NCBI RefSeq assembly: GCF_015070875.1
Contig: NZ_JADDIV010000003.1
Span: 124,001 to 188,000 of the forward strand
Source: Ramlibacter pallidus
GTDB taxonomy: Bacteria; Pseudomonadota; Gammaproteobacteria; Burkholderiales; Burkholderiaceae_C
Direction of reading: 5' to 3'
Length of the DNA stretch: 64,000 nt
The notes beneath the pieces were generated by a model. It had not been told where the DNA came from. It searched no databases and worked only from the letters and a program-made list of their open reading frames with translations. Shown one piece after another: positions 1 through 64,000 of the stretch. Numbering within the stretch: the first letter of the stretch is position 1; every line of letters starts with the position of its first letter. The position numbers and the translations under genes are program-made.

Positions 1-375
1 CATCGGCAGCAGCAGGGCGGCCAGCGCCGCGGCGTCGGCGACGGCGGAGCCCGAGAGCGCCGCCATGATCACCGCGGCCATGATGCCGACATAGCCCAGC
101 CCGCCGCGCACGTGGCCGACCAGCGTCATCGCGAAGTGCACGATGCGGCGCGACAGGCCGCCGGCGTTCATGATCTCGCCGGCCAGCATGAAGAAGGGCA
201 CGGCCAGCAGCGGGAAGCTGTTGGCGCCTTCGATCACGTTCTGCGCCAGAATCTGCGCGTCGAACATGTCCATGTGCCACATCAGGGCCACGCCGGCCGC
301 CAGCAGGGAGAAGGCGATCGGCACGCCCAGCGCCATGGCGCCGAGCAGCGAGCCCAGGAAGATCACGATGGTCAT
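1..375 (-). CDS. dctM: TRAP transporter large permease DctM (5' part only)
   Basis: This is the first 125 residues of the large membrane subunit of a tripartite ATP-independent periplasmic (TRAP) transporter; the rest lies beyond the left edge. The visible protein starts MTIVIFLGSLLGAMALGVPI and continues with alternating hydrophobic helices and a loop MLAGEIMNAGGLSRRIV, which is typical of the DctM family. The family carries the substrate channel and couples uptake of dicarboxylates or other organic acids to ion gradients. The start codon overlaps the dctQ stop codon by 4 bp (ATGA, 372-375), so the two subunits are translationally coupled. The periplasmic receptor gene dctP is not in view, so the substrate cannot be named. 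Confidence 0.93.
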   Translation of the reverse strand, partial: MTIVIFLGSLLGAMALGVPIAFSLLAAGVALMWHMDMFDAQILAQNVIEGANSFPLLAVPFFMLAGEIMNAGGLSRRIVHFAMTLVGHVRGGLGYVGIMAAVIMAALSGSAVADAAALAALLLPM

Positions 376-917
376 GGCTTGCCCGCCGCTTCGGGTTGCC
401 CGTGCGGCATGTCGTCGGACTCGCGCACGCCGATGAGCTCGTCCTCCGTGAGTTGCCCGGTCACGAGCCTCCAGGCGTCGACCAGGATGAAGAAGAAGGC
501 CAGCACCGAGAAGAACAGGCCCGAGGCGTAGAACCAGCCCATGGAGGCCTGCATCACCGCGCTGGTGCTGCCCATGTTGATCTGCGTCTGCTGCCACGAG
601 CCGCGGAACATCAGCCAGCACAGGTACAGCATCAGCAGGTAGCTGAAGCCCAGGCAGATCTTGCGGCCGAGGATGGGCAGGCGCGATACGAGGCTGTCGG
701 TGCCCAGGTGGCCGCGCTTGCGCAGGGCGACGAGGGAGCCGAGGAAGGTCATCCAGACGAAGAGCCAGCGCGAGAGCTCCTCGGACATCGTGATGCCGCT
801 GTTGAAGCCATAGCGCAGCACCACGTTGCCGAACACCATGATGACCATCAGCGCGAGGAAAAGGACCATCACTGCCGAAAGCACGCGGCAAAGCTGGTCG
901 ATGGCGGTCTGGATCAT
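372..917 (-). CDS. dctQ: TRAP transporter small permease DctQ
   Basis: A 181-residue small integral membrane subunit of the TRAP transporter. Four hydrophobic segments are visible, and the loop between helices 1 and 2 has the family pattern VVLRYGFNSGITMSEELSRW followed by LFVWMTFLG. DctQ binds DctM and is needed for transport, although its exact role is unsettled. I chose the ATG at 917 because it is preceded by an AGGAG ribosome-binding site; an in-frame ATG at 944 would add nine residues and lacks one. It lies 75 bp downstream of a TetR regulator on the same strand and overlaps dctM by 4 bp. Confidence 0.92.
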   Translation of the reverse strand: MIQTAIDQLCRVLSAVMVLFLALMVIMVFGNVVLRYGFNSGITMSEELSRWLFVWMTFLGSLVALRKRGHLGTDSLVSRLPILGRKICLGFSYLLMLYLCWLMFRGSWQQTQINMGSTSAVMQASMGWFYASGLFFSVLAFFFILVDAWRLVTGQLTEDELIGVRESDDMPHGQPEAAGKP

Positions 918-992
918 CCTGCGGTCGTCTCCTGCGGACCGCATTTTGTACGGACTGGTTAGTTTTCTGCGTCGGGGTTAACCCGGTCGGAC

Positions 993-1679
993 TTACTTCT
1001 TCATGAACCGCACGATCATCTCGATGACGTTCTCCCGCCGGTGCGCGATGTACGCGGCCGACCGGGTGTCGAGCTTGAAGATGAGGCCGAAGGTGTGACG
1101 GTTCGACACATTGAAGAAGCTCAGCGCCGAGATGGACTGGTGGATGTCGACCGCGTCCAGCCCCTGGCGGAACACGCCCTGCTTCACGCCGCGCTCGTAC
1201 AGGTGCTTGATGGCCGCGATGGCCGGCACGTTCAGTTCCTGGATGCGGGGGGACTGCGCCAGGTACTGGCCGCGGTTGATGTTCTCGGACATCACCAGGC
1301 GGATGTAGTTCTCGTGGTTCAGGTGGTGGTCGAAGGTGAAGGCCACCAGCCGGCGCAAGGCCTGTTCCGGCTCCAGGTCCTGCAGGTGCAGTTCCGCCTC
1401 GACGTCGCGCACGCGCTTGTACGACTCCTCCAGCACGGCCAGGTACAGGCCTTCCTTGCTGCCGAAGTAGTAGTAGATCATCCGCTTGCTGGTCTGCGTG
1501 GCGGCGGCGATCTCGTCGATCCGCGCGCCGGCCAGCCCCTTCTCGCCGAACTCCGCGGCCGCCACTTCGAGGATGTTGGCCTTGGTCCGCTCGGGGTCGT
1601 TGGTGCGCGTCGGCTCGCGCGGCCCGTCGCCCGCGCGCGCGGCGCGCGCACGCAGTTTCGCGTGTACCAGTTCGTTCAT
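993..1679 (-). CDS. TetR/AcrR family transcriptional regulator
   Basis: A 228-residue TetR-type repressor. The DNA-binding helix-turn-helix covers roughly residues 34-80, with the recognition pattern TQTSKRMIYYYFGSKEGLY, followed by an all-helical ligand-binding domain. The N-terminal 30 residues are basic and low in complexity. It is encoded just upstream of and on the same strand as dctQ/dctM, so it may be the first gene of the TRAP operon and control it; this is inference from position only. The ATG at 1679 is the first start that keeps the HTH at the usual distance from the N terminus. The frame stays open far upstream across the next gene, but those codons are a shadow of the esterase gene. 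Confidence 0.9.
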   Translation of the reverse strand: MNELVHAKLRARAARAGDGPREPTRTNDPERTKANILEVAAAEFGEKGLAGARIDEIAAATQTSKRMIYYYFGSKEGLYLAVLEESYKRVRDVEAELHLQDLEPEQALRRLVAFTFDHHLNHENYIRLVMSENINRGQYLAQSPRIQELNVPAIAAIKHLYERGVKQGVFRQGLDAVDIHQSISALSFFNVSNRHTFGLIFKLDTRSAAYIAHRRENVIEMIVRFMKK

Positions 1680-1759
1680 TGCGCGAGAGTATAGGGGTGC
1701 GCCCGCGCCAAAAAAAGGGGTGCGCAGCGCGCACCCCAGGCTTCCGTCCCGCCTCTTGA

Positions 1760-3496
1760 TCAGCGTGCGCAGGTGAAGTTCTCGGCCTTCTCGATGTCGC
1801 CGGAGCCCTTGTAGCGCGCCACCAGCGGATGCGGGCACAGCGGCCGCGTGCGGTCCGCGGCCCAGCCCGCGGGAAGGGCGGCGTTCACGCCAGCCGGGTT
1901 GCCCGCGCCGCGCGCCTGCGCCACGATGCGGTCGGGCGTATTGCCTTGCTCCACCCAGTCGACCAGCGCCTGCAGCGCATCGAACTGGTCGGTCGCCGGC
2001 CCGCCGCTCACGTGGTTCATGCCCGGCACGCGGTAGAAGCGCGCGAACTGCGCCGCCTTGCCGCCGTTCTCGCGGTCCAGCGCCTCGTACCAGCGCTGCG
2101 TGTCGTCGATCGAGAACACGCCGTCGGAGGCGCCGTGCACCACGATCATCTTGCCGCCGCGGTCGCGCAGGGTGTCCAGCTTGGTCGGGTTGGGCGGCGT
2201 CATGAACGACAGCGAGTTCTCGGTGTACGTCGCGTTGGTGGCGAACAGCTTCGGGAAGTCGAGGTCGAAGTTGTAGTTGTAGGCGAAGTTGCGCGCATTG
2301 GCCGGCACGGTGGGATCCGGCGGCACCTGGAAGATCACGCCGACCGCGCCCGGGTCGAGCAGCACGGAGAAGTTGAACTTCCACAGCGCCCAGCCGCTGG
2401 CCGCGAGCCCTGGATCGTAGGGCTGGGTGGTGTACAGCGGCGTGCCGCGGCTGTTGACCGGCCCGTAGTACATCGCGTCGATGGCCGACTTCTGCGCCGC
2501 CGTCAGGCAGGTGTCGTCGCGCGCCGCCGGGCAGGTGGGCACGTCGTTGAACAGGCTGAAGGCGGTGCGGCAGGCTTCCACGTCGTTGACCAGGCCGTCG
2601 GCGACGCCGTCCAAGGCGTCGCACTTGCCCAGGATCGCGGCGGCGACCAGGTTCCGCTCCCCTTGCGTGAACGCGGTCGCCAGGTTGTTCGGGTCCGTCG
2701 CGACCTTGCGGAACTGCTGCGCCGTGTACAGCTGCGCGGCGGCCGCCAGCGGCAGGTTGAAGCCCGGGGCGACCGCGAGCACGCCGTCGTAGTCGGCCGC
2801 GAAGCGCGCCGCCGTCACCATGGCGTGGCGTCCGCCGTTGGAGCCGCCGCCGACGTAGGAACGGTCCGGGCCCTTGCCGTAGGCCGCCGCGATGAGCGCC
2901 TTGGCCATCGGCGTGAGCTTCTGGACGGCGCCGTAGCCGTAGTCCACGCGCGCCTGCGGATCCATGCCGAACGACGGGTTCTGCGCGCCGTTGTGGCCGG
3001 CGTCGGACGAGATCACCGCGAAGCCCTTGTGCAGCGCGTTGCTGGTACCGGCCGCGGTGCCGCCGGTCGCCGTGGACACCGAACCGTCCGTGCCGCCGTT
3101 GCCCTGGTAGTAGTAGCGGCCGTTCCAGGCCAGCGGCAGGCGCATCTCGAAGCCGATGGCGTAGGTCTGACCGTCCACCGGGCTCACGCGCTCGTGCATC
3201 CTGCCGGTGACCCGGCAGTGTGCGGCGATGGGCTGGCCTGCCACCGTCAGGGTGCCTGCCGCGATCTCGGTCGCCGCGGTGATGGTGGTGGAGGCGTGGG
3301 TGAACCCCGCCAGGTCCGTGCAGCTCCCCTTGAGCGACGCGCCGACGGCGGCCGTGAGCTGGGGGAGCGTGGGTTCGGCGGGTGCCGGTGCAGGGGCCGG
3401 CGCGGGGGCCGCGGCGTAGTCGCTGCCGCCGCCGCAGGCGGCCATGAGCACGCCCAGGGCAGCGATCGCCCCCGCGGCCCGGATCGTCTTCTTCAT
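1760..3496 (-). CDS. tannase/feruloyl esterase family lipoprotein
   Basis: A 578-residue exported alpha/beta hydrolase of the tannase/feruloyl esterase family. The N terminus is a lipoprotein signal with lipobox LMAAC (Cys21), followed by an Ala-Pro linker. The nucleophile elbow is GGGSNGGRH (Ser219). The paired-cysteine lid pattern KCDALDGVADGLV lies near residue 293, and the acid and base are in GASDGVFS and GMNHVSGG near residues 457 and 498. This matches the CS-D-HC arrangement known in the family. Substrates would be aromatic esters such as feruloyl, tannin or phthalate-type esters, but the sequence does not say which. It is divergent from a MarR regulator that is likely to control it. 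Confidence 0.88.
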   Translation of the reverse strand: MKKTIRAAGAIAALGVLMAACGGGSDYAAAPAPAPAPAPAEPTLPQLTAAVGASLKGSCTDLAGFTHASTTITAATEIAAGTLTVAGQPIAAHCRVTGRMHERVSPVDGQTYAIGFEMRLPLAWNGRYYYQGNGGTDGSVSTATGGTAAGTSNALHKGFAVISSDAGHNGAQNPSFGMDPQARVDYGYGAVQKLTPMAKALIAAAYGKGPDRSYVGGGSNGGRHAMVTAARFAADYDGVLAVAPGFNLPLAAAAQLYTAQQFRKVATDPNNLATAFTQGERNLVAAAILGKCDALDGVADGLVNDVEACRTAFSLFNDVPTCPAARDDTCLTAAQKSAIDAMYYGPVNSRGTPLYTTQPYDPGLAASGWALWKFNFSVLLDPGAVGVIFQVPPDPTVPANARNFAYNYNFDLDFPKLFATNATYTENSLSFMTPPNPTKLDTLRDRGGKMIVVHGASDGVFSIDDTQRWYEALDRENGGKAAQFARFYRVPGMNHVSGGPATDQFDALQALVDWVEQGNTPDRIVAQARGAGNPAGVNAALPAGWAADRTRPLCPHPLVARYKGSGDIEKAENFTCAR

Positions 3497-3554
3497 CGTC
3501 TGTCTCCTGTGATTTCGTGACTGCCCCGGCCGCGATGTGACGGCCGGATAGTTA

Positions 3555-3633
3555 GGTTACTGAACGATGTGAAGGCTCCATCTAGGTACTTTCCCCTCAG
3601 GGTCCGCTGCGGCATTGCTAATGCTGAGTAACC
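3555..3633. promoter_or_regulatory. inverted 7-bp repeats between the esterase and marR genes (candidate operator)
   Basis: In the 163-bp divergent intergenic region a half-site GGTTACT (3555-3561) is matched by its exact inverse AGTAACC (3627-3633). MarR regulators usually bind palindromes in just such divergent regions and repress both genes. The spacing of 65 bp is long for one operator, so the two could also be half-sites of separate degenerate operators. The binding role is inferred. Confidence 0.35.
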
Positions 3634-3659
3634 AATCGGCCGCCACGCACAATACGCCC

Positions 3660-4142
3660 ATGCCGCAAAAGAGACCCGCACGCAGCGACCAGACCCCGGC
3701 CGGCCGGCTGGAGGAGGCGCGCCTGCAGTCGGTGCTGGGTTACCAGCTCGCGCAGGCGGCCATCGTCACCCACGACGTCTTCGCGGTGCACGCCGGCAAG
3801 CCGCTGGACCTGCGCCCGGTGGAGTACACGGTGCTGACCCTCATCGCCGAGAACCCGGGCGGCTCGCTGGCGCGGCTGGCGCGCGCCCTCGCCGTGACGG
3901 CACCCAACATCACGGTGATGGTCGACCGCCTGGAGCAGCGCGGCCTGGTGGCGCGCGAGCAGAGCGCCGAGGACCGGCGCAGCCAGGTGCTGCACACCAC
4001 GGCCAAGGGTGCCGACCTGGTGCGCAAGGCGACCGAGCGGATCATCGAGGCGGAGAAGGCGACGCTGCCGCTGTCCGTGGGCGAACGCGCCATGCTGCTG
4101 GAGCTGCTGCACAAGGTGGCCTGCGCGCGCGCGGCGCGCTGA
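3660..4142 (+). CDS. MarR family transcriptional regulator
   Basis: A 160-residue MarR-type winged-helix regulator. The DNA-binding part covers roughly residues 50-115, with the recognition helix in LAVTAPNITVMVDRLEQRGL and the wing signature EDRRSQVLHTTAKG. Flanking helices would form the dimer interface. The ATG at 3660 gives a normal family length; an in-frame ATG at 3615 would add 15 residues and run into the putative operator region. It is divergent from the tannase/feruloyl esterase gene. MarR proteins in this setting often sense aromatic acids or their CoA esters, so an aromatic-ester-responsive repressor is plausible but not shown. It converges on the receiver-like gene at 4146. Confidence 0.9.
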   Translation: MPQKRPARSDQTPAGRLEEARLQSVLGYQLAQAAIVTHDVFAVHAGKPLDLRPVEYTVLTLIAENPGGSLARLARALAVTAPNITVMVDRLEQRGLVAREQSAEDRRSQVLHTTAKGADLVRKATERIIEAEKATLPLSVGERAMLLELLHKVACARAAR

Positions 4143-4145
4143 CGC

Positions 4146-4574
4146 TCAGCCCGTGTCGGCGGGCGACGTGGACGAGAGCGTCTGCACCAGGTGCGTGAGC
4201 CGGTGCGCGGCCTCCGCCGGTCCCCAGCGCCGCTGCCAGCGCAGCAGGTCGACGAAGGCATTCCCGCCGAGCGCCCGCACGGCGATCTTCACGCTTTCGT
4301 AGAGGGCGTCGTCCAGTTCGCCTTCGACGCAACGCACGGCCATGAAGGGCACGTTGCCGAGGCCGGGCGTGGCCTTGACCAGGCGCAGCAAGTCGTACAT
4401 GCGGCCTTCGTCGAAGTGGCAGCCGCACACCACCAGCTGCGGCGCCGGCTGCAAGGCCAGGCGCGCCTGGTCGAGCGTGGTCGCCCGCACCAGGTCGAAA
4501 CCGGTCACGAGCGTGTCCCGGAACGCATTGAAGCCTTCGGGAGTGTCTGCGACGAGAACGCGGGGCGGGGACAT
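4146..4574 (-). CDS. receiver-like protein without a phospho-aspartate
   Basis: A 142-residue protein that looks like a CheY-type receiver fold with nothing else attached. It opens with the beta-1 pattern PPRVLVADTPEG and has alternating strands and helices. In the position after strand 3, where receivers carry the phosphorylated Asp, it reads LVVCGCHFDEG, so the acceptor seems to be Cys or Gly. The usual acidic pair at the end of strand 1 is reduced to one Asp. This suggests a pseudo-receiver used as a docking or sensor domain. The ATG at 4574 was chosen because it begins the first strand. It converges with the MarR gene and diverges from the YflT-like pair. Confidence 0.6.
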   Translation of the reverse strand: MSPPRVLVADTPEGFNAFRDTLVTGFDLVRATTLDQARLALQPAPQLVVCGCHFDEGRMYDLLRLVKATPGLGNVPFMAVRCVEGELDDALYESVKIAVRALGGNAFVDLLRWQRRWGPAEAAHRLTHLVQTLSSTSPADTG

Positions 4575-4582
4575 GTGCCGAA

Positions 4583-4603
4583 CAGTGTAATGACATGACA
4601 CTG
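4583..4603. promoter_or_regulatory. 21-bp near-palindrome upstream of the receiver-like gene
   Basis: Arms CAGTGT and ACACTG flank a core that is itself partly symmetric (ATG-CAT). The site lies 8 bp upstream of the receiver-like start, in the divergent region shared with the YflT-like genes. Its size and symmetry suit a dimeric regulator, but no specific protein can be named. Confidence 0.3.
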
Positions 4604-4809
4604 CCGCGCCCAGCCGCGGAGACAAACTTCACACGGCTGCTACGCCTGTTGCCTAAGCACGCAACGGAAGAGGCAAGTCGCAGGCCTGCCCCAGCAGCAG
4701 GCGTGCCGGTAGTCCCATGCCTACCCACCCCACCTCGGCCGGACGACAGCCAGGGCGCCGCGTGATGCCTAAACAGGAGGGAGTGCAACGGATCAAGGAG
4801 AAAAACGAG

Positions 4810-5412
4810 ATGCATACCGCCATTTGCGCCTTCGAAGACAAGGACCGCGCCGACCAGGCCGTGGACAGCCTGGTGCGGGCCGGCTTCGCGCGCCATGACG
4901 TCCACGTCGAACACCCGCAAGCCACCGCGGAAGGCCGTGGCACCACCCGCGGCGGCCTCTCCGGCCCGCCGGGGGACGACCGGGGCGTGCTCTCGTCCTT
5001 CGGCCACTTCTTCGCCAGCCTGCTGGGCCGCGACGACCCGTCCGGCCACGTGGACACCTATTCGCAGCACATCGAGCGCGGCGGCTACGTGGTGGTCGTC
5101 GATGCGGACAACCCGGCCGAAGCCCAGCGGGCCCGCACGCTGCTGCAGGAGCTGCAGGCGGGTGACCTGGACGTGCTGGACCGGCCGGGCCAGCGGCCGT
5201 TGCGCGAGATCGTCAGCGGCGAAGGCCTCGCCGGCATGGTGACGCGCAGCCGCGAGGCCTATGAAGCCGGCACCAACCCGATCGAGCGCGAACGCGCCAT
5301 GGCTTCGTCGTCGGCCGATCGCCTTTCCGCGCGCACCGGCCCCGAGCTGCGCGACCCCGACCTGGGCCACGCGCCCGGCCTGCGCTATGCCGACAAGGAC
5401 AAGCCCGTCTGA
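4810..5412 (+). CDS. YflT-like general stress domain protein, copy 1
   Basis: A 200-residue soluble protein. The N terminus MHTAICAFEDKDRADQAV followed by LVRAGFARHDVHVE resembles the general stress protein 17M / YflT-like fold, an alpha-beta domain. A second conserved block, HVDTYSQHIERGGYVVVVD then AEAQRARTLLQEL, repeats a similar alpha-beta pattern, so the protein may hold two copies of the fold. The tail is acidic and low in complexity. The ATG at 4810 has an AAGGAG ribosome-binding site and aligns exactly with the start of the paralogue 10 bp downstream. Bacterial proteins of this type are often stress-induced; the molecular role is unknown. The name rests on pattern recognition only. 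Confidence 0.65.
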   Translation: MHTAICAFEDKDRADQAVDSLVRAGFARHDVHVEHPQATAEGRGTTRGGLSGPPGDDRGVLSSFGHFFASLLGRDDPSGHVDTYSQHIERGGYVVVVDADNPAEAQRARTLLQELQAGDLDVLDRPGQRPLREIVSGEGLAGMVTRSREAYEAGTNPIERERAMASSSADRLSARTGPELRDPDLGHAPGLRYADKDKPV

Positions 5413-5422
5413 GGAGACTGCG

Positions 5423-6163
5423 ATGCACACCGCCATCTGTACTTTCGAGAACGCCGCCGAGGCGGACCGCGCCGTCGAGCGCCTGCTGCAATCCGGCTTT
5501 GCCCGCGAGGACGTGCACATGGAGCACCGCCACGCGGACGGCTCCCCGGTGCAGGGCTACGAGGACGGCAGCGCCGCCGGCATCGGATCGAACCAGGAGC
5601 CGCTGATGCACGGCGAACCGGCCGCGGCCGGACAGGCCAACGACAACTGGGACGGCCAGGAGCGCGAGGTCGCCTTCGACCCGAAGCTGGTGCGCCGCCT
5701 GGGCAACTTCTTCGAACGCCTGTTCGGCCACGACGAAGGCGCGCGCGACCGCGTTGCCGCCTACAACAGCGCGGTGGACCGGGGGCACCTGGTCGTCATG
5801 GTCGATGCGGGCAGCGACGAGGAAGCCGAGCGCGCCCAGTCCATCCTGCACGGCATGAACCCGGCCGACGTCAGCCTGTTCCAGCGCGTGGGCCAGCGCC
5901 CGCTGCGCGAGCTGATCGCCGAGCACCAGGCGAGCGAGATGGAACAGCGCTTCGGCACGGCCCGCGCCGGCATGGCCCCGAGCCACAACCGGGACGTGCG
6001 GCGCGAAGGCGAGTTCCCCCGCGAGCGTGAGAGGGAAGGGGAGCGAGCGATGGCGTCTCAGGGGTGGGGCGAGCAGCGGCGGCTGGACCTCGTCGACGAC
6101 GATGTGCCGATCGCGTCGCCGGACATCCGCAGCCGTGGCGACGTGGACGACAAGCCTCGCTGA
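5423..6163 (+). CDS. YflT-like general stress domain protein, copy 2
   Basis: A 246-residue paralogue of the preceding gene. Both begin MHTAIC-FE and share the blocks GFAR-DVH-EH, the central RG-VVV-VDA strand, and GQRPLRE. This copy has a longer Gly/Asn-rich linker between the two blocks and a highly charged C-terminal tail rich in Arg and Glu. Its GAGGAG ribosome-binding site overlaps the stop of copy 1, so the two are co-transcribed. It is probably a recent tandem duplicate that has diverged mainly in the linker and tail. Function is unknown beyond the inferred stress role. It is followed by a REP-like repeat and a GAAA-loop terminator hairpin. Confidence 0.62.
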   Translation: MHTAICTFENAAEADRAVERLLQSGFAREDVHMEHRHADGSPVQGYEDGSAAGIGSNQEPLMHGEPAAAGQANDNWDGQEREVAFDPKLVRRLGNFFERLFGHDEGARDRVAAYNSAVDRGHLVVMVDAGSDEEAERAQSILHGMNPADVSLFQRVGQRPLRELIAEHQASEMEQRFGTARAGMAPSHNRDVRREGEFPREREREGERAMASQGWGEQRRLDLVDDDVPIASPDIRSRGDVDDKPR

Positions 6164-6206
6164 TCGACGATCCACTCACCACCCTCCCTCACCCCCGCCC
6201 GCCCCC

Positions 6207-6233
6207 TCATCCCCGCGAAGGCGGGGACCCAGG
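6207..6233. repeat. single REP-like repeat
   Basis: A GC-rich imperfect palindrome, CCCCGCGAAGGCGGGG, preceded by TCAT and followed by ACCCAGGG. It belongs to the same dispersed family as the copies at 9643, 14927, 16999 and those bounding the three large cassettes. It lies between the stress-protein operon and the aminotransferase gene. Confidence 0.8.
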
Positions 6234-6244
6234 GCTTCCCAGAA

Positions 6245-6270
6245 AGGGCCGCGAAAGCGGCCCTCTCCCT
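6245..6270 (+). terminator. GAAA-tetraloop hairpin, probable terminator of the stress-protein operon
   Basis: AGGGCCGC (6245-6252), loop GAAA, GCGGCCCT (6257-6264), then a pyrimidine-rich CTCCCTTT. The stem is perfect and the loop is a stable GNRA type. The T run is short, so termination may be partial. Confidence 0.55.
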
Positions 6271-6340
6271 TTGCTAGGCCCCACCCCCCGTCTCATGGAA
6301 AATGCCCGGACTCCTCCAGCCTTCCCCCACTGAGCCCTTC

Positions 6341-7537
6341 ATGCCCCTGAAATTCGCCTCCCGCCTGGACAACGTCGAAACCTCCGCCATCCGCGAGCTG
6401 TTCAAGCTCCTGGGCAAGCCCGGCATCATCTCCTTCGCCGGCGGCTTTCCCGACAGCGCCATGTTCGACGTCGAGGGCCTTCGCGAGGCGTCCCAGAAGG
6501 CCCTGGCCGAAGAACCCGGCGGCGCCCTCCAGTACGGCGCCACCGAAGGCTACGAACCCCTGCGCACCCAGCTCGCCGCCTTCGAGCGCAGCAAGGGCGT
6601 GACGGACATCGAGCCGCAGAACCTGATCGTCACCACCGGCAGCCAGCAGGCGCTGGACCTCCTGGGCAAGACGATGATCAGCCCCGGCGACAAGGTCATC
6701 GTGGAAGGCCCGACCTTCCTGGCCACCATCCAGTGCTTCCGCCTTTATGGCGCCGACCTCGTGAGCGCGCCCATCGACGCCAACGGCGTGCAGGTCGACA
6801 AGCTGGAACAGCTGATCGCCGAACACAGGCCCAAGTTCGTCTACCTGATCCCCACCTTCGGCAACCCCAGCGGCGCGCTGCTGTCGCTGGAGCGGCGCAA
6901 GAAGATCCTGGAACTGGCCGTGAAGTACCAGGTGCTGGTCGTCGAAGACGACCCCTACGGCGACCTGTACTTCGGCGAGGCGCCGCCCCCGAGCATGCTG
7001 GCGCTCTCCAAGGACGTGCCGGGCAGCCGCGAGTGGATCGCCCACTGTGGCTCCATGAGCAAGGTGCTCAGCCCCGGCCTGCGCGTGGGTTGGTTGATCG
7101 CGCAGCCCGAGCTGCTGGCCAAGTCGACGATGTGCAAGCAGTTCAGCGACGCGCACACCAGCACCTTCGCGCAGGCGACGGCAGCGCAGTACCTGAAGAG
7201 CGGGCGCATGCCGGCGACGCTGGACAACGTGCGGAAGAAGTATGCGGAGCGTGCGGACGCGATGGCGCAGGCGCTGACGCGCGAGCTGGGCGATGCGATC
7301 GAGTTCACCGCGCCGAAGGGTGGGCTGTTCTTCTGGGCGCGGCTGACGGGCGCGGGTGGGAAGGTGAAGGACGCCAGCGAATTCGCGAAGCGGGCGATCG
7401 AGCAGGGGGTGGCGTTTGTGCCGGGGGCGCCGTTTTATGCGAACAACCCTGATAACTCTTCATTCCGGTTGAGCTTTGCGACGGCGGACGTCGGCAAGAT
7501 CATCGAAGGATCGAAGCGACTCGGAGCGGCAATCTAG
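6341..7537 (+). CDS. PLP-dependent aminotransferase, LysN / 2-aminoadipate type
   Basis: A 398-residue fold-type I aminotransferase. It has the family patterns GGFPDSAMF near the N terminus, YGATEGYEPLR (about 65-75), the PLP-stacking and phosphate-binding stretch VTTGSQQALDLLGK, the PTFGNPSG loop, VEDDPYGDLYF, and the Schiff-base lysine in SMSKVLSPGLRVGW (Lys241). Relatives transfer amino groups between 2-oxoacids and amino acids such as 2-aminoadipate, leucine or aromatic acids, and some are valine-pyruvate types, so the true substrate is open. I chose the ATG at 6341; an upstream ATG at 6302 would add 13 residues ahead of the conserved MPLKFASRLDN start. It appears monocistronic. Confidence 0.9.
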   Translation: MPLKFASRLDNVETSAIRELFKLLGKPGIISFAGGFPDSAMFDVEGLREASQKALAEEPGGALQYGATEGYEPLRTQLAAFERSKGVTDIEPQNLIVTTGSQQALDLLGKTMISPGDKVIVEGPTFLATIQCFRLYGADLVSAPIDANGVQVDKLEQLIAEHRPKFVYLIPTFGNPSGALLSLERRKKILELAVKYQVLVVEDDPYGDLYFGEAPPPSMLALSKDVPGSREWIAHCGSMSKVLSPGLRVGWLIAQPELLAKSTMCKQFSDAHTSTFAQATAAQYLKSGRMPATLDNVRKKYAERADAMAQALTRELGDAIEFTAPKGGLFFWARLTGAGGKVKDASEFAKRAIEQGVAFVPGAPFYANNPDNSSFRLSFATADVGKIIEGSKRLGAAI

Positions 7538-7573
7538 TTGCGGCGGGGCAGGTAGCCATGGAAGAGAGCTGAA

Positions 7574-8197
7574 ATGCTGGACGTCATCCTCCCCTTCCTC
7601 CACTCCCTCTCCGGCCCTCCCGCCTACGCTCTCCTCTTCGCCCTCCTTTTCGCCTGCGGCACCGGCGCCCCCATCAACGAGGACATCCTCCTCCTTGCCG
7701 CAGCTGCCCTGACGCTCCAAGGCGTCTTCGACCCCATCCCGCTGATCGTCGTCTCCTGGTTCGGCCTCATCGCAGGTGACGCCGTCACCTTTGCCCTCGG
7801 CCACCGCTACGGCGCTCGCATGCTGCGCAAACCCTGGGCCGCGCGCATCGTCCCGCCCGCCCGGCTGGAGTCGCTTCAAGGCACCATGCTTCGCTACGGT
7901 CCTGCGTACATCTTCGTGGTGCGCTTCCTCCCCGGCATCCGCACCATGCTGTTCTTCGCGGCCGGGTCGCTGAAGACGCGCTACCGTCACTTCTTCGTCT
8001 ACGACGGTCTGGCCGCGGCGATCGAGCTGCCGCTGCTGGTCTACGGCGTGCGCTACATCGGCGGGCGCTGGCAGGAGATCACGGGCTGGGTGAAGGGCTC
8101 GGGCACCGTGCTGACGATTGCGCTGGTGGTGGCACTCGTCGCCGCCTTCATCTACAGCCGCATGCGCCGCGCCAAGCCGGCCAAGCCCGCGCCATGA
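7574..8197 (+). CDS. DedA family membrane protein
   Basis: A 207-residue polytopic inner-membrane protein of the DedA/SNARE-associated family. It has the characteristic re-entrant motif ACGTGAPINEDILLLAAA, then GLIAGDAVTFALGHRYG, and the second motif VVRFLPGIRTMLFFAAG. Four to five hydrophobic segments are visible. DedA proteins are implicated in lipid carrier or phospholipid recycling across the membrane and in membrane-potential maintenance. The stop overlaps the start of the PLP lyase-like gene by 4 bp (8194-8197), so the two are translationally coupled. This suggests that the enzyme product or substrate is a membrane lipid; that is inference. Confidence 0.9.
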   Translation: MLDVILPFLHSLSGPPAYALLFALLFACGTGAPINEDILLLAAAALTLQGVFDPIPLIVVSWFGLIAGDAVTFALGHRYGARMLRKPWAARIVPPARLESLQGTMLRYGPAYIFVVRFLPGIRTMLFFAAGSLKTRYRHFFVYDGLAAAIELPLLVYGVRYIGGRWQEITGWVKGSGTVLTIALVVALVAAFIYSRMRRAKPAKPAP

Positions 8198-9633
8198 GTG
8201 CCGCTACCCCGCTGCCCGCACAGGGCCGCCCGCGCGACGAGGTGCTGGCCGACCTGCAGCGCTTCGCCGCCGACGACCCCGACTACAAGGCCGGCCGGCT
8301 GTGGAGCCTGGTGTACTGGCTGGACGAGGCCCACGACGACTTCCTAGGCGATGCGTACCAGGCCTTCTCGTCGGCCAACGGGCTGAACCCCACCGCCTTC
8401 AAGAGCCTCAAGCGGCTGGAGACGGAGATCATCGCCACCGTCGCTGGCCTGCTGCACGGGACGCCGGAGGTGTGCGGCATCGTCACCTCGGGCGGCACCG
8501 AAAGTTGCCTGCTGGCCGTCAAGACCTACCGCGACCTGGCGCGCGCCACGCGCGGCGTGAAGCGGCCGGAGATGGTGTTGCCCGTCACGGCACACGTGGC
8601 ATGGTTCAAGGCGGCCGAGTACTTCAACGTGCGCGTGCGGCTGCTGCCGCTGGACGCCGGCCTGCGGCCGGACCTGCGCAAGCTGCCGCGCCTGATCAAC
8701 CGCAACACGGTCATGCTCCTGGGCTCCGCGCCCGAGTACCCGCACGGCACGATCGACCCGATCGAGGCGATGGGCCGCATTGCGCAGGACAAGGGCGTGC
8801 CGCTGCACGTCGACGCCTGCGTGGGCGGCTTCATCCTGCCCTTCGTGGAGATGAACGGCCGGCCGCTGCCCACCTGGGACTACCGCGTGCCGGGCGTCAC
8901 CTCGATCTCGGCCGACATCCACAAGTACGGCTTCGCGGCCAAGGGCGCCTCCACCATCACCTACCGCAACCTCGACCTGCTGAAGCACCAGCTGTTCGTC
9001 TACGAGGATTGGCCGGGCGGCGTCTTCGCGTCGGCGGGCATCCTCGGCACGCGGCCGGGCGGCGCCTATGCGGCGGCGTGGGCGGCGATGCAGCATTTCG
9101 GCGAAGCGGGCTACCGCGACCTCGCGCGCCGCACGATGGAAGCCTTCGACCGCATGCGCGATGCGATCACCGCGGCGCCGGAGCTGTACGTGATGGGCGA
9201 GCCCAGCGGCCCGCTGCTGGCGTACGGCTCGCGCGATCCGCAGGTGAACATCTTCGCCGTGGGAGACCAGCTCGATGCGAAGGGCTGGACGGTGAACCGG
9301 CTGCAGAAGCCGGACGGCCTGCACGCGATGATCACGGCGGGGCACCTGGGCGTGGTCGAGGATTACCTGCGCGACCTGCGTGAAGCCGTTGCCACCGTGA
9401 AGGCGAACCCTGCGCTGGCGAAGGAAGGCAGCGCCGCCACCTACGGGATGATGGCGCACGTCCCGCTGCGCGGCATGGTGCGCGAGAAGGTCCGCGACCT
9501 GTTCGTGCAGATGTACAAGGCCGGCGGCGGCGAGGTCGACCTGCACGCCGCGCCGCCGCCGCAGGGCAGAGTGGATGCCCTGCTGGAGAAGGCGGCGCGG
9601 TGGTATGTGGAGCGCAAGCAGCGGCGGGGCTGA
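8194..9633 (+). CDS. sphingosine-1-phosphate-lyase-like PLP enzyme
   Basis: A 479-residue PLP-dependent decarboxylase-fold enzyme that resembles eukaryotic sphingosine-1-phosphate lyase closely in motif order. The shared blocks are VTSGGTESCLLAVKTYRD (about 97-113), NTVMLLGSAPEYPHGTIDP, PLHVDACVGGFI, the Schiff-base block TSISADIHKYGFAAKG (Lys244) and GGVFASAGILGTRPGG. The eukaryotic enzyme cleaves phosphorylated long-chain bases to an aldehyde and ethanolamine phosphate. Unlike that enzyme it has no N-terminal membrane anchor. It is coupled to the DedA gene upstream. Relatives annotated simply as group II decarboxylases also exist, so a different phosphoamino-lipid or amino-acid substrate is possible. 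Confidence 0.82.
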   Translation: MSAATPLPAQGRPRDEVLADLQRFAADDPDYKAGRLWSLVYWLDEAHDDFLGDAYQAFSSANGLNPTAFKSLKRLETEIIATVAGLLHGTPEVCGIVTSGGTESCLLAVKTYRDLARATRGVKRPEMVLPVTAHVAWFKAAEYFNVRVRLLPLDAGLRPDLRKLPRLINRNTVMLLGSAPEYPHGTIDPIEAMGRIAQDKGVPLHVDACVGGFILPFVEMNGRPLPTWDYRVPGVTSISADIHKYGFAAKGASTITYRNLDLLKHQLFVYEDWPGGVFASAGILGTRPGGAYAAAWAAMQHFGEAGYRDLARRTMEAFDRMRDAITAAPELYVMGEPSGPLLAYGSRDPQVNIFAVGDQLDAKGWTVNRLQKPDGLHAMITAGHLGVVEDYLRDLREAVATVKANPALAKEGSAATYGMMAHVPLRGMVREKVRDLFVQMYKAGGGEVDLHAAPPPQGRVDALLEKAARWYVERKQRRG

Positions 9634-9642
9634 CGACGCCTC

Positions 9643-9670
9643 CGTCATTCCCGCGAAGGCGGGAACCCAG
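9643..9670. repeat. single REP-like repeat
   Basis: Same family as the repeat at 6207: CGTCATTCCCGCGAAGGCGG followed by GAACCCAG. It sits in the 84-bp gap between the lyase-like gene and the NYN gene. Confidence 0.82.
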
Positions 9671-9717
9671 CGCTCCCGTGTTCCTGTCCACGCGATACGA
9701 TCTACGCCGGAGAACGC

Positions 9718-10248
9718 ATGAACCATCCATCCGGCGCCGAGCCCCGCTCCGTCGCCCTCTACTGGGATTTCGAGAACCTGCACGCCAGCCTCGCTGAGGC
9801 GCGCGAGCCGGGCGTGTACGGGCCGGGGAACCGCTTCAAGCTGCAGGAACCGCTGGTGGAAGTGGACACCGTCGTGAAGCTGGCCGCGACCTTCGGCCCC
9901 ATCGCCATCCACCGTGCCTTCTGCAACTGGCAATTCTTCGCCCGCTACCGCGAAGCACTGATGCAGAACGCCATCGACCTGGTGCAATTGTTCCCGCCGG
10001 GCGGCGCGGCGAAGAACGGGGCGGACATCCGCCTGTGCCTGGATGCGATGGAGGACATCGGGCGCTTTCCCCACATCGGCACCGTCGTCATCGTCAGCGG
10101 CGACAGCGACTACATGCCGGTCGCGCAGAAGATCAAGGCGGCCGGTCGCCGGCTGGTCGGCGTGGGCACGCGCGCGGCGACCAACAAGCATTGGGCCGGC
10201 AGCTGCGACGAGTTCCGGTACTACGAGGACATCGTCGCGCCGGCGTGA
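9718..10248 (+). CDS. NYN domain protein (LabA/DUF88-like putative ribonuclease)
   Basis: A 176-residue protein with a complete NYN domain, the PIN-like nuclease fold. The signature acidic positions are visible: YWDFENLHAS near residues 15-23, GADIRLCLDAM near 101, and IVSGDSDYMPVAQKIK near 122. Together these would coordinate a metal ion for RNA cleavage. The last strand VGVGTRAATNKHW closes the fold. There is no fused OB-fold or OST-HTH domain, unlike many LabA-type proteins. It is followed after 31 bp by a cold-shock-domain protein on the same strand, so nuclease and RNA-binding partner may work together. The actual RNA substrate is unknown. Confidence 0.85.
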   Translation: MNHPSGAEPRSVALYWDFENLHASLAEAREPGVYGPGNRFKLQEPLVEVDTVVKLAATFGPIAIHRAFCNWQFFARYREALMQNAIDLVQLFPPGGAAKNGADIRLCLDAMEDIGRFPHIGTVVIVSGDSDYMPVAQKIKAAGRRLVGVGTRAATNKHWAGSCDEFRYYEDIVAPA

Positions 10249-10279
10249 CCGCGGCGGCGCGAGCGAGCGAGGAGTGCAG

Positions 10280-10744
10280 ATGCGGTTCAGCGGCAAGCTT
10301 CACAAGTTCGACGAGGCGCGCGGATTCGGTGTCATCCGGCCGGATGGCGGGGGCGACGATCTCCTGGTGCACCGGTCCGCGTTGCCGACGCCACGGCCGG
10401 CGTTGCAGGACGCCCTGACCTTCGAAGTGGCGCTCGACGCCAAGGGGCGGAAGCGGGCCACCGAGGTGCAGCTGCCGCAGGTCGCACCGCGGGCGGCCGC
10501 GGTGCCGGACCGGCGCAACGAGCCCCTGCAGATTCCCGAACTCCCTCGCGAACGGCGCCGGAACGTCAATCTCACCGTGGTCCGCATCGTCTCCGTGCTG
10601 GTCACGGTGGGCCTGCTCTGGGCCCTCGGCAGCTGCATGTCGCGCGACCTCGATCGCAAGCGGCCGGGCGCGCGCAAGCAATCGATGCCGGCATTGGAGC
10701 ATCCACCTGGGCATGCGGCCTCCAGGCGCCCGGCAGCGTCCTGA
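10280..10744 (+). CDS. cold-shock-domain protein with C-terminal membrane anchor
   Basis: A 154-residue protein. Residues 1-65 form a cold-shock OB fold: KLHKFDEARGFGVIRPDGGG carries the RNP1-like motif and DDLLVHRSAL the second. A Pro/Arg-rich linker follows, then a single hydrophobic segment at about 98-118 (NLTVVRIVSVLVTVGLLWAL) and a basic tail. The known relatives fuse CSD to DUF1294; here only one membrane helix remains. The role is probably binding single-stranded RNA or DNA at the membrane. It lies 31 bp downstream of the NYN gene with a GGAG ribosome-binding site, so the two are probably co-transcribed. Confidence 0.8.
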   Translation: MRFSGKLHKFDEARGFGVIRPDGGGDDLLVHRSALPTPRPALQDALTFEVALDAKGRKRATEVQLPQVAPRAAAVPDRRNEPLQIPELPRERRRNVNLTVVRIVSVLVTVGLLWALGSCMSRDLDRKRPGARKQSMPALEHPPGHAASRRPAAS

Positions 10745-10762
10745 AGTGCCGCGCTGCTGCCG

Positions 10763-11626
10763 TCACACCGGCAGCAGCCGCAGCAGCTCGCGGTTGGTCA
10801 CCTCCGGCGCCTCGTAGGGCACCCAGTGCCCGGCATCGGGCACCACCACCAGCTCCTCGAACGTCGGCGCAGCCTCCAGCAGGGCGCGCAGTTCGTCCAT
10901 CTTGTCCCGGTACAGCGCGTCCTGCTCCGCGTAGATCGCGGACAGCGGGCAGCGGATCGCCGGCAGCGTCTGCAGCAGCAGGTCGGTCAATGCGAGCTTG
11001 CGCCGGTGCATGCGATCGCGCGGCACGTTGGCTGCCTGGATCGCCATCGCGAGGTCGTCGATGGCCTCGTCGCGGTACAGCATCAGGGTGGCCAGGTTGC
11101 TGCGGTGGGCGGCCAGCTTCTCCGCCTCCGTGGGCGCGTCGCGCCAGGAGGTGAGGGGCAGGCGGCGGCTGCGCAAGCCGAGGCCCGGCGCGCCGACGAG
11201 CACCAGTCGCTGCACGCGCTCCGGCTGCGCGGCCGCGATCAGGGCGCCGCAGAGGCCGCCGAAGGAGAAGCCGGCGATGTCGACGGGCGCATCGCCGCAC
11301 ATCTGCCGCATGCCGTCGGCGACCGCAGGTGCCACGGAGTCCACATCCTGCCCGCCCGGCGGCCGCGCCGAGTCACCGAAGCCGGGCAGGTCCGGCACCA
11401 CCACCCAGCGGCCGGCCTCGGCCAGCGCATCCACGTTGCGGATCCAGTGCGTCCAGCTGCCGCTGCCGCCGTGCAGCAGCACCAGCGGCGGGTCGGCGCG
11501 GTCGCCCCAGGTGTGCCAGACCAGGTCGCCGTCGCCGCAGGGGGTGGTGTGGCGGGTCGCCCGCGAAAGGACGCGCAGCGCCGGGGCCGGAAGATCGGAT
11601 CGCAGGGACGAGGAAGCATCGGACAT
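10763..11626 (-). CDS. alpha/beta hydrolase
   Basis: A 287-residue alpha/beta-hydrolase-fold protein. The oxyanion loop is PLVLLHGGSGSWTHW, the strand 4-helix region VVVPDLPGFGDSARP, the nucleophile elbow GFSFGG (Ser121), and the catalytic His lies in VPDAGHWVPYEAPE near residue 270. An Asp in the IYAEQDALY stretch is the likely acid. The family includes esterases, C-C hydrolases and haloperoxidase-like enzymes; no feature fixes the substrate. The ATG at 11626 avoids an unsupported 19-residue extension. It converges with the CSD gene (18 bp apart) and diverges from the small secreted-protein operon at 11727. Confidence 0.85.
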   Translation of the reverse strand: MSDASSSLRSDLPAPALRVLSRATRHTTPCGDGDLVWHTWGDRADPPLVLLHGGSGSWTHWIRNVDALAEAGRWVVVPDLPGFGDSARPPGGQDVDSVAPAVADGMRQMCGDAPVDIAGFSFGGLCGALIAAAQPERVQRLVLVGAPGLGLRSRRLPLTSWRDAPTEAEKLAAHRSNLATLMLYRDEAIDDLAMAIQAANVPRDRMHRRKLALTDLLLQTLPAIRCPLSAIYAEQDALYRDKMDELRALLEAAPTFEELVVVPDAGHWVPYEAPEVTNRELLRLLPV

Positions 11627-11726
11627 GCGGCATTGTCCTTCCGGATGGCGCGACCGCCACGCCCCGCGCGCTATGCTGCGCATGGCCGCGAGATCGTTCG
11701 GCGGCGACAGCGTACAGGGGAGTGCA

Positions 11727-12125
11727 ATGCAGATTCAGGCAGCCTGCAGGGGGATCGCCACGGCGGGCGCGCTGGTCGCTGCCGCGCCGTGTTCGGCCCT
11801 GACCTTGGCGCAAGGAGCGGAGAACGTGCTCTATTTCGAGCACGCCCGCCTGAGTTCGGAGAGTTGCGAGTCGCGGGGCTTCCGCACCTCCGCCGCTTAC
11901 CGCGCCTGGCGAGACGAGAACGACGCCGGGTACCGTGCGTCCATCCAGGCGATCCGTGCGGAGGCCGAGGCGCGCGGGGTGCGCGGCAAGGCGCAGGACG
12001 ACCTGCTCGCCGCCGCCATGGAGAACCAGGCCCGCCTGGCCGGAGACCATATCGCGCGCCGGCCGGTCGATTGCGGCAACTTCGCGAAGGTGCTGCGCAT
12101 GTATTCGGACCTGATGCGCAAATGA
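11727..12125 (+). CDS. small secreted protein of unknown function
   Basis: A 132-residue protein with a likely Sec signal peptide (MQIQAACRGIATAGALVAAA, cleavage probably near residue 22-25). The mature part is helical and charged and has two cysteines (in SSESCESRGF and RRPVDCGNFAK) that could form a disulfide. I do not recognise a family. The stop overlaps the start of the next small membrane-protein gene by 4 bp, so the two are coupled. An in-frame ATG 57 bp upstream would bury the signal peptide, so it was not used. Confidence 0.6.
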   Translation: MQIQAACRGIATAGALVAAAPCSALTLAQGAENVLYFEHARLSSESCESRGFRTSAAYRAWRDENDAGYRASIQAIRAEAEARGVRGKAQDDLLAAAMENQARLAGDHIARRPVDCGNFAKVLRMYSDLMRK

Positions 12126-12385
12126 CGCGAAGCAACGTTCCGGGCCGGCGGCCTCTGTCCGCGAAGACCCGGCTCTACATCTTCCTCGGCGTAGGCTTCC
12201 CATGCCTCGCCTGGATGAAGTACCTGAGTCCGGGTCCGTCGTCCGGCAAGTGGGGCGCGATCGAACGGCTGCTCATGCAGATGCTGGGGAGGGAAGGTGT
12301 ATTGCTGGCCCTCGTCGCCATCGGCGTGCTGTTCCTCTCGCTGGCGCTGCCGGACGTATTGGCGCGGTTCAAGCGCAAGGACTGA
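12122..12385 (+). CDS. small inner-membrane protein
   Basis: An 87-residue protein with two hydrophobic segments, one near 18-34 (LYIFLGVGFPCLAWMKYL) and one near 60-78 (GVLLALVAIGVLFLSLAL), and a basic C-terminal end RFKRKD that suggests a cytoplasmic tail. The start overlaps the upstream stop (ATGA). I do not recognise the family. It ends one base before the stop codon of the convergent phospholipase-D gene. Confidence 0.55.
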   Translation: MTRSNVPGRRPLSAKTRLYIFLGVGFPCLAWMKYLSPGPSSGKWGAIERLLMQMLGREGVLLALVAIGVLFLSLALPDVLARFKRKD

Positions 12386-13648
12386 TCACAACACGTCGTT
12401 CAGCAGGTACGCCGCGTTGTCCTTCACCTTGTGCATCCACCCGCGCTTCTTCCACTGCTCCAGCTTCACCTCGTTGGCGCGCTGCACGTACTTCTCGAAG
12501 ATCGCGTCGAACTTCCCGGCGATGCCCTGGTCCAGGATGCCCAGCGTGATCTCGTCGTTGGTGTCGAAGGAGCGGTCGTCGAAGTTGGTCGAGCCCACCG
12601 CGCTCCAGCAGCCGTCCACCGTCATCACCTTCTGGTGCAGCAGCGTGTGCGGGTACTCGAAGAGGCGCACGCCGCCTTCCAGCAGCCGCTCGAAGTGGTA
12701 GTGGCCGGCGTGCTGCACCATCGGCGCGTCGGATCCGCTGGTGGCCGGCATCAGCACCCGGACGTCCACGCCCCGCTTCACGGCCGCCGTCATCGCATCG
12801 ATCGCTTCCCACTTGGGGATGAAGTAGGGGTTCTGGATCCAGAGCTTCTTCTTCGCCAGGCACAGCACCGTGTGGTGCAGCAGCTTGACGGCCGGCGCGG
12901 AGTTCTCCGGCTTCAGGAAGGCGGCGTGGATCGGGATGTCGCCCACCTTGTGCAGCACCGGGAAGTAGTCGTCGCCGATGAAGACCTCGCCGGTCTCGCC
13001 GATCCAGTTCTCGCTGAAGGCCGCCTGGATGCTGTGCACGATGGGGCCGTGCAGCCAGACGCTGACGTCCGACCAGTGCGTGTGGTCCTCGGCGTTCCCC
13101 AGCCATTCGTCGGTGATGCAGTGGCCACCGACGAAAGCTTCCTTGCCGTCCAGCACGCACAGCTTGCGGTGGTCGCGGTCGTTCAGCACGCCGATCGTGT
13201 AGAGCGAATGCTTGTGGAAGAACTTCACCTTGCAGCCGGCCTCGCGCATGAAGGCGAGCTGCTCCTTCTCCACCTTCTTGGAGCCTTGGGCGTCCAGCAG
13301 GATGCGCACCGTCACGCCGGCCTTGGCGCGCTCGATGAACGCGTTGGCCAGCCGCGTGCCCAGCGCGCCCGGCTTCCACAGGAAGGTCTCGAAGTGCACG
13401 GACTTCTGCGCCGCGCCGATGCGCTCGATCAGCACGTCGTAGAAGTGGCCGTTCTCGAGCACGTCGACGGTGTTGCCTTCGACGGAGGTGCTGAGGCTCA
13501 GCCCCGACAGCGAGGGCATCAGTTCGTCGATGCCGCACTTGGCCTCCACCTGCAGGATGGGGCTGCGGTGCCGCCGGATCGACCAGATCACCAGCGTCAG
13601 CACGACGACCAGCGCCAGCGACAGCCACATCCAGAGGGGGTTGCTCAT
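12386..13648 (-). CDS. phospholipase D-type cardiolipin synthase
   Basis: A 420-residue membrane-anchored phosphatidyltransferase. An N-terminal helix (residues 6-23) is followed by two HKD active-site motifs: HRKLCVLD (His160, Lys162, Asp167) and HQKVMTVD (His338, Lys340, Asp345), each followed by the expected Gly/Ser-rich turn (FVGG and AVGSTN). This two-HKD architecture with an N-terminal anchor is that of the bacterial ClsA/ClsB group, which condenses phospholipids into cardiolipin. It has only one visible N-terminal helix, where ClsA has two, so a ClsB-like or other PLD role cannot be excluded. The gene is monocistronic and convergent with 12122-12385. Confidence 0.88.
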   Translation of the reverse strand: MSNPLWMWLSLALVVVLTLVIWSIRRHRSPILQVEAKCGIDELMPSLSGLSLSTSVEGNTVDVLENGHFYDVLIERIGAAQKSVHFETFLWKPGALGTRLANAFIERAKAGVTVRILLDAQGSKKVEKEQLAFMREAGCKVKFFHKHSLYTIGVLNDRDHRKLCVLDGKEAFVGGHCITDEWLGNAEDHTHWSDVSVWLHGPIVHSIQAAFSENWIGETGEVFIGDDYFPVLHKVGDIPIHAAFLKPENSAPAVKLLHHTVLCLAKKKLWIQNPYFIPKWEAIDAMTAAVKRGVDVRVLMPATSGSDAPMVQHAGHYHFERLLEGGVRLFEYPHTLLHQKVMTVDGCWSAVGSTNFDDRSFDTNDEITLGILDQGIAGKFDAIFEKYVQRANEVKLEQWKKRGWMHKVKDNAAYLLNDVL

Positions 13649-13860
13649 CTTGGTGTTCTTGTTGAGGTTATGGAAGATTATTGGCACAGCCGTGGGTGCA
13701 CGGGGGCCGGTTTGGCCCGGCGGCGCCTCCGACAAAGCCGCAGCCCGCCGCAGGCGCCGTCCGGCAAGAGCGAGCGCGCGGCGCCCACCGGCGGGTGATT
13801 CGGGCGGGGCCCGTCGCACCAGCGCAGGCGTAGACTGCGGCAGCTTCCACGCTGCCGCCC

Positions 13861-14925
13861 ATGACGACGACCTCCACGCCCCGCTACAGCGCCCAGGCGC
13901 TCAACACCTTCGCCCGCGGCCTGCTCACAGCCGTGGGCATGCCCGGCGACAAGGCGCAGGCCGTCGCGGACATCCTCGGCGAAGGCGACCTGCTCGGCCA
14001 CACCACGCACGGGCTGCAGCTGCTGCCGTCGTACCTGAAGGAGGTGGAGTCCGGCTCCATGCGCGTGGACGGCGCCCCGGAGGTGATCCACGAGGCGCCG
14101 GCGGCGCTGACCTGGAATGGGCGCCGCCTGCCCGGGCCGTGGCTGGTGCTCGAAGCGATGAAGGCGGCCACGGCCAAGGCGAAGCAGTACGGCACCGGCA
14201 CGGTGGTGATCCGCCAGAGCCACCACATTGCGTGCCTGGCGGCGTTCCACGAGCGCGCGACGGCGCAGGGCCTCATGCTCATCCTGGCGTCTTCGGACGC
14301 GAACTCGGCGAGCGTGGCGCCCTATGGCGGGCTCGACCCGGTGTTCACGCCGAACCCGATCTCGGTGGGCATCCCCACCAGCGGCAAGCCGATCGTGACG
14401 GACATCTCGACCTCCGCCACCACGAACGGCCTCACCAACCGGTTGCACGCGGAAGGCGGGAAGCTGCCGGCGCCATGGCTGATCGACGGACAGGGGCAGC
14501 CGTCCGATGACCCGGCGGTGCTGTTCCGGGAGCCGAAGGGCACGATCCTGCCGCTGGGCGGGCTCGACTCCGGGCACAAGGGCTACGGCCTGTCGCTGAC
14601 GGTGGAGGCGCTCACCGGCGGCCTGGCGGGCTTCGGCCGCGCGGACCCGAAGCAGGGCTGGGGCGCCACGGTGTTCCTGCAGGTGATCGACCCGGCGGCG
14701 TTCGCGGGCACGACGGACTTCGTGCGGCAGATGGACGAGGTCGCGCGGCAGTGCCGTGCCTCGCGTCCGGCGCAGCCGGGCAAGGGCGTGCGCCTGCCGG
14801 GCGAGAAGGGCTACCGGCTGGCGGACCAGCAGCGCGAGCGCGGGGTCACGCTGCATCTGGGGATCATGGACGCGTTGCAGCCCTGGGCGGAGAAGCTGAA
14901 GGTGAGCGTTCCCGTCGCCACGTAG
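13861..14925 (+). CDS. Ldh family oxidoreductase (malate/L-lactate dehydrogenase type)
   Basis: A 354-residue NAD(P)-dependent 2-hydroxyacid oxidoreductase of the MDH2/YbiC/ComC family, not the Rossmann lactate dehydrogenase family. Visible blocks are GDLLGHTTHGLQLLPSYLK, the His-containing RQSHHIACLAAF (His121/122), PYGGLDPVFTPNPISVGIPT, and GHKGYGLSLTVEALTGGLAG. Substrates in the family include malate, sulfolactate, ureidoglycolate and 2,3-diketogulonate. It faces the tct carboxylate transporter genes in a convergent arrangement, which fits uptake followed by oxidation of a hydroxyacid; this link is inferred. Confidence 0.88.
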   Translation: MTTTSTPRYSAQALNTFARGLLTAVGMPGDKAQAVADILGEGDLLGHTTHGLQLLPSYLKEVESGSMRVDGAPEVIHEAPAALTWNGRRLPGPWLVLEAMKAATAKAKQYGTGTVVIRQSHHIACLAAFHERATAQGLMLILASSDANSASVAPYGGLDPVFTPNPISVGIPTSGKPIVTDISTSATTNGLTNRLHAEGGKLPAPWLIDGQGQPSDDPAVLFREPKGTILPLGGLDSGHKGYGLSLTVEALTGGLAGFGRADPKQGWGATVFLQVIDPAAFAGTTDFVRQMDEVARQCRASRPAQPGKGVRLPGEKGYRLADQQRERGVTLHLGIMDALQPWAEKLKVSVPVAT

Positions 14926-14926
14926 C

Positions 14927-14989
14927 CGTCATTCCCGCGGAGGCGGGAACCCAGGGCGCCCTGGGTCCCCGCCTCCGCGGGGACGACGG
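14927..14989. repeat. face-to-face pair of REP-like repeats
   Basis: Two copies of the REP-like repeat point at each other: one starting CGTCATTCCCGCGGAGGCGG and its inverse ending CCGCGGGGACGACGG. They join in a CCCAGGGCGCCCTGGG core, so the 63-bp whole can fold into one long hairpin. It lies in the convergent gap between the Ldh gene and tctA and could act as a bidirectional transcription or mRNA-decay barrier. Confidence 0.85.
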
Positions 14990-15000
14990 TCTCTCCTGGA

Positions 15001-16497
15001 TCAAGCAGCGATCGGCCGCCGCCCCCTCAGCAGCCGCAACAACGGCGGCAGGAACCACACCAGCAACGTCGCCACGGCCAGCCCGGCCGCGATCGGCCGC
15101 ATGAAGAACGCGGTGAGGTCGCCGTTGGACTTGATCATCGAGGTGATGAAGTTCTCCTCCAGCATGCCGCCCAGCACCACGCCCAGGATCGCCGGGGCGA
15201 TCGGGAAGCGGTTGGCTTCCAGCACGTAGGCGACCACGCCCGCGGCCAGCATGATGCCGACGTCGAAGATCGAGTTGTTGATGGCGAAGGTGCCCACCAG
15301 GCAGAACAGCAGGATCAGCGGCATCAGCACGTTGCGCGGCACCTGCAGGATGCGCTTGGCAACCTTGATGCACAGCAGCCCCAGCGGCACCATCACCAGG
15401 TTGGCGAGGATGAACAGCAGGAACACCGCGTAGATGTTCTGCGGGTTGGTGGTGAAGAGCGTCGGCCCCGGGTTCATGTTCTTCATGTACAGCACGCCGA
15501 TCACGATGGCCGTGATCGAGTCGCCGGGGATGCCGAACACCAGCGCGGGGATCCAGGCGCCGGCCAGCGCGCTGTTGTTGGCGGCGCCCGACTCGACGAT
15601 GCCCTCGACGTGCCCGGTGCCGAACTTCTGCGGCTCCTTCGAGAACTTCTTGCTCATGGCATAGGACATCCAGGCGGCGATGTCCGCGCCGGCGCCGGGC
15701 AAGGCGCCGACCGCCGTGCCCAGCGTGCTGCCACGCAGGATCTGCACCGGGTAGCGTTTGGCCAGCTGCCACTGGCCCTTCAGCACGTTGCCGACCTTCT
15801 CCACCACCAGTTCGGCCGGCGGGCTGGTGTCCACCACGTAGCGGATCACCTCCGAGATCGCGAACATGCCGATCATCATCGGGATCATGCCGATGCCGCC
15901 CATCAGCTCCGCGTTGCCGAGCGTGAAGCGCGGATGGCCGGCTGGATTGCCGAGGCCCACGCAGGCGACCAGCAGGCCGAGCAGCAGCGTGACCAGGCCC
16001 TTCAGCGGCTTGTCGGCCGTGATGAAGATCGCGCAGGTCAGTCCCAGCAGCACCAGCCAGAAGTATTCGAACGAGCTGAAGTTGAGGGCGAACTCCGCCA
16101 GCGTGGGCGCCGCGAGGATCAGCACCACCGTGCCGAACAGGCCACCGACGGCGGAGAACACCAGCCCGGCACCGAGCGCCGTCTCGGCCTGGCCCTTGCG
16201 CGTCATGGCGTAGGCTTCGTCGGTGTAGGCGGCCGAAGCCGGCGTGCCGGGAATGCGCAGCAGGCAGCCCGGGATGTCGCCGGAGAAGATCGCCATCGCC
16301 GTGGCCGTCACCATGGCCGCGATCGCCGGGATCGGCGGCATGAAGAACGTGACGGGCACGAGGAGCGCCGTCGCCATCGTGGCCGTCAGCCCAGGCACGG
16401 CGCCGACGAACAGCCCGAACAGCGCGGCGCCGACGATGGCCATCAAGGTCACCGGCTCGAACACCATGCCGAAGGCCTGCAGCAGCGCGGCGCTCAC
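15001..16497 (-). CDS. tctA: tripartite tricarboxylate transporter large permease TctA
   Basis: A 498-residue polytopic permease. The N terminus has the diagnostic pattern GLFVGAVPGLTATMATALL, and a second internal pattern of the same kind, GALPGAGADIAAWMSYAMSK, sits mid-protein, reflecting the inverted-repeat structure of TctA. About ten to twelve hydrophobic segments are visible. The start is GTG at 16497, which overlaps the tctB stop (GTGA). The frame is open far upstream, but the conserved N terminus and the overlap support GTG. With TctB and a Bug receptor (TctC) it imports carboxylates using an ion gradient. Confidence 0.93.
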   Translation of the reverse strand: MSAALLQAFGMVFEPVTLMAIVGAALFGLFVGAVPGLTATMATALLVPVTFFMPPIPAIAAMVTATAMAIFSGDIPGCLLRIPGTPASAAYTDEAYAMTRKGQAETALGAGLVFSAVGGLFGTVVLILAAPTLAEFALNFSSFEYFWLVLLGLTCAIFITADKPLKGLVTLLLGLLVACVGLGNPAGHPRFTLGNAELMGGIGMIPMMIGMFAISEVIRYVVDTSPPAELVVEKVGNVLKGQWQLAKRYPVQILRGSTLGTAVGALPGAGADIAAWMSYAMSKKFSKEPQKFGTGHVEGIVESGAANNSALAGAWIPALVFGIPGDSITAIVIGVLYMKNMNPGPTLFTTNPQNIYAVFLLFILANLVMVPLGLLCIKVAKRILQVPRNVLMPLILLFCLVGTFAINNSIFDVGIMLAAGVVAYVLEANRFPIAPAILGVVLGGMLEENFITSMIKSNGDLTAFFMRPIAAGLAVATLLVWFLPPLLRLLRGRRPIAA

Positions 16498-16967
16498 CAG
16501 GCGACTCCCTGCAGCACGCCCCAGGGCAGCGGCACCTTCAGCAGCTTGTAGAAGGCGAAGTGCACCACGAGCGTCGCGACGACCGCCACAGCCAGCGCCG
16601 TGCGCGGCCGCACGCGCAGCACCAGGCACAGCGCCAGCAGGATCAGGAAGCTCGCCGGCAGGAAGCCGAGGCTGTCCGCCGCGACGATGTAGAACACGAT
16701 CGACGCGAGCAGCACGGCCAGGGCCGCGACGTGGCGCGGCGAGCGCACCCAGTCGTCCCACGCCAGCCAGCCCTGCACCGCGCGCTGGCGCCAGCCGCGC
16801 ACCACCAGCAGCAGGCCGGTGACGCACAGCCCCACGGCGATGAGCCCGGGGAAGAGGGCAGGCCCGACCGGCTGGCCGGGGATCTTGGGATAGCCCTGGA
16901 CGGCGAACAGCACGCCGCCGCCCAGCAGGATCAGCAGCAGGCCGAAGACTGCGTCATTGAGTTTCAT
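16494..16967 (-). CDS. tctB: tripartite tricarboxylate transporter small subunit TctB
   Basis: A 157-residue membrane protein with four hydrophobic segments. It has the usual TctB opening MKLNDAVFGLLLILLGGGVL followed by a periplasmic PKIPGQPVGPALFPGLIAVG loop. TctB is the small permease subunit that partners TctA. It is translationally coupled to tctA by a 4-bp overlap. Between it and tctC (135 bp upstream) lies a face-to-face REP pair, so the receptor and the permease genes may be expressed at different levels. Confidence 0.92.
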   Translation of the reverse strand: MKLNDAVFGLLLILLGGGVLFAVQGYPKIPGQPVGPALFPGLIAVGLCVTGLLLVVRGWRQRAVQGWLAWDDWVRSPRHVAALAVLLASIVFYIVAADSLGFLPASFLILLALCLVLRVRPRTALAVAVVATLVVHFAFYKLLKVPLPWGVLQGVAW

Positions 16968-16998
16968 GGTGCTCCGTGGAGGCGGGCTGCCGGTACCC

Positions 16999-17061
16999 CG
17001 TCATCCCCGCGGAGGCGGGGATCCAGGGCGCCCTGGATTCCCGCCTTCGCGGGAATGACGG
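16999..17061. repeat. face-to-face pair of REP-like repeats inside the tct operon
   Basis: The same organisation as at 14927: CGTCATCCCCGCGGAGGCGG meets its inverse TTCCCGCCTTCGCGGGAATG across a CCAGGGCGCCCTGG core. Located between tctC and tctB. As RNA it would form a long hairpin that could protect upstream tctC mRNA from 3' exonucleases and lower expression of tctBA. Confidence 0.85.
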
Positions 17062-17102
17062 CTCAATGCTTGGATGACGGGTGCGGTCTTGCGCCCGCCG
17101 CA

Positions 17103-18086
17103 TCACTTCGCGATGCCCACCGCCTTCATCGTCGCGCCCAGTTCCGCGTCCGACTTCGCCATGAACCGGCCGAATTCGTCCGGACCCGCGTAGACCACGC
17201 CGAAGCCGCGGCTGGCCATGAAGTCGGTGTACTCCTTGCTGTTGGCCACCTTCTGCACGACGGCGGCGAGGCGGTCGCGCACCGGCGCCGGGATGCCCTT
17301 GGGCGCGACGATGCCGCGCCACGCCGCCATCGTCCAGTCGCTGCCCAGCGCCGCCTTCAGCGTCGGCACGTTGGGGTACAGCGCGGCGGGCTTGTCGTTC
17401 ATGATCGCCAGGCTCTTCACCTTGCCGGCGTCGATGAGCGAACGCGCTTCCGGCAGCGACACCGGCGCGATCTCGACCCCGCCCGCCACCATGTCCTGCA
17501 GGCCCGGCGCGGCGCCGTTGCTCGGCACCCAGGGCACGGCCGCCGGGTCGATCTTCTGGTCGCGCAGCAGGCCGGCCAGCGCCAGGTGCCAGATGCCGCC
17601 CTGGCCGGTGCCGGACGCCTTGAACTTGCCGGGGTTGGCCTTGATGGCGGCCAGCAGGTCCTGCACGGTCTTGTAGGGCGCGTCGGCACGCACCTGGATG
17701 CCCGCCGGGTCGGCGTTGACCAGCCCGATCGGCGTGTACGACGCGCCGGTCAGCTCGGTCAGGCCCTGCCAGTGCATCATGCCGATCTCCACCGTGGCCA
17801 GGCCGATGGTGTAGCCGTCGGGCGGCGCGGCGGCGATGGCCGCGTGGCCCACGACGCCGCTGCCGCCGGTGCGGTTGACCACGTTGACAGGCTGCCCCAG
17901 CTCCTTCTCCATCAGGCTGCCCAGGATGCGCGCGGTGGCGTCGGTGCCGCCGCCGGCGCCCCACGGCACGATCAGCGTGATCGGCCGTGCCGGATAGTTC
18001 TGCGCGGCGGCGGGAAAGGCCGTGGCGGCCAGGGCGAGGGCGGCGAAGGCGCCGGCCACCAGGCCGCGGCGGGAAGGACGGGTCAT
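17103..18086 (-). CDS. tctC: tripartite tricarboxylate transporter substrate-binding protein (Bug family)
   Basis: A 327-residue periplasmic receptor. The signal peptide is MTRPSRRGLVAGAFAALALA, with a twin-arginine-like pair but otherwise Sec-compatible, and cleavage is likely after AAA near residue 28. The mature domain starts NYPARPITLIVPWGAGGGTD, the hallmark of Bug/TctC proteins, and includes a Gly-rich binding loop. Bug receptors bind carboxylates or amides through water-mediated contacts. The gene precedes tctB and tctA on the same strand, so it is the dedicated receptor of this transporter. The true ligand is unknown; the neighbouring hydroxyacid dehydrogenase hints at a hydroxycarboxylate. 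Confidence 0.92.
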   Translation of the reverse strand: MTRPSRRGLVAGAFAALALAATAFPAAAQNYPARPITLIVPWGAGGGTDATARILGSLMEKELGQPVNVVNRTGGSGVVGHAAIAAAPPDGYTIGLATVEIGMMHWQGLTELTGASYTPIGLVNADPAGIQVRADAPYKTVQDLLAAIKANPGKFKASGTGQGGIWHLALAGLLRDQKIDPAAVPWVPSNGAAPGLQDMVAGGVEIAPVSLPEARSLIDAGKVKSLAIMNDKPAALYPNVPTLKAALGSDWTMAAWRGIVAPKGIPAPVRDRLAAVVQKVANSKEYTDFMASRGFGVVYAGPDEFGRFMAKSDAELGATMKAVGIAK

Positions 18087-18199
18087 GCGCTGGTCTCCTT
18101 GGGTCGCTGTTCGTGGAGCGGGTGGTGCGACGGCGCAATCTACGCCCGCGCCCGCGCGCGCCGACCTAGGGCTAACCCAATGAGTCTTGTCCAGTTGTA

Positions 18200-18230
18200 G
18201 CGGCCGCGGCGCCCCTCGCGCCGCGGCCGC
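18200..18230. terminator. strong GC hairpin downstream of the chitosanase-like gene
   Basis: Perfect 12-bp arms, GCGGCCGCGGCG (18200-18211) and CGCCGCGGCCGC (18219-18230), with a 7-base loop, 6 bp past the stop of the minus-strand gene. There is no T run on either side, so it may act by slowing polymerase with Rho, or stabilise the mRNA end. Confidence 0.5.
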
Positions 18231-18236
18231 GCGGCT

Positions 18237-19346
18237 TCAGCCCTCCAGCGTGAGCAGGCGGTGGATCAGCGCGGCGTCGGCCACGCCGTTCTCCGGCAGT
18301 TCGTGGGTGCGCTGCAGCGCCGTGACGAAGCGGGCCGTCGCGGTGCCGAAGATGCCGTCGGCGCGCAGGTCGCAGCCCTGGTCGGACAGGGCCAGCTGCA
18401 CCAGGCGCACGTCCAGGCCGCGCAGCAGCGGCGACTGCACGCTGAGTTCGCGCGATCCGGGCTGCGGGCCGTTGTAGCAGCCGGGCGGCAGCGCCGACAG
18501 GGACGCCGGCGAGATCTCCTGGCCGCGCACCACCAGCGGCAGCGGCAGGCCCCAGGCGTCCTGCTCGATCAGGCGCAGGAAGGCGTCCATGCGGTACACC
18601 GTCTGCCGCAGCAGGGCGTTCGGGTGCGTGCCCAGCCACTCGCGGCGCAGGCGCACGAAGCGCTGCACCCACTCGTGCTCGCCCACCTGCTGCAGCGCGC
18701 CGCCGGCACTGGCACGGTCGCGCAGCGGCGCCCAGGAGCCGTGCACCCAGCTGTCGTACACCACCGCCACGCCCAGCGGCGAACGGATGCCCAGCCGGGA
18801 CGCCGCGCGCAGGGCCGGCTGCCAGTAGGTCTCGTCGAAGAAGTCGTCCTGCACGTCCCGCATCACCGGGTCGTCGGCGCAGGCGCGCAGCAGGTTGTGC
18901 AGCTTGCCGTCGGTGTCGACGGCCGCGCTGCGGGCCGCCAGCGCCGGCAGCCAGGCGCGCAAGCGGGCGCCGAAGCGGGCGCCGACGGTGGCGCAATAGC
19001 GCGCGATCAGCAGGTGCAGGTTGCCCGAGCCCAAAGTCGTCTGCGAGCGTCCATAGGTCAGCCGTCCGGTGTCGCCGGGCAGCACCGTCACCGCGCCGTA
19101 CTGGCCGCGCACGCTGCCGGTCTCGAAGATGTTGACGATGGCCTTCGCCGTCTGGGCCTGGGTCGCGGGGAGCCGCAGGGTGTCGTCGGCGGCCGCCCGC
19201 TCCGGGCGCGTGAAGCGCAGCACGCACCAGCCGGGCAGGGAGGGGTCTTCACGGCAGTCGACCACGTGGTTGCCCGTGGACTCCAGGTCATGCCTGCGCT
19301 CGCTGCAGTCGCTGCACAGGACGGTCGCGCTGTAGACATCGCTCAT
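18237..19346 (-). CDS. chitosanase-like (GH46-type) protein with peptidoglycan-binding domain
   Basis: A 369-residue protein with three parts. Residues 1-45 carry four cysteines (C11, C14, C31, C41) in a zinc-ribbon-like spacing. Residues 65-270 resemble GH46 chitosanase: AIVNIFETGSVRGQYGAVTV contains the candidate catalytic Glu75, and PGDTGRLTYGRSQTTLGSGN holds the candidate Asp92 and the substrate-cleft strand. Residues about 300-369 form a PG_binding_1 domain. No signal peptide is visible, which is odd for a cell-wall or chitosan hydrolase; it may be intracellular, released by lysis, or exported by a specialised route. The start at 19346 was chosen over an upstream ATG because it begins the Cys-rich part. 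Confidence 0.65.
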   Translation of the reverse strand: MSDVYSATVLCSDCSERRHDLESTGNHVVDCREDPSLPGWCVLRFTRPERAAADDTLRLPATQAQTAKAIVNIFETGSVRGQYGAVTVLPGDTGRLTYGRSQTTLGSGNLHLLIARYCATVGARFGARLRAWLPALAARSAAVDTDGKLHNLLRACADDPVMRDVQDDFFDETYWQPALRAASRLGIRSPLGVAVVYDSWVHGSWAPLRDRASAGGALQQVGEHEWVQRFVRLRREWLGTHPNALLRQTVYRMDAFLRLIEQDAWGLPLPLVVRGQEISPASLSALPPGCYNGPQPGSRELSVQSPLLRGLDVRLVQLALSDQGCDLRADGIFGTATARFVTALQRTHELPENGVADAALIHRLLTLEG

Positions 19347-19442
19347 CGCCGTCTCCCAAGAATGCCGGTTCAGGATAGGCGCGGCCCTCCTCCCCGCCAT
19401 CTCCCGGAGCGCCTATGCCGAGTGGCTCTGCATAATCGGGGC

Positions 19443-20939
19443 GTGCAGGAACACAGCATCGCCAGCGTGCACGCGGCCTACCGCGACGGCACGCTCACCA
19501 CCACGGCGCTCGTTCGCCATCACCTGGCGCGCATCGCCGCCTACGACCGCAAGGGGCCGGCGTTGCTCGCCCTGCTGCACGTGCATCCGCAGGCGCTGGA
19601 CGAAGCCGCGCGGCTCGACGAAGTCTGGCGCACGGCGGGTCCCGTGGGCCCGCTGCACGGCATCCCGATCGTCCTCAAGGACAACTTCCACACGCACGAC
19701 CTGCCCACCACCTGCGGCAGCACCGCGATGCGCGGCTTCCGCACGGCCGCGGACGCGACGGTCGTGCAGCGCCTGCGCGCGGCCGGCGCGCTGGTGCTGG
19801 CCAAGGCCAACCTGCAGGAGTTCGCGCGTGGCGGCGTGTCGATCAGCAGCCTGGGCGGGCAGGTGCGCAATCCCTACGACCTGGGCCGCACGGCGGGCGG
19901 CTCGAGCGGCGGCACCGCCGCCGCGGTGGCCGCGGACTTCGCGATCGCCGGCACCGGCAGCGACACGGGGCAGTCGATCCGCTCGCCGGCCTCCGCCTGC
20001 AACCTGGTCGGCGTGCGGCCCACGCGCGGGCTGGTGAGCCGCTGGGGCGTGGTGCCCAACAGCCTGACGCAGGACGAAGCCGGGCCGATCGCGCGCAACG
20101 CGCGCGACGCTGCGCTGATGCTGGACGCGATGGCCGGCTACGACCCGCGCGATCCCGTCACGGCACTCGGGCGCGGACACCGTCCGGCGAGTTTCGCGGA
20201 GGGCCTGGAGGCGAACGCGCTGCAGGGCGCCCGCATCGGCGTGCTGCAGGACCTCTGCGGCCGCGAGGCGCGGCATGCGCCGGTCAACGCCGTGATCGAA
20301 GGCGTGATCGCCACCATGCAGGCGCAGGGCGCCACCGTGCTGCGCCTCGAGCTGCCCGGGCTGGACGCGCTGCTCGCCGGCGTCAGCACGGAACGCTGGG
20401 AGGCGCGCATCGCCCTGGAGCGCTACTTCGCGGAGTTCGGCGCCGGCCAGCCGGTCTCCAGCTTCGAGCAGGTGCTGGCGGCGCGCAGCGCGCCGGCGCC
20501 GATCCAGCGGGCGCTGGACGCCGACTACGCGGTCCACGACGGCCTGCGCGACCCGGAGTACCTGCAGCGGCTGGCGCGGCGCGACACGCTGCGCGTGCGG
20601 CTGGCGGCGGCGATGGCGGAAGAGGGCCTGGACGCGCTGCTCTACCCCCTGCAGAAGATCCTGCCGGTGCCGCTCGGGCTGGACGACCAGCCGGAACGCA
20701 ACGGCGCGCTGTCGCACGGCACCGGCTTTCCCGCCGTCTGCTTCCCGGGCGGCTTTTCCCCACCGACGGCGCAGGCGCCGCTGGGCGTGCCCGTCGGCGC
20801 CGAGCTGATCGGGCCGGACTTCAGCGAGGCGCGGTTGCTGGCCCTGGCCCATGCCTTCGAGCAGGCCGCACGCGTGCGGCGGCCGCCGCCGTCCACGCCG
20901 GACCTGCCCGCCGCCGCCGGGCATACTTCGGCTGCATGA
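19443..20939 (+). CDS. amidase signature family hydrolase
   Basis: A 498-residue amidase signature enzyme. The Ser-cisSer-Lys triad is complete: Lys79 in GIPIVLKDNFHT, cis-Ser154 in AGGSSGGTAAA, and nucleophile Ser178 in GSDTGQSIRSPAS. Substrates of the family range from simple amides to peptide or aryl amides and Glu-tRNA(Gln); the absence of gatC/gatB nearby argues against GatA. No in-frame ATG fits, so the GTG at 19443 was taken, giving a conserved-looking short N-terminal helix. The stop overlaps the start of the SUI1 gene (ATGA), so the two are coupled, though the functional link is not obvious. Confidence 0.88.
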   Translation: MQEHSIASVHAAYRDGTLTTTALVRHHLARIAAYDRKGPALLALLHVHPQALDEAARLDEVWRTAGPVGPLHGIPIVLKDNFHTHDLPTTCGSTAMRGFRTAADATVVQRLRAAGALVLAKANLQEFARGGVSISSLGGQVRNPYDLGRTAGGSSGGTAAAVAADFAIAGTGSDTGQSIRSPASACNLVGVRPTRGLVSRWGVVPNSLTQDEAGPIARNARDAALMLDAMAGYDPRDPVTALGRGHRPASFAEGLEANALQGARIGVLQDLCGREARHAPVNAVIEGVIATMQAQGATVLRLELPGLDALLAGVSTERWEARIALERYFAEFGAGQPVSSFEQVLAARSAPAPIQRALDADYAVHDGLRDPEYLQRLARRDTLRVRLAAAMAEEGLDALLYPLQKILPVPLGLDDQPERNGALSHGTGFPAVCFPGGFSPPTAQAPLGVPVGAELIGPDFSEARLLALAHAFEQAARVRRPPPSTPDLPAAAGHTSAA

Positions 20940-21295
20940 AACAGAACGGATCCGGCGGCGGGCTGGTCTATTCCACGGACGCCGGGCGCATGTGCCCGAC
21001 CTGCCGGCGGCCGGTGGCGCAATGCACCTGCCGGCAGGCGGTCGCGCCCGGCGCGGCGGACGGCATCGTGCGCGTCTCGCGCGAGACCAAGGGCCGCGGC
21101 GGCAAGGCCGTGACCGTGGTGCGCGGGTTGCCGGGCGGTCCCGGCCTGGACCAGGCGGGCAAGGAACTGAAGGCGGCCTGCGGCTCGGGCGGCACCGTGA
21201 AGGACGGCGTGATCGAGGTGCAGGGTGACCACGTGGAGAAGATCATGGCCTGGCTGCAGCAGCGGGGCCACAAGGTGAAACGGGCGGGCGGGTGA
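20936..21295 (+). CDS. yciH: translation initiation factor SUI1/YciH family protein
   Basis: A 119-residue protein related to eukaryotic eIF1/SUI1. It has an N-terminal zinc-finger-like segment CPTCRRPVAQCTC (residues 20-32) and the SUI1 fold at about 42-115, with the characteristic KGRGGKAVTVVRGLPG and LKAACGSGGTVKDGVIEVQG. In E. coli, YciH affects initiation fidelity on non-canonical starts, but its physiological role is unclear. It overlaps the amidase stop by 4 bp. Confidence 0.9.
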   Translation: MKQNGSGGGLVYSTDAGRMCPTCRRPVAQCTCRQAVAPGAADGIVRVSRETKGRGGKAVTVVRGLPGGPGLDQAGKELKAACGSGGTVKDGVIEVQGDHVEKIMAWLQQRGHKVKRAGG

Positions 21296-21386
21296 ACCTG
21301 ACATCCGTTTACGTTCGTCAGCTGAACCGTGGCGTCGCGCCGGAGTCCTACACGGCTCAACCACGACCCCTCCTAGATTCCCTGAC

Positions 21387-23420
21387 ATGACTCCGGCCCT
21401 CGCCCGGGCCCAGGCCTGGGCCGCCCAGCAACTGCGCCGCCTGCGCGACGCGGTGCGGCGCCATCCCGTGCGCGCGGCCCTCGTGCCGCCGGCCGCCGTC
21501 GTCCTCTACGTGCTGGTGCTGATCCCCTTCACGCCCAGCATCGCCGACCTGCGCAAGGCGAAGATGGAGGAGCCCTCGACGGTGCTGTCGGCCGACGGCG
21601 TGGTGCTGGCGGAGTACAAGCGCATCAACCGCGAGTGGGTGCCGCTGGACCGCATCTCCAAGCCGGTGATCGATGCGCTCATCGCCACCGAGGACCACCG
21701 GTTCTACGAGCACCACGGCATCGACTTCCGGCGCACGGCGGCCGCGGTGCTGAACACGCTGCGCGGCAAGCGCCAGGGCGGCTCCACGATCACGCAGCAG
21801 CTCGCGCGCAACCTCTATCCGGAAGAGATCGGCCGCGCCGTGTCGCTCACGCGCAAGGTGAAGGAGGCGATCACCGCGCTGAAGATCGAGGCCAGTTACT
21901 CCAAGGAAGAGATCCTGGAGACCTACCTCAACACGGTGCCCTTCCTCTACAACGCCTTCGGCATCGAGATGGCGGCGCGGACCTACTTCGACAAGCCGGC
22001 CAGCAAGCTGGACGTGCTGGAGAGCGCCACGCTGGTGGGCATGCTCAAGGGCACCAGCTACTACAACCCGGTGTCCAACCCGGACCGCGCGCGCGACCGC
22101 CGCAACATCGTGCTGGCGCAGATGGTCAAGCACGGCAAGCTCGACGCCAAGCGGGCGGAGCTGCTGGCGGCGCGGCCGCTGCGGCTGGACTTCGAGCGGC
22201 AGGACAACGTGGTGGGCATCGCGCCGCACGTGGCGCAGCACCTGCGCAAGTGGCTGATCGCCTGGGCCGACCGCGAGGACTACGACATCCATGCCGACGG
22301 CCTGGTGGTGCGCACCACGCTGGACTCGCGGCTGCAGAAGGCCGCCAATGCGGCGGTGACGAAGCAGGTCCGCCAGTTGCAGGACCTGGCGGACCGGCGC
22401 CGCCCGAAGGACCAGGAGCGCGCCTTACTGCAGGCCGGCTTCCTGGCGGTGGACCCGCGCAGCGGCCAGGTGAAGGCCTGGGTCGGCAGCGCCGACTTCA
22501 CCACCGACCAGTTCGACCACGTCAACCAGGCCCGGCGCCAGCCCGGCTCCACGTTCAAGCCCTTCGTCTACGGCGCCGCCTTCATGGAAGGCTTCTCGCC
22601 GGAGGACACCTTCATCGACGAGCCGGTCGCCATCAAGGAACGCGGCAGCGCCGTGTGGAGCCCGAAGGACGGCTCGCCGCCGACGCACCTGCCCATGACG
22701 CTGCGCGACGGCCTGGCGCAGTCGCGCAACAGCATCACGGCGCAGCTGGTCGAGCGCGTCGGCGCGAAGAAGGTCGCGGACCTGGCGTTCAACCTCGGCG
22801 TGCGCGAAAGCAAGCTGGACCCGGTGCTTTCCCTGGCGCTGGGCACCAGCCCGGTGACGCTGCGCGAGATGGTGTCCGCCTATGCCACGCTGGCCAACAG
22901 CGGCCGCTACCTCGGCGAGCCGCAGCTGGTGACGCGCATCGAGGACCGCAACGGCCGCACGCTGGCGCTCTTCACGCGGCCCGAGGCGGTGGAGGCGATG
23001 CCGCGCGCCAGCGCGCTGCAGCTGGTCAACGCGATGCGCGGCGTGATCGACGAGGGCACGGGGGTGGCGATCCGCGCCCGCTACGGCCTCGAGGCCGATT
23101 TCGCCGGCAAGACCGGCACCACGCAGGACAACACGGACGGCTGGTTCATCATGGCGCACCCGCAGCTGGTGGCCGGCGCCTGGGTCGGCTTCAACGACCC
23201 GAGCATCACGATGGGCGACTGGGGGCAGGGTGCCCGCAGCGCGCTGCCCATGGTCGGCGACTTCTTCGTGCAGGCGCAGCGCCAGCGCGCCGTCGACCCG
23301 CGCGTCGAGTTCGACATCCCGCGCCCGCGGCCGGAGCCGCCGCCGCCCGCGCCGGGGCCCGACCCGGTGCAGGAGGTCGTGAACGACCTGCTGGGGCGGA
23401 TCTTCCGGATGATCCAGTGA
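21387..23420 (+). CDS. class A penicillin-binding protein (bifunctional transglycosylase/transpeptidase)
   Basis: A 677-residue cell-wall synthase. A basic N terminus and one transmembrane helix (about 29-48) anchor it. The GT51 glycosyltransferase domain (about 65-240) has TEDHRFYEHHGIDFRR with catalytic Glu102, QGGSTITQQLARNLY, and the LETYLN motif. The transpeptidase domain has the SxxK motif STFK (Ser388-Lys391), the SxN motif SRNSI, and KTG in AGKTGTTQDNTD. The C-terminal tail is Pro-rich. It is shorter than E. coli PBP1a/1b and resembles the PBP1-like group lacking the OB domain. Its stop overlaps the GTG of the hybrid kinase gene, so the two are co-translated. Confidence 0.9.
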   Translation: MTPALARAQAWAAQQLRRLRDAVRRHPVRAALVPPAAVVLYVLVLIPFTPSIADLRKAKMEEPSTVLSADGVVLAEYKRINREWVPLDRISKPVIDALIATEDHRFYEHHGIDFRRTAAAVLNTLRGKRQGGSTITQQLARNLYPEEIGRAVSLTRKVKEAITALKIEASYSKEEILETYLNTVPFLYNAFGIEMAARTYFDKPASKLDVLESATLVGMLKGTSYYNPVSNPDRARDRRNIVLAQMVKHGKLDAKRAELLAARPLRLDFERQDNVVGIAPHVAQHLRKWLIAWADREDYDIHADGLVVRTTLDSRLQKAANAAVTKQVRQLQDLADRRRPKDQERALLQAGFLAVDPRSGQVKAWVGSADFTTDQFDHVNQARRQPGSTFKPFVYGAAFMEGFSPEDTFIDEPVAIKERGSAVWSPKDGSPPTHLPMTLRDGLAQSRNSITAQLVERVGAKKVADLAFNLGVRESKLDPVLSLALGTSPVTLREMVSAYATLANSGRYLGEPQLVTRIEDRNGRTLALFTRPEAVEAMPRASALQLVNAMRGVIDEGTGVAIRARYGLEADFAGKTGTTQDNTDGWFIMAHPQLVAGAWVGFNDPSITMGDWGQGARSALPMVGDFFVQAQRQRAVDPRVEFDIPRPRPEPPPPAPGPDPVQEVVNDLLGRIFRMIQ

Positions 23421-25462
23421 GCAGGGTGGACGACGACGAGGACGGTTCCCGTCCGCTGGCCGTGCGGCGGCAGGCCTTCGACCTCGACGAGATGGAGCGG
23501 CTGTTCCGCGACGCGCCGGCGGCCGTGGCCTGGCTCGCGGGACCGCGGCACGAGTACCGGCTGGCCAACGACGCCTACCTGCGGCTGGTGGCGCGGCCGG
23601 CCCTGGTGGGCATGACGGTGGCCGAGGCGCTGCCGGAGATCGCCGAGCAGGGCTTCGTGCGCATCCTCGACGAGGTGTATGCGAGCGGCAAGGCCTACGT
23701 CGGCACCGAGGTGCCGGTGCGGCTGCGGCGGCCGGCCGACGGGCTGCTGCAGGAGCGCATCGTCGACTTCGTGTTCCAGCCGGTGCGCGACGCGCAGGGC
23801 CGCAGCACGGGCATCTTCATCCAGGCCACGGATGCCAGCCAGCGGGTGGGGGCCCAGGCGGCGCTGCGCGAGAGCGAGGCGAAGTTCCGCGCCATCACCA
23901 ACTCGATCGACCAGATGGTCTGGGCGACGCTGCCGGACGGGTTCCACGACTACTACAACGACCGGTGGTACGAGTACACGGGCGTGCCGTACGGCTCCAC
24001 CGACGGCGACGCCTGGAGCGGCCTGTTCCATCCCGAGGACCAGAAGCGCGCCTGGGCGGTGTGGCGCCACAGCCTGGCCACGGGCGACACGTACCACATC
24101 GAATACCGGCTGCGGCACCGGTCGGGCCACTACCGCTGGGTGCTGGGGCGCGCACTGCCGGTGCGCGACGAGCAGGGCCGCATCGTCCGGTGGTTCGGCA
24201 CCTGCACCGACATCCAGGACATCGTCGACGCGCGCGAGGTGCTGAGCCGCTCGCGCGAGGAGCTGGAGCGGCAGGTGGAACTGCGCACGCAGCAGCTGCT
24301 GCAGGCCGAGGAGAAGCTGCGCATGGCCCACAAGATGGAGGCCATCGGCCAGCTCACCGGCGGCATCGCGCACGACTTCAACAACATGCTGCAGGGCATC
24401 GTCGGCGCGCTGGACGTGATCCGCAAGCTGGAGCAGACCGGCCGCACCGCCAACATCCCGCGTTTCGTCGAGATGGCCATGAGCTCGGCGCAGCGCGCCG
24501 CCGCCATGACGCACCGCCTGCTGGCGTTCGCGCGCCAGCAGCCGCTGGCGCCGCAGGGCGTGGACCTCAACGCGCTGGTGCAGTCGCTGCGCGAGCTGGT
24601 GCGGCGCACGGCCGGCGAGTCGATCACGCTCGACGTCCAGCTGGAGGAAGGCGTCTGGCTCACGCGCTGCGACACGAACCAGCTGGAAAGCGCGATCCTG
24701 AACCTGGCGATCAACGCGCGCGATGCCATGCCGCAGGGCGGCAAGCTCACGCTGCGCACGCAGAACGTCACCCTGCCGCCGACGCAACTGGGCCCCGACG
24801 AGGTGCTGGCCGCCGGCGAGTTCGTGAAGATGACGGTGGCCGACAGCGGCACCGGCATGCCGCAGGACGTGATCGACCGCGCCTTCGACCCCTTCTTCAC
24901 GACGAAACCCATCGGGCAGGGCACGGGGCTCGGCCTGTCCATGGTGTACGGCTTCGCGCGCCAGTCCGGCGGCTTCGCGACGATCGAGAGCCGGGTCGGC
25001 GAAGGCACCGCCGTCTCGCTGCTGCTGCCGCGGTGGCACGGCGAGGCCAGCGACGGCCCGGTGGTGCAACCGGTCAGCGAGATCGGGCAAAGCCGCGGCG
25101 AGACCATCGTGGTGGTGGAGGACGACGACGTGGTGCGCACGCTCGCCGCCGAAACGTTGACCGGCCTGGGCTACCGCGTGCACGTCGCCGCCAACGGCGC
25201 GGAGGGCGCGGCGCTGCTGAACGAGCTGGGCGCGGTCGACCTGCTGCTGTCCGACATCGGCCTGCCCGGCGGCTTCAGCGGCAAGCAGCTGGCGGACGCG
25301 GCCCGCGCGTCGCGCCCGGACCTCAAGGTGATCCTGATCACCGGCTATGCACAGGAGGCGATGGATGCCGACCTCCTGGCCCAGCGCATCGAGCTGCTGC
25401 GCAAGCCCGTCCTCATCGACGTCATGCTGCGCAAGGTGCAGGACGTCCTGCGGCCGCGCTAG
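23417..25462 (+). CDS. hybrid sensor histidine kinase: PAS-PAS-HisKA-HATPase-receiver
   Basis: A 681-residue soluble hybrid kinase. Two PAS domains cover about 25-140 and 155-268 (FRAITNSIDQMVWATLPDGF starts the second), joined by a coiled coil (275-305) to HisKA with GQLTGGIAHDFNN (His319), an HATPase_c domain with NLAINARDAMPQGG, ADSGTGMP and GQGTGLGLSMVYG, and a C-terminal receiver (about 560-681) with VVVEDDDVVRTL and the phosphoacceptor in LLLSDIGLP. No membrane helix is seen, so it senses cytoplasmic signals. It starts at a GTG inside the stop codon of the penicillin-binding protein gene, an unusual pairing that hints at cell-wall-linked signalling. No output regulator is adjacent. Confidence 0.88.
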   Translation: MSRVDDDEDGSRPLAVRRQAFDLDEMERLFRDAPAAVAWLAGPRHEYRLANDAYLRLVARPALVGMTVAEALPEIAEQGFVRILDEVYASGKAYVGTEVPVRLRRPADGLLQERIVDFVFQPVRDAQGRSTGIFIQATDASQRVGAQAALRESEAKFRAITNSIDQMVWATLPDGFHDYYNDRWYEYTGVPYGSTDGDAWSGLFHPEDQKRAWAVWRHSLATGDTYHIEYRLRHRSGHYRWVLGRALPVRDEQGRIVRWFGTCTDIQDIVDAREVLSRSREELERQVELRTQQLLQAEEKLRMAHKMEAIGQLTGGIAHDFNNMLQGIVGALDVIRKLEQTGRTANIPRFVEMAMSSAQRAAAMTHRLLAFARQQPLAPQGVDLNALVQSLRELVRRTAGESITLDVQLEEGVWLTRCDTNQLESAILNLAINARDAMPQGGKLTLRTQNVTLPPTQLGPDEVLAAGEFVKMTVADSGTGMPQDVIDRAFDPFFTTKPIGQGTGLGLSMVYGFARQSGGFATIESRVGEGTAVSLLLPRWHGEASDGPVVQPVSEIGQSRGETIVVVEDDDVVRTLAAETLTGLGYRVHVAANGAEGAALLNELGAVDLLLSDIGLPGGFSGKQLADAARASRPDLKVILITGYAQEAMDADLLAQRIELLRKPVLIDVMLRKVQDVLRPR

Positions 25463-25581
25463 CGCGGCGGTGCCGCGGCTATCACCTCCGTGACTCGCTC
25501 CTAGGGCACAGGAGCATTCACCGCGCGCGGCGCGCCCCGCAGAATGGTTGCATGCAACCCGCACAACGCCAGGAGACCGCC

Positions 25582-26562
25582 ATGCCCCGCTCCCGCCTCC
25601 GCACCCTCGTCGCCCTTGCCGGCTTCGCCGCGGCCGCCGCCACTCCGTGGTCGTTCGCCCAGGCGCAGCAGGCCTGGCCGACCAAGCCGGTGCGCATCGT
25701 CGTGACCTTCACGCCCGGCGGTGCGCCGGACACGCTGGCGCGTGTCCTCGCCGAGAAGTGGGCCGGCCTCGGCCAGCCCATCACGGTGGACAACAAGCCG
25801 GGGGCCGGCGGCAACATCGGCGCCGATTTCGTCGCCAAGGCGGCCGGCGACGGCCATACGCTGGTGGTGGGCACGGTCGGCACCCACGCGATCAACCCGG
25901 CGCTGTACGAGAAGATGCCGTACAACCACCTGCGCGACTTCACGCCGATCAGCTTCCTGGCCTCCACGCCCAACCTGCTCGTGGTGAACAAGTCGGTGCC
26001 CGTGAACAACGTGAAGGAGCTGGTGGAGCTGGCGAAGAAGCAGCCCCTGTCCTTCGCATCGTCCGGCAGCGGCACCTCGATCCACCTCTCCGGCGAACTG
26101 TTCAACACCCTGGCCGGCGTGAAGATGCAGCACATCCCGTACAAGGGCCGGGCCAGCGCGATCCCCGACCTGATCGGCGGCCGCGTGCAGCTGATGTTCG
26201 ACAACATGCCGTCCTCGCTGCCGCTGGTGAAGTCCGGCGAGCTGAAGGGCCTGGCGGTGACGAGCGCGCAGCGCTCGCCGGCGGCGCCGAACATCCCGAC
26301 CATCGCGGAATCCGGCCTGCCGGGTTTCGAGGCGACCTCGTGGTTCGCGCTCTACGCGTCGCCCGGCGTGCCGCGCGACGTGCAGATGCGCATCAACGCC
26401 GAGGTGCAGAAGGTGATGGCCATGCCGGACGTGCGCGAGAAGCTCGCCGGCCTGGGCCTGGACGTGAACACCGGCACGCCGGAAGCGCTCATGACCTTCA
26501 TGCAGGCCGAGACCACCAAGTGGGCGAAGGTCGTGAAGGAATCGGGAGCCAAGGCGGAATGA
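25582..26562 (+). CDS. Bug family periplasmic substrate-binding protein
   Basis: A 326-residue tripartite-tricarboxylate-receptor-family protein. The signal peptide covers about residues 1-27 (cleavage near AQA), and the mature domain begins QQAWPTKPVRIVVTFTPGGA with the ligand-loop pattern NKPGAGGNIGADFVAKA. No tctA/tctB genes are nearby, so it is an orphan Bug, common in Burkholderiales, that borrows a permease or acts as a sensor. The ATG at 25582 has an AGGAGA ribosome-binding site; one at 25552 would add ten residues. It overlaps the glutathione transferase start by 4 bp and probably heads the catabolic operon to 29320. Confidence 0.9.
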   Translation: MPRSRLRTLVALAGFAAAAATPWSFAQAQQAWPTKPVRIVVTFTPGGAPDTLARVLAEKWAGLGQPITVDNKPGAGGNIGADFVAKAAGDGHTLVVGTVGTHAINPALYEKMPYNHLRDFTPISFLASTPNLLVVNKSVPVNNVKELVELAKKQPLSFASSGSGTSIHLSGELFNTLAGVKMQHIPYKGRASAIPDLIGGRVQLMFDNMPSSLPLVKSGELKGLAVTSAQRSPAAPNIPTIAESGLPGFEATSWFALYASPGVPRDVQMRINAEVQKVMAMPDVREKLAGLGLDVNTGTPEALMTFMQAETTKWAKVVKESGAKAE

Positions 26563-27209
26563 CGATGCTGACACTGCACGGTTCGGCGATCAGCAACTAC
26601 CACAACAAGGTCAAGCTCGCGCTGCTGGAAAAGGGCATCCCTTTCGAGGAGAAGAAGGTCGGCCTGCAGGACAAGGGCGAGGACGTCCTGCGGGCTTCGC
26701 CGCTCGGCAAGATCCCGTTCCTGAGCACGGAGCAGGGCACGCTGTGCGAAAGCCAGGTGATCCTGGAATGGATCGAGGCCGTGTACCCCGATCCGCCGCT
26801 GCTGCCGCGCGACCCGTTCGCCGCCGCCAAGGTGCGCGAGCTCGCCACCTTCATCGACTGGCAGCTGGAGATGGCGGTGCGGCAGCTCTATCCCTCCGCG
26901 TTCTTCGGCGCGCCGGCGCCTTCGGAAGCGAACCTGGCGCGCATCCGCCGCGAGGTCGAGCAGAAGATCGGCGGCCTGAAGCGCCTGTTGAAGCTATCGC
27001 CCTACGCCGCCGGAGACACGTTCACGCTGGCCGACTGCTCCGCCTTCAACACCTTGCCGCTGGTGGCCATGTCGACCCGGGCGGCTTACGGCGAAGACCT
27101 CCTGGCCGCCGCGGGCGTGGACCACAAGGCCTACGTCAAGTTCATCGGCGAGCGGCCCTCGGCACAGCGCGTGGTGGCGGACCGCAAGGCCGCATCGCAG
27201 CCGCGTTAA
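26559..27209 (+). CDS. glutathione S-transferase family protein
   Basis: A 216-residue GST-like protein. The N-terminal thioredoxin-like domain has LHGSAISNYHNKVKLALLE with Ser/Tyr near the glutathione-activating position, SPLGKIPFL with the conserved cis-Pro, and CESQVILEWIE for gamma-glutamyl binding. The C-terminal all-helical domain ends with TLADCSAFNTLPLV, which contains the folding N-cap motif. Members may conjugate glutathione, isomerise maleyl-pyruvates or reduce peroxides. Context with a hydratase-like gene suggests a role in aromatic ring catabolism, but this is inference. Confidence 0.88.
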   Translation: MTMLTLHGSAISNYHNKVKLALLEKGIPFEEKKVGLQDKGEDVLRASPLGKIPFLSTEQGTLCESQVILEWIEAVYPDPPLLPRDPFAAAKVRELATFIDWQLEMAVRQLYPSAFFGAPAPSEANLARIRREVEQKIGGLKRLLKLSPYAAGDTFTLADCSAFNTLPLVAMSTRAAYGEDLLAAAGVDHKAYVKFIGERPSAQRVVADRKAASQPR

Positions 27210-27219
27210 GCTCGCGGGG

Positions 27220-28005
27220 ATGACCCCGGAACTCCTGCTGCGTCACCTCGACGAAGCCACCTTCTGGCCTGCGGGCTGCGGCCTGCCGGTCGGCGAAGCC
27301 TACGAGCGCGCGCTGAGCGTGCGGCAGCTGCGCATCGCGCGCGGCGAACGGCCGCGCGGCTACAAGGTCGGCTTCACCAACCGCGGGATCTGGCCGCGCT
27401 ACGGCGTGTTCGCGCCGATCTGGGGCAGCGTCTGGGACACGACGCTGTCCTTCTGCGAAGGCGAGGGCGAGGTGGCGCTGGCCGGCACCTGCCAGCCGCG
27501 CATCGAGCCGGAATGCGTGTTCGGGTTGCGGGCCACGCCGCCCGCACGCGCCTCGCTCGACGACCTGCGCGCCTGCATCGACTGGGTGGCGCCCGGCTTC
27601 GAGATCGTCCAGTCGCACATGGCGGACTGGAAGTTCGAGGCGGCCGACACCGTCGCCGACGGCGGCCTGCACGCGCGCCTGCTGGTCGGGCGGAGGATTC
27701 CTGCCACCGAACTGCCGGCCGGCGCCACTGCTTTCGAAGCGAAGCTCGCCGCCGCCACGATCACGCTCTCGCGCGACGGCGAGCGGGTCGATGCCGGCAG
27801 CGGCGCCAACGTGCTCGAAGGCCCGCTGCACGCGCTGGCCCACTTCCTCGCGGCGCTGCGGGACTGCCCCGGCGCGACCGACCTGCAACCCGGCGACGTG
27901 GTGACCACAGGCACCTGGACGGACGCCTGGCCGGTGCAGCCCGGCGAGCATTGGCGGGCCGAGTTCTCGGCGCCGCTGCAGCCGCTGTCCGTCCGCTTCA
28001 CCTGA
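27220..28005 (+). CDS. 2-keto-4-pentenoate hydratase / fumarylacetoacetate hydrolase family protein
   Basis: A 261-residue protein of the FAH-like fold, of the shorter hydratase type. Visible family features are YKVGFTNRGIWPRYGV near residue 47, the metal-binding acidic pair in RIEPECVFGL, and the C-terminal GDVVTTGTWTDAWPVQPGE, which is the conserved strand-turn. In meta-cleavage and 4-oxalocrotonate pathways such enzymes hydrate or decarboxylate oxo-enoic acids. It lies 10 bp downstream of the GST gene and 6 bp upstream of the transglutaminase-like gene, so it is part of the same transcript. The precise substrate is unknown. Confidence 0.85.
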   Translation: MTPELLLRHLDEATFWPAGCGLPVGEAYERALSVRQLRIARGERPRGYKVGFTNRGIWPRYGVFAPIWGSVWDTTLSFCEGEGEVALAGTCQPRIEPECVFGLRATPPARASLDDLRACIDWVAPGFEIVQSHMADWKFEAADTVADGGLHARLLVGRRIPATELPAGATAFEAKLAAATITLSRDGERVDAGSGANVLEGPLHALAHFLAALRDCPGATDLQPGDVVTTGTWTDAWPVQPGEHWRAEFSAPLQPLSVRFT

Positions 28006-28011
28006 GAACGC

Positions 28012-28707
28012 ATGAACGCTCCCGCTCCCCAGGACTGCCTCGCGCCTTCCGCGCTGGTCGACAGCGACCACGCCGACGTGCGTGCCTTCGCCGAGCGCCA
28101 CGGGCAGGGCGCGGACGACCGCGAGCGCGCGGTGGCGCTGTACTACGCGGTGCGCGACGGCTTCCGCTACGACCCCTACCGGCTGGACCTCGGCGAAGAG
28201 GGCATGCGCGCGAGCAGGGTCCTGTCCCTCGGCTACGGCTGGTGCGTGACGAAGGCCGCGCTGCTGGCGGCGGCCTGCCGCGCCATCGGCATCCCGGCCC
28301 GCCTGGGCTTCGCCGACGTGCGCAACCACCTGTCCACGCAGCGCATGCGCGACACGATGACGACCGACGTGTTCGTCTGGCATGGCTACACCGAGGTCTG
28401 GCTGGACGGCCGCTGGTGGAAGGCGACGCCGGCCTTCAACGTCGAACTGTGCGACCGCTTCGGCCTGCTGCCGCTGGAGTTCGACGGCCGCAGCGACTCG
28501 ATCTACCACCCGTTCGACAGGAGCGGGCAGCGCCACATGGAGTACCTGCGCGAGCGCGGCAGCTTCCTCGACGTGCCGCTGGCGCAGATGGTGGCCGACT
28601 TCCGCGCGGTCTACCCGAACTGGCTGCAGGGTCCCGAAGCACGCAGCGAGCTGCACGCCAGCGACTTCCTTTCGGACGTTGCGCGCGAGCCCGGCACCAC
28701 CCTATGA
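28012..28707 (+). CDS. transglutaminase-like (cysteine protease fold) family protein
   Basis: A 231-residue protein with the transglutaminase-like core. The nucleophile is Cys78 in SLGYGWCVTKAALLAAACR, and His124 lies in FVWHGYTEVWLDGRW. At the third position, where DPT is usual, it reads KATPAFN, so the Asp is not conserved; the same variant occurs in the subgroup with a WHGYTEVW core, as far as I recall. There is no signal peptide, so it is cytoplasmic. Such proteins may hydrolyse or transfer amide bonds. It sits within the operon starting at 25582; the reason is unclear. Confidence 0.8.
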   Translation: MNAPAPQDCLAPSALVDSDHADVRAFAERHGQGADDRERAVALYYAVRDGFRYDPYRLDLGEEGMRASRVLSLGYGWCVTKAALLAAACRAIGIPARLGFADVRNHLSTQRMRDTMTTDVFVWHGYTEVWLDGRWWKATPAFNVELCDRFGLLPLEFDGRSDSIYHPFDRSGQRHMEYLRERGSFLDVPLAQMVADFRAVYPNWLQGPEARSELHASDFLSDVAREPGTTL

Positions 28708-28741
28708 TGCCGCGCGGCATTTCGCCGCGGGAGGAGAAGCC

Positions 28742-29320
28742 ATGGACAAGCGACAGTTCCTCGGCGCCGCGCTGGCCGCGGCCGCCGTCCCCACGTTCGC
28801 GCAGGACCGCGCCGCCCGGCGCCAGGGCCCGGCGCTCCTGACCGTCACGGGCGCCGGCGTGCGCGCCAACCGCGGGCCGTTCGACCCGGTGCGCGACCAG
28901 ATGATGGGCAAGCAGAAGCTCACGTTCACGCAGGCCCACGCCTTCGACTTCCGGGCGTTGACGGGGCTGCGGGCGCACTCCATCCAGCCGACGCTGGAAT
29001 ACGACGGCAAGCCGCACCGCCTGCGCGGCCCGCTGCTCGGGGACGTGCTGCGCGCCGCGGGCGTCACGGCCACGACGGGCCAGCTGGCGATGCGCGCCAT
29101 CGACGGCTACGCGCCGACCATCCCCATCGCCGAGGCGCTGCGCCAGCGCTTCATCGTGGCCACGCACCTGGATGGCGAACCGATGGCACTCGGCGGCCTC
29201 GGCCCCCTGTGGGCGGTGTTCGATGCCGATCGCTTCCCCGAATCGGCCGCCAAGCCGGTGGACCAGCGCTTCGCGCAGTGCCCCTGGGGCCTTTACCACG
29301 TCGACGTGCAGGCTGGCTGA
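28742..29320 (+). CDS. molybdopterin-oxidoreductase-like periplasmic protein
   Basis: A 192-residue exported protein. Signal peptide MDKRQFLGAALAAAAVPTFA resembles a Tat-type start (KRQFLG) but has only a KR pair. The mature part carries segments of the sulfite-oxidase-like Oxidored_molyb fold: FDFRALTGLRAHSIQ, the strand YDGKPHRLRGPLLGDVLRAAG, and AIDGYAPTIPIAEA. The length is about that of the minimal cofactor-free relatives, and I see no clear Moco-binding Cys, so it may be catalytically silent. It is the last gene of the putative operon and is followed by two GC hairpins. Confidence 0.7.
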   Translation: MDKRQFLGAALAAAAVPTFAQDRAARRQGPALLTVTGAGVRANRGPFDPVRDQMMGKQKLTFTQAHAFDFRALTGLRAHSIQPTLEYDGKPHRLRGPLLGDVLRAAGVTATTGQLAMRAIDGYAPTIPIAEALRQRFIVATHLDGEPMALGGLGPLWAVFDADRFPESAAKPVDQRFAQCPWGLYHVDVQAG

Positions 29321-29344
29321 GCCTTTCCGGCCGGGCCGGAAGGC
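29321..29344 (+). terminator. GC hairpin after the catabolic operon
   Basis: GCCTTTCCGGC (29321-29331), loop CGG, GCCGGAAGGC (29335-29344), with one bulged T. A second small hairpin CCGGCG-CCAT-CGCCGG lies about 5 bp further on (29350-29365). No T run follows, so a Rho-assisted or mRNA-stabilising role is likelier than classic termination. Confidence 0.45.
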
Positions 29345-29427
29345 GACTACCGGCGCCATCGCCGGCCGACTACAGGGACGCGCCGCGCACAGCGCTACGG
29401 TAAGGCATCGCCACACGGAGCCTTGCC

Positions 29428-30498
29428 ATGCACAAGAACCGATTCGTCCTGCGGGCCCTGCTGCTCGCGGTGCCCCTGGGCATCGCGGCGGTCCCGCCGG
29501 CCCTGATGGCCCAGGAAAAGGCCAGGAGCACCGCCACGCAGAAGAAGGCCGCGGCCCGGCCGGCCGCCGTGGTGCCCACGCCTTTCCCGCTGGATGCCAC
29601 CGAGCACGCGATGCAGCTGAACACCGACACCACGATGCCGGTGCTGAAGCAGGGCGACAAGGGGCCGGCCGTGATCCGCGCGCAGGTCATGCTGGACCGC
29701 AACTGGTTCTCGGTGGGCGAGATCGACGGCTCCTTCGGCAGCAACATGAAGCGTGCGCTGTCCGCCTTCCAGCAGGCGCGCGGCCTGCCGGTGACGGGCA
29801 CCGTGGACGAGGCGACCTGGGGCGCGCTGTCGCAGGGACAGGCGCCGGTGTTCGCCACCTACCAGCTGACGCAGGAGGACGTGAACGGCCCGTTCGTGAC
29901 GATCGCCGCCGACGACCCGGTGCAGCAGTCGCAGCTGCCGACCCTGGGCTACCAGAACATGGGCGAGGCGATCGGCGAGCGGTTCCACATGAGCCCCAAG
30001 CTGCTGGCCGCCCTCAACCAGGGCCGTGACCTGCAGCCCGGGCAGGCCATCGTGGTGCCGGACGTGGGCCGCGCCGCCACGCTGGCGACGGCGACGGTGC
30101 TGCGCATCGACAAGTCCGACAAGATGCTCTACATCATCGGCGAGGGCGACAAGGTCATGGGCGCGGTGCCGGTGAGCATCGGCAGCTCGCAGGACCCGCT
30201 TCCGCTGGGCGAACTGAAGACGGTGAGCGAGGTCAAGTTCCCCGACTACAGCTACAACCCCGCGCTGCTGCGCAACCCGAAGGCCGACCAGAAGCTGAAG
30301 CTGCCCAAGGGCCCGAACAGCCCGGTCGGCATCATGTGGCTGGGCCTGACCAAGGAACATTGGGGCATCCACGGCACCTCGGAGCCGTCGCAGATGGCCA
30401 AGGTGGAGACCAACGGCTGCGTGCGCCTGACCAACTGGGATGTGCTGCGGCTGTCGACGATCACGGAGCCCGGCGTGCGGGTGGAGGTGCAGGCATGA
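29428..30498 (+). CDS. L,D-transpeptidase with peptidoglycan-binding domain
   Basis: A 356-residue periplasmic cell-wall enzyme. Signal peptide covers about 1-28. A PG_binding_1 domain (about 72-137) has LKQGDKGPAVIRAQVMLD and IDGSFGSNMKRALSAFQ. A LysM-like or linker part (about 170-212) contains GERFHMSPKLLAALNQG. The YkuD catalytic domain (about 220-356) ends with HWGIHGTSEPSQMAKVE and NGCVRLTNWD, giving catalytic His315 and Cys331. The family makes 3-3 peptidoglycan cross-links or attaches proteins. Its stop overlaps the start of the following lipoprotein gene, forming a three-gene cell-wall cassette. Confidence 0.9.
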   Translation: MHKNRFVLRALLLAVPLGIAAVPPALMAQEKARSTATQKKAAARPAAVVPTPFPLDATEHAMQLNTDTTMPVLKQGDKGPAVIRAQVMLDRNWFSVGEIDGSFGSNMKRALSAFQQARGLPVTGTVDEATWGALSQGQAPVFATYQLTQEDVNGPFVTIAADDPVQQSQLPTLGYQNMGEAIGERFHMSPKLLAALNQGRDLQPGQAIVVPDVGRAATLATATVLRIDKSDKMLYIIGEGDKVMGAVPVSIGSSQDPLPLGELKTVSEVKFPDYSYNPALLRNPKADQKLKLPKGPNSPVGIMWLGLTKEHWGIHGTSEPSQMAKVETNGCVRLTNWDVLRLSTITEPGVRVEVQA

Positions 30499-30965
30499 AC
30501 CGCGTCGCCACTTCCGTCCTCGCCGCCTGCGCGGTGCTCGCGCTGCAGGCCTGCGACGTCCGCGTGACCGACGCGCCCACCGCGCAGTCCCCGGCCGCGT
30601 CTCCCGCGCCCGCCGCGGCGCAGCCGGCCGCCGAATCGGTCGCGGCCGCACCCGCCACGCCCGCACCCGCGGCGGAAAACGCGCCGGCCTTGCCCGCGCA
30701 GCAGCCCACGGAACCGCTGGATGCCCAGGCTCCCGCGGCCGCGCAGGCAACGGCGCCCGGCAGCGACCCGCAGGCCGCGGCCCTGCCCGACCCGATCCCG
30801 ATGGGGAGCGCGACCATGGGTGCCGCGCCCGCCCCCGCCGCGCCGGCGACGCTGCAAGGCGTGGCGGCGGCGACCGAGATGGGCACCTTCGTCACCAGCA
30901 GCGGCACGCCCGTAGGCGGCGCGGCGCAGGCGAAGCCCGCGGCGGGCAAGGAAGGCGCCAAGTGA
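30495..30965 (+). CDS. Ala/Pro-rich lipoprotein of unknown function
   Basis: A 156-residue lipoprotein. The lipobox is LQAC (Cys20) after a short basic hydrophobic signal. The remainder is almost wholly Ala, Pro, Gln and Ser, with no predicted fold, so it looks like a flexible spacer or tether. Asp at +2 after Cys (C-D-V) would, by the E. coli rule, keep it in the inner membrane; this rule is less certain in other bacteria. It overlaps both neighbours by 4 bp (ATGA upstream, GTGA downstream), so production is coupled to the L,D-transpeptidase and the M23 peptidase. It may position these enzymes, which is inference. Confidence 0.65.
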   Translation: MNRVATSVLAACAVLALQACDVRVTDAPTAQSPAASPAPAAAQPAAESVAAAPATPAPAAENAPALPAQQPTEPLDAQAPAAAQATAPGSDPQAAALPDPIPMGSATMGAAPAPAAPATLQGVAAATEMGTFVTSSGTPVGGAAQAKPAAGKEGAK

Positions 30966-31726
30966 CCGGGTGGCGGCGTCCCGTGCTCGTGGTCCTGGCC
31001 GCGGCGGCCCTGGCGGGCTGCAGCGACGAGCCGGTGCGCACCACGGTCACGCCGCCACGCGTCACGCTGCCGGAGAACGCGCCGCTGCATGGCAGCGCCC
31101 CGACCGCGGCGCCCCAGACAGCCGCTCCGGCGACGGCAGCGGTCCCGGCTGCGCAGGACGCGCCGCCCGTGGCCGCGGCGCCGCCGACCTCCGTCAGCGG
31201 CGCGGGACCGGCGCCGCTGCCGCAGGTGAAGAACGTGGGCGACGCCGAAGGGGCGCGCCTGCTGGCGCAACGCGCGCTGCTCGTGCCGGTGGCTGGCATC
31301 GCGCCGGCCTCGCTGTCCGACCACTACGAACTCGCGCGCGGCCAGCGGGTGCACGAAGCCATCGACATCATGGCGCCCACGGGGACGCCGGTCGTCGCGG
31401 TGGACGACGGGCGCATCGAGAAGCTGTTCAACAGCCGCGCCGGCGGCCTCACGATCTACCAGTACGACCGCGAGGCGAAGCTCACTTACTACTACGCGCA
31501 CCTGGACCGCTATGCGCCGGGCGTGCGCGAAGGCCTGGAGGTCAAGCGCGGCGACGTGATCGGCTACGTGGGCAGCACCGGCAATGCCAACCCGGCGGCG
31601 CCGCACCTGCACTTCGCCGTGTTCCGCCTGCCGCAGCCGCCCAAGTGGTGGGAAGGCGAGGCGGTGAACCCGTACCCGGCCCTCAGCCGCGCGGCGCCGG
31701 CGGCACCGCAGGTGGCGAGCCGCTAG
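30962..31726 (+). CDS. M23 (LytM-type) metallopeptidase lipoprotein
   Basis: A 254-residue lipoprotein with a GTG start at 30962 inside the preceding stop. Lipobox LAGC (Cys20) is followed by an Ala/Pro-rich linker to residue 90. The C-terminal M23 domain shows HEAIDIMAPTGTPVVAVDDG with metal ligands His131 and Asp135, and APHLHFAVFRLP with the final HxH pair. All zinc and catalytic residues seem present, so it should be an active endopeptidase rather than an EnvC/NlpD-type activator. It shares stop-codon bases with the convergent MFS gene (CTAG, 31723-31726). Confidence 0.88.
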   Translation: MTGWRRPVLVVLAAAALAGCSDEPVRTTVTPPRVTLPENAPLHGSAPTAAPQTAAPATAAVPAAQDAPPVAAAPPTSVSGAGPAPLPQVKNVGDAEGARLLAQRALLVPVAGIAPASLSDHYELARGQRVHEAIDIMAPTGTPVVAVDDGRIEKLFNSRAGGLTIYQYDREAKLTYYYAHLDRYAPGVREGLEVKRGDVIGYVGSTGNANPAAPHLHFAVFRLPQPPKWWEGEAVNPYPALSRAAPAAPQVASR

Positions 31727-32949
31727 CGCGCTGGGTGGCGGCGGGCGATCAGCACGTACAGCGCCGCGCCCAGCACCAGCAGACCGGTCGCGATCCACAG
31801 CGAGACCGCGAAGCCGGCGGCCGCGTTCGCGCTGCGCGCGACCAGCCAGGCGGCCAGCGGCGGCCCGACGATCTGCCCGAGCCCGTACGAGGCGGTGAGC
31901 AGGCCCATGAAGCTGGTGGCCTGCAGCGGGCGCACGCGCCGCACCTCCTGCATCGCGAAGAAGGTGATCGCCGTGAACGGCAGGCCGAGCAGCAGGCTGC
32001 CGAGGGCGAAGCCGGCGAGCGTCGGGCTCACCAGGCTGGCCGCCACGCCGACCGCCTGGATCGCATAGCAGGCCGCCAGCCGCAGCCGCAGGTCGCCGCC
32101 CGCGGGCAGGCGCGACGCGCCGATCGCCCCGAGCATGACCCCCGCGCCGAACAGCGGCCAGAACAGGTCCAGCCAGGGCGAGCCGGGCAGGGCCTGGCGC
32201 GCGATCACGGGCAGGAAGGTCGCGGTGATGATGTAGCCGATGCCGGCCAGGCCGTAGGCCACCGTGAGCAGCGCCATCTCGCCACTGCCCGCGTGGGACG
32301 GCCCGGCGGCCTGCGCGGTCGCCTGCGGCGGCGGCGCAGCCGCGGCCACCGCATGGCGTGCGTCGAACACGCGCCACACCGCCGCCGTGAGCAGCGCAGC
32401 CAGCACGCCGAAGGTGAGCCAGCCCGTCGCCGCCGGCGCGTGCGCCTGCACCAGCGCGGTGGCGGCCAGACCGCTGGCCACGATGCCCAGGCCGGGGCCG
32501 ACGTAGATCAGCGCGCCCATCGCCGGCACGCCGCGCCGCGCGAGCTGTTCGAGGCAGAACCCGGTGGTGTAGAGGAAGACGACGGCGCTCGCCACGCCCG
32601 CGGCGAACCGCAGCAGGACCCAGGCGGCGGGCAGGTGCAGCGCCATGCCGAGCGTGAGCAGGGTGGTGGCGGTGAGGCCGGCGCGCACCAGCCGCGTACC
32701 GTTGACGCCGCTGGACCAGCCGAAGCGGCGCCAGATCCAGGGCTGGAAGGTACAGGCGAGGGCGCCCACCAGGTAGCCGAAGTAGTTCGCGCTGGCCAGC
32801 AGGCTCGCGCCGGCGAGGTCGACGGAGCGCTCGGCCAGCATGATCGGCAGCAGGGGCGTGAAGGCGAAACGGCCGATGCCCATGGCGACGGCGAGGGAGA
32901 CGAGGCCGGCCAGGGCGATGGCCAGGGGCCGCAGGGGTCTGGAGGTCAT
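31723..32949 (-). CDS. YbfB/YjiJ family MFS transporter
   Basis: A 408-residue major facilitator superfamily protein with about 12 hydrophobic segments. The opening AIALAGLVSLAVAMGIGRFA followed by FTPLLPIMLAERSVDLAGAS is typical of the YbfB/YjiJ group, and the conserved MGLLTASYGLGQIVGPPLAA lies in the second half. No substrate is firmly known for the group. It is convergent with the M23 peptidase gene with a 4-bp overlap, and diverges from the gene at 33013. Confidence 0.85.
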   Translation of the reverse strand: MTSRPLRPLAIALAGLVSLAVAMGIGRFAFTPLLPIMLAERSVDLAGASLLASANYFGYLVGALACTFQPWIWRRFGWSSGVNGTRLVRAGLTATTLLTLGMALHLPAAWVLLRFAAGVASAVVFLYTTGFCLEQLARRGVPAMGALIYVGPGLGIVASGLAATALVQAHAPAATGWLTFGVLAALLTAAVWRVFDARHAVAAAAPPPQATAQAAGPSHAGSGEMALLTVAYGLAGIGYIITATFLPVIARQALPGSPWLDLFWPLFGAGVMLGAIGASRLPAGGDLRLRLAACYAIQAVGVAASLVSPTLAGFALGSLLLGLPFTAITFFAMQEVRRVRPLQATSFMGLLTASYGLGQIVGPPLAAWLVARSANAAAGFAVSLWIATGLLVLGAALYVLIARRHPAR

Positions 32950-33012
32950 GTGCGCGCGGAGTGTCGCATGCGCCGGGGAGCCCCATCCCGATCACGGCTA
33001 CCATCACGCCCC

Positions 33013-33915
33013 ATGAAAATCATGCTTGCGCTGCGACCGTGCAGCCCCGGACTGGCCCATCGCCTGGCCGCGGACGAGGCCCTGGCGCGCGCGCTGGGGG
33101 CCAAGCCGAACCCCGCGGTGGGCTTCCTGTTCCCCCGGTTCTTCGATGCGTCCGGCCCGGTCCTGCCCCGCCTGCTGGAGCTGGCGCAGGGCGAGCCCGT
33201 GAGCTTCCTGCGCGACCTGCAGTGCACGCCGGGCGAGCTCGATGCGTCCTCGCATTTCGAGGCCGTGTGCCGCTCCACCATCGGCCAGAGCCGCGCGGAC
33301 TCGAAGGCGACGATGGCGGCCTACCACCAGGACAGCCTGCACCCGACGGCCAGCCGCTGGTCGGTGCGCCTGCCGCAGCGCATCTACCTGAGCAAGGCCG
33401 TGGCGGACACGGCCATCAGCCACGTCGACGAATGGACCGGCGAATACGTGCTGGGTGCGCAGGCGGCGCAAGGCCTGCGCGCGAGCGGGCTGACCGGCTT
33501 CGACCTGCGCCCGGTCCTGAACCACAAGACGAACCAAGGGCACGAGGCGGGCCACCACCTGGTCGCGCGCGAACTGCTGCCGGCGGCGCTGGAGGATGCG
33601 ACCACCTTCGAGACCTACGACGACGGCCCGCGCCAGCCTTCGACGCCGCGGCGGTACGGCCTGCTGACGTATGCCGAAGGCGCGCTCGCGTCCAGCCCCG
33701 ACCTGGCCCGCACCGCGGAGCCCTGGGGTGCGTGGCGCACGCCGGTCTGGATCGTGCGGCAGCGCGCCCGCGCCTGGTTCGAGGCGGCGCAGGTGCGCGG
33801 ATGGAAGTTCCAGCCGGTGCTGGCCGAGGGCAGCCGCCTGCACGCCGAACACACGCAGCGCTGGGACGACCTGCTCGGGCGGCTGCGCGCCGCCGGCGCC
33901 AGCGTGATGGCCTAG
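33013..33915 (+). CDS. conserved-looking protein of unknown function
   Basis: A 300-residue soluble protein with no signal peptide or membrane segment and normal codon use. It has alternating charged and hydrophobic stretches, notable motifs such as LFPRFFDASGPVLPRLLEL, WSVRLPQRIYLSKAVADTAI, and HKTNQGHEAGHHLVARELLP with a His-rich HEAGHH that resembles a metal-binding HExxH-like cluster without matching it. A distant likeness in the middle part to double-CXXCG or immunity-type proteins is too weak to name. It stands alone between the YbfB/YjiJ gene (divergent) and the universal stress protein gene (convergent). Confidence 0.55.
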   Translation: MKIMLALRPCSPGLAHRLAADEALARALGAKPNPAVGFLFPRFFDASGPVLPRLLELAQGEPVSFLRDLQCTPGELDASSHFEAVCRSTIGQSRADSKATMAAYHQDSLHPTASRWSVRLPQRIYLSKAVADTAISHVDEWTGEYVLGAQAAQGLRASGLTGFDLRPVLNHKTNQGHEAGHHLVARELLPAALEDATTFETYDDGPRQPSTPRRYGLLTYAEGALASSPDLARTAEPWGAWRTPVWIVRQRARAWFEAAQVRGWKFQPVLAEGSRLHAEHTQRWDDLLGRLRAAGASVMA

Positions 33916-33919
33916 CGCT

Positions 33920-34357
33920 TCAGCGCGCGACGAGGACCGGCACGGCCGACTCCGCCACCACCTTGGCGGCGACGCTCCCGAGCATCAGCCGGCTGACGCC
34001 GGTGCGGCCATGGGAGCCGACCACCACCAGGTCGGCGCCGACCTGCTGTGCCGATTGCGCGATGCCGGTGGACGCGCCGACGTTCTCCACCAGCCGCGTC
34101 TGCAGGTCCACTTCCGGCGCCTGCGCGCACAGGTCGGCGACCTTCGCATGCGCCCGCGCGGCGTGCTCCAGGGCCGCCGACATGTAGGCCTGGAAGCCCA
34201 TGGGATTGGCCTCGCCGATGCCCAGGTAGGGGTAGGGATCCACCACGTAGAGCGCGGTGAGCCTGGCCCCGTGGGCGCGGGCCAGCTGCACGGCGATCTG
34301 GGCGGCGTGCTCGGAGGCGGCGGAGCCGTCGGTGGCGAGCAGGATGTGTCGGAACAT
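33920..34357 (-). CDS. universal stress protein (UspA family)
   Basis: A 145-residue single-domain UspA protein. The N-terminal strand MFRHILLATDGSAASEHAA and the ATP-binding signature GSHGRTGVSRLMLGSVAAKV (G2xG9xG(S/T)) are both complete, so this is likely of the ATP-binding subgroup. Such proteins help survival in starvation, redox or osmotic stress. The ATG at 34357 is the only one giving a normal length; an open frame runs far upstream but is a shadow. It is convergent with the gene at 33013, 4 bp apart. Confidence 0.92.
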   Translation of the reverse strand: MFRHILLATDGSAASEHAAQIAVQLARAHGARLTALYVVDPYPYLGIGEANPMGFQAYMSAALEHAARAHAKVADLCAQAPEVDLQTRLVENVGASTGIAQSAQQVGADLVVVGSHGRTGVSRLMLGSVAAKVVAESAVPVLVAR

Positions 34358-34466
34358 GGCAGACCTCGTTCGAAGGGACTGCGGTGATGGTGCAGTCGCC
34401 CGCCGCCCGGCCGGTTGACTTGCGTCAAGCGCGGAGCCTGCGCGGCGCCGCCCGATAATCCGCCGC

Positions 34467-34949
34467 ATGGCCTTCCCGATCGATTCGACCACCATCACCC
34501 ACGGCATCCAGCTGTCGGTGGCACCCGTATTCCTGCTCACCGCCGTGACGGGGATGATCGGGGCGGTGGCGGGGCGCCTGGCCCGCATCATCGACCGCGC
34601 GCGGCTCGTGGAGGACCGTTCGCGCGACAGCACGGACGCCGAGTGGCTCGCCCGCGCCGGGCACGAGCTGCGGCAGCTGCGGGTGCGGGGCATGCTCGCC
34701 AACGGCTGCATCGCGCTGCTCACGCTGTGCGGGCTGCTGATCGGGCTGACCATCATCGTGATCTTCGTCGGCGAGACGGGGGCCATGCAGATCAGCCGCT
34801 GGGCGATCACCAGCTTCCTGCTGGGCGTGGCCTGCTTCCTGGCGGCGCTCCTGTGCTTCCTGGCCGAGACCTTCCTGGCGACCCGGGTGCTGGAATTCCG
34901 GGTGCGACCGGGGGCCGGTCCGCTTGAACCCGGCCGGCCGCGGGGATAG
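34467..34949 (+). CDS. DUF2721 family membrane protein
   Basis: A 160-residue inner-membrane protein. It has the DUF2721 pattern QLSVAPVFLLTAVTGMIGAV followed by GRLARIIDRARLVED, a cytoplasmic coiled region, and two further hydrophobic segments near 75-100 and 110-135. The family is widespread and uncharacterised. It diverges from the universal stress protein gene and precedes the FHA gene by 36 bp on the same strand. Confidence 0.82.
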   Translation: MAFPIDSTTITHGIQLSVAPVFLLTAVTGMIGAVAGRLARIIDRARLVEDRSRDSTDAEWLARAGHELRQLRVRGMLANGCIALLTLCGLLIGLTIIVIFVGETGAMQISRWAITSFLLGVACFLAALLCFLAETFLATRVLEFRVRPGAGPLEPGRPRG

Positions 34950-34985
34950 CATGGGCCGGCCGCGCGGTGCGGCAAGGAGGCCGGG

Positions 34986-35600
34986 ATGCCGCAGCTCATA
35001 GCGACCGTCAAGGGAGTCGAGGTCAGGCACGTGCACCTGAAGAAGGACCGCACGACCCTCGGGCGCAAGCCGGAGAACGACATCGTGCTGGACACCATGG
35101 TGGTCAGCGGCCAGCACTGCGCCTTCGACCTGGTGGGCGTCGCCGACGTCTTCCTGGTGGACCTGGGCAGCACCAACGGCACCTACGTCAACGACCGCAT
35201 GGTCAAGGAGCGCACGCACCTGAACGACGGCGACGTGATCGCGATCGGGCCGTACCGCATCAAGTTCCTGCAGGCCAGCGAGGAGCCGAGCACCTTCTTC
35301 GGCACCACCTCGTTCCACACCTCCGAGCTGCAGCCTCTGCACGCCAGCTTCGCGGTTCTGACCGGCACCTCGGCCGGCCTGGAAGTCCCGGTCGTCAAGG
35401 CGGTCACCACCTTCGGCAAGCCGGGGGTGTCGGTCGTCTCCGTGGCCCAGCGCCGGGGCGCCTACTTCGTCACCCATCTGGGGGGTGAGACCCGGCCGCT
35501 GCTGAACGACAAGCCGATCGGCGAAGAGCCCCTGATGTTGTCCGACCGTGACGTCCTCGACCTGGCGGGCACGCAGATGCGCTTCCACCTGGGCGGATGA
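34986..35600 (+). CDS. FHA domain protein (one full and one degenerate FHA domain)
   Basis: A 204-residue phosphothreonine-recognition protein. The first FHA domain (about 18-92) is complete: TTLGRKPENDIVLD, VSGQHCAFDL and LGSTNGTYVND carry the Gly-Arg, Ser-His and Asn residues that contact phosphothreonine. The second half (about 115-204) repeats the fold, ending NDKPIGEEPLMLSDRDVLDL, but has FGKPGVSV in place of the GR..SH core, so it is probably non-binding. No kinase is nearby. The stop overlaps the next start (ATGA, 35597-35600), so its partner is likely the 233-residue protein. Confidence 0.85.
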   Translation: MPQLIATVKGVEVRHVHLKKDRTTLGRKPENDIVLDTMVVSGQHCAFDLVGVADVFLVDLGSTNGTYVNDRMVKERTHLNDGDVIAIGPYRIKFLQASEEPSTFFGTTSFHTSELQPLHASFAVLTGTSAGLEVPVVKAVTTFGKPGVSVVSVAQRRGAYFVTHLGGETRPLLNDKPIGEEPLMLSDRDVLDLAGTQMRFHLGG

Positions 35601-36298
35601 AGCACAATGACCGGATGGGACTGATCGACCGGATTTTCGGCAACGGCAAGGAGCGCGACGCAACCGGCACGGGCGCGAGCACGCAGTTCCACGAGAGCGA
35701 GCCCGATTCCGACGATCCGCACGTCTCGCGCAACGCGACGCGGCGCGAGCTGGTGCAGGTGGTGCTGCGCGACACGATGCGCAAGCACGGCGTGCCGAGC
35801 GACTGGGTCGAATGCCGGATCCTCTCGGCGGTCACCCGCAACGGCCGCAGCGGCCTGCACGTGAACTTCGTGGTGCGCAAGGCCCACGACCGCCTCATCA
35901 CCTACGTGTTCGCGTTCCAGGACAGCTTCGAGCGCGAACTGGCGCGCTACGAGCCGCGCGCCCGCGACTGGCTCCTGAGCCTGGGCTGGGAGTTCCAGGG
36001 CTTCGATGCCGCGGCGATGCCGGACCCGCACACCTGGGCCCAGGGCGGCCCGGCACCGCTGGCGGCGGAACCGCACCCGGCCGGCGCGGCCCTGGACATG
36101 GACAGCGAGCCGCCGAAGTCCGACGACGACGTGCAGCGCGACCTGCAGGCGCTGTTCGCCATCCGCGACGCGGCGCTGGCGGATGCGGCCGGACGGCCGC
36201 GCCCTGCCCAGCCGGAGGCCGGCCCGTCCACCGGCGGCCTGCCGGAGTTCGAACCGACCCGGCCCTTCCACGATTCCAATCCGCCCAAGCCGCGCTGA
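35597..36298 (+). CDS. protein of unknown function coupled to the FHA gene
   Basis: A 233-residue soluble protein. Residues about 40-140 form a folded-looking alpha-beta region, with TRRELVQVVLRDTMRKHGVP, a strand SGLHVNFVVRKAHDRLITYV and a final helix RARDWLLSLGWEF; the C-terminal half is acidic and Pro-rich. I do not recognise a named domain. The ATG at 35597 lies within the FHA stop; a second ATG at 35615 could equally be the start and would leave the N terminus as MGLIDRIFG. The tight coupling suggests that it is a binding partner or client of the FHA protein. Confidence 0.6.
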   Translation: MKHNDRMGLIDRIFGNGKERDATGTGASTQFHESEPDSDDPHVSRNATRRELVQVVLRDTMRKHGVPSDWVECRILSAVTRNGRSGLHVNFVVRKAHDRLITYVFAFQDSFERELARYEPRARDWLLSLGWEFQGFDAAAMPDPHTWAQGGPAPLAAEPHPAGAALDMDSEPPKSDDDVQRDLQALFAIRDAALADAAGRPRPAQPEAGPSTGGLPEFEPTRPFHDSNPPKPR

Positions 36299-36306
36299 GG
36301 CGTATC

Positions 36307-36327
36307 CGGCACGTGAAGGTGCCGTTT
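36307..36327 (+). terminator. hairpin after the FHA gene pair
   Basis: CGGCAC (36307-36312), loop GTGAAG, GTGCCG (36319-36324), then TTT. The stem is short but perfect; termination strength is uncertain. Confidence 0.4.
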
Positions 36328-36457
36328 CGGGCTGCAACAAGGGCGAGGCTCTGCAACGCGGGAACGCCCGGCCCATCCGCCCGTTACGTAAAGAGCCCGG
36401 CCGCGGCGCGGCTGCCGCGAGCATGCGTCCTCTCGTCAACCACACGAAGGAAGAGCG

Positions 36458-37642
36458 ATGCTGAGAAGGATTGGGAGCACCGGGCGCTGGGGCTGGGGAG
36501 CCGCACTCGCGGCGGCGGGGTTGCTGGCCGCTTGCGGCGGCGGGGGCGGGGATCCCGCCGCGCAAGGCACCTTGCGAATGGCCCTCACGGACGCGCCGAG
36601 CTGCTACGAGCATGTCTACGTCACCGTGGAGAAGGTCCGCGTGCACCGCAACGCCGATGCGAGCGGCGAGGGAACGGTCGGCTGGAGCGAGATCGTCGTG
36701 TCGCTGGCGAAGCGCATCGACCTGCTGGGCCTCACGAACGGCATCCTCGAGGAGCTCGGGAGCACGCAGCTCCCCGCCGGCACCTATTCGCAGGTGCGCG
36801 TGGTGCTGGCGGCCAACACGGGCTCGAACCCGCTGGCCAATGCCGTGCAGCCCGTCGGCGGCGCGCTGGTGCCGCTGAAGACGCCCAGCGCACAGCAAAG
36901 CGGCCTGAAGCTGCAGGCCCACTTCACGGTGGAGGAGAACCAGACCACGGACCTGGTCGCCGACTTCGACGCCTGCAAGTCGGTCGTCACCGCCGGCAAC
37001 TCGGGGGGCTACCTCCTCAAGCCGGTGGTTTCCGTCTCGCCCCGTGTCGCGACCGGCATCCAGGGCTACGTCAGTACCAGCCTCACGTTGGGAAGCACCA
37101 CGGTGACGGCCCAGAAGGACGGCACCGTGCTGCGTTCGACGGTTCCCGATGCCGGCGGCAAGTTCATCCTGGCCTTCCTGCCGACGGGCACGTACACGGT
37201 GGTGATCACCTCCGAGGGCCGCGCGACCAACGTCGTCACGGGCGTGCCCGTCGGCGCGACCGCCGGGCAGCCGGTGACGACGCTGGCGAGCCCGGGCAGC
37301 CCGATCCTGCCGCCGGCGTCGACGATGCGCACCGTGTCCGGCAGCGTCCTGGCCGGAACGGCCCCCCTGGTCGACACCACCGTGGTGGCGCGCCAGGCGG
37401 TGGCAGGCACCACCGTCGAGATCGCCAGCCGGCAGGTCGACGGCGAACTGGCGACCTACAGCCTGCGGCTGCCCGAGGGGGCGCCGCTGCGCGCGCCGTA
37501 TGCGACCGGCGCGCTGACGTTCACGGCCGACGCCGCGGCGGCGGGCAAGTACGCGCTGGAGGCGCAGCCGGTGGGACGCACGCCGAAGCAGGCGGCCGTC
37601 GACGTGACCGGCGCCGACGCGACGGCGAACTTCACCTACTGA
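36458..37642 (+). CDS. DUF4382 domain lipoprotein
   Basis: A 394-residue exported lipoprotein. A hydrophobic signal ends in lipobox LLAAC (Cys26), followed by a run of Gly. Residues about 35-190 match the DUF4382 pattern: [20 protein letters not shown] followed by EKVRVHRN, a DLLGLTNG turn, and [14 protein letters not shown]. The C-terminal half has two beta-rich repeats resembling carboxypeptidase-regulatory-like domains ([20 protein letters not shown] and [17 protein letters not shown]). The function is unknown; such proteins are surface or periplasmic. It follows an AAGGAAGAG ribosome-binding site. The 159-bp upstream gap shows no clear promoter to me. Confidence 0.78.
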
Positions 37643-37654
37643 TGCAGGGCCGGC

Positions 37655-37676
37655 GGCGGCGGCGTGCGCCGCCGCC
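37655..37676 (+). terminator. GGC-repeat hairpin after the DUF4382 gene
   Basis: GGCGGCGGCG (37655-37664), TG, CGCCGCCGCC (37667-37676). It is a strong stem of about 9 bp with a 4-base loop, 13 bp past the stop codon. No T run. Confidence 0.45.
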
Positions 37677-37717
37677 AGGGGCTTGCAAAAGCGCGTGCGG
37701 CGCCCCACCTGTGCTGC

Positions 37718-38038
37718 ATGAACACCACCGTCTCCAAGAACCTCGTCATGCTCGCACGCATGCTCGAGCGCCTGGACCGCAGCGACGTCGCGGTCGACCC
37801 GCTGCAGTACCGCGGCGTGGTGGAACACCTGGCGCAGGTGCTGCGCTCCGTGCCCCATGACGCGGCGCTGGAAGCGGTGCTCGAGGCCTCGCCCGCCACC
37901 GCGGAGCTCTACGAGAACCTGCAGTACCAGCATGCCGGCCTGTGCCGCTCCCCGCTGGAGCCCGCCTTGAACGCCGAACTCGCGGCCCGCGCCGCGATCG
38001 ACGCGGCGCGCCGCTCGGCGGCTCAGCCGAAGGCCTGA
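37718..38038 (+). CDS. small helical protein of unknown function
   Basis: A 106-residue helical protein with the pattern LVMLARMLERLDRSDVAVDP and an LAQVLRSVPHDAALEAVLEA helix. There is no signal peptide. I do not recognise the family, although codon use and composition are those of a real gene. Its last 16 bp overlap the 3' end of thpR on the opposite strand, a convergent overlap. Confidence 0.6.
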   Translation: MNTTVSKNLVMLARMLERLDRSDVAVDPLQYRGVVEHLAQVLRSVPHDAALEAVLEASPATAELYENLQYQHAGLCRSPLEPALNAELAARAAIDAARRSAAQPKA

Positions 38039-38538
38039 AGCGTGGCGTAGCCCTGCCCGCCGGGCAGGCTGCGCACCAGCGCATAGCCCGGTCCGGCCTG
38101 CCAGGCCAGGGGCTGGAAGCCGGGTGGCGGCGTGGACCCGAAACCCTTGCGTGCCAGCGTGACGTGCGGGCGGTAGCGCCGCGTCTCCACGGGAACCTGC
38201 AAGGCCTGGAGTTGCGCGCCCAGCCGCGCATGGAACGCGGCGAGGGCCGGCGGGACTTGCGAGGCCTCCAGCACCGCGATGCCTGGCGGCCACACGGTCG
38301 GCCGGTCCAGCAGCAGTTCGCAGCCTTCCCACCGAACGTCCAGTCCCGACCGCAAGGCGGTGACCGTCGCCGCAGAGACCGTGCCGAGGAAGTGCAGCGT
38401 CACGTGCAGGCGCTCCGGCCGCGTCCGGCGCGCAGCCTCGGTCCAGGTCCAGGCGCCGGCGTGCCGCTCCAGCCCCTCACGCTGCGCGGCGTCCGGCCAG
38501 AGCGCGAGGAAGAGGCGTTGCGATGCGGCGTCCGGCAT
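38023..38538 (-). CDS. thpR: RNA 2',3'-cyclic phosphodiesterase (ThpR/LigT)
   Basis: A 171-residue two-H phosphoesterase. The two HxTx motifs are visible as LHVTLHFLG (His45) and RPHVTLARKG near residue 129, arranged in the duplicated fold of LigT. ThpR opens 2',3'-cyclic phosphates at RNA ends to 2'-phosphates, and LigT can reverse 2'-5' ligation in vitro. The N-terminal SQRLFLALWPDA is the usual first strand. It diverges from the gene at 38623. Confidence 0.88.
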   Translation of the reverse strand: MPDAASQRLFLALWPDAAQREGLERHAGAWTWTEAARRTRPERLHVTLHFLGTVSAATVTALRSGLDVRWEGCELLLDRPTVWPPGIAVLEASQVPPALAAFHARLGAQLQALQVPVETRRYRPHVTLARKGFGSTPPPGFQPLAWQAGPGYALVRSLPGGQGYATLQAFG

Positions 38539-38622
38539 CCGCCGATTCTGCGCGGACCGGCATCCGATCTGCGGATGAGCAGAGGATGGCGCGTGAAGGC
38601 GCTACAGTCACGCCCCAGAACA

Positions 38623-39003
38623 ATGACCCTTCCCGAGCTGCCGGCAGACGTTCGCCGGTTCATCCTCACCAGCGTGCCGTCGGTGCCGTACCTCGAGGCG
38701 GTGCTGCTGCTGCGCGCCGAGCCGGCCCGGGCGTGGGACGCCGCACAGCTCGCGCGGCGCCTGTACGTCCCCGAGCGCAATGGCGTCGAGCTGATCGGCC
38801 TGCTGAAGTCCAGCAGCATCGCGCAGCCCGTGGGCGACACCAGTTCCGTGCGCTATGCTCCTTCGGCCGAGCTGGGGGAGCTGCTGGACCGCGTCGCGCA
38901 GGCGTATGCGTCCGACCTCGTGGCGGTCACCGACCTCATCCATTCCCGCATCGACCGGCGCGCGCAGCAGTTCGCCGACGCCTTCCGTTTTCGCAAGGAG
39001 TGA
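38623..39003 (+). CDS. small winged-helix-like protein of unknown function
   Basis: A 126-residue soluble protein. The N-terminal two thirds look like a helix-turn-helix region: VPYLEAVLLLRAEPARAWDA followed by AQLARRLYVPERNGVELIGLL, then a SSVRYAP strand that could be the wing. The C terminus is a long charged helix with RAQQFADAFRFRKE. It probably regulates or assists the two small membrane proteins that follow (10 and 2 bp apart). The family is not known to me by name. Confidence 0.6.
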   Translation: MTLPELPADVRRFILTSVPSVPYLEAVLLLRAEPARAWDAAQLARRLYVPERNGVELIGLLKSSSIAQPVGDTSSVRYAPSAELGELLDRVAQAYASDLVAVTDLIHSRIDRRAQQFADAFRFRKE

Positions 39004-39013
39004 CAGGCAACAC

Positions 39014-39274
39014 ATGGCGGCGCTCATCTATTCCCTCTGCGCGCTCACGTCGATCACGTGCCTGGTGCTGCTGTGGCGCAGCTGGCGCGCGAGCGGCGCG
39101 CGGCTGCTGTTCTGGTCGGCGCTGTGCTTCGCGGCCCTGAGCGTGAACAACGTGCTGCTGGTGGTCGACCGCGTCGTGCTGCCGACGCAGGTCGACCTCG
39201 GGACGTGGCGGCTGCTCTGGGCGCTGGCGGCGGTGCTGCTGCTGGTCTTCGGCCTGGTCTGGGAGGAGGACTGA
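39014..39274 (+). CDS. DUF5985-like small membrane protein, first copy
   Basis: An 86-residue protein with three hydrophobic segments (about 3-20, 29-51, 64-83) and an acidic end WEED. The pattern SITCLVLLWRSWRASGARLL then FWSALCFAALSVNNVLLVVD is characteristic of DUF5985 as far as I recall. It is followed 2 bp later by a related gene, so the two probably form a heteromeric pair in the membrane. Confidence 0.7.
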   Translation: MAALIYSLCALTSITCLVLLWRSWRASGARLLFWSALCFAALSVNNVLLVVDRVVLPTQVDLGTWRLLWALAAVLLLVFGLVWEED

Positions 39275-39276
39275 GC

Positions 39277-39534
39277 ATGGAGCAGATGCTGACGGGCGCC
39301 ATCGCGGTCGGCTGGCTGGTCGCCGGCCTGTTCTTCTTCCGCTTCTGGCGCCACACGCGGGACCGCTTCTTCCTCTGGTTCGCGCTCTCGTTCTGGATCG
39401 AATCGGGCAACCGTGTCGCGCTCGGCACCATCGCCGGTGCCGGCGAGGACAACCCGGCGTTCTACGGCCTGCGCGTGGTCGCCTACGGGCTGATCCTGCT
39501 GGCCATCTGGCAGAAGAACCGCCCGGGCAAGTGA
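39277..39534 (+). CDS. DUF5985-like small membrane protein, second copy
   Basis: An 85-residue protein with three hydrophobic segments. It shares with its neighbour the pattern AGLFFFRFWRHTRDRFFLWF followed by ALSFWIESGNRVAL, in which an Arg/His turn after helix 1 and an Asn in helix 2 are conserved. The stop lies directly next to the stop codon of the convergent pssA-like gene (TGATCA). Function unknown. Confidence 0.7.
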   Translation: MEQMLTGAIAVGWLVAGLFFFRFWRHTRDRFFLWFALSFWIESGNRVALGTIAGAGEDNPAFYGLRVVAYGLILLAIWQKNRPGK

Positions 39535-40164
39535 TCAGAACTTCGGGATCCGCAGCGTCTTGCTGATCATCAGGCTGCCAGAGAGGACGTACACCAGCGA
39601 CAGCGGGTGCAGGTCCCACGGCCCGAGGTCCACGACGCCGCCCCACAGGCGCGCACCGATGTCGCCCTGCCACGCCGCCCACGCCAGAATGCCGGTCAGA
39701 ACGACGCTGGTCGGGATCGGCGTGCCTTCGAAGTAGGCCACCTTGCCCGAATCGCCGGCGAGCTGTTCCGCGGTGACGTTGAAGCGCGCGAGCCGGCTGA
39801 CGCCGCAGCACACGAAGTAGATCAGCGCCGCCGCGTCCCAGCCGCCCTGCATGCCGGCCGCGAAGCCCAGCGCCGCGGGAGCCACGCCGAACGAGATCAC
39901 GTCCGAGAGCGAATCGAGCTCGCGGCCCAGGGCCGAGTGCTGGTGCCGCGCCCGCGCGATGCGGCCGTCGAGCACGTCGAAGAAGAAGGCCAGGGGCGCG
40001 AGGGCCGCCGACCACAGGAAATGCGCGCGCTCGCCGGAGGCCAGGTACAGCATCGCCAGCAGGATCGCGCCCACCCCGCAGGCGGCATTGCCCAGGGTGA
40101 AGAAGTCGGCCAGGTGGAATTCCCTGACCATGGAGAAGTGGCGCGGCGCGGCAGTGCGTTCCAT
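39535..40164 (-). CDS. pssA: CDP-diacylglycerol-serine O-phosphatidyltransferase
   Basis: A 209-residue membrane enzyme of the CDP-alcohol phosphatidyltransferase family. The catalytic motif is complete: DVLDGRIARARHQHSALGRE followed by LDSLSDVISFG, that is DG-AR-G-D-D. Several hydrophobic helices follow. The FFTLGNAACGVGAILLAML start is typical of the PssA type (type II serine synthase), which makes phosphatidylserine, the precursor of phosphatidylethanolamine. An ATG at 40302 would add 46 unsupported residues, so 40164 was taken. It converges with the DUF5985 genes. Confidence 0.88.
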   Translation of the reverse strand: MERTAAPRHFSMVREFHLADFFTLGNAACGVGAILLAMLYLASGERAHFLWSAALAPLAFFFDVLDGRIARARHQHSALGRELDSLSDVISFGVAPAALGFAAGMQGGWDAAALIYFVCCGVSRLARFNVTAEQLAGDSGKVAYFEGTPIPTSVVLTGILAWAAWQGDIGARLWGGVVDLGPWDLHPLSLVYVLSGSLMISKTLRIPKF

Positions 40165-40294
40165 GGGGCGTGGTCCTTGGTTCAGCCCGCACCTTAAGCA
40201 CGAGCCAGCCGCGCGCCCGTCGTCTGCGGGCAGCGCGGCTTGTAGTCGCATGCCGACGCCGTGACGGCCGGCGGAATCTGGTTTCCAATAAGGG

Positions 40295-41560
40295 ATGAGC
40301 ATGGCAGCAGCGGACCGCGAGGCGATCGAATCCCCCTACGCCTGGGCGCGGCTGGCCATGTCGCTGCTGCTGATGACGATCGGCGGCTCCGGCATGTACG
40401 CCATCAGCGTGATCCTGCCGCGCATCCAGCAGGACTTCGCGATCGACCGCGGCGCGGCTTCGCTGGCGTACACGCTGACGATGATCGGCTTCGGCGTGGG
40501 CGGGATCCTGATGGGGCGGCTGGCCGACCGCTTCGGCGTCATGGCCGTGGTGATGCTGGGCGCCGCGGGGCTCGGCGCCGGCTACATCGTGGCGGGACTG
40601 GCGCCGGGGCTGGCGCTGTTCTACGTGGCGCAGGGCCTCTTCATCGGCCTGCTCGGCACGTCGGCCAGCTTCGCGCCGCTGGTGGCCGACACCTCGCGCT
40701 GGTTCGACCGCCGCCGCGGCATCGCGCTGGCGATCTGCATGAGCGGCAACTACACCGCCGGCGCCGCCTGGCCGCCGGTGATGCAGTCCTTCATCGACAC
40801 GGTGGGCTGGCGGCAGACGTACATCGGCATGGGCGTCTTCTGCATCGCGAGCATGGTGCCGCTGGCCCTTTTCCTGCGACGCAGGCCCCCGGCGCAGCCG
40901 GTGCCCACCACGGCGGCGGCTTCCGCGACCGCCTCGCCGCGGCCGCTGGGCCTGCACCCCCACGTGCTGCTCGGGCTCCTGTGCCTGGCCGGCGTGTCCT
41001 GCTGCGTCGCCATGTCGATGCCGCAGGTCCACATCGTGGCGTACTGCAGCGACCTCGGTTTCGGGGCGGCGCGCGGCGCGGAGATGCTGTCGCTGATGCT
41101 CGGGTTGGGCGTCGTGAGCCGGCTGGTGTCCGGCTGGATCTCCGACCGCATCGGCGGACTGCGCACCCTGCTGCTCGGATCGCTGCTGCAGGGCATCGCG
41201 CTGCTGATGTTCCTGCCCTCGGACGGACTCATGTCGCTGTACCTCGTCTCCGGCATGTTCGGGCTGTTCCAGGGCGGCATCGTCCCCGCCTACGCGCTGA
41301 TCGTGCGGGAGTACTTCCCCGCCGAGGAGGCCGGCGCGCGGGTCGGCACGGTGCTGATGGCGACGCTGCTCGGGATGGCGCTGGGCGGCTGGATGTCGGG
41401 CGCCGTGTTCGACCTCACGGGCTCCTACCATGCGGCCTTCCTGAACGGCATCGCGTGGAACCTCCTGAACCTGTCGGTCGTCGGCTTCCTGCTCTGGCGT
41501 GCCACCGCCATGGGGTTGATCCGCGGCTGGCCCGCCCCCGGAAGGCGCGCGGCGGCTTGA
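40295..41560 (+). CDS. MFS transporter
   Basis: A 421-residue 12-helix MFS protein. The loop 2-3 signature GRLADRFGVMAVVMLGAAGL and its counterpart in the second half SGWISDRIGGLRTLLLGSLL are present. The pattern ISVILPRIQQDFAIDRGAAS resembles oxalate/formate or monocarboxylate-type antiporters, but this is not enough to fix a substrate. The gene ends 17 bp before the sensor kinase gene on the same strand. Confidence 0.85.
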   Translation: MSMAAADREAIESPYAWARLAMSLLLMTIGGSGMYAISVILPRIQQDFAIDRGAASLAYTLTMIGFGVGGILMGRLADRFGVMAVVMLGAAGLGAGYIVAGLAPGLALFYVAQGLFIGLLGTSASFAPLVADTSRWFDRRRGIALAICMSGNYTAGAAWPPVMQSFIDTVGWRQTYIGMGVFCIASMVPLALFLRRRPPAQPVPTTAAASATASPRPLGLHPHVLLGLLCLAGVSCCVAMSMPQVHIVAYCSDLGFGAARGAEMLSLMLGLGVVSRLVSGWISDRIGGLRTLLLGSLLQGIALLMFLPSDGLMSLYLVSGMFGLFQGGIVPAYALIVREYFPAEEAGARVGTVLMATLLGMALGGWMSGAVFDLTGSYHAAFLNGIAWNLLNLSVVGFLLWRATAMGLIRGWPAPGRRAAA

Positions 41561-41577
41561 GGTAGAGTCCCAGCGCG

Positions 41578-44352
41578 ATGCGCGAGCTCATCCGTTACTC
41601 CCCTGCCTGGCTCGCCCGCATCCTCGCCGGCGCGCTGCTGCTCGCGTGCGCCTGGGTCCAGGCAGAGCCGCTGACGCTGGGGGAGGGCGACCGCTACAAC
41701 CTGGCGCCCTTCCTGCAGGTGCTGGAGGACGACACCCGGGGGCTGGACCTCGAGGACGTCCTGGCCGCGGAGCAGCAGGCGCGCTTCCGCCCCGTGCGCA
41801 GCAGCGGACCCGCGGCGAATTTCGGACTGACCCAATCCGCCGTGTGGCTGCGCGTCGACCTGTGGTCGCCACCGGGGAGCGACCCGGCCTGGCTGCTGGA
41901 ACTGGCCTACCCGCCGCTGGACCGGCTGCAGGTGTTCACGCGCAACGCACAAGGCACCTGGCAGCGGCAGGTGGCGGGCGACCTGCAGCCGTTCATGGCG
42001 CGGCCCGTCGTGCACCGCAACCACGTGGTGCCGGTGTCCCTGCCGCCGGGCGAGTCCACGGTGTACCTGCGCCTCACCAGCCAGGGCACGATCACCGCCC
42101 CGGTGCGGCTGTGGCGTCCGCAGGCCCTGTGGCAGAGCGACCAGGGAAGCTATGCACTCCTGAGCCTCTACTTCGGGCTGCTGTTCGGGCTGGGCCTCTA
42201 CAACCTGCTGCTGTTCCTGTCGGTGCGCGACCCGGCGTACCTGATCTACGTGATGTTCGTCGGCGGCATGGCGGTGGCGCAGGCCGCGCTCACCGGGCTG
42301 GGCTACCAGTACCTCTGGCCGGAACAGGTCTGGTGGAACAGCGTGTCGCCGCCCGCGGGCATGTGCCTGGCCGCGACCTTCGGGCTGCTGTTCGCGCGGC
42401 GCTTCCTGGACAGCGTGCACGCGATGCGCGTGATGGACCGCGTGCTGCTCACGCTGGCCGTGCTCTGGGCGCTCACCTTCGTCACCGCCGTGGCGCTGCC
42501 CTATGTGGTGTCCACCTGGCTCGTCACCGTGTGGGCCCCCGTCAGCGTGCTGGCGCTGGTCGTGTCCGGGGTGCAGGCCCTGCGCCGCGGGCACGGCGGC
42601 GCGAAGCACTACCTCGCGGCCTGGACGGTGTTGCTGGTGGGCGTGTTCACCCTGTTCCTGCACAACACGGGCGTCCTGCCTTCCAACGCCTTCACGTCCA
42701 ATGCGCTGCTGATCGGCTCGGGGCTGGAGATGATCCTGCTGTCGTTCGCCCTGGCCGACCGCATCAACGTGGCGCGCCGCTTCAAGGAGCAGTCGCAGCT
42801 GCGGCTGGCCGCGGAGCACGCGATGGTGGAGGCACTGTCCGAGTCGCAGCGCCGCCTGAAGACGGTGCTGGAGGAGCGGGAGATCATCCTGGAGAACTCC
42901 ATCGTCGGCATCTGCTTCCTCACCGCACAGGGCCGCCTGCGCTGGGCGAACCGCGCGATGAAGGAGATCTTCGGCGCCGACCGGCCGACGTCGATGGAGC
43001 CGTTCTACCTCTCGCGCGAGGAGTACCTGGCCGTGGGCGCCCAGGTGGCGGCGGCGGTGGCCAAGGGGGAGGTCTACGAGCGCGAGCTGGAGGTGCAGCG
43101 AGCCGACGGCAGCCGCATCTGGATCCACCTCTCGGGCAAGGCCGTCAGCCCCACCGACCTGGCCCAGGGCACCGTGTGGGTGATCATGGACATCACGCGC
43201 CGCAAGGAACTGGAGGTGCAGCTGCAGCGCACGATGTCCGAGCGTGAGGCCATCCTGAACAACGCGGTGGTGGGCATCGTGCTGTCGGTCAAGCGCACGC
43301 ATGAGTGGGTCAACGAGAAGTTCGCGCAGATGCTCGGCTACCCGCGGCAGGTGCTGATCGGGCAGGGCTCGGACTACCTGCATCCCGACACGGAGAGCTG
43401 GCAGCGTTTCGGCGTGGAGGCACGCGCGGCGTTGATCGCGACCGATGCCTACACCTGCGAGATGCAGCTGCGCCGGCGCAACGGCGAGCTGTTCTGGGTG
43501 GAGATGGCCGGCAGCTGCGTGCGGCCGCACGACCCGGACGCCGGCGTGATCTGGACCTTCCTGGACATCACCCGCCGCAAGCAGTCGGAAGCGCGCATGC
43601 GCGACGCGCTGGAGCAGCAGCGGCAGCTCAACGAGCTGCGCTCGCGCTTCGTCGCCATGACCTCGCACGAGTTCCGCACGCCGCTGGCGGCGATCCTGTC
43701 CGCCGAGGAAGTGCTGCGCCACTACGGCGACCGGCTGCCCACGCAGGAGCGGCTGGAGACGCTGGACGGGATCGCGGCCGGCGTGCAGCGCATGTCACGG
43801 ATGCTCGATCGCGTGCTGCTGCTCGGACGGGCCGATGCGCAGATGCTGGAGTTCAAGCCGGGCCGCGTCGACCTGCGCGTGCTGTGCCCGCAGATCGTGG
43901 ACGAGGCCGGGCTGCAGCACCCGGAAGGCGCCAGCCGGGTGGTGTGCGACGTCGCACCCGACCTGGCGCCGGCGCTCTACGACGAGAAGCTGCTGCGCCA
44001 CATCTTCGTGAACCTGCTGTCCAACGCGATCAAGTACTCGCCCGCGGGCGGGGACGTGCGCTTCGAGGTGCGGCGCGAGCAGGACGACACGGTGTTCCGC
44101 GTGCGCGACAGCGGCATCGGCATCCCGCCGGGCGAGGTGGACCACCTGTTCGAGTCCTTCCACCGCGCCAGCAACGTGGGCGACATCCAGGGCACGGGGC
44201 TCGGGCTGGCGATCGTGAAGAACGCGGTGGACATGCACGGCGGGACGATCGCCGTGGAGAGCGCATTGGGCGAGGGCACCACCTTCACCGTGCGCCTGCC
44301 GGGCTACCTGCCCGTGCGCACCCGCGGCGCGCAGGCGGAAGCGGCCGGCTAG
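41578..44352 (+). CDS. 7TMR-DISM sensor histidine kinase with two PAS domains
   Basis: A 924-residue membrane kinase. A signal sequence (about 1-29) leads into a periplasmic 7TMR-DISMED2 domain (about 45-180, with FGLTQSAVWLRVDLWSPPG and VYLRLTSQGTITAPVRLW). Seven transmembrane helices follow (about 185-400), beginning LLSLYFGLLFGLGLYNLLLF. A coiled coil, two PAS domains (about 430-550 and 555-670), HisKA with MTSHEFRTPLAAILSAEEV (His697), and HATPase_c with NLLSNAIKYS, DSGIGIPPGE and GTGLGLAIVKNAVDMHGG complete it. DISM sensors probably bind carbohydrates or related ligands. No response regulator is next to it, and it overlaps serB's stop by 4 bp (CTAG, convergent). Confidence 0.9.
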   Translation: MRELIRYSPAWLARILAGALLLACAWVQAEPLTLGEGDRYNLAPFLQVLEDDTRGLDLEDVLAAEQQARFRPVRSSGPAANFGLTQSAVWLRVDLWSPPGSDPAWLLELAYPPLDRLQVFTRNAQGTWQRQVAGDLQPFMARPVVHRNHVVPVSLPPGESTVYLRLTSQGTITAPVRLWRPQALWQSDQGSYALLSLYFGLLFGLGLYNLLLFLSVRDPAYLIYVMFVGGMAVAQAALTGLGYQYLWPEQVWWNSVSPPAGMCLAATFGLLFARRFLDSVHAMRVMDRVLLTLAVLWALTFVTAVALPYVVSTWLVTVWAPVSVLALVVSGVQALRRGHGGAKHYLAAWTVLLVGVFTLFLHNTGVLPSNAFTSNALLIGSGLEMILLSFALADRINVARRFKEQSQLRLAAEHAMVEALSESQRRLKTVLEEREIILENSIVGICFLTAQGRLRWANRAMKEIFGADRPTSMEPFYLSREEYLAVGAQVAAAVAKGEVYERELEVQRADGSRIWIHLSGKAVSPTDLAQGTVWVIMDITRRKELEVQLQRTMSEREAILNNAVVGIVLSVKRTHEWVNEKFAQMLGYPRQVLIGQGSDYLHPDTESWQRFGVEARAALIATDAYTCEMQLRRRNGELFWVEMAGSCVRPHDPDAGVIWTFLDITRRKQSEARMRDALEQQRQLNELRSRFVAMTSHEFRTPLAAILSAEEVLRHYGDRLPTQERLETLDGIAAGVQRMSRMLDRVLLLGRADAQMLEFKPGRVDLRVLCPQIVDEAGLQHPEGASRVVCDVAPDLAPALYDEKLLRHIFVNLLSNAIKYSPAGGDVRFEVRREQDDTVFRVRDSGIGIPPGEVDHLFESFHRASNVGDIQGTGLGLAIVKNAVDMHGGTIAVESALGEGTTFTVRLPGYLPVRTRGAQAEAAG

Positions 44353-45071
44353 GCAAAGAGTTCGAGCAGGCGGTCGAGGCCGCCGCGGTGGATGGCGACC
44401 ATCGCCTGCTCGCGCACCTTCGGCTTGGCGTGGTAGGCGACCGACAGGCCGGCCTCGCCCATCATCGGCAGGTCGTTGGCGCCGTCGCCGACCGCGATGG
44501 CCTGCTTGGGGGAGATGCCCAGTTGCGCGCAGGTCTCCAGCAGCATCTTGCGTTTCTCGGCGCCGTCGCAGATGTCGCCCCAGGGCTGGTCGACCATGCG
44601 GCCGGTGAGTTCGCCGCAGTTCGGGCCGGAGCGGACCTCCAGCACGTTCGAGCGGGTGTAGTCGATGCCCAGCCGGTCGCGGATGCGATCGGTGAAGAAG
44701 GTGAAACCGCCGGAGACCAGCAGGGTCTTCAGGCCCGCGGCCTTGCAGGCCTGCACCAGCGCCTCGGCACCCGGGTTGAGCTGCAGACGTTCGGTGTAGA
44801 CCCGTTCCATGTCGGCGACGGTCACGCCCTCGAGCAGCGCCACGCGACGGCGCAGGCTCTCCTTGTAGTCGGGGATCTCGCCGCGCATCGCAGCTTCGGT
44901 GATGGCGGCCACCTGCTCCTTCATGCCGACCGCGTCGGCGATCTCGTCCACGCACTCGATGTTGATCAGCGTGGAGTCCATGTCGAAGGCGATGAGCTGG
45001 AAGTCCTTCAGCGACAGGGGCGGGGTGAAGCCCTGGATGGCCAGGCCGGGAGCGAATTCGGAAGCGGGCAT
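44349..45071 (-). CDS. serB: phosphoserine phosphatase
   Basis: A 240-residue HAD-family phosphatase. Motif I is FDMDSTLIN (Asp30, Asp32), motif II LVSGGFTFF, the Lys motif lies in PKQAIAVGDGANDLPMMGEA, which also carries motif III GDGxND. It removes phosphate from L-phosphoserine in the last step of serine synthesis. No ACT domain precedes the catalytic part, which is common in betaproteobacteria. It lies 17 bp downstream of the TfoX-like gene on the same strand. Confidence 0.93.
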   Translation of the reverse strand: MPASEFAPGLAIQGFTPPLSLKDFQLIAFDMDSTLINIECVDEIADAVGMKEQVAAITEAAMRGEIPDYKESLRRRVALLEGVTVADMERVYTERLQLNPGAEALVQACKAAGLKTLLVSGGFTFFTDRIRDRLGIDYTRSNVLEVRSGPNCGELTGRMVDQPWGDICDGAEKRKMLLETCAQLGISPKQAIAVGDGANDLPMMGEAGLSVAYHAKPKVREQAMVAIHRGGLDRLLELFA

Positions 45072-45088
45072 GCCCGGATTGTCGCAGT

Positions 45089-45424
45089 TCAACGCGCGCG
45101 GGCGCGCAGGGCGGCTTCGATGGCGAGGGTGGCCCAGGGCCGCATCAGCGCCGGCGAATCCATGGCGTCCACCGGTGCGGCGCGGTAGTGCGTGGTCATC
45201 GTCCGGCCCTTGGCGGTGAACGAGAAGGGCTGGCAGCCGGCGGCCTCGAAGCGCGGCAGGCTCTGGTCGTCCGCCTTGAGGTACAGCGTCTCGCCGACGA
45301 CGATGGCGATGAAGAGGTCGTCCACGTAGATGCCGTGGCCGCCGAACATGCGCCTGACGCGCACCGGCCCGAGCGCGGAGAGGAGCTCGGCGCAGTAGCT
45401 GGCGAAGGCGTCCTTTGGGGGCAT
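45089..45424 (-). CDS. TfoX N-terminal domain protein
   Basis: A 111-residue protein matching the TfoX N-terminal domain: VRVRRMFGGHGIYVDDLFIAI followed by VGETLYLKADDQSLPRFEAAG and CQPFSF. In Haemophilus TfoX activates competence genes, but stand-alone N-domain proteins like this have no settled role. It precedes serB and is preceded upstream by a composite repeat cassette. Confidence 0.85.
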   Translation of the reverse strand: MPPKDAFASYCAELLSALGPVRVRRMFGGHGIYVDDLFIAIVVGETLYLKADDQSLPRFEAAGCQPFSFTAKGRTMTTHYRAAPVDAMDSPALMRPWATLAIEAALRARAR

Positions 45425-45460
45425 GGCGAGAGTCTACCCACCCGCCATTCCCGCACCTCC

Positions 45461-45850
45461 CGTCATTCCCGCGCAGGCGGGAATCCAGGGCTCCCGCGTT
45501 CGGGGTGCGTCGCGGCAGGCGGCGGGCGGTACCGTCCCGCGGTGCCTCGCCCTGCACTTCGCTGTCGCTCGTTCCGGGTGCGCTGGAAGGCTGTCCCCGG
45601 CGGCGATCCGGCACAACTCACTGCGAGTTTGCCGCGTGCGGCAAACTCTCCGTTCAATCAAAGTGCCGGAAAAATGTGCACAGTCGCAGCGCTCGATCCG
45701 CGCTACGCGCTCTCGTAGCACTGCTTCGCCGCCGGGAACAGCCTTCCAGCCGAGGCCCCTGACTGCGGGCCGGCACCGCCCGCCGCCTGGCGCGACGGAC
45801 CCCGACCTCCAACACGGGCGCCCTGGATCCCCGCCTCCGCGGGAATGACG
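45461..45850. repeat. large nested palindromic repeat cassette, copy 1
   Basis: A REP-like repeat (45461-45490) and its inverse (45821-45850) bound about 330 bp. Inside lie long inverted arms: 45509-45533 pairs with 45772-45796 with two mismatches, and 45582-45606 pairs with 45726-45750 nearly perfectly. Near the centre is a short palindrome with arms GAGTTTGCCGC / GCGGCAAACTC at 45625-45648. The middle holds a second symmetric stretch around CGCGCTACGCGCT. No credible gene is contained. It lies between the TfoX gene and the end of mfd. Copies 2 and 3 share the same order and sequence. Confidence 0.8.
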
Positions 45851-45854
45851 GAGT

Positions 45855-48800
45855 TCAGGCCGTCTCCACCACCTTCGGCTGTCCCAGCGACTTGAGCACG
45901 TCCCGCACCATCTGCGCGCGCTCCTTCACCTCCACCAGCGACTTCTCGATGCGCAGCTTGTCGTTGCCGGCCAGCTTGATGTGCCTGTTCTTCTGCACCA
46001 GGTGGATGATGGCCAGCGGCTCGATCGGCGGGTTGGGCTTGAAGGTGATGTGGATGACCGTCGGCGCGGCGTCGACTTTCACCACGCCGTAGGGCCGCGC
46101 CAGCACCCGCAGGCGGTGCACGTCGATCAGCGTCTGGCCCTGCGGCGGCAGCTTGCCGAAGCGGTCGACGATCTCCTCCAGCAGCGTGTCGATCTGGTCG
46201 ACCGTCTTGGCGGTCGCGAGCTTCTTGTAGAACGAAAGCCGCAGGTGCACGTCGCCGCAATAGTCGTCCGGCAGCAGGGCCGGCGCGTGCAGGTTGATCT
46301 CGGTGGTGACCTGCAGCGGCGCCAGCAGGTCGGGCTCCTTGCCGGCCTTCAGCGAGCGCACGGCCTCCGCCAGCATCTCGTTGTACAGCTGGAAGCCGAC
46401 CTCCAGCATGTTGCCGCTCTGGTTCTCGCCCAGGACCTCGCCGGCGCCGCGGATCTCCAGGTCGTGCATGGCCAGGTAGAAACCGGAGCCGAGTTCCTCC
46501 ATCTGCTGGATCGCTTCCAGGCGCTGGGCCGCCTGCTTGGTCAGGCTCTCGATGTCGGGCACCATCAGGTAGGCATAGGCCTGGTGGTGGCTGCGGCCGA
46601 CCCGGCCGCGCAGCTGGTGCAGCTGCGCCAGGCCGAACTTGTCGGCCCGCGCGATCACGATGGTGTTGGCCGTCGGCACGTCGATGCCGGTCTCGATGAT
46701 GGTGGAGCACAGCAGCACGTTGAAGCGCTGCTGCACGAACTCGCGCATCACCCGTTCAAGCTCGCGCTCCGGCATCTGGCCGTGGGCGACGGCGATGCGT
46801 GCCTCGGGAAGCAGCCGCTCCAGCGCCTCGCGCCGGTTCTGGATGGTCTCGACCTCGTTGTGCAGGAAGTAGACCTGGCCGCCGCGCTTGAGCTCGCGCA
46901 GCACCGCCTCGCGGATCACGCCGTTGCCCTCGTTGCGCACGAAGGTCTTGATCGCCAGGCGTCGCTGCGGCGCGGTGGCGATCACCGAGAGGTCGCGCAA
47001 TCCCTCCAGCGCCATGCCCAGCGTGCGCGGGATCGGCGTGGCCGTCAGCGTCAGCACGTCGACCTCGGCGCGCATCGCCTTGACGGCCTCCTTGTGGCGC
47101 ACGCCGAAGCGATGCTCCTCGTCGATGATCAGCAGGCCCAGGTTCTTGAACTTGGTCGACTGCGCCAGCAGCTTGTGCGTGCCCACCACGATGTCGATGC
47201 TGCCGTCCTCCAGGCCCTTGAGCGCGGCGTTGATCTCCTTGGTGGAGCGGAAGCGGCTCATCTCGGCGATCTTCACCGGCCACTTGGAGAAGCGGTCCAC
47301 CAGGGTCTGGTAGTGCTGCTCGGCCAGCAGCGTGGTCGGCGCCAGGAAGGCGACCTGCTTGCCGCCGGTGACGGCGACGAAGGCCGCGCGCAGCGCCACC
47401 TCCGTCTTGCCGAAGCCCACGTCGCCGCAGACCAGGCGGTCCATGGGCTGGGGCGACACCATGTCCTGGATCACCGCGTGGATCGCCGCGTTCTGGTCCG
47501 CCGTTTCCTCGAAGCCGAAGTCGTTGGCGAACTGCTCGTAGTCGGAAGCCGCGAAGCGGAAGGCGTGGCCCTGGCGCGCGGCGCGGCGCGCATACAGGTT
47601 CAGCAGTTCGGCCGCGGTGTCGCGCACCTGTTCGGCCGCCTTGCGCCGCGCCTTTTCCCACTGGCCGGAGCCCAGCTTGTGCAGCGGCGCCTCGTCGGCC
47701 GCCACGCCCGTGTAGCGGCTGATCAGGTGCAGCTGGCTCACGGGCACGTAGAGCGTGGCCTTGTCCGCGTATTCGAGGTGCAGGAACTCGGTGCTGCCCT
47801 GGCCCACGTCCATGCTGACCAGGCCCTTGTAGCGGCCGATGCCATGCTGCGCGTGCACCACCGGGTCGCCGACGTTCAGCTCGGACAGGTCCTTGATCAG
47901 GGCCTCGACGTCGCTGACCTGTTCCTGCTTCTTGCGCCGGCGCGCCGTCGGGGCGCTGGCGAAGAGTTCGGTTTCGGTGACGAGGTCGATCGCCTCCTCG
48001 ACCCACGCGAATCCGCTGGCGACCGCCGCCGTGGCGATGCCCAGCTTCTCGTCGCTGGCCATGAATTCGGCCAGCGAGTCGAAGGCGGGCAGCGTGAGGT
48101 GGCTGGCGCGAAGGAAGTCCAGCAGGCTCTCGCGCCGGCCGGCACTTTCGGCGAGCACCAGCACCTGGTTCGGCGAACGCTGCGCGTGCTCCTTGAAGCG
48201 GGCCAGCGGTTCCTCGGCCCCGCGCACGACGGACAGGTCCGGCAGCTTCTGGAACACCGCGCTGTCCTCGACGTCCTGCGCGTTGCTGCGCAGGGCGAGC
48301 TGCGGATGCTCGTTGGCGCGCGTGTAGAACTGCTCCGCGCTCAGGAACAGCGCCTCGGGCGGCAGCACCGGCCGCTCCGGGTCACCCTGCACCAGCCGGT
48401 AGCGGTCGCGCGTGTCCTGCCAGAAGCGCTGGAAGGCCGGCTCCAGGTCACCGTGGAGCACCACCGAAGCCTGGCCGCCGAGGTAGTCGAACACCGTCGC
48501 CGTCTCCTCGAAGAACAGCGGCAGGTAGTACTCGATGCCGGCGGTGGCGACGCCGTTGCCCATGTCCTTGTAGATGCGGCTGCGCGTCGGGTCGCCTTCC
48601 AGCAATTCGCGCCAGCGGCTGCGAAAGCGCGCGCGGGCGTCCTCGTCCATCGGGAACTCGCGCCCGGGCAGCAGCCGCACCTCGGGCACCGGGTACAGGC
48701 TGCGCTGCGAGTCGGGGTCGAAGGTGCGGATGGAATCGACTTCGTCGTCGAACAGGTCCACGCGGTAGGGCACCGGCGAGCCCATGGGGAACAGGTCGAT

Positions 48801-49301
48801 GAGGCCGCCGCGCACGGCGTACTCGCCGGGGCTGACGACCTGTGTCACGTGGTTGTAGCCGGCCAGCGTGAGCTGCGCCTTCAGCTTGGCTTCGTCGAGC
48901 TTCTGTCCCTGGCGGAAGTGGAAGGTGTAGCCCGCCAGGAAAGCGGGCGGCGCCACGCGGTACAAGGCCGTGCTGGCGGGCAGCAGGATCACGTCGGCTT
49001 CGCGCTGCAGGATGCGCCACAGCGTGGCCAGCCGCTCGCTGATCAGGTCCTGGTGCGGCGAGAAGGTGTCGTAGGGCAGCGTCTCCCAGTCCGGGAACAG
49101 CGCGCAGCGCAGTTCGGGCGCGAAGAAGGCAAGCTCGTCGAGCAGGCGTTGCGCGTCGTTGGCGTCGGCGGTGACGATCGCCGCGAGGCGGCCGTCGCGC
49201 AGCTCCCGCTGCGCCAGGCGGGCGAGCAGCAGCGCATCGGCAGAGCCGGGCGGCCGCGGCAGGGCCATGCGGCGTCCGGGGGAAAGCTTCGGTAGTTCCA
49301 T
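45855..49301 (-). CDS. mfd: transcription-repair coupling factor Mfd
   Basis: A 1148-residue superfamily 2 translocase that removes stalled RNA polymerase at DNA lesions and recruits UvrA. The order of domains is complete: an N-terminal UvrB-homology part (with EYAVRGGLIDLFPMGSPVP), the RNA-polymerase-interacting domain (GDPVVHAQHGIGRYKGLVSM), the helicase core with Walker A CGDVGFGKTEVALRAAF, DEEH box LLIIDEEHRFGV, TATPIPRTL, and GRVGRSHHQAYAYL, then the TRCF domain. The frame continues upstream for 47 codons, but the ATG at 49301 (MELPKLSPG) matches the usual start. The gene is divergent from ispD. Confidence 0.96.
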   Translation of the reverse strand: MELPKLSPGRRMALPRPPGSADALLLARLAQRELRDGRLAAIVTADANDAQRLLDELAFFAPELRCALFPDWETLPYDTFSPHQDLISERLATLWRILQREADVILLPASTALYRVAPPAFLAGYTFHFRQGQKLDEAKLKAQLTLAGYNHVTQVVSPGEYAVRGGLIDLFPMGSPVPYRVDLFDDEVDSIRTFDPDSQRSLYPVPEVRLLPGREFPMDEDARARFRSRWRELLEGDPTRSRIYKDMGNGVATAGIEYYLPLFFEETATVFDYLGGQASVVLHGDLEPAFQRFWQDTRDRYRLVQGDPERPVLPPEALFLSAEQFYTRANEHPQLALRSNAQDVEDSAVFQKLPDLSVVRGAEEPLARFKEHAQRSPNQVLVLAESAGRRESLLDFLRASHLTLPAFDSLAEFMASDEKLGIATAAVASGFAWVEEAIDLVTETELFASAPTARRRKKQEQVSDVEALIKDLSELNVGDPVVHAQHGIGRYKGLVSMDVGQGSTEFLHLEYADKATLYVPVSQLHLISRYTGVAADEAPLHKLGSGQWEKARRKAAEQVRDTAAELLNLYARRAARQGHAFRFAASDYEQFANDFGFEETADQNAAIHAVIQDMVSPQPMDRLVCGDVGFGKTEVALRAAFVAVTGGKQVAFLAPTTLLAEQHYQTLVDRFSKWPVKIAEMSRFRSTKEINAALKGLEDGSIDIVVGTHKLLAQSTKFKNLGLLIIDEEHRFGVRHKEAVKAMRAEVDVLTLTATPIPRTLGMALEGLRDLSVIATAPQRRLAIKTFVRNEGNGVIREAVLRELKRGGQVYFLHNEVETIQNRREALERLLPEARIAVAHGQMPERELERVMREFVQQRFNVLLCSTIIETGIDVPTANTIVIARADKFGLAQLHQLRGRVGRSHHQAYAYLMVPDIESLTKQAAQRLEAIQQMEELGSGFYLAMHDLEIRGAGEVLGENQSGNMLEVGFQLYNEMLAEAVRSLKAGKEPDLLAPLQVTTEINLHAPALLPDDYCGDVHLRLSFYKKLATAKTVDQIDTLLEEIVDRFGKLPPQGQTLIDVHRLRVLARPYGVVKVDAAPTVIHITFKPNPPIEPLAIIHLVQKNRHIKLAGNDKLRIEKSLVEVKERAQMVRDVLKSLGQPKVVETA

Positions 49302-49426
49302 CGAGGGGGAGGGCGGGCGGGAAATGCAAAACACCCCCGCGTCGCGAACGAGGGGGTGTAGAACTCGCTCACACCGGAGCGGGTCTCTGCGATTGTAGTA
49401 GGGTGCATAGAATGAAAGGGACGGAC

Positions 49427-50125
49427 ATGAACACGACCGCAACCCCCGCCCGGTATTTCGCGCTGATCCCCTGCGCGGGCAACGGCAGCCGCGCCGGCAC
49501 GGCGGGCCCCAAGCAATACGAACGCGTCGGCGGCCAGCCGATGGTGTGGCACACGCTGTCGGCCTTCGCCGGCGTGAAACGCATCGCGCGCACGCTGGTG
49601 GTGGTGGCCCCCGGCGACGGCTTCTTCGAACGCAACCCCACGACCTCGGCCCTCGTGGTGCCCTGCGGCGGGAGCACGCGCGCCGGCAGCGTGGCCAACG
49701 GCCTGCGCGAGCTGCGGCGGGCCGGTGCGGTGGACCACGACTGGGTGCTGGTGCACGATGCCGCGCGCTGCCTCATCACGCCGGAGCTCGTCGACCGGCT
49801 CATCGACGCGTGCAGCGGTGACGAGGTGGGGGGCCTGCTGGCCCATCCGCTGGCCGACACGCTGAAGATCGAAGAGCAGGGCCGCGTGGTCGGCACCATC
49901 GCGCGCGGCGACAAGTGGCAGGCGCAGACGCCGCAGATGTTTCGCCTGGGCATGCTGCGCCAGGCGCTCGAAGCGGCCGGCGACCAGGTGACCGACGAAT
50001 CCAGCGCCATCGAAGCGATGGGCCTGAAGCCGAAGCTCGTCGAGGCAGGCGGGCAGAACTTCAAGGTGACGTATCCGGAAGATTTCGTGATGGCCGAGGC
50101 CGTGCTGCGCGGGCGCGCGCGATGA
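49427..50125 (+). CDS. ispD: 2-C-methyl-D-erythritol 4-phosphate cytidylyltransferase
   Basis: A 232-residue nucleotidyltransferase of the MEP isoprenoid pathway. It has the CTP-binding N-terminal loop [20 protein letters not shown], the [13 protein letters not shown] segment, the [13 protein letters not shown] pattern and the [11 protein letters not shown] strand. The ATG at 49427 is preceded by AAAGGGA; in-frame ATGs at 49403 and 49412 lie closer to the mfd start and are less likely. Overlaps ispF by 4 bp. Confidence 0.95.
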
Positions 50126-50598
50126 ATCTGCGCATCGGCGAAGGCTGGGACACGCACGCCCTCGTGCCGGGCCGGCGGCTGGTGCTGGGCGGGGTGGAGA
50201 TCCCCTACGAACGCGGGCTGCTCGGGCATTCGGATGCCGATGCCTTGCTGCACGCCATCACCGATGCGGTGCTGGGCGCGGCGGGGCTGGGGGACATCGG
50301 GCGGCATTTCCCCGACACCGACGAGCGCTTCCGCGGCGCCGATTCGGTGGTGCTGCTGGCCGAGGCGGTGAGGCGCGCGCGCGAGGCCGGCTGGACCCTC
50401 GTCAACATCGACAGCACCATCGTGGCGCAGGCGCCGAAGCTCGCGCCGCACATCGAGGCCATGCGCACGCGCATCGCGCAGGCGCTGGACCTGCAGCCCG
50501 GGCAGGTGAACGTGAAGGCGAAGACGGCGGAGAAGCTGGGCCCCGTCGGAATGGGGCAGAGCATCGAGGCGCGGGCGGTGGTGCTGCTGGCGGGGTGA
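50122..50598 (+). CDS. ispF: 2-C-methyl-D-erythritol 2,4-cyclodiphosphate synthase
   Basis: A 158-residue trimeric zinc enzyme. The metal ligands are in [13 protein letters not shown] (Asp10, His12) and [14 protein letters not shown] (second His), with the CDP-binding loops [14 protein letters not shown] and [14 protein letters not shown]. It converts the ispE product to MEcPP. It is encoded next to and coupled with ispD as separate proteins, not the fused IspDF of other lineages. Confidence 0.95.
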
Positions 50599-50610
50599 GT
50601 TTCCATAGCC

Positions 50611-50989
50611 GACATCCCCGCGCAGACGGGGATCCAGGGCTCCCGCATCCGGGGTGCGTCGCGCCAGGCGGTGCGCGGTGCAGTCCCGCTGGTGCCTCGC
50701 CCTGCGCTGCGCTCCGGGTGCGCTGGAAGGCTGTTCCCGGCGGCGATCCGGCCAAACTCACTGCGAGTTTGCCGCGCGCGGCAAACTCTCCGTTCAAGCA
50801 AATGCCCGGAAATCAGTGCACGGTCGCAGCTCTCGATACGCGCTACGCGCTCTCGTAGACCTGCTTCGCCGCCGGGAACAGCCTTCCAGCTGAGGCCCCT
50901 TCATGCGGGCCTGCACCGCGCACCGCCTGGCGCGACGTTTGGCGCTGTAGATGCGGGAGCCCTGGGTCCCCGCCTCCGCGGGGATGACG
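50611..50989. repeat. large nested palindromic repeat cassette, copy 2
   Basis: The best-preserved copy. REP-like ends at 50611-50639 and 50960-50989 enclose nested inverted arms: CTCCCGCATC/GATGCGGGAG (50640-50649 with 50950-50959), a perfect 26-bp arm (50658-50683 with 50911-50936), and a perfect 25-bp arm (50722-50746 with 50866-50890). Inside is a perfect 24-bp palindrome (50765-50788, arms GAGTTTGCCGCG). It fills the convergent gap between ispF and the EnvZ-like gene and has no credible ORF. Confidence 0.85.
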
Positions 50990-50997
50990 AGGCCTGC

Positions 50998-52473
50998 TCA
51001 GGCCGTCGCTTCGCGCGCCGCCCCGCGGTTTTCCGACTCGCGGTTCGCGCCGCCCGGCACCGGGGGCATCTGCCGCGGGCGCTGCAGCTTGATGTGCGCG
51101 GCGAGGCCGCCGGACGTGGTGTTCGACAGCGCGAAGATCCCGCCCATGCGCTGCACCGTCTTGTCGACGATCGCCAGTCCCAGGCCGGCGCCGGTGGCGG
51201 CGGTCCGGGCCGCGTCGCCGCGGAAGAAGGGCTTGACCAGGTTGGGCAGGGCCTCCGGCGACACGCCCATGCCATGGTCGCGCACCTTCAGCAGCACCCA
51301 TTCGTTGCGCGCGCGCGCGGCGATGTCCACCACGGCAACGCCGGTCTCCGGCGTCTTGCCGTAGCGGCGGGCGTTCTCCAGAAGGTTGGAGATGACGCGG
51401 GCCAGTTCGACTTCGTCCGCCAGCACCTGCATGTTCTTGGGCATGTCGACGTTGACGCGGATGTCGCCATGGTCCTCGATCGCGTACATGCAGGCTTCGA
51501 CGACGTCGTTCAGCACCACCGGCTTGAGCTCCGCGTGGTCCGGCCGCGCGTAGTCCAGGAACTTGTCGATGATGGCGTCGAGCTGGTCGATGTCGGCGGC
51601 CATGTGCTCGCGCGCATCGGCGTCGACCACGCTCATCTCGGTTTCCAGGCGCAGGCGCGCCAGGGGCGTGCGCAGGTCGTGCGAGATGCCGGCCAGCATG
51701 ACCGCGCGGTCCTGCTCGATCTTGGCCAGCTGCTGCGCCATGCGGTTGAAGCCGATGTTCACCTCGCGGATCTCGCTGGTGACCGCCTTCTCGTCGAGGC
51801 GGCTGGCGTCGAAGTCGCCGTCGCGCACGCGGCTGGCGGCGAAAGACAGCTGCTTCAACGGCCGGTTGATCAGGCGCGCGATGACCGCGGCGCCGGCGAG
51901 CGACAGGGCGGCCGCCGTGATCAGCCAGACCAGCCAGGTGCGGCCACCGACCTGGGAGAACCGCGTGCGGTCCATCAGCATCCAGTAGTCGTCGCGGTCG
52001 ATCTTGAAGCCGACCCACAGGCCTTCCTCGCCGTTGACGGCACTGGCCATCAGCGTGCCGCTGCCGAGGCGCCCGACCAGTTCGTCGACGATGCGCCGGT
52101 CCATGGCGCTGCCGGTGATGGAGGCGAACTTGTCCTTCGGCTCGCGCGGCAGGATGCGCACGCCCTCCTGGTCGGCCAGGGTCTTGATCAGGGACACGCG
52201 CGCGATCGGGTCGGCGTGCACCAGCGCCGCGCGGCTGAGGTTCACCAGCGACGCGATCTGCTGCGCCGTCTGCATGGCGCGCGGCTCGAATTCCAGCGCG
52301 CGGAAGGTCTGCAGCCACGCCACCACCGAGCCGATCAGCAGCAGCGACAGCAGGAAGAAGGTGCGCCAGAAGAGGGAAAGGCCCAGCCGGGGCCGCATCT
52401 CCAGCGGCGCCGGGGCGGTCTCCAGCGGCGCCGGGCTGGTCTGTTCGGCCTGCGTCATCACGGCACGGATCAT
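50998..52473 (-). CDS. EnvZ-like sensor histidine kinase
   Basis: A 491-residue membrane kinase that is the likely partner of the OmpR-type regulator 82 bp upstream in the same orientation. An N-terminal cytoplasmic segment is followed by TM1 (about 36-56), a periplasmic sensor (57-178), TM2 (179-200), HAMP (201-254), HisKA with AGISHDLRTPLARLRLETEM (His265), and HATPase_c with NLLENARRYGKTPETGVA, DHGMGVSPEA and GAGLGLAIVDKTVQRMGG. The dimerisation motif SHDLRTPLARLR is that of the EnvZ group. A Pro-rich tail follows. Confidence 0.9.
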   Translation of the reverse strand: MIRAVMTQAEQTSPAPLETAPAPLEMRPRLGLSLFWRTFFLLSLLLIGSVVAWLQTFRALEFEPRAMQTAQQIASLVNLSRAALVHADPIARVSLIKTLADQEGVRILPREPKDKFASITGSAMDRRIVDELVGRLGSGTLMASAVNGEEGLWVGFKIDRDDYWMLMDRTRFSQVGGRTWLVWLITAAALSLAGAAVIARLINRPLKQLSFAASRVRDGDFDASRLDEKAVTSEIREVNIGFNRMAQQLAKIEQDRAVMLAGISHDLRTPLARLRLETEMSVVDADAREHMAADIDQLDAIIDKFLDYARPDHAELKPVVLNDVVEACMYAIEDHGDIRVNVDMPKNMQVLADEVELARVISNLLENARRYGKTPETGVAVVDIAARARNEWVLLKVRDHGMGVSPEALPNLVKPFFRGDAARTAATGAGLGLAIVDKTVQRMGGIFALSNTTSGGLAAHIKLQRPRQMPPVPGGANRESENRGAAREATA

Positions 52474-52555
52474 GGTCCCAACGAATGCTTGCCTGTCATG
52501 CCGTGATTGGAGCGCACGCGGAAGGTCTTGTCATCCGCGGCGCCCCGGGGAGGGT

Positions 52556-53287
52556 TCAACCCGCGCCGTCCGGCACGAAGACGTAGCCCACGCCCCACAC
52601 GGTCTGGATGTAGCGCGGCGAGGCGGGGTCGGCCTCGATGAGCTTGCGCAGGCGCGAGACCTGCACGTCCAGGCTGCGGTCGAAGGGCTCGAACTCGCGG
52701 CCGCGGGCCAGCTGCGCCAGCTTCTCGCGCGACAGCGGCTGGCGCGGATGGCGCACCAGCGCCTTGAGCATGGCGAACTCGCCGGTGGTCAGCGGCAGTT
52801 CCTCGCCGTTCTTGCGCAGGGTGCGGGCCCCGAGGTCGAAGGCGAACGGGCCGAAGGAAACGACCTCGTTCTCGGAGGAGGGCGCGCCCGGCGCTTCCTG
52901 CGCCGGCCGGCGGCGCAGCACCGCGTGGACGCGGGCCAGCAGCTCGCGCGGGTTGAAGGGCTTGCCCAGGTAGTCGTCGGCGCCGACTTCCAGGCCCACG
53001 ATGCGGTCGACGTCCTCGCCCTTGGCGGTGAGCATGATGATCGGCGTGCGGTCGTTCGCGGCCCGCAGGCGGCGGCAGATGGACAGGCCGTCTTCCCCCG
53101 GCATCATCAGGTCCAGCACGATCAGGTCGGCCGTTTCGCGCAGCATCAGGCGGTTGAGCGCCTTGCCGTCTTCGGCCAGGATGACCTCGAAGCCTTCCTG
53201 CGTCAGGTAGCGGCGGAGCAGGTCGCGGATGCGGGCGTCGTCGTCCACCACCAGGATCTTGTCGGTCCGTGCTGCAGCTTGGGTCAT
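52556..53287 (-). CDS. ompR: OmpR family response regulator
   Basis: A 243-residue two-domain regulator. The receiver has acidic pocket DDDAR (near 15-19), phosphoacceptor Asp59 in LIVLDLMMPGEDG, and conserved Thr/Lys positions MLTAKG and KPFNPRE. The winged helix (about 145-238) has GEFAMLKALVRHPRQPLSRE and the recognition region RSLDVQVSRLRKLIE and the wing IQTVWGVGYVFVPD. It is followed 82 bp later by the EnvZ-like gene, giving an OmpR/EnvZ pair that may sense osmolarity or envelope state. Confidence 0.92.
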   Translation of the reverse strand: MTQAAARTDKILVVDDDARIRDLLRRYLTQEGFEVILAEDGKALNRLMLRETADLIVLDLMMPGEDGLSICRRLRAANDRTPIIMLTAKGEDVDRIVGLEVGADDYLGKPFNPRELLARVHAVLRRRPAQEAPGAPSSENEVVSFGPFAFDLGARTLRKNGEELPLTTGEFAMLKALVRHPRQPLSREKLAQLARGREFEPFDRSLDVQVSRLRKLIEADPASPRYIQTVWGVGYVFVPDGAG

Positions 53288-53304
53288 GGTTCTCCAGGGT
53301 CCAA

Positions 53305-53382
53305 TTTGTAACAGCGCCGATTCTGAAGGCCGAATCCACCCGAATCCGGGTTTTCACCGTTGGCTTTTCACTGTGTTACAAA
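53305..53382. promoter_or_regulatory. inverted TTTGTAACA sites in the region upstream of ompR
   Basis: TTTGTAACA (53305-53313) is mirrored exactly by TGTTACAAA (53374-53382), 60 bp apart. GTAACA-type half-sites are known for OmpR-family regulators. Their position 18 bp upstream of the ompR start and about 70 bp upstream of the gene at 53453 suggests autoregulation and control of the divergent operon. Binding is inferred. Confidence 0.4.
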
Positions 53383-53452
53383 TGTTGCCCCAGCAGGAGC
53401 GCAGTGACAAGAGGGAAGTGAACCGTCCCGCGGGCCACGCGTTCTGAGGGGG

Positions 53453-53683
53453 ATGAAGTACCTCGCCGCATCCCTCGCGGTGGCCTGCGCGACCACGAAC
53501 GTGGGCGCGGCGCCGCCTCCGAACCCCCACGTCGTCCACCTGCGCGAGGTGCTGCAGCAATACCATCCCGGCTCCGCGCCGTCGCCGCGCGCACTCAGCG
53601 CGAGCGAGCGGGCGGAGCTGCGCCGCCAGCTCCTGGAGCAGGCGGCGCCGTCCATCCCACCAAAACGACAAGGAAAACGATGA
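53453..53683 (+). CDS. small secreted protein of unknown function
   Basis: A 76-residue protein with a probable signal peptide (MKYLAASLAVACATTNVGAA) and a short basic helical mature part with ASERAELRRQLLEQ. I do not recognise a family. It starts after an AGGGGG ribosome-binding site and overlaps the SIMPL gene by 4 bp (ATGA), so the two form an operon that may be controlled by the TTTGTAACA sites upstream. Confidence 0.6.
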   Translation: MKYLAASLAVACATTNVGAAPPPNPHVVHLREVLQQYHPGSAPSPRALSASERAELRRQLLEQAAPSIPPKRQGKR

Positions 53684-54387
53684 ACCCCCGACACCTGCTG
53701 GCCGGCTGCGCGCTGGCCGCCGCCGCCATGACCGCTCCCGCCCAGACGATCACCGCCACGCCGCCCCAGAACGTGCTGCAGCTGCAGGCCGAAGGACGCG
53801 TCGAGGTGCAGCAGGACCTGCTGACGATGACCCTGAGCACGGCGCGCGACGGCCAGGACCCGGGGGTCGTGCAGACGCAGCTGAAGACGGCGCTCGATGC
53901 GGCGCTGGCCGAGGCGAAGAAGGCGGCGCAGCCGGGACAGCTGGACGTGCGCACCGGCAACTTCGCGATCTACCCGCGGCACAACCGCGAAGGCCGCATC
54001 AGCGGCTGGACCGGCACCGCCGAACTGATCCTGGAAGGCCGCGACCTGGCGCGCATCACCCAGACCGCCGGCCGGATCACCACCATGACGCTGGGCGGCG
54101 TGAGCTTCGGCCTGAGCCGGGAGCAGCGCGCGCGCGTGGAGACCGAGGCGCAGGCGATGGCCATCGAACGCTTCAAGGCCAAGGCGCAGGAGCTCGCCCG
54201 CGGCTTCGGCTTCGCCGGCTACACGCTGCGCGAGGTCGCCGTGAACACCAACGAGCCGGGCTTCGCCCCCCGCATGCGGATGATGGCGCAGGACGCCAAG
54301 GCCGCGTCGATGGAATCCGCCGTGCCGGTCGAGCCGGGCAAGGCTTCGGTGGTGGTCATCGTCTCGGGTTCGGTACAGCTGCGCTGA
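53680..54387 (+). CDS. SIMPL domain (DUF541) periplasmic protein
   Basis: A 235-residue exported protein. The signal peptide (about 1-22) is followed by the SIMPL/DUF541 fold: NVLQLQAEGRVEVQQDLLTM, PGQLDVRTGNFAIYPRHNRE, ISGWTGTAELILEGRDL and the C-terminal VSGSVQLR. The E. coli relative YggE reduces oxidative damage, and others bind as oligomers in the envelope. Role here unknown. Confidence 0.86.
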   Translation: MNPRHLLAGCALAAAAMTAPAQTITATPPQNVLQLQAEGRVEVQQDLLTMTLSTARDGQDPGVVQTQLKTALDAALAEAKKAAQPGQLDVRTGNFAIYPRHNREGRISGWTGTAELILEGRDLARITQTAGRITTMTLGGVSFGLSREQRARVETEAQAMAIERFKAKAQELARGFGFAGYTLREVAVNTNEPGFAPRMRMMAQDAKAASMESAVPVEPGKASVVVIVSGSVQLR

Positions 54388-54456
54388 CCTGCGCCCATCC
54401 CCGGGCAGGCTGCAGTCCGACAGGCCAGCCGTGCGCGCACGGCTAAGCTGTGCCGC

Positions 54457-55446
54457 ATGTCCGCTGTCCTCTCCCCGATGCAAGAAGCCGCCACGCCGGC
54501 GCGCGCGCAGCGCGCCGATGCGGAATTCTTCATCGTGCTGAACGAAGGTTCCGGCAAGGAGGAGAAGGGCGGCGTGCGCGAGGCGATCGAAGCCGAACTC
54601 CAGCGCGCGGGCCGCCGCTACCAGTTCGTCCCGGTGCCGCCGGGCGAGATCCTGCAGGCCTGCCAGCAGGCGGCCAAGCTCGCCAGCGAGCAGGGCGGGG
54701 TGCTGGTGGGCGCCGGCGGCGACGGCACCATCAATTGCGCGGCGCAGGCCGCGCTGACGCATGACTGTCCCCTGGGCCTCATCGCCCAGGGCACCTTCAA
54801 CCTGTTCGCCCGCGAACTGGGCTTGTCGCTCGACGCCGCGGAAGCCACGCGCTTCCTCCTGCATGCGGCGCCCGAGCCGGTGCAGGTCTGCCTGGCCAAC
54901 GAGAAGGTGTTCCTGGTGAACGCCTCCGTCGGCCTCTATCCCAAGCTGCTCGCCGACCGCGAAGAGGTCAAGCAGCGGCTCGGCCGCCGGCGCTGGATCG
55001 CCATGCTGGCCGCGCTGAAGAGCCTGCTGGAATGGCGGCTGCAGCTCACGCTGGACAGCGAGATGGACGGCGAGCTGGCGCAACTGCGCACGGCAAGTGT
55101 GTTCCTCTGCAACAACCGCTTGCAGCTGCAGCGCGTGGGCATCCAGGACTACGTGGTGGAGCAGGTGGGGCAGGGCCGCATGGCGTGCCTGCTGGTGCCC
55201 ACGATGCGCTGGTGGGCCAAGCTGCGCATGGTGGCTTCGGCCGCGTTCGGCACCCTGGGCGACGACGGGCGCATCCAGGCCTTCCCGCTGCGCTCCATCA
55301 CCGTCAGCTCGCGCAACGCGCGCCGGCTGAAGGTGGCCACCGATGGCGAGGTGCAGTTCATGGAGCTGCCGATCCGCTTCACCGTCTCGCCCAAGCCGTT
55401 GCGGGTGATGCTGCCGCCCCTCGAGGAGCGCCTGCCGCCCAAATGA
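54457..55446 (+). CDS. diacylglycerol kinase family (lipid kinase-like) protein
   Basis: A 329-residue protein of the DagK/YegS/LCB5 family. The nucleotide-binding signature GGDGTINCAAQAAL (near residue 88) lies in GVLVGAGGDGT, and LIAQGTFNLFARELG is the following family block. An N-terminal FIVLNEGSGKEEKGGV and C-terminal beta-sandwich part are also present. Members phosphorylate diacylglycerol or related lipids in ATP-dependent fashion. The gene is coupled to the phosphoesterase by a 4-bp overlap. Confidence 0.86.
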   Translation: MSAVLSPMQEAATPARAQRADAEFFIVLNEGSGKEEKGGVREAIEAELQRAGRRYQFVPVPPGEILQACQQAAKLASEQGGVLVGAGGDGTINCAAQAALTHDCPLGLIAQGTFNLFARELGLSLDAAEATRFLLHAAPEPVQVCLANEKVFLVNASVGLYPKLLADREEVKQRLGRRRWIAMLAALKSLLEWRLQLTLDSEMDGELAQLRTASVFLCNNRLQLQRVGIQDYVVEQVGQGRMACLLVPTMRWWAKLRMVASAAFGTLGDDGRIQAFPLRSITVSSRNARRLKVATDGEVQFMELPIRFTVSPKPLRVMLPPLEERLPPK

Positions 55447-56261
55447 CGGTCCTGCTGCACATCTCCGACACCCACTTCGGCACCGAGGAACCCCCGGTGG
55501 TCGCCGCCCTGCAGGCGCTCGTGCGCGAGCAGAAGCCGGATGCCGTCATCCTGAGCGGCGACATCACGCAGCGCGCGCGCGCCGCGCAGTTTCAGGCCGC
55601 GCGCGCCTTCTGCGATTCGCTGGGCGTGCCGCACCTGCTGACGCTGCCGGGCAACCACGACATCCCGCTGTACAACGTGGCGGCCAGGCTGCTTGCGCCG
55701 TACGCCGGCTACAAGGCCTGCTTCGGCGACGACCTGGAGCCGGAGCTGGAGTTCGCCGACGTGCTGGTGCTGGGCGTGAACACCACGCGGCCGGAGCGGC
55801 ACAAGGACGGCGTGGTCTCGGTCAAGCAGGTGAACCGCGTCGTGCAGCGCCTGCACAAGGCGCGGCGCGAGCAGCTGCGGGTGGTGGTGACGCACCAGCC
55901 CGCCTGCGTGATGCGGCCCGAGGACGAGAAGGACCGCCTGCATGGCGGCGAAGTCGCGGTGCAGGCCTGGGCCCGCGCGGGGGCCGACCTGGTGCTGGGC
56001 GGGCACATCCACCTGCCGTACGTGAGCGACGTCTGTGCCCTTGCCAAGCCGGCCGCGCCGCGCCCGATGTTCTGCGTCCAGGCCGGCACCGCCTTGTCGC
56101 ACCGCGTCCGGCATGGCTCGCCGAACTCGATCAACATCATCCGCTGGTCGCCGCCAGGGGAGGGCGCCCCGCGGCAGTGCAAGGTGGAGCGCTGGGACTT
56201 CGACCTGGCGGAGTGCCGGTTCGAGATGACGCATCCGTACGATCTGACGCTGGGCGAGTAA
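55443..56261 (+). CDS. metallophosphoesterase (calcineurin-like)
   Basis: A 272-residue two-metal phosphoesterase. The five family blocks are visible: LLHISDTHFGT, ILSGDITQRAR, LPGNHDIPLYN, VVTHQPAC and LVLGGHIHLPY. There is no signal peptide. The group includes cyclic-nucleotide, nucleotide and lipid-headgroup phosphatases. Coupling to the lipid-kinase-like gene suggests that kinase and phosphatase act on the same lipid or metabolite; that is inference. Confidence 0.88.
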   Translation: MTVLLHISDTHFGTEEPPVVAALQALVREQKPDAVILSGDITQRARAAQFQAARAFCDSLGVPHLLTLPGNHDIPLYNVAARLLAPYAGYKACFGDDLEPELEFADVLVLGVNTTRPERHKDGVVSVKQVNRVVQRLHKARREQLRVVVTHQPACVMRPEDEKDRLHGGEVAVQAWARAGADLVLGGHIHLPYVSDVCALAKPAAPRPMFCVQAGTALSHRVRHGSPNSINIIRWSPPGEGAPRQCKVERWDFDLAECRFEMTHPYDLTLGE

Positions 56262-56282
56262 CCTGCCTTTCCCCGCCCCCGC

Positions 56283-56652
56283 CGTCATCCCCGCGGCGGC
56301 GGGGATCCAGGGCTTTGACTAGGGGGCCGACAGGCCCACCTCCGGCCTCGAACGTCGCGCCAGGCGGCGGGCGGTGCCGGCCCGCAATCAGGGGCCTCGG
56401 CTGGAAGGCTGTTCCCGGCTGCGACTGTGCACTGATTTCCGGGCTTCTGTTTGAACGGAGAGTTTGCCGCGCGCGGCAAACTCGGAAGTGAGTTAGGCCG
56501 GATCGCCGCCGGGAGCAGCCTTCCAGCGCACCCGGAACGAGCGATAGCGGAGTGCAGGGCGAGGCACCGCGGGACGGCACCGCCCGCCGCCTGGCGCGAC
56601 GGACCCGGGAGGAATGCGGGCGCCCTGGATTCCCGCCTGCGCGGGAATGACG
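56283..56652. repeat. large nested palindromic repeat cassette, copy 3 (inverted, internally deleted)
   Basis: REP-like ends at 56283-56312 and 56623-56652 bound about 310 bp. The perfect 25-bp arms are 56354-56378 and 56576-56600. The central palindrome (arms GAGTTTGCCGCG) lies at 56460-56483. It aligns with copy 1 as the reverse complement. About 45 bp that copies 1 and 2 carry around the CGCTACGCGCTCTCGTAG region are missing here, which removes one of the inner symmetric stretches. It fills the convergent gap between the phosphoesterase and 3-hydroxybutyrate dehydrogenase genes. Confidence 0.8.
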
Positions 56653-56661
56653 GGTGTGCGC

Positions 56662-57429
56662 CTATTGCGCCGCCCAGCCCCCATCCATGTTCCACGCCAC
56701 GCCGCGCACGTTCTTCGCCGCGTCGGAGCAGAAGAAGACTGCCAGTTCCCCGAGCTCCTCGGGCGTCGTGAACTGCAGCGACGGCTCCTTCTCGGCCAGC
56801 AGCTGCTTCTTGGCGTCCTCGTTCGACAGCCCGAACTGCTGCGCCCGCGCATCCACCTGCTTCTGCACCAGCGGCGTCAGCACCCAGCCCGGGCAGATCG
56901 CGTTGCAGGTGATGCCCGTGGTGGCGTTCTCGAGCGCGGTGACCTTGGTCAGGCCGACGATGCCGTGCTTGGCGGCGACATAGGCGGACTTCTGGGCCGA
57001 GGCGACCAGTCCGTGCACCGAGGCCACGTTGATGATCCGGCCCCAGCCGGCCTTCTTCATCGCGGGCAGCGCCAGCCGGGTGGTGTGGAAGGCACTGGTG
57101 AGGTTGATGGCGAGGATGGCGTCCCACCGTTCGGGCGGGAAGTCCTCGATGGGCGCGACGTGCTGGATGCCGGCGTTGTTGACCAGGATGTCGACGCCGC
57201 CGAAGCTGGCCGCGTACTGCATCATGTCCTCGATGTCGGCCGGCTTGCTCATGTCGGCCGCGTGGTAGCCGACGCGCACGCCCAGCGCCTCGACCTCGGC
57301 CTTCGGACCGCTGCTGTCGCCGAAGCCATTGAGGACGATGCCGGCGCCCTGCCGCGCCAGCGCCTTGGCGATGCCCAGGCCGATGCCGCTGGTGGAGCCG
57401 GTGACGAGGGCGGTCTTGCCTTTGAGCAT
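56662..57429 (-). CDS. bdhA: 3-hydroxybutyrate dehydrogenase
   Basis: A 255-residue classical short-chain dehydrogenase. Rossmann loop VTGSTSGIGLGIAKALA, NNAGIQH, catalytic Ser in NVASVHGLVAS and YVAAKHG (YxxxK), and the pattern PGWVLTPLVQKQVDARAQ are those of D-3-hydroxybutyrate dehydrogenase. It would oxidise 3-hydroxybutyrate from PHB mobilisation to acetoacetate. The gene diverges from an alpha/beta hydrolase and is followed by a repeat cassette. Confidence 0.9.
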   Translation of the reverse strand: MLKGKTALVTGSTSGIGLGIAKALARQGAGIVLNGFGDSSGPKAEVEALGVRVGYHAADMSKPADIEDMMQYAASFGGVDILVNNAGIQHVAPIEDFPPERWDAILAINLTSAFHTTRLALPAMKKAGWGRIINVASVHGLVASAQKSAYVAAKHGIVGLTKVTALENATTGITCNAICPGWVLTPLVQKQVDARAQQFGLSNEDAKKQLLAEKEPSLQFTTPEELGELAVFFCSDAAKNVRGVAWNMDGGWAAQ

Positions 57430-57504
57430 GGGAATCTCTCCTGCGCGCGATTGCTTTACGATGATGCGGCCGAGCGTAATCGCATCCGGCCCGCACGCGC
57501 ATCC

Positions 57505-58449
57505 ATGACCGTCCCTACGCTGAACTACGTATCCTGCCCGGACGCGACCGGCAGCCATCGCATGGCGTACTGGCTGTGGGGCGCCTCCGACGCGCCGCAC
57601 CTCGTCGTCTGCGCGCACGGCCTGTCGCGGCAGGGCCGCGACTTCGACACGCTGGCACGTGCACTGCTCGCCGCCGGCGGGCCGGGCGTGCGCGTCGCCT
57701 GCCCCGACGTCGTGGGCCGCGGCCGCAGCGAGTGGCTGCGCGACCCCATGGGCTACGGCATCCCCACCTATGCGGCGGACATGCTGCAGATGCTGGGCCA
57801 GCTGCACCAGGAGGCGCCGGTGCGGACGCTCGACTGGGTCGGCACCAGCATGGGCGGGCTGATCGGCATGGCGCTGGCCGGAGCGCCCCACGTGCCGCTG
57901 CCGGTGCCCCTGCGAAGGCTGGTGCTGAACGACGTCGGGCCGGTCATCCAGTGGGCCGCGCTGCAGCGCATCGGCACCTATCTCGGCCACGTGGGCCGCT
58001 TCGAGTCCGTGCAGCAGGCAGCCGATGCCATGTGGCAGGTGTCGCAAGGTTTCGGCCCGCACGCGCCCGAGGCCTGGCTGGCGCTGTCGCAGGCCATGGT
58101 GAAGCCGCTGCCCGAGGGCGGCTTCACGCTGCACTACGACCCGGCGATCGCGGTGCCCTTCCGGGCGCTCGACGAGGTCGCGGCGAAAGCCGGGCAGGCC
58201 GCGTTGTGGCAGCTGTATGACGGCATCCGCGCGCGCACGCTGCTGCTGCGCGGCGCCCAGTCGGACCTGCTGTCGCGGGAGACGGCGGCCGAAATGTGCC
58301 GCCGCGGCCCGAAGCCGCGGCTGGTCGAATTCGCGGGCGTGGGCCACGCGCCCACCCTCATTGCATCCGACCAGGTGGAGGCCGTGACCGGCTTCCTCCT
58401 GGCCACCGATACCGCCATCGATGAAGAGCCACACAGCGGAACAGGGTGA
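57505..58449 (+). CDS. alpha/beta hydrolase
   Basis: A 314-residue alpha/beta-hydrolase. It has HLVVCAHGLSRQGRDFDTLA (oxyanion region), the elbow VGTSMGGLIGMALAG with the nucleophile Ser, and a C-terminal FAGVGHAPTLIASDQ with the catalytic His. It has no export signal. Divergence from 3-hydroxybutyrate dehydrogenase raises a PHB-oligomer or ester role, but the position next to relA is the only other clue. The stop lies 29 bp inside the relA gene. Confidence 0.85.
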   Translation: MTVPTLNYVSCPDATGSHRMAYWLWGASDAPHLVVCAHGLSRQGRDFDTLARALLAAGGPGVRVACPDVVGRGRSEWLRDPMGYGIPTYAADMLQMLGQLHQEAPVRTLDWVGTSMGGLIGMALAGAPHVPLPVPLRRLVLNDVGPVIQWAALQRIGTYLGHVGRFESVQQAADAMWQVSQGFGPHAPEAWLALSQAMVKPLPEGGFTLHYDPAIAVPFRALDEVAAKAGQAALWQLYDGIRARTLLLRGAQSDLLSRETAAEMCRRGPKPRLVEFAGVGHAPTLIASDQVEAVTGFLLATDTAIDEEPHSGTG

Positions 58450-60625
58450 GCTGGCGCCGGTGCCCGAGCTCGTGGCGGCGGCCGAACAGGCGCTGCCGCA
58501 GCAGGCGCACGCGCTGTCGCGGGCACGCGCGTTCGCGGAACCGCTGATCGCCGGCGAGACCCTGGACACCGGCGAGAACACGCTGGCGCACGCCGACGCC
58601 GTGGCCGCCATCCTGAAAGCCATGGGCGGCTCCGAGGCCATGCAGGCGGCCAGCTACCTGGTCTATGCCTGCGCGCACCTGAACAAGCCGCAGGAAGTCA
58701 TCGCCAAGGCCTTCGGCGAGAGCTACGCGGCGCTGGCCATCGAGACCAACAAGCTGGTGGCCGTGCAGCGCCAGGCACGGGATGCCGGCGATGCGGCGGA
58801 CGATCCGCGCGAGCAGACCGAGAACGTCCGCAAGATGCTGCTCGCGTTCTCGCGCGACCTGCGGGTGGTGATGCTCCGGCTGGCTTCGCGCCTGCAGACG
58901 CTGCGCTACTACGCCGCCACCAAGCAGGTGGTGCAGCCGGGCGTCGCCCGCGAGGCGCTCCAGGTGTTCGCGCCGCTCGCGAACCGGCTGGGCATCTGGC
59001 CGGTGAAATGGGAGATGGAAGACCTCGCCTTCCGCTTCCTGGAGCCGGAAACGTACAAGCGCGTGGCCCGGTGGCTGGACGAGAAGCGGGTGGAGCGCGA
59101 GCAGTACGTCGAGCAGTTGCGCAGCGAGCTGGAGCGCGAGCTGAAGGCGCAGGGCATCACCGCGCAGGTGCATGGCCGGCCCAAGCACATCTACAGCATC
59201 GTCAAGAAGATGCGCGGCAAGTCGCTGGACTTCGAACAGGTGCTCGACGTGCGGGCCCTGCGCGTGATCGTGCCGGACGTGAAGGATTGCTATGCCGCGC
59301 TGGCCTGGGTGCACGCGCGGTTCTCGCCCATCCTGGACGAATTCGACGACTACATCGCGCGGCCCAAGCCGAACGGCTACCAGTCGCTGCACACCGTGGT
59401 GCGCGATGCGGCCGGCCGACCCATCGAGATCCAGATCCGCACGCAGAAGATGCACGACCACGCCGAGCATGGCGTGGCCGCGCACTGGGCGTACAAGGAA
59501 GCGGGGCAGAAGGGCTACGGCGGCGTCAGCGCCTCGAGCGAGTACGACACCAAGATCGCGGTGCTGCGTCAGCTGCTGGCCTGGGAGCGCGACCTGGCCG
59601 GCTCCGCCGAGGCCGGACTGTTCGAGGACCGCATCTACGTGCTGACGCCGCAGGCCGCGATCGTGGAACTTCCCAAGGGCGCGACGGCGGTCGATTTCGC
59701 CTACACACTGCACACGAACCTCGGGCACCGCTGCCGCGGCGCGCGGGTGGACGGGGCCATGGTGCCGCTGAACAAGCCGCTGGCGAACGGCCAGACGGTG
59801 GAGATCGTCGCGGCGAAGGAGGGCGGGCCGTCGCGCGACTGGCTGAACCCGGAGCTGGGCTTCCTCGCCAGCCATCGCGGGCGCGCGAAGGTGCGCGCCT
59901 GGTTCAACGAGCAGGTCCGGCACGAGACGGTGGCGCGCGGCCGCGAGCTGGTGGAGCGCCTGCTGCAGCGGCTCGGCCGCACCTCGGTGAAGCTGGACGA
60001 CCTGGCGTCGCAGCTCGGGTTCAAGTCCGCCGACGACCTGTTCGGCGTGGTCGGCAAGGACGAATACTCGCTGCGCAACATCGAGGTGCTGCTGCAGCCC
60101 GTCGCCCCGCCGCCGAGCGAGGACGAGGCGCTGCTCGCCAAGAAGTGGCGGCCGAGCGCGCCGAAATCGTCCAAGGGCGGCGTGCTGGTGGTGGGCGTCG
60201 ACTCGCTGATGACGCAGCTGGCGCGCTGCTGCAAGCCCGCGCCGCCGGATGCGATCAGCGGGTTCGTCACCCGCGGCAAGGGCGTGAGCATCCACCGCAA
60301 CGACTGCTCCAACTTCCACGAGATCGCCTCGCGCAGCCCGGAGCGCGTGATCGAGGTGGAGTGGGGCAAGCCGAAGGCGGGTACCGATGCAGCTGTCTAC
60401 CCGGTCGACGTCTCGATCGAAGCCACCGACCGCCAGGGCCTGCTGCGCGACATCTCCGAAGTCTTCGCCAAGGAGAAGATGAACGTGATCGGCGTGCAGA
60501 CGCAGTCGGTGAAAGGCACCGCCTGGATGACGTTCACGGTGGAGATCGCGGATTCGCAGAAGCTGGCGCGGGTGCTGGTGTCGGTGCGGGACATCAGCGG
60601 GGTGCGGTCGGCGCGGCGGCGCTGA
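58421..60625 (+). CDS. relA: RelA-type (p)ppGpp synthetase
   Basis: A 734-residue long RSH protein. The N-terminal HD region (about 45-150) is degenerate: where bifunctional enzymes have the HD pair it reads YLVYACAHLNKPQEV. The synthetase domain carries GRPKHIYSIVKKMRGKSLDF and the loop DEFDDYIARPKPNGYQSLHT, in which EFDD is the EXDD variant of monofunctional RelA rather than RXKD of SpoT. TGS (about 405-465) and ACT (about 655-734) domains and the Cys-containing RCCKPAPPD complete it. It should make (p)ppGpp on ribosomes in amino-acid starvation and lack hydrolase activity. Confidence 0.93.
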   Translation: MKSHTAEQGELAPVPELVAAAEQALPQQAHALSRARAFAEPLIAGETLDTGENTLAHADAVAAILKAMGGSEAMQAASYLVYACAHLNKPQEVIAKAFGESYAALAIETNKLVAVQRQARDAGDAADDPREQTENVRKMLLAFSRDLRVVMLRLASRLQTLRYYAATKQVVQPGVAREALQVFAPLANRLGIWPVKWEMEDLAFRFLEPETYKRVARWLDEKRVEREQYVEQLRSELERELKAQGITAQVHGRPKHIYSIVKKMRGKSLDFEQVLDVRALRVIVPDVKDCYAALAWVHARFSPILDEFDDYIARPKPNGYQSLHTVVRDAAGRPIEIQIRTQKMHDHAEHGVAAHWAYKEAGQKGYGGVSASSEYDTKIAVLRQLLAWERDLAGSAEAGLFEDRIYVLTPQAAIVELPKGATAVDFAYTLHTNLGHRCRGARVDGAMVPLNKPLANGQTVEIVAAKEGGPSRDWLNPELGFLASHRGRAKVRAWFNEQVRHETVARGRELVERLLQRLGRTSVKLDDLASQLGFKSADDLFGVVGKDEYSLRNIEVLLQPVAPPPSEDEALLAKKWRPSAPKSSKGGVLVVGVDSLMTQLARCCKPAPPDAISGFVTRGKGVSIHRNDCSNFHEIASRSPERVIEVEWGKPKAGTDAAVYPVDVSIEATDRQGLLRDISEVFAKEKMNVIGVQTQSVKGTAWMTFTVEIADSQKLARVLVSVRDISGVRSARRR

Positions 60626-60762
60626 ATCCTCGGGGCGTGTCGCGGCGGGCGGTGCCCGGTGCGACACGGCACGTTGCCGGTGTCCTCCGCCCCGCGCGTG
60701 CGACGGGGCTCTCCGCTAGCGGCACCGGATCGCGCGGAATCACATGCAGCGCGATCGCATCT

Positions 60763-60796
60763 GTGGCGAGGATCCGGCTCCGCCGGTCCTCGCCAC
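60763..60796 (+). terminator. strong two-part hairpin after relA
   Basis: GTGGCGAGGA (60763-60772) pairs with TCCTCGCCAC (60787-60796), and inside them CCGGC pairs with GCCGG with a single bulged T. The stem is about 15 bp. No T run follows immediately, but A-rich bases do; it may close the relA transcript or act as a processing site. The wider gap 60626-60864 holds this and the next inverted repeat and no gene. Confidence 0.5.
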
Positions 60797-60811
60797 ACGC
60801 TTCAAAAATGC

Positions 60812-60844
60812 AACCCATAAAAGTCGGCACGACTTTTATGGGTT
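60812..60844. repeat. perfect 15-bp inverted repeat upstream of tRNA-Val
   Basis: AACCCATAAAAGTCG (60812-60826), loop GCA, CGACTTTTATGGGTT (60830-60844). The stem is perfect and much richer in A and T than its surroundings. A TATCAT box (60844-60849) abutting the right arm is a plausible -10 element for the tRNA 15 bases downstream, so the hairpin may overlap its promoter. It could be a bidirectional terminator, an operator, or both. Confidence 0.6.
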
Positions 60845-60864
60845 ATCATTGCCGGCTCAACGAC

Positions 60865-60941
60865 AGGCGCGTAGCTCAGCTGGTTAGAGCACCACCTTGA
60901 CATGGTGGGGGTCGTTGGTTCGAGTCCAATCGCGCCTACCA
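60865..60941 (+). tRNA. tRNA-Val (anticodon GAC)
   Basis: A 77-nt tRNA. The acceptor stem AGGCGCG pairs with CGCGCCT, the anticodon stem CCACC/GGTGG flanks loop TTGACAT with anticodon GAC, and the T loop GTTCGAGTC is standard. The D arm is GCTCAGCTGGTTAGAGC. The CCA end is genomically encoded (ACCA at 60938-60941). Confidence 0.96.
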
Positions 60942-61064
60942 AATTCCATTGCTCCGTCCACGGTAAGGGTTGACCCCCGGACCGCACGCGTGGCCCCTCC
61001 CTGAGAATCTGCTGCAACGCAACAGCGCGGGCCGCCAGAGCCTGCCTCCAGAGGAGCCACGTTC

Positions 61065-61592
61065 GTGACCAGCAAGAAAGCCCCCGGCGCGGCGAAGCCG
61101 GCGCAGCGCGTCATCAAGAAGTACCCGAACCGCAGGCTCTACGACACCGAGACGTCCACGTACATCACGCTGGCCGAAGTGAAGCAGCTGGTGATGGAGA
61201 ACCACCCCTTCGTGGTGCGCGACGCCAAGACCAACGAGGACCTGACGCGCAGCATCCTGCTGCAGATCATCCTGGAAGAAGAGGCGGGCGGCGCGCCGAT
61301 GTTCAGCGAGGCGGCGCTGGCCAACATCATCCGCTTCTACGGGCACGCCATGCAGGGCTTCATGGGGACGTACCTCGAGAAGAACGTGCAGGCCTTCACC
61401 GACCTGCAGACCCAGATGGCCGAACAGTCCAAGGGCCTGACGCCCGAGATGTGGGCCCAGTTCGCGGCCGTGCCGGTGCCGGGCGTCGCGGGCAACTACA
61501 TGGAACAGTCGAAGCGCATGTTCGAGACCATGCAGGAACAGATGCAGAAGAACACCGAGCAGATGCTCGGCGCATTCGGCCTGAAGAAATAG
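61065..61592 (+). CDS. phaR: polyhydroxyalkanoate synthesis repressor PhaR
   Basis: A 175-residue DNA- and PHB-binding regulator. The N-terminal PHB/PHA accumulation regulator domain is intact: [20 protein letters not shown] then [20 protein letters not shown] and [18 protein letters not shown]. The C-terminal part is Met/Gln-rich, as in other PhaR. It represses phasin and other PHB genes until bound by PHB. The start is GTG at 61065 after a GAGGAG ribosome-binding site. It fits the bdhA gene in the same window. Confidence 0.94.
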
Positions 61593-61620
61593 GACTTCCG
61601 ATAACTGGGACAATGTGGGG

Positions 61621-63009
61621 ATGAGCGAGATAGCCGTCCCCGAGACCTCCACGACGACGCCCAAGGTGGGCTTCGTCAGCCTCGGCTGCCCCAAGGCGCT
61701 GACCGATTCCGAACTGATCCTCACGCAGCTCAGCGCGGAAGGCTACGCCACGTCCAAGACCTTCGAGGGCGCGGACCTGGTGATCGTCAACACCTGCGGC
61801 TTCATCGACGACGCGGTGAAGGAGAGCCTGGACACCATCGGCGAAGCCCTGGCCGCCAACGGCAAGGTCATCGTCACGGGCTGCCTGGGCGCGCGTACGG
61901 GCGACACCGGCGGCAACATGGTGCGCGACGTGCACCCGTCCGTGCTGGCGGTGACCGGCCCGCATGCGACGCAGGAAGTGATGGATGCGGTCCACGCGCA
62001 CCTGCCCAAGCCGCACGACCCCTTCGTCGACCTGGTGCCGGCCGCGGGCATCAAGCTCACGCCCAAGCACTACGCCTACCTGAAGATCAGCGAGGGCTGC
62101 AACCACCGCTGCACCTTCTGCATCATCCCGTCGATGCGCGGCGACCTCGTGAGCCGCCCCGTCGGCGACGTTCTCAAGGAGGCGCGGGCGCTGTTCGAAA
62201 GCGGCGTGAAGGAACTGCTGGTGGTCAGCCAGGACACCTCGGCCTACGGCGTCGACGTCAAGTACCGCACCGGCTTCTTCGACGGCCGGCCGGTGAAGAC
62301 GCGCATGCTGGAACTGGTGCAGGCGCTCGGCGAACTGGCCGCGCCCTTCGGCGCCTGGGTCCGGCTGCACTACGTGTACCCGTACCCGCACGTCGACGAA
62401 GTGGTGCCGCTGATGGCGCAGGGCCTGGTGCTGCCTTACCTGGACGTGCCTTTCCAGCACAGCCACCCCGACGTGCTCAGGCGCATGAAGCGGCCGGCCA
62501 GCGGCGAGCGCAACCTGGAACGCATCGCGCGCTGGCGCGAGATGTGCCCGGAGCTCGTGGTGCGCAGCACCTTCATCGCCGGTTTCCCCGGCGAGACCGA
62601 AGCCGAGTTCCAGCACCTGCTGGACTTCGTGCGCGGGGCGCAGATCGACCGCGCGGGTTGCTTCGCCTACAGCCCGGTGGAGGGCGCGGCGGCCAACGAC
62701 ATCCCCGGCATGCTGCCGGCGGAGCTGCGCGAGGAGCGCCGCGCGCGTTTCATGGCGGTGGCCGAAGAGGTTTCGGCCGCCCGGCTGCAGCGGCGCGTGG
62801 GCGCCACGATGCAGGTGCTGGTGGATTCGGCGCCGGCCCTGGGCAGGAAAGGTGGGGTCGGCCGCTCGTACGCGGATGCGCCGGAGATCGACGGCACCGT
62901 GCGGCTGCTGCCGCCGCAGAAGTTGAGCAAGCGCCTGGCCGTCGGCGAGTTCACCCAGGCGCGGATCGTCGGTACCGACGGGCACGACCTCGTGGCGGAG
63001 CCGGTCTGA
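61621..63009 (+). CDS. rimO: ribosomal protein S12 methylthiotransferase RimO
   Basis: A 462-residue radical-SAM methylthiotransferase that modifies Asp88 of ribosomal protein S12. UPF0004 cysteines are Cys23 (SLGCPKA), Cys59 (VNTCGF) and Cys88 (VTGCLGA); the radical SAM cluster is [16 protein letters not shown] (Cys160, 164, 167); and a C-terminal TRAM domain ends the protein. The ATG at 61621 was preferred over a GTG two codons earlier. A clear terminator follows. Confidence 0.95.
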
Positions 63010-63024
63010 GGCCGGTCCCCAACG

Positions 63025-63052
63025 AAAAAGCCGCCTTCGAGGGCGGCTTTTT
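63025..63052 (+). terminator. Rho-independent terminator of rimO
   Basis: AAAAAGCCGCC, loop TTCGAG, GGCGGCTTTTT. A 6-bp GC stem with A and T tails is a classic intrinsic terminator 16 bp past the stop, usable on both strands. Confidence 0.9.
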
Positions 63053-63070
63053 ATCTGCAACACAAACAAC

Positions 63071-63091
63071 AAAGCCGGCGGTGCCGGCTTT
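63071..63091 (-). terminator. terminator-like hairpin downstream of tRNA-Leu
   Basis: AAAGCCGGC (63071-63079), GGT, GCCGGCTTT (63083-63091). Read on the minus strand it follows the tRNA-Leu 3' end by 24 bases and is succeeded by GTTGTTTGTG, a T-rich stretch, so it probably ends that transcript. Confidence 0.75.
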
Positions 63092-63115
63092 ATCATCGCT
63101 CTCGGATTCGAGAGT

Positions 63116-63201
<86 letters not shown>

Positions 63202-63217
63202 TTTCAGGAAAAACAAG

Positions 63218-63247
63218 ATTGTATAGCAAAAACATCGAACGAAACAA
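63218..63247 (-). promoter_or_regulatory. sigma-70-like promoter for tRNA-Leu, overlapping the 5' end of rnr
   Basis: On the minus strand TTGTTT (63247-63242) and TATACAAT (63225-63218) are 16 bases apart and 17 bases ahead of the tRNA 5' end. It is a good match to a vegetative promoter, with -10 near perfect. The same bases form the first codons of the rnr reading frame on the other strand. Confidence 0.65.
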
Positions 63248-64000
63248 CGGCTCCGGCCTCCTCGACGAGATCGAGGGCGTGATCCAGGGCCACCGCGACG
63301 GCCACGGCTACGTGGTGCGCGACGACGGCGAGTCCGACATCTACCTGCCTCCCAACGAGATGCGCGCGGTGCTGCACCGCGACCGCGTGCGTGCACGCAT
63401 CGTGCGGCAGGACAGGCGGGGCCGCCCCGAAGGCCGCGTGCTCGAGATCATCGAGCGGCCGCCGCATCCCATCATCGGGCGGCTGCTGCACGAGAGCGGC
63501 GTCTGGCTGGTCGCGCCGGAAGACAAGCGCTACGGCCAGGACGTGCTGATCCCGAAGGGAGCGACCGGCCTCGCCAAGGCGGGGCAGGTCGTCGTGGTCG
63601 AACTCACCGAGCCGCCGAGCCTCTACGGCCAGCCGGTCGGCCGCGTCAAGGAAGTGCTGGGCGAGGTCGACGACCCCGGCATGGAGATCGAGATCGCCGT
63701 GCGCAAGTACAGCGTGCCGCACGAGTTCTCCGACGCCTGCATCGCGCAGGCCCGCTCGCTGCCGGACAAGGTGCGCCCGCAGGACAAGAAGGGCCGCGTC
63801 GACCTGACCGACGTGCCGCTGGTGACCATCGACGGCGAGGACGCGCGCGACTTCGACGACGCGGTGTACTGCGAACCGGCCAAGGTCGGCCGCGGCAAGG
63901 GCTGGCGCCTGCTGGTCGCCATCGCGGACGTGAGCCAGTACGTGGAGACCGGCAGCGCGATCGACGTCGACGCCTACGAGCGCGCCACCTCGGTCTACTT
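63219..64000 (+). CDS. rnr: ribonuclease R (5' part only)
   Basis: The first 260 residues of a 3'-5' exoribonuclease of the RNB family; the rest lies beyond the right edge. Cold-shock domain 1 starts near GVIQGHRDGHGYVVRDDGES, followed by PPHPIIGRLLHESGVWLVAP, and the RNB domain start VTIDGEDARDFDDAVYC with the metal-binding Asp residues is reached at the end. The N-terminal helix-turn-helix present in E. coli RNase R (about 80 residues) is not seen. The start is uncertain: TTG at 63219 with an AGGA nine bases upstream fits best; GTG at 63280 is an alternative. No ATG is near. Confidence 0.85.
   Translation, partial: MYSKNIERNNGSGLLDEIEGVIQGHRDGHGYVVRDDGESDIYLPPNEMRAVLHRDRVRARIVRQDRRGRPEGRVLEIIERPPHPIIGRLLHESGVWLVAPEDKRYGQDVLIPKGATGLAKAGQVVVVELTEPPSLYGQPVGRVKEVLGEVDDPGMEIEIAVRKYSVPHEFSDACIAQARSLPDKVRPQDKKGRVDLTDVPLVTIDGEDARDFDDAVYCEPAKVGRGKGWRLLVAIADVSQYVETGSAIDVDAYERATSVY

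Follow-up and report, generated by a model that had tools for sequence, protein, structure and literature searches.

Large cassettes of Ramlibacter pallidus look like facing CGTC-type REP pairs joined to a second mobile repeat family

The soil bacterium Ramlibacter pallidus (genus Ramlibacter/Caenimonas; its genome is labelled G000 here, other G-numbers being compared relatives) carries hairpin repeats just 3' of genes, which occur singly or face to face, and large cassettes in which two mobile repeat families seem to be united. The singles and facing pairs fit a known class of short palindromes, the CGTC-type REPs, which also form head-to-head dimers. The cargo of the cassettes is a separate, covarying palindrome of ~290 bp with several inner hairpins (the core). 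A REP pair probably took up this core once or a few times, whereupon the composite spread.

In the window, the whole 64-kb stretch of DNA analysed, the pattern CCCGCGNAGGCGGG occurs exactly ten times (0.03 expected from shuffles) and 12 times with at most one mismatch (1.37 expected; 12 reached in 0 of 100 shuffles). These are the same twelve copies that had been counted in a preliminary description of the window, and they comprise two singles, two facing pairs with a gap of 0, and three cassettes. With the REP unit of the window and genome calls defined as the 31-mer CGTCATNCCCGCGNAGGCGGGNANCCAGNGC, the singles previously placed at 6207-6233 and 9643-9670 extend over 6205-6235 and 9643-9673, both on the + strand. 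The second lies 10 bp past a gene end at 9633. The first, behind the end of a + strand gene, is indeed one REP but not a bare one, as a terminator-like hairpin, AGGGCCGCGAAAGCGGCCCT, comes next. The facing pairs occupy 14927-14988 (left REP 14927-14957, +, 2 bp past a gene end at 14925; right REP 14958-14988, -, 13 bp away from where the convergent gene 15001-16827 ends) and 16999-17060 (left REP 16999-17029, +; right REP 17030-17060, -, with gene 17103-18086 ending 43 bp away), and the short symmetric join described for them reads GGGCGCCC. Cassette C1 (45461-45850) consists of a REP at 45461-45491, the arm TCCCGCGTTCGGGGTG, a core at 45508-45797, another arm and the opposite REP' at 45820-45850. 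C2 (50610-50989) has its REP at 50610-50640, core at 50657-50937 and REP' at 50959-50989, and C3 (56283-56652) has a REP at 56283-56313, a shortened core on the - strand at 56353-56601 and REP' at 56622-56652.

The layout of the REPs, CGTC-ATTCCCGC-GCAG-GCGGGAAT-CCA, comprises the terminal CGTC tag, an 8-bp stem starting with AT, a 4-base loop and a CCA tail. According to the portion of the survey considered here (Di Nocera 2013, PMC3733652), CGTC-1 REPs have CGTC at one end, an 8-bp stem, a 4-base loop and a CCA tail, lie behind genes, and form predominantly head-to-head and rarely tail-to-tail dimers with structured spacers. The repeats of R. pallidus agree in stem (ATTCCCGC/GCGGGAAT; the variant ATCCCCGC/GCGGGGAT also fits), loop, tail, dominance of facing dimers, structured spacers and placement behind genes, but differ from that portion of the account in having a terminator-like hairpin as the usual spacer and a separate 290-bp cargo. 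The strings 'Comamon-' and 'Burkholder-' are absent from the text of PMC3733652. Genome-wide, a search with up to three mismatches found 93 CGTC-led 31-mers, compared with 0 in the reversed control. They form 35 facing pairs, as opposed to one close divergent (C5:518540/518600) and one tandem pair (C1:387364/387394), and the gaps of the facing pairs fall into discrete sizes of 0 (n = 6), 13-15 (n = 2), 35-50 (n = 18) and 308-347 bp (n = 9). Other loci with cargo between facing REPs thus exist, and the pattern defines nine such pairs in the whole genome.

In 57 of the 93 REPs the CGTC side lies no more than 50 bp from a gene 3' end, and in 7 it lies that close to a 5' end; these counts are approximate, since the home-made codon score used for gene calling misses some genes (such as those near 49.9-50.6 kb and 55.0-56.3 kb). 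The CGTC end thus often lies just past a gene end, with two REPs facing each other between convergent genes. As such facing REPs often bracket a terminator-like hairpin, the pair may represent a 3'-end module of both transcripts. Hairpins of this kind are found in 15 of the 18 spacers of the mid-size pairs (gap 35-50), where 0.27 would be expected, and the gap-0 pair is a recurrent unit, present in at least 12 further genomes. Both observations speak against the earlier reading of facing pairs as cassettes minus their middle. They likewise make it improbable that the cassette was the original mobile element, with the REPs as its terminal repeats, and gave rise to facing pairs by internal deletion, as MITEs derive from IS elements, since most mid-size pairs in this genome hold the terminator-like hairpin and no remnant of an arm. 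What such a history does explain is C4:15737-15848, which has kept both outer arms but lost the core and alone among the facing pairs reads as a core-deleted cassette, as well as the presence of a cassette arm motif in short spacers of relatives. Apart from C4:15737, facing pairs in general were rejected as cassette remnants.

The terminal inverted repeats of the core form a first helix of 30 pairs, in which 96.0% of the cells are paired. Compensatory changes affect 44 of 80 pairs, and the covariation score is 0.341 versus 0.119 for shuffled data. This strong covariation, the sites behind gene ends and the terminator-like hairpins inside pairs would also be expected if the composite were maintained by selection as a transcribed 3'-end RNA structure, be it a terminator, an mRNA stabiliser or an sRNA, and moved only incidentally. 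We regard this explanation as rather doubtful. Any DNA palindrome copied or repaired as a hairpin should covary too, and the core matches no Rfam family: Rfam 15 detected two tRNAs only in the window at gathering score, and two matches, both outside the core, in four loci with cores at E values up to 1. Moreover, cores from one and the same genome group as a single clade in the core tree (support 100/100 for G000), so that the copies must be recent or homogenised. In one core-matching step, 4 of the 55 loci compared remained without a match.

Core and REPs are modular within the genus. The covariance model detects the core in 12 of 50 genus genomes, with up to 20 hits per genome. G015 has 409 REPs and 0 core hits, an absence that is not absolute because Infernal was run with stricter filters over 40 genomes. 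G042, also considered as a case of REP pairs without the core, was dropped owing to 8 core-like covariance-model hits, and the point that REPs occur without the core therefore rests on G015. Conversely, the core exists without CGTC REPs in R. ginsenosidimutans. By pattern, no CGTC REP lies within 110 bp of any examined core locus in G021 (19/19) or G052 (10/10), the latter despite 284 REPs in the genome; these sets cover 19 of the 20 hits in G021 and 10 of the 12 in G052, several of them at contig ends. The examined cores of G057, G014 and Caenimonas koreensis also have no full CGTC REP within this distance, and a half REP stands beside the core at locus L316 of G057. Neither the lack of full CGTC REPs at the examined cores of these five genomes nor the REPs of G015 would be expected if facing pairs descended from cassettes by deletion. 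CGTC REPs adjoin the core in G011, G056 and one case of G046, and GTAG-like motifs do so in G021, G052 and G001; elsewhere it is beside neither REP type. The GTAG-like pattern, a loose one made for this analysis, is present at 17 of 19 loci in G021 and 9 of 10 in G052, and at 0 of 18 in G000, 0 of 6 in G042 and 0 of 4 in G057. Cassettes without REP ends had been named in the preliminary description as an argument against capture. Cores without CGTC REPs do exist in relatives, but they demonstrate that the core is separable and leave the capture idea unharmed.

In R. pallidus itself, 12 of the 15 full-length cores are flanked by REPs on both sides, in fixed order and orientation and with similar spacing; the other three miss one or both REPs, and the copy at C3:92518 has no CGTC REPs. 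The outer arms are common to unrelated sites in this genome. Such regularity is difficult to reconcile with cassettes being chance neighbours, formed by REPs and cores that target shared 3'-end junctions independently of each other, and so is the REP-rich G052, where 0 of 10 examined cores adjoin a CGTC REP. We consider this possibility very unlikely, even though junctions in relatives accommodate diverse elements, as detailed below. Classified by eye, arm types A and B combine with core variants T1 and T2 as A/T1 (4 copies), A/T2 (4), B/T1 (1) and B/T2 (2), and 4 of the 15 copies carry neither arm type. The occurrence of all four combinations indicates exchange between copies, and since one outer arm type is common to 8 of 15 cassettes, there were probably few captures, after which the unit was copied in its entirety.

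The ends of the spacers link cassettes to REP pairs. The motif T[TC]CCGC[ACT]TTC, picked after the spacers had been viewed, is present in 8 of 9 pattern-defined cassettes and in REP-pair spacers of G015 (8/8), G056 (3/3), G042 (5/9) and G052 (4/10), whereas at most 0.11 ends per group are expected from the control, a plain base shuffle. Some loci were chosen via BLAST likeness to cassette ends (in G015, G013, G052 and G056), which favours the motif in these genomes; the set from G042 comprises 9 of the 10 neighbouring pairs in the REP listing and involved no similarity-based choice. Only 2 of 20 REP pairs in R. pallidus, one being the core-deleted C4:15737, have the motif, and within this genome alone the direction from cassette to pair is thus equally possible.

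Comparison of the same loci in relatives, as the preliminary description had proposed, revealed a facing pair in G052 where R. pallidus has a cassette at C2, K2 and K3, that is, at three of the five cassette loci comparable in G052; at C3 and K4, a CGTC pair is lacking in G052. The C2 locus appears in relatives as REP-core-REP (G056), as a facing pair (G052) or as a nearly empty junction. In the reverse test with 12 pair loci of G052, 8 of which had been chosen for likeness to elements of R. pallidus, both flanks lie side by side in G000 at 10, and these hold one CGTC pair, one half-REP and, at 8 loci, nothing listed. Site turnover is therefore fast, and the three contrasts between pair and cassette could also reflect independent insertions at a favoured site. 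Both flanks were recovered for 98 orthologous intervals in relatives (M2, M3 and M5 gave 0 and K1 gave 1; C1 was left out of the count, its five intervals crossing coding sequence). Of these, 40 measure less than 45 bp, and other, unrelated strong palindromes occupy 24. By eye, the empty junctions established no target-site duplication, being too diverged for the insertion point to be placed. The variability of the intervals speaks against a composite maintained as an RNA structure. The unrelated palindromes and the 8 of 10 comparable G052 pair loci without a REP in G000 are, in turn, what independent attraction to the same junctions would produce.

Taken together, the core without REPs, REPs without the core, the common spacer ends and the G052 pairs at three of five loci support a modular origin. 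The earlier proposal that cassettes arose by insertion between, or capture by, a REP pair is thus supported as regards a modular REP pair with foreign cargo, while individual loci may have changed either way. In the scenario we favour, the spacer of a REP pair would have taken up a genus-restricted element of ~290 bp with its own inverted ends of ~30 bp, an event that happened one or a few times among the ancestors of this genome. As a composite, REP-arm-core-arm-REP would then have spread to about 17 sites, accompanied by recombination between cassette copies. Capture would precede spread, and spread would require an enzyme acting in trans.

REPIN/RAYT systems, in which facing REP pairs form a dispersed hairpin unit, have a GTAG-type tag and a RAYT gene flanked by REPs. 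The facing pairs of R. pallidus resemble REPINs in forming such a unit but have the tag CGTC instead of GTAG, and the Y1_Tnp gene is without a nearby REP. This gene, the only one of its kind found in the genome (C1:412 kb), is flanked by GGGGTCAGATTCCAATT repeats, with no REP in the surrounding 12 kb and no core nearby. A dedicated Y1/RAYT transposase was rejected on account of these other flanking repeats, and comparison of the cassette with Y1_Tnp neighbourhoods of 8 genomes yielded no convincing match. Among Y1 transposases, no enzyme that would mobilise the cassettes was found. The portion of the 2013 CGTC REP survey considered here also reports no dedicated transposase (PMC3733652). The core resembles a MITE in having inverted ends and in its abundance, which reaches 20 model hits per genome.

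Mosaics of comparable design are the NIMEs of Neisseria, which, in the portion of the source drawn on here, combine 20-bp dRS3 repeats, ATTCCC(N8)GGGAAT, with RS elements of 30-160 bp (PMC3898611). ATTCCCGCGCAGGCGGGAAT and the ATTCCC-type REPs fit the dRS3 consensus, whereas REPs with ATCCCC/GGGGAT do not; compared by description, the core differs from RS elements in its length of ~290 bp, its multiple hairpins, the genus, and its occurrence as one per junction without arrays. The BRE of Comamonadaceae and Bordetella, a betaproteobacterial repeat in the corresponding portion of its description (PMC3110155), is likewise dispersed and intergenic but, again by description, only ~90 bp long and partly tandem. 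Among titles and abstract beginnings in the open-access literature, none names such a cassette for Ramlibacter or Comamonadaceae, which is not proof of absence in print.

More speculatively, the core may be a mobile structured element of one genus, made of DNA or encoding an RNA, whose exchangeable ends are supplied by whichever REP family the host lineage has, although we would not consider this likely. Candidate end swaps are the CGTC pairs beside the core in R. pallidus, the GTAG-like REPs in R. ginsenosidimutans and the PMG_248 MAG, and a tyrosine-transposase-type repeat in C. koreensis. If true, one cargo could be spread by different REP-mobilising systems. As a natural composite with a second element between two REPs, the cassette makes the unit of CGTC REP movement testable. 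That corresponding sites of related species may be empty, hold a pair or carry a cassette bears on which ends move together and on whether REP or core ends are recognised. Finally, that gene junctions of one genus are filled by different, similarly folded elements bears on whether such repeats are selfish or have a role at gene 3' ends.

The 31-base CGTC-type hairpin repeat (REP) CGTCATNCCCGCGNAGGCGGGNANCCAGNGC is present in 12 copies in the window, all at the positions listed in the preliminary description, and its 14-base centre has 10 exact matches there versus 0.03 expected from dinucleotide shuffles. The whole Ramlibacter pallidus genome (4.31 Mb; G000) contains 93 copies with up to three mismatches, and a reversed control pattern had no match in the same 4.31 Mb. 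The preliminary description had distinguished single REPs, facing pairs (two REPs head to head) and pairs with cargo, and all three occur genome-wide. In REP neighbourhoods 35 facing pairs were counted, with gaps of 0 (six pairs), 13-15 bp (two), 35-50 bp (18) and 308-347 bp (nine). The remaining REPs are mostly single, apart from one tandem pair and one close divergent pair; the latter, at G000:C5:518540-518630 with its CGTC ends inside, is the only one of its kind seen. In terminal tag, stem-loop with tail and dimer arrangement the repeats agree with the CGTC-1 family, and the facing pairs correspond to its HH dimers, as far as the available part of the family's description extends (PMC3733652). 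This part notes DNA insertion between dimer partners and does not report a dedicated transposase for CGTC-1 REPs (PMC3733652).

By rough gene calls, 57 of the 93 REPs have their CGTC side no more than 50 bp from a gene 3' end and seven from a 5' end; at a limit of 15 bp, 39 and three remain. Two facing pairs (G000:C3:524567-524643 and G000:C2:649148-649249) fall inside reading frames predicted by the rough gene caller and represent either in-gene REPs or caller errors. Spacers are terminator-like in 15 of the 18 pairs of the 35-50 bp class (0.27 expected from shuffles), as are the 55 bases behind eight of 28 single REPs (0.20 expected). At one such hairpin site, M1, a bare terminator-like hairpin in G023, one REP plus hairpin in R. 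cellulosilyticus and a REP-hairpin-REP arrangement in R. pallidus suggest that an existing terminator can gain flanking REPs. Alternatively, the same states may reflect REP loss.

The long-gap pairs include the cassettes of the window (C1, 45461-45850; C2, 50610-50989; C3, 56283-56652), in which REPs and arms enclose a core. These cassettes are long imperfect palindromes, and the two that were folded as DNA gave z values of -17.2 and -16.8. The core, of about 290 bp, has the ends CGTCGCG(G/C)CAGGCGG ... CCGCCTG(C/G)CGCGACG and contains no Rfam match. In an alignment of 20 cores from nine genomes, 80 consensus pairs were found, 44 of them changed on both sides, with 95.6% of cells paired; the covariation score was 0.341, compared with 0.119 after shuffling and no more than 0.061 after sliding. 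BLAST with cassette C1 revealed 18 core copies in R. pallidus, 15 of full length and three cut at contig ends. Three of the 12 contig ends (G000:C1:1, G000:C3:1 and G000:C6:383723) fall in the core palindrome near its apex, and thus the element seems to break assemblies. REPs flank 12 of the full-length cores on both sides as judged by eye, some being degenerate (pattern-defined pairs number nine), two on one side, and one, at G000:C3:92518, on neither.

The sequence just inside the REPs links cassettes to other facing pairs. In several genomes the spacer starts with T[TC]CCGC[ACT]TTC (at least eight of 10 positions), found in eight of the nine pattern-defined cassettes and two of 20 own pairs of R. 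pallidus, and in relatives in 8/8 (G015), 3/3 (G056), 5/9 (G042), 4/10 (Comamonadaceae MAG PMG_248) and 1/1 (G013), where shuffling predicts at most 0.11 ends per group, for a motif chosen afterwards and partly selected loci. The core thus lies within an ordinary REP-pair spacer. At G000:C4:15737-15848 both arms are kept and the core is gone.

Across the genus, the core and the REPs can be separated from each other. In the GTDB collection a degenerate core-end pattern matched 44 stretches, every one with a title naming Ramlibacter, Caenimonas or a Comamonadaceae MAG. With a covariance model built on the 3' half of the core, 12 of 50 genomes of the genus gave matches: R. pallidus (16), R. ginsenosidimutans (20), PMG_248 (12), G042 (8), G057 (6), G046, G056 and G061 (4 each), Caenimonas koreensis (2), and R. 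cellulosilyticus, R. montanisoli and G023 (1 each); G001, outside this set, also has cores. CGTC REP counts (G015, 409; G042, 314; PMG_248, 284; G056, 176; R. ginsenosidimutans, 1; C. koreensis, 0) do not track these numbers. Within 110 bp of the core, the pattern found CGTC REPs at none of 19 loci in R. ginsenosidimutans and none of 10 in PMG_248, and a GTAG-like motif at 17 and nine of them, respectively. A stretch about 100 bp from one PMG_248 core (L312:905-1000) matches the TPP riboswitch just under the gathering score. Two CGTC REPs bracket the sole core of R. cellulosilyticus and one of four in G046 (within 110 bp); in G056 one REP adjoins the core at two of four loci, the other two lying at contig ends. 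Both C. koreensis cores (L365, L376) have GGGGTCAGATTCCAATT on one side. Inverted repeats of this type also flank, on both sides, the sole Y1_Tnp gene found in R. pallidus (237 aa; L184:5672-6385, G000:C1:411671-412384). The literature searched contained no description of the core or of lineage-specific REP caps. A similar composite is the mosaic of dRS3 and RS elements in Neisseria NIMEs, according to the available part of its description (PMC3898611).

Relatives present several states of the same loci. The window pair at 14927-14988 is also present as a gap-0 pair in PMG_248, and the locus measures 0-18 bp in six of 15 relatives judged. At the second pair (16999-17060), facing pairs with other spacers occur in PMG_248, G056, G042 and G049, one REP in R. 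cellulosilyticus and G020, and many relatives are empty. The C2 locus contains REP-core-REP in G056, a facing pair in PMG_248 and 0-12 bp in R. montanisoli, G057 and G023; in G056 (L229) other repeats have entered the cassette, giving a nested mosaic of 942 bp between gene ends. Two further cassette loci of R. pallidus, K2 (G000:C6:270980) and K3 (G000:C1:213935), have facing pairs in PMG_248. Comparing cassette loci among relatives, as proposed in the preliminary description, thus revealed a facing pair in this MAG at three of five comparable loci (C2, K2, K3). No CGTC REP was found in the relatives judged at C3, nor at the cassette locus K4 except for one REP-like sequence in G057. In the reverse control, the flanks of 10 of 12 PMG_248 pair loci lie side by side in R. 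pallidus, with a pair at one (G000:C1:710106), a half-REP at one (G000:C3:399662) and no listed CGTC REP at eight; of the other two, one has its flanks separated by 2.4 kb in which no REP is listed, and only one side of the other was recovered. The 98 orthologous intervals comprised 40 of less than 45 bp, 14 with a CGTC REP, 24 with a different strong palindrome, 12 with other sequence and eight of more than 420 bp. Together, these comparisons indicate that such sites turn over fast. Other long palindromes fill the same gene junctions in relatives, resembling GCCGAACGCAGAGG...CCTCTGCGTTCGGC or GTCGCGGTTCGGC...GCCGAACCGCGAC (L299, L300, L302, L304, L307, L292, L275; L282, L286, L287, L291), and look like separate dispersed families.

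In a tree of 36 cores, each genome forms one clade (eight label changes, the minimum possible), with 100/100 support for R. pallidus. The cores of G056 and R. cellulosilyticus, both beside CGTC REPs, group together (96/90) apart from R. pallidus, which argues that CGTC REPs and the core became associated at least twice or that the association was lost along the way. The REP-less copy at G000:C3:92518 sits on a long branch inside the REP-flanked clade, a position that fits conversion of its interior. The right arms of the 15 R. pallidus copies are of type A (eight), type B (three) or neither (four), and types A and B each occur with both main core variants. To us this points to one or a few captures of the core, after which the composite would have spread with exchange between its copies.
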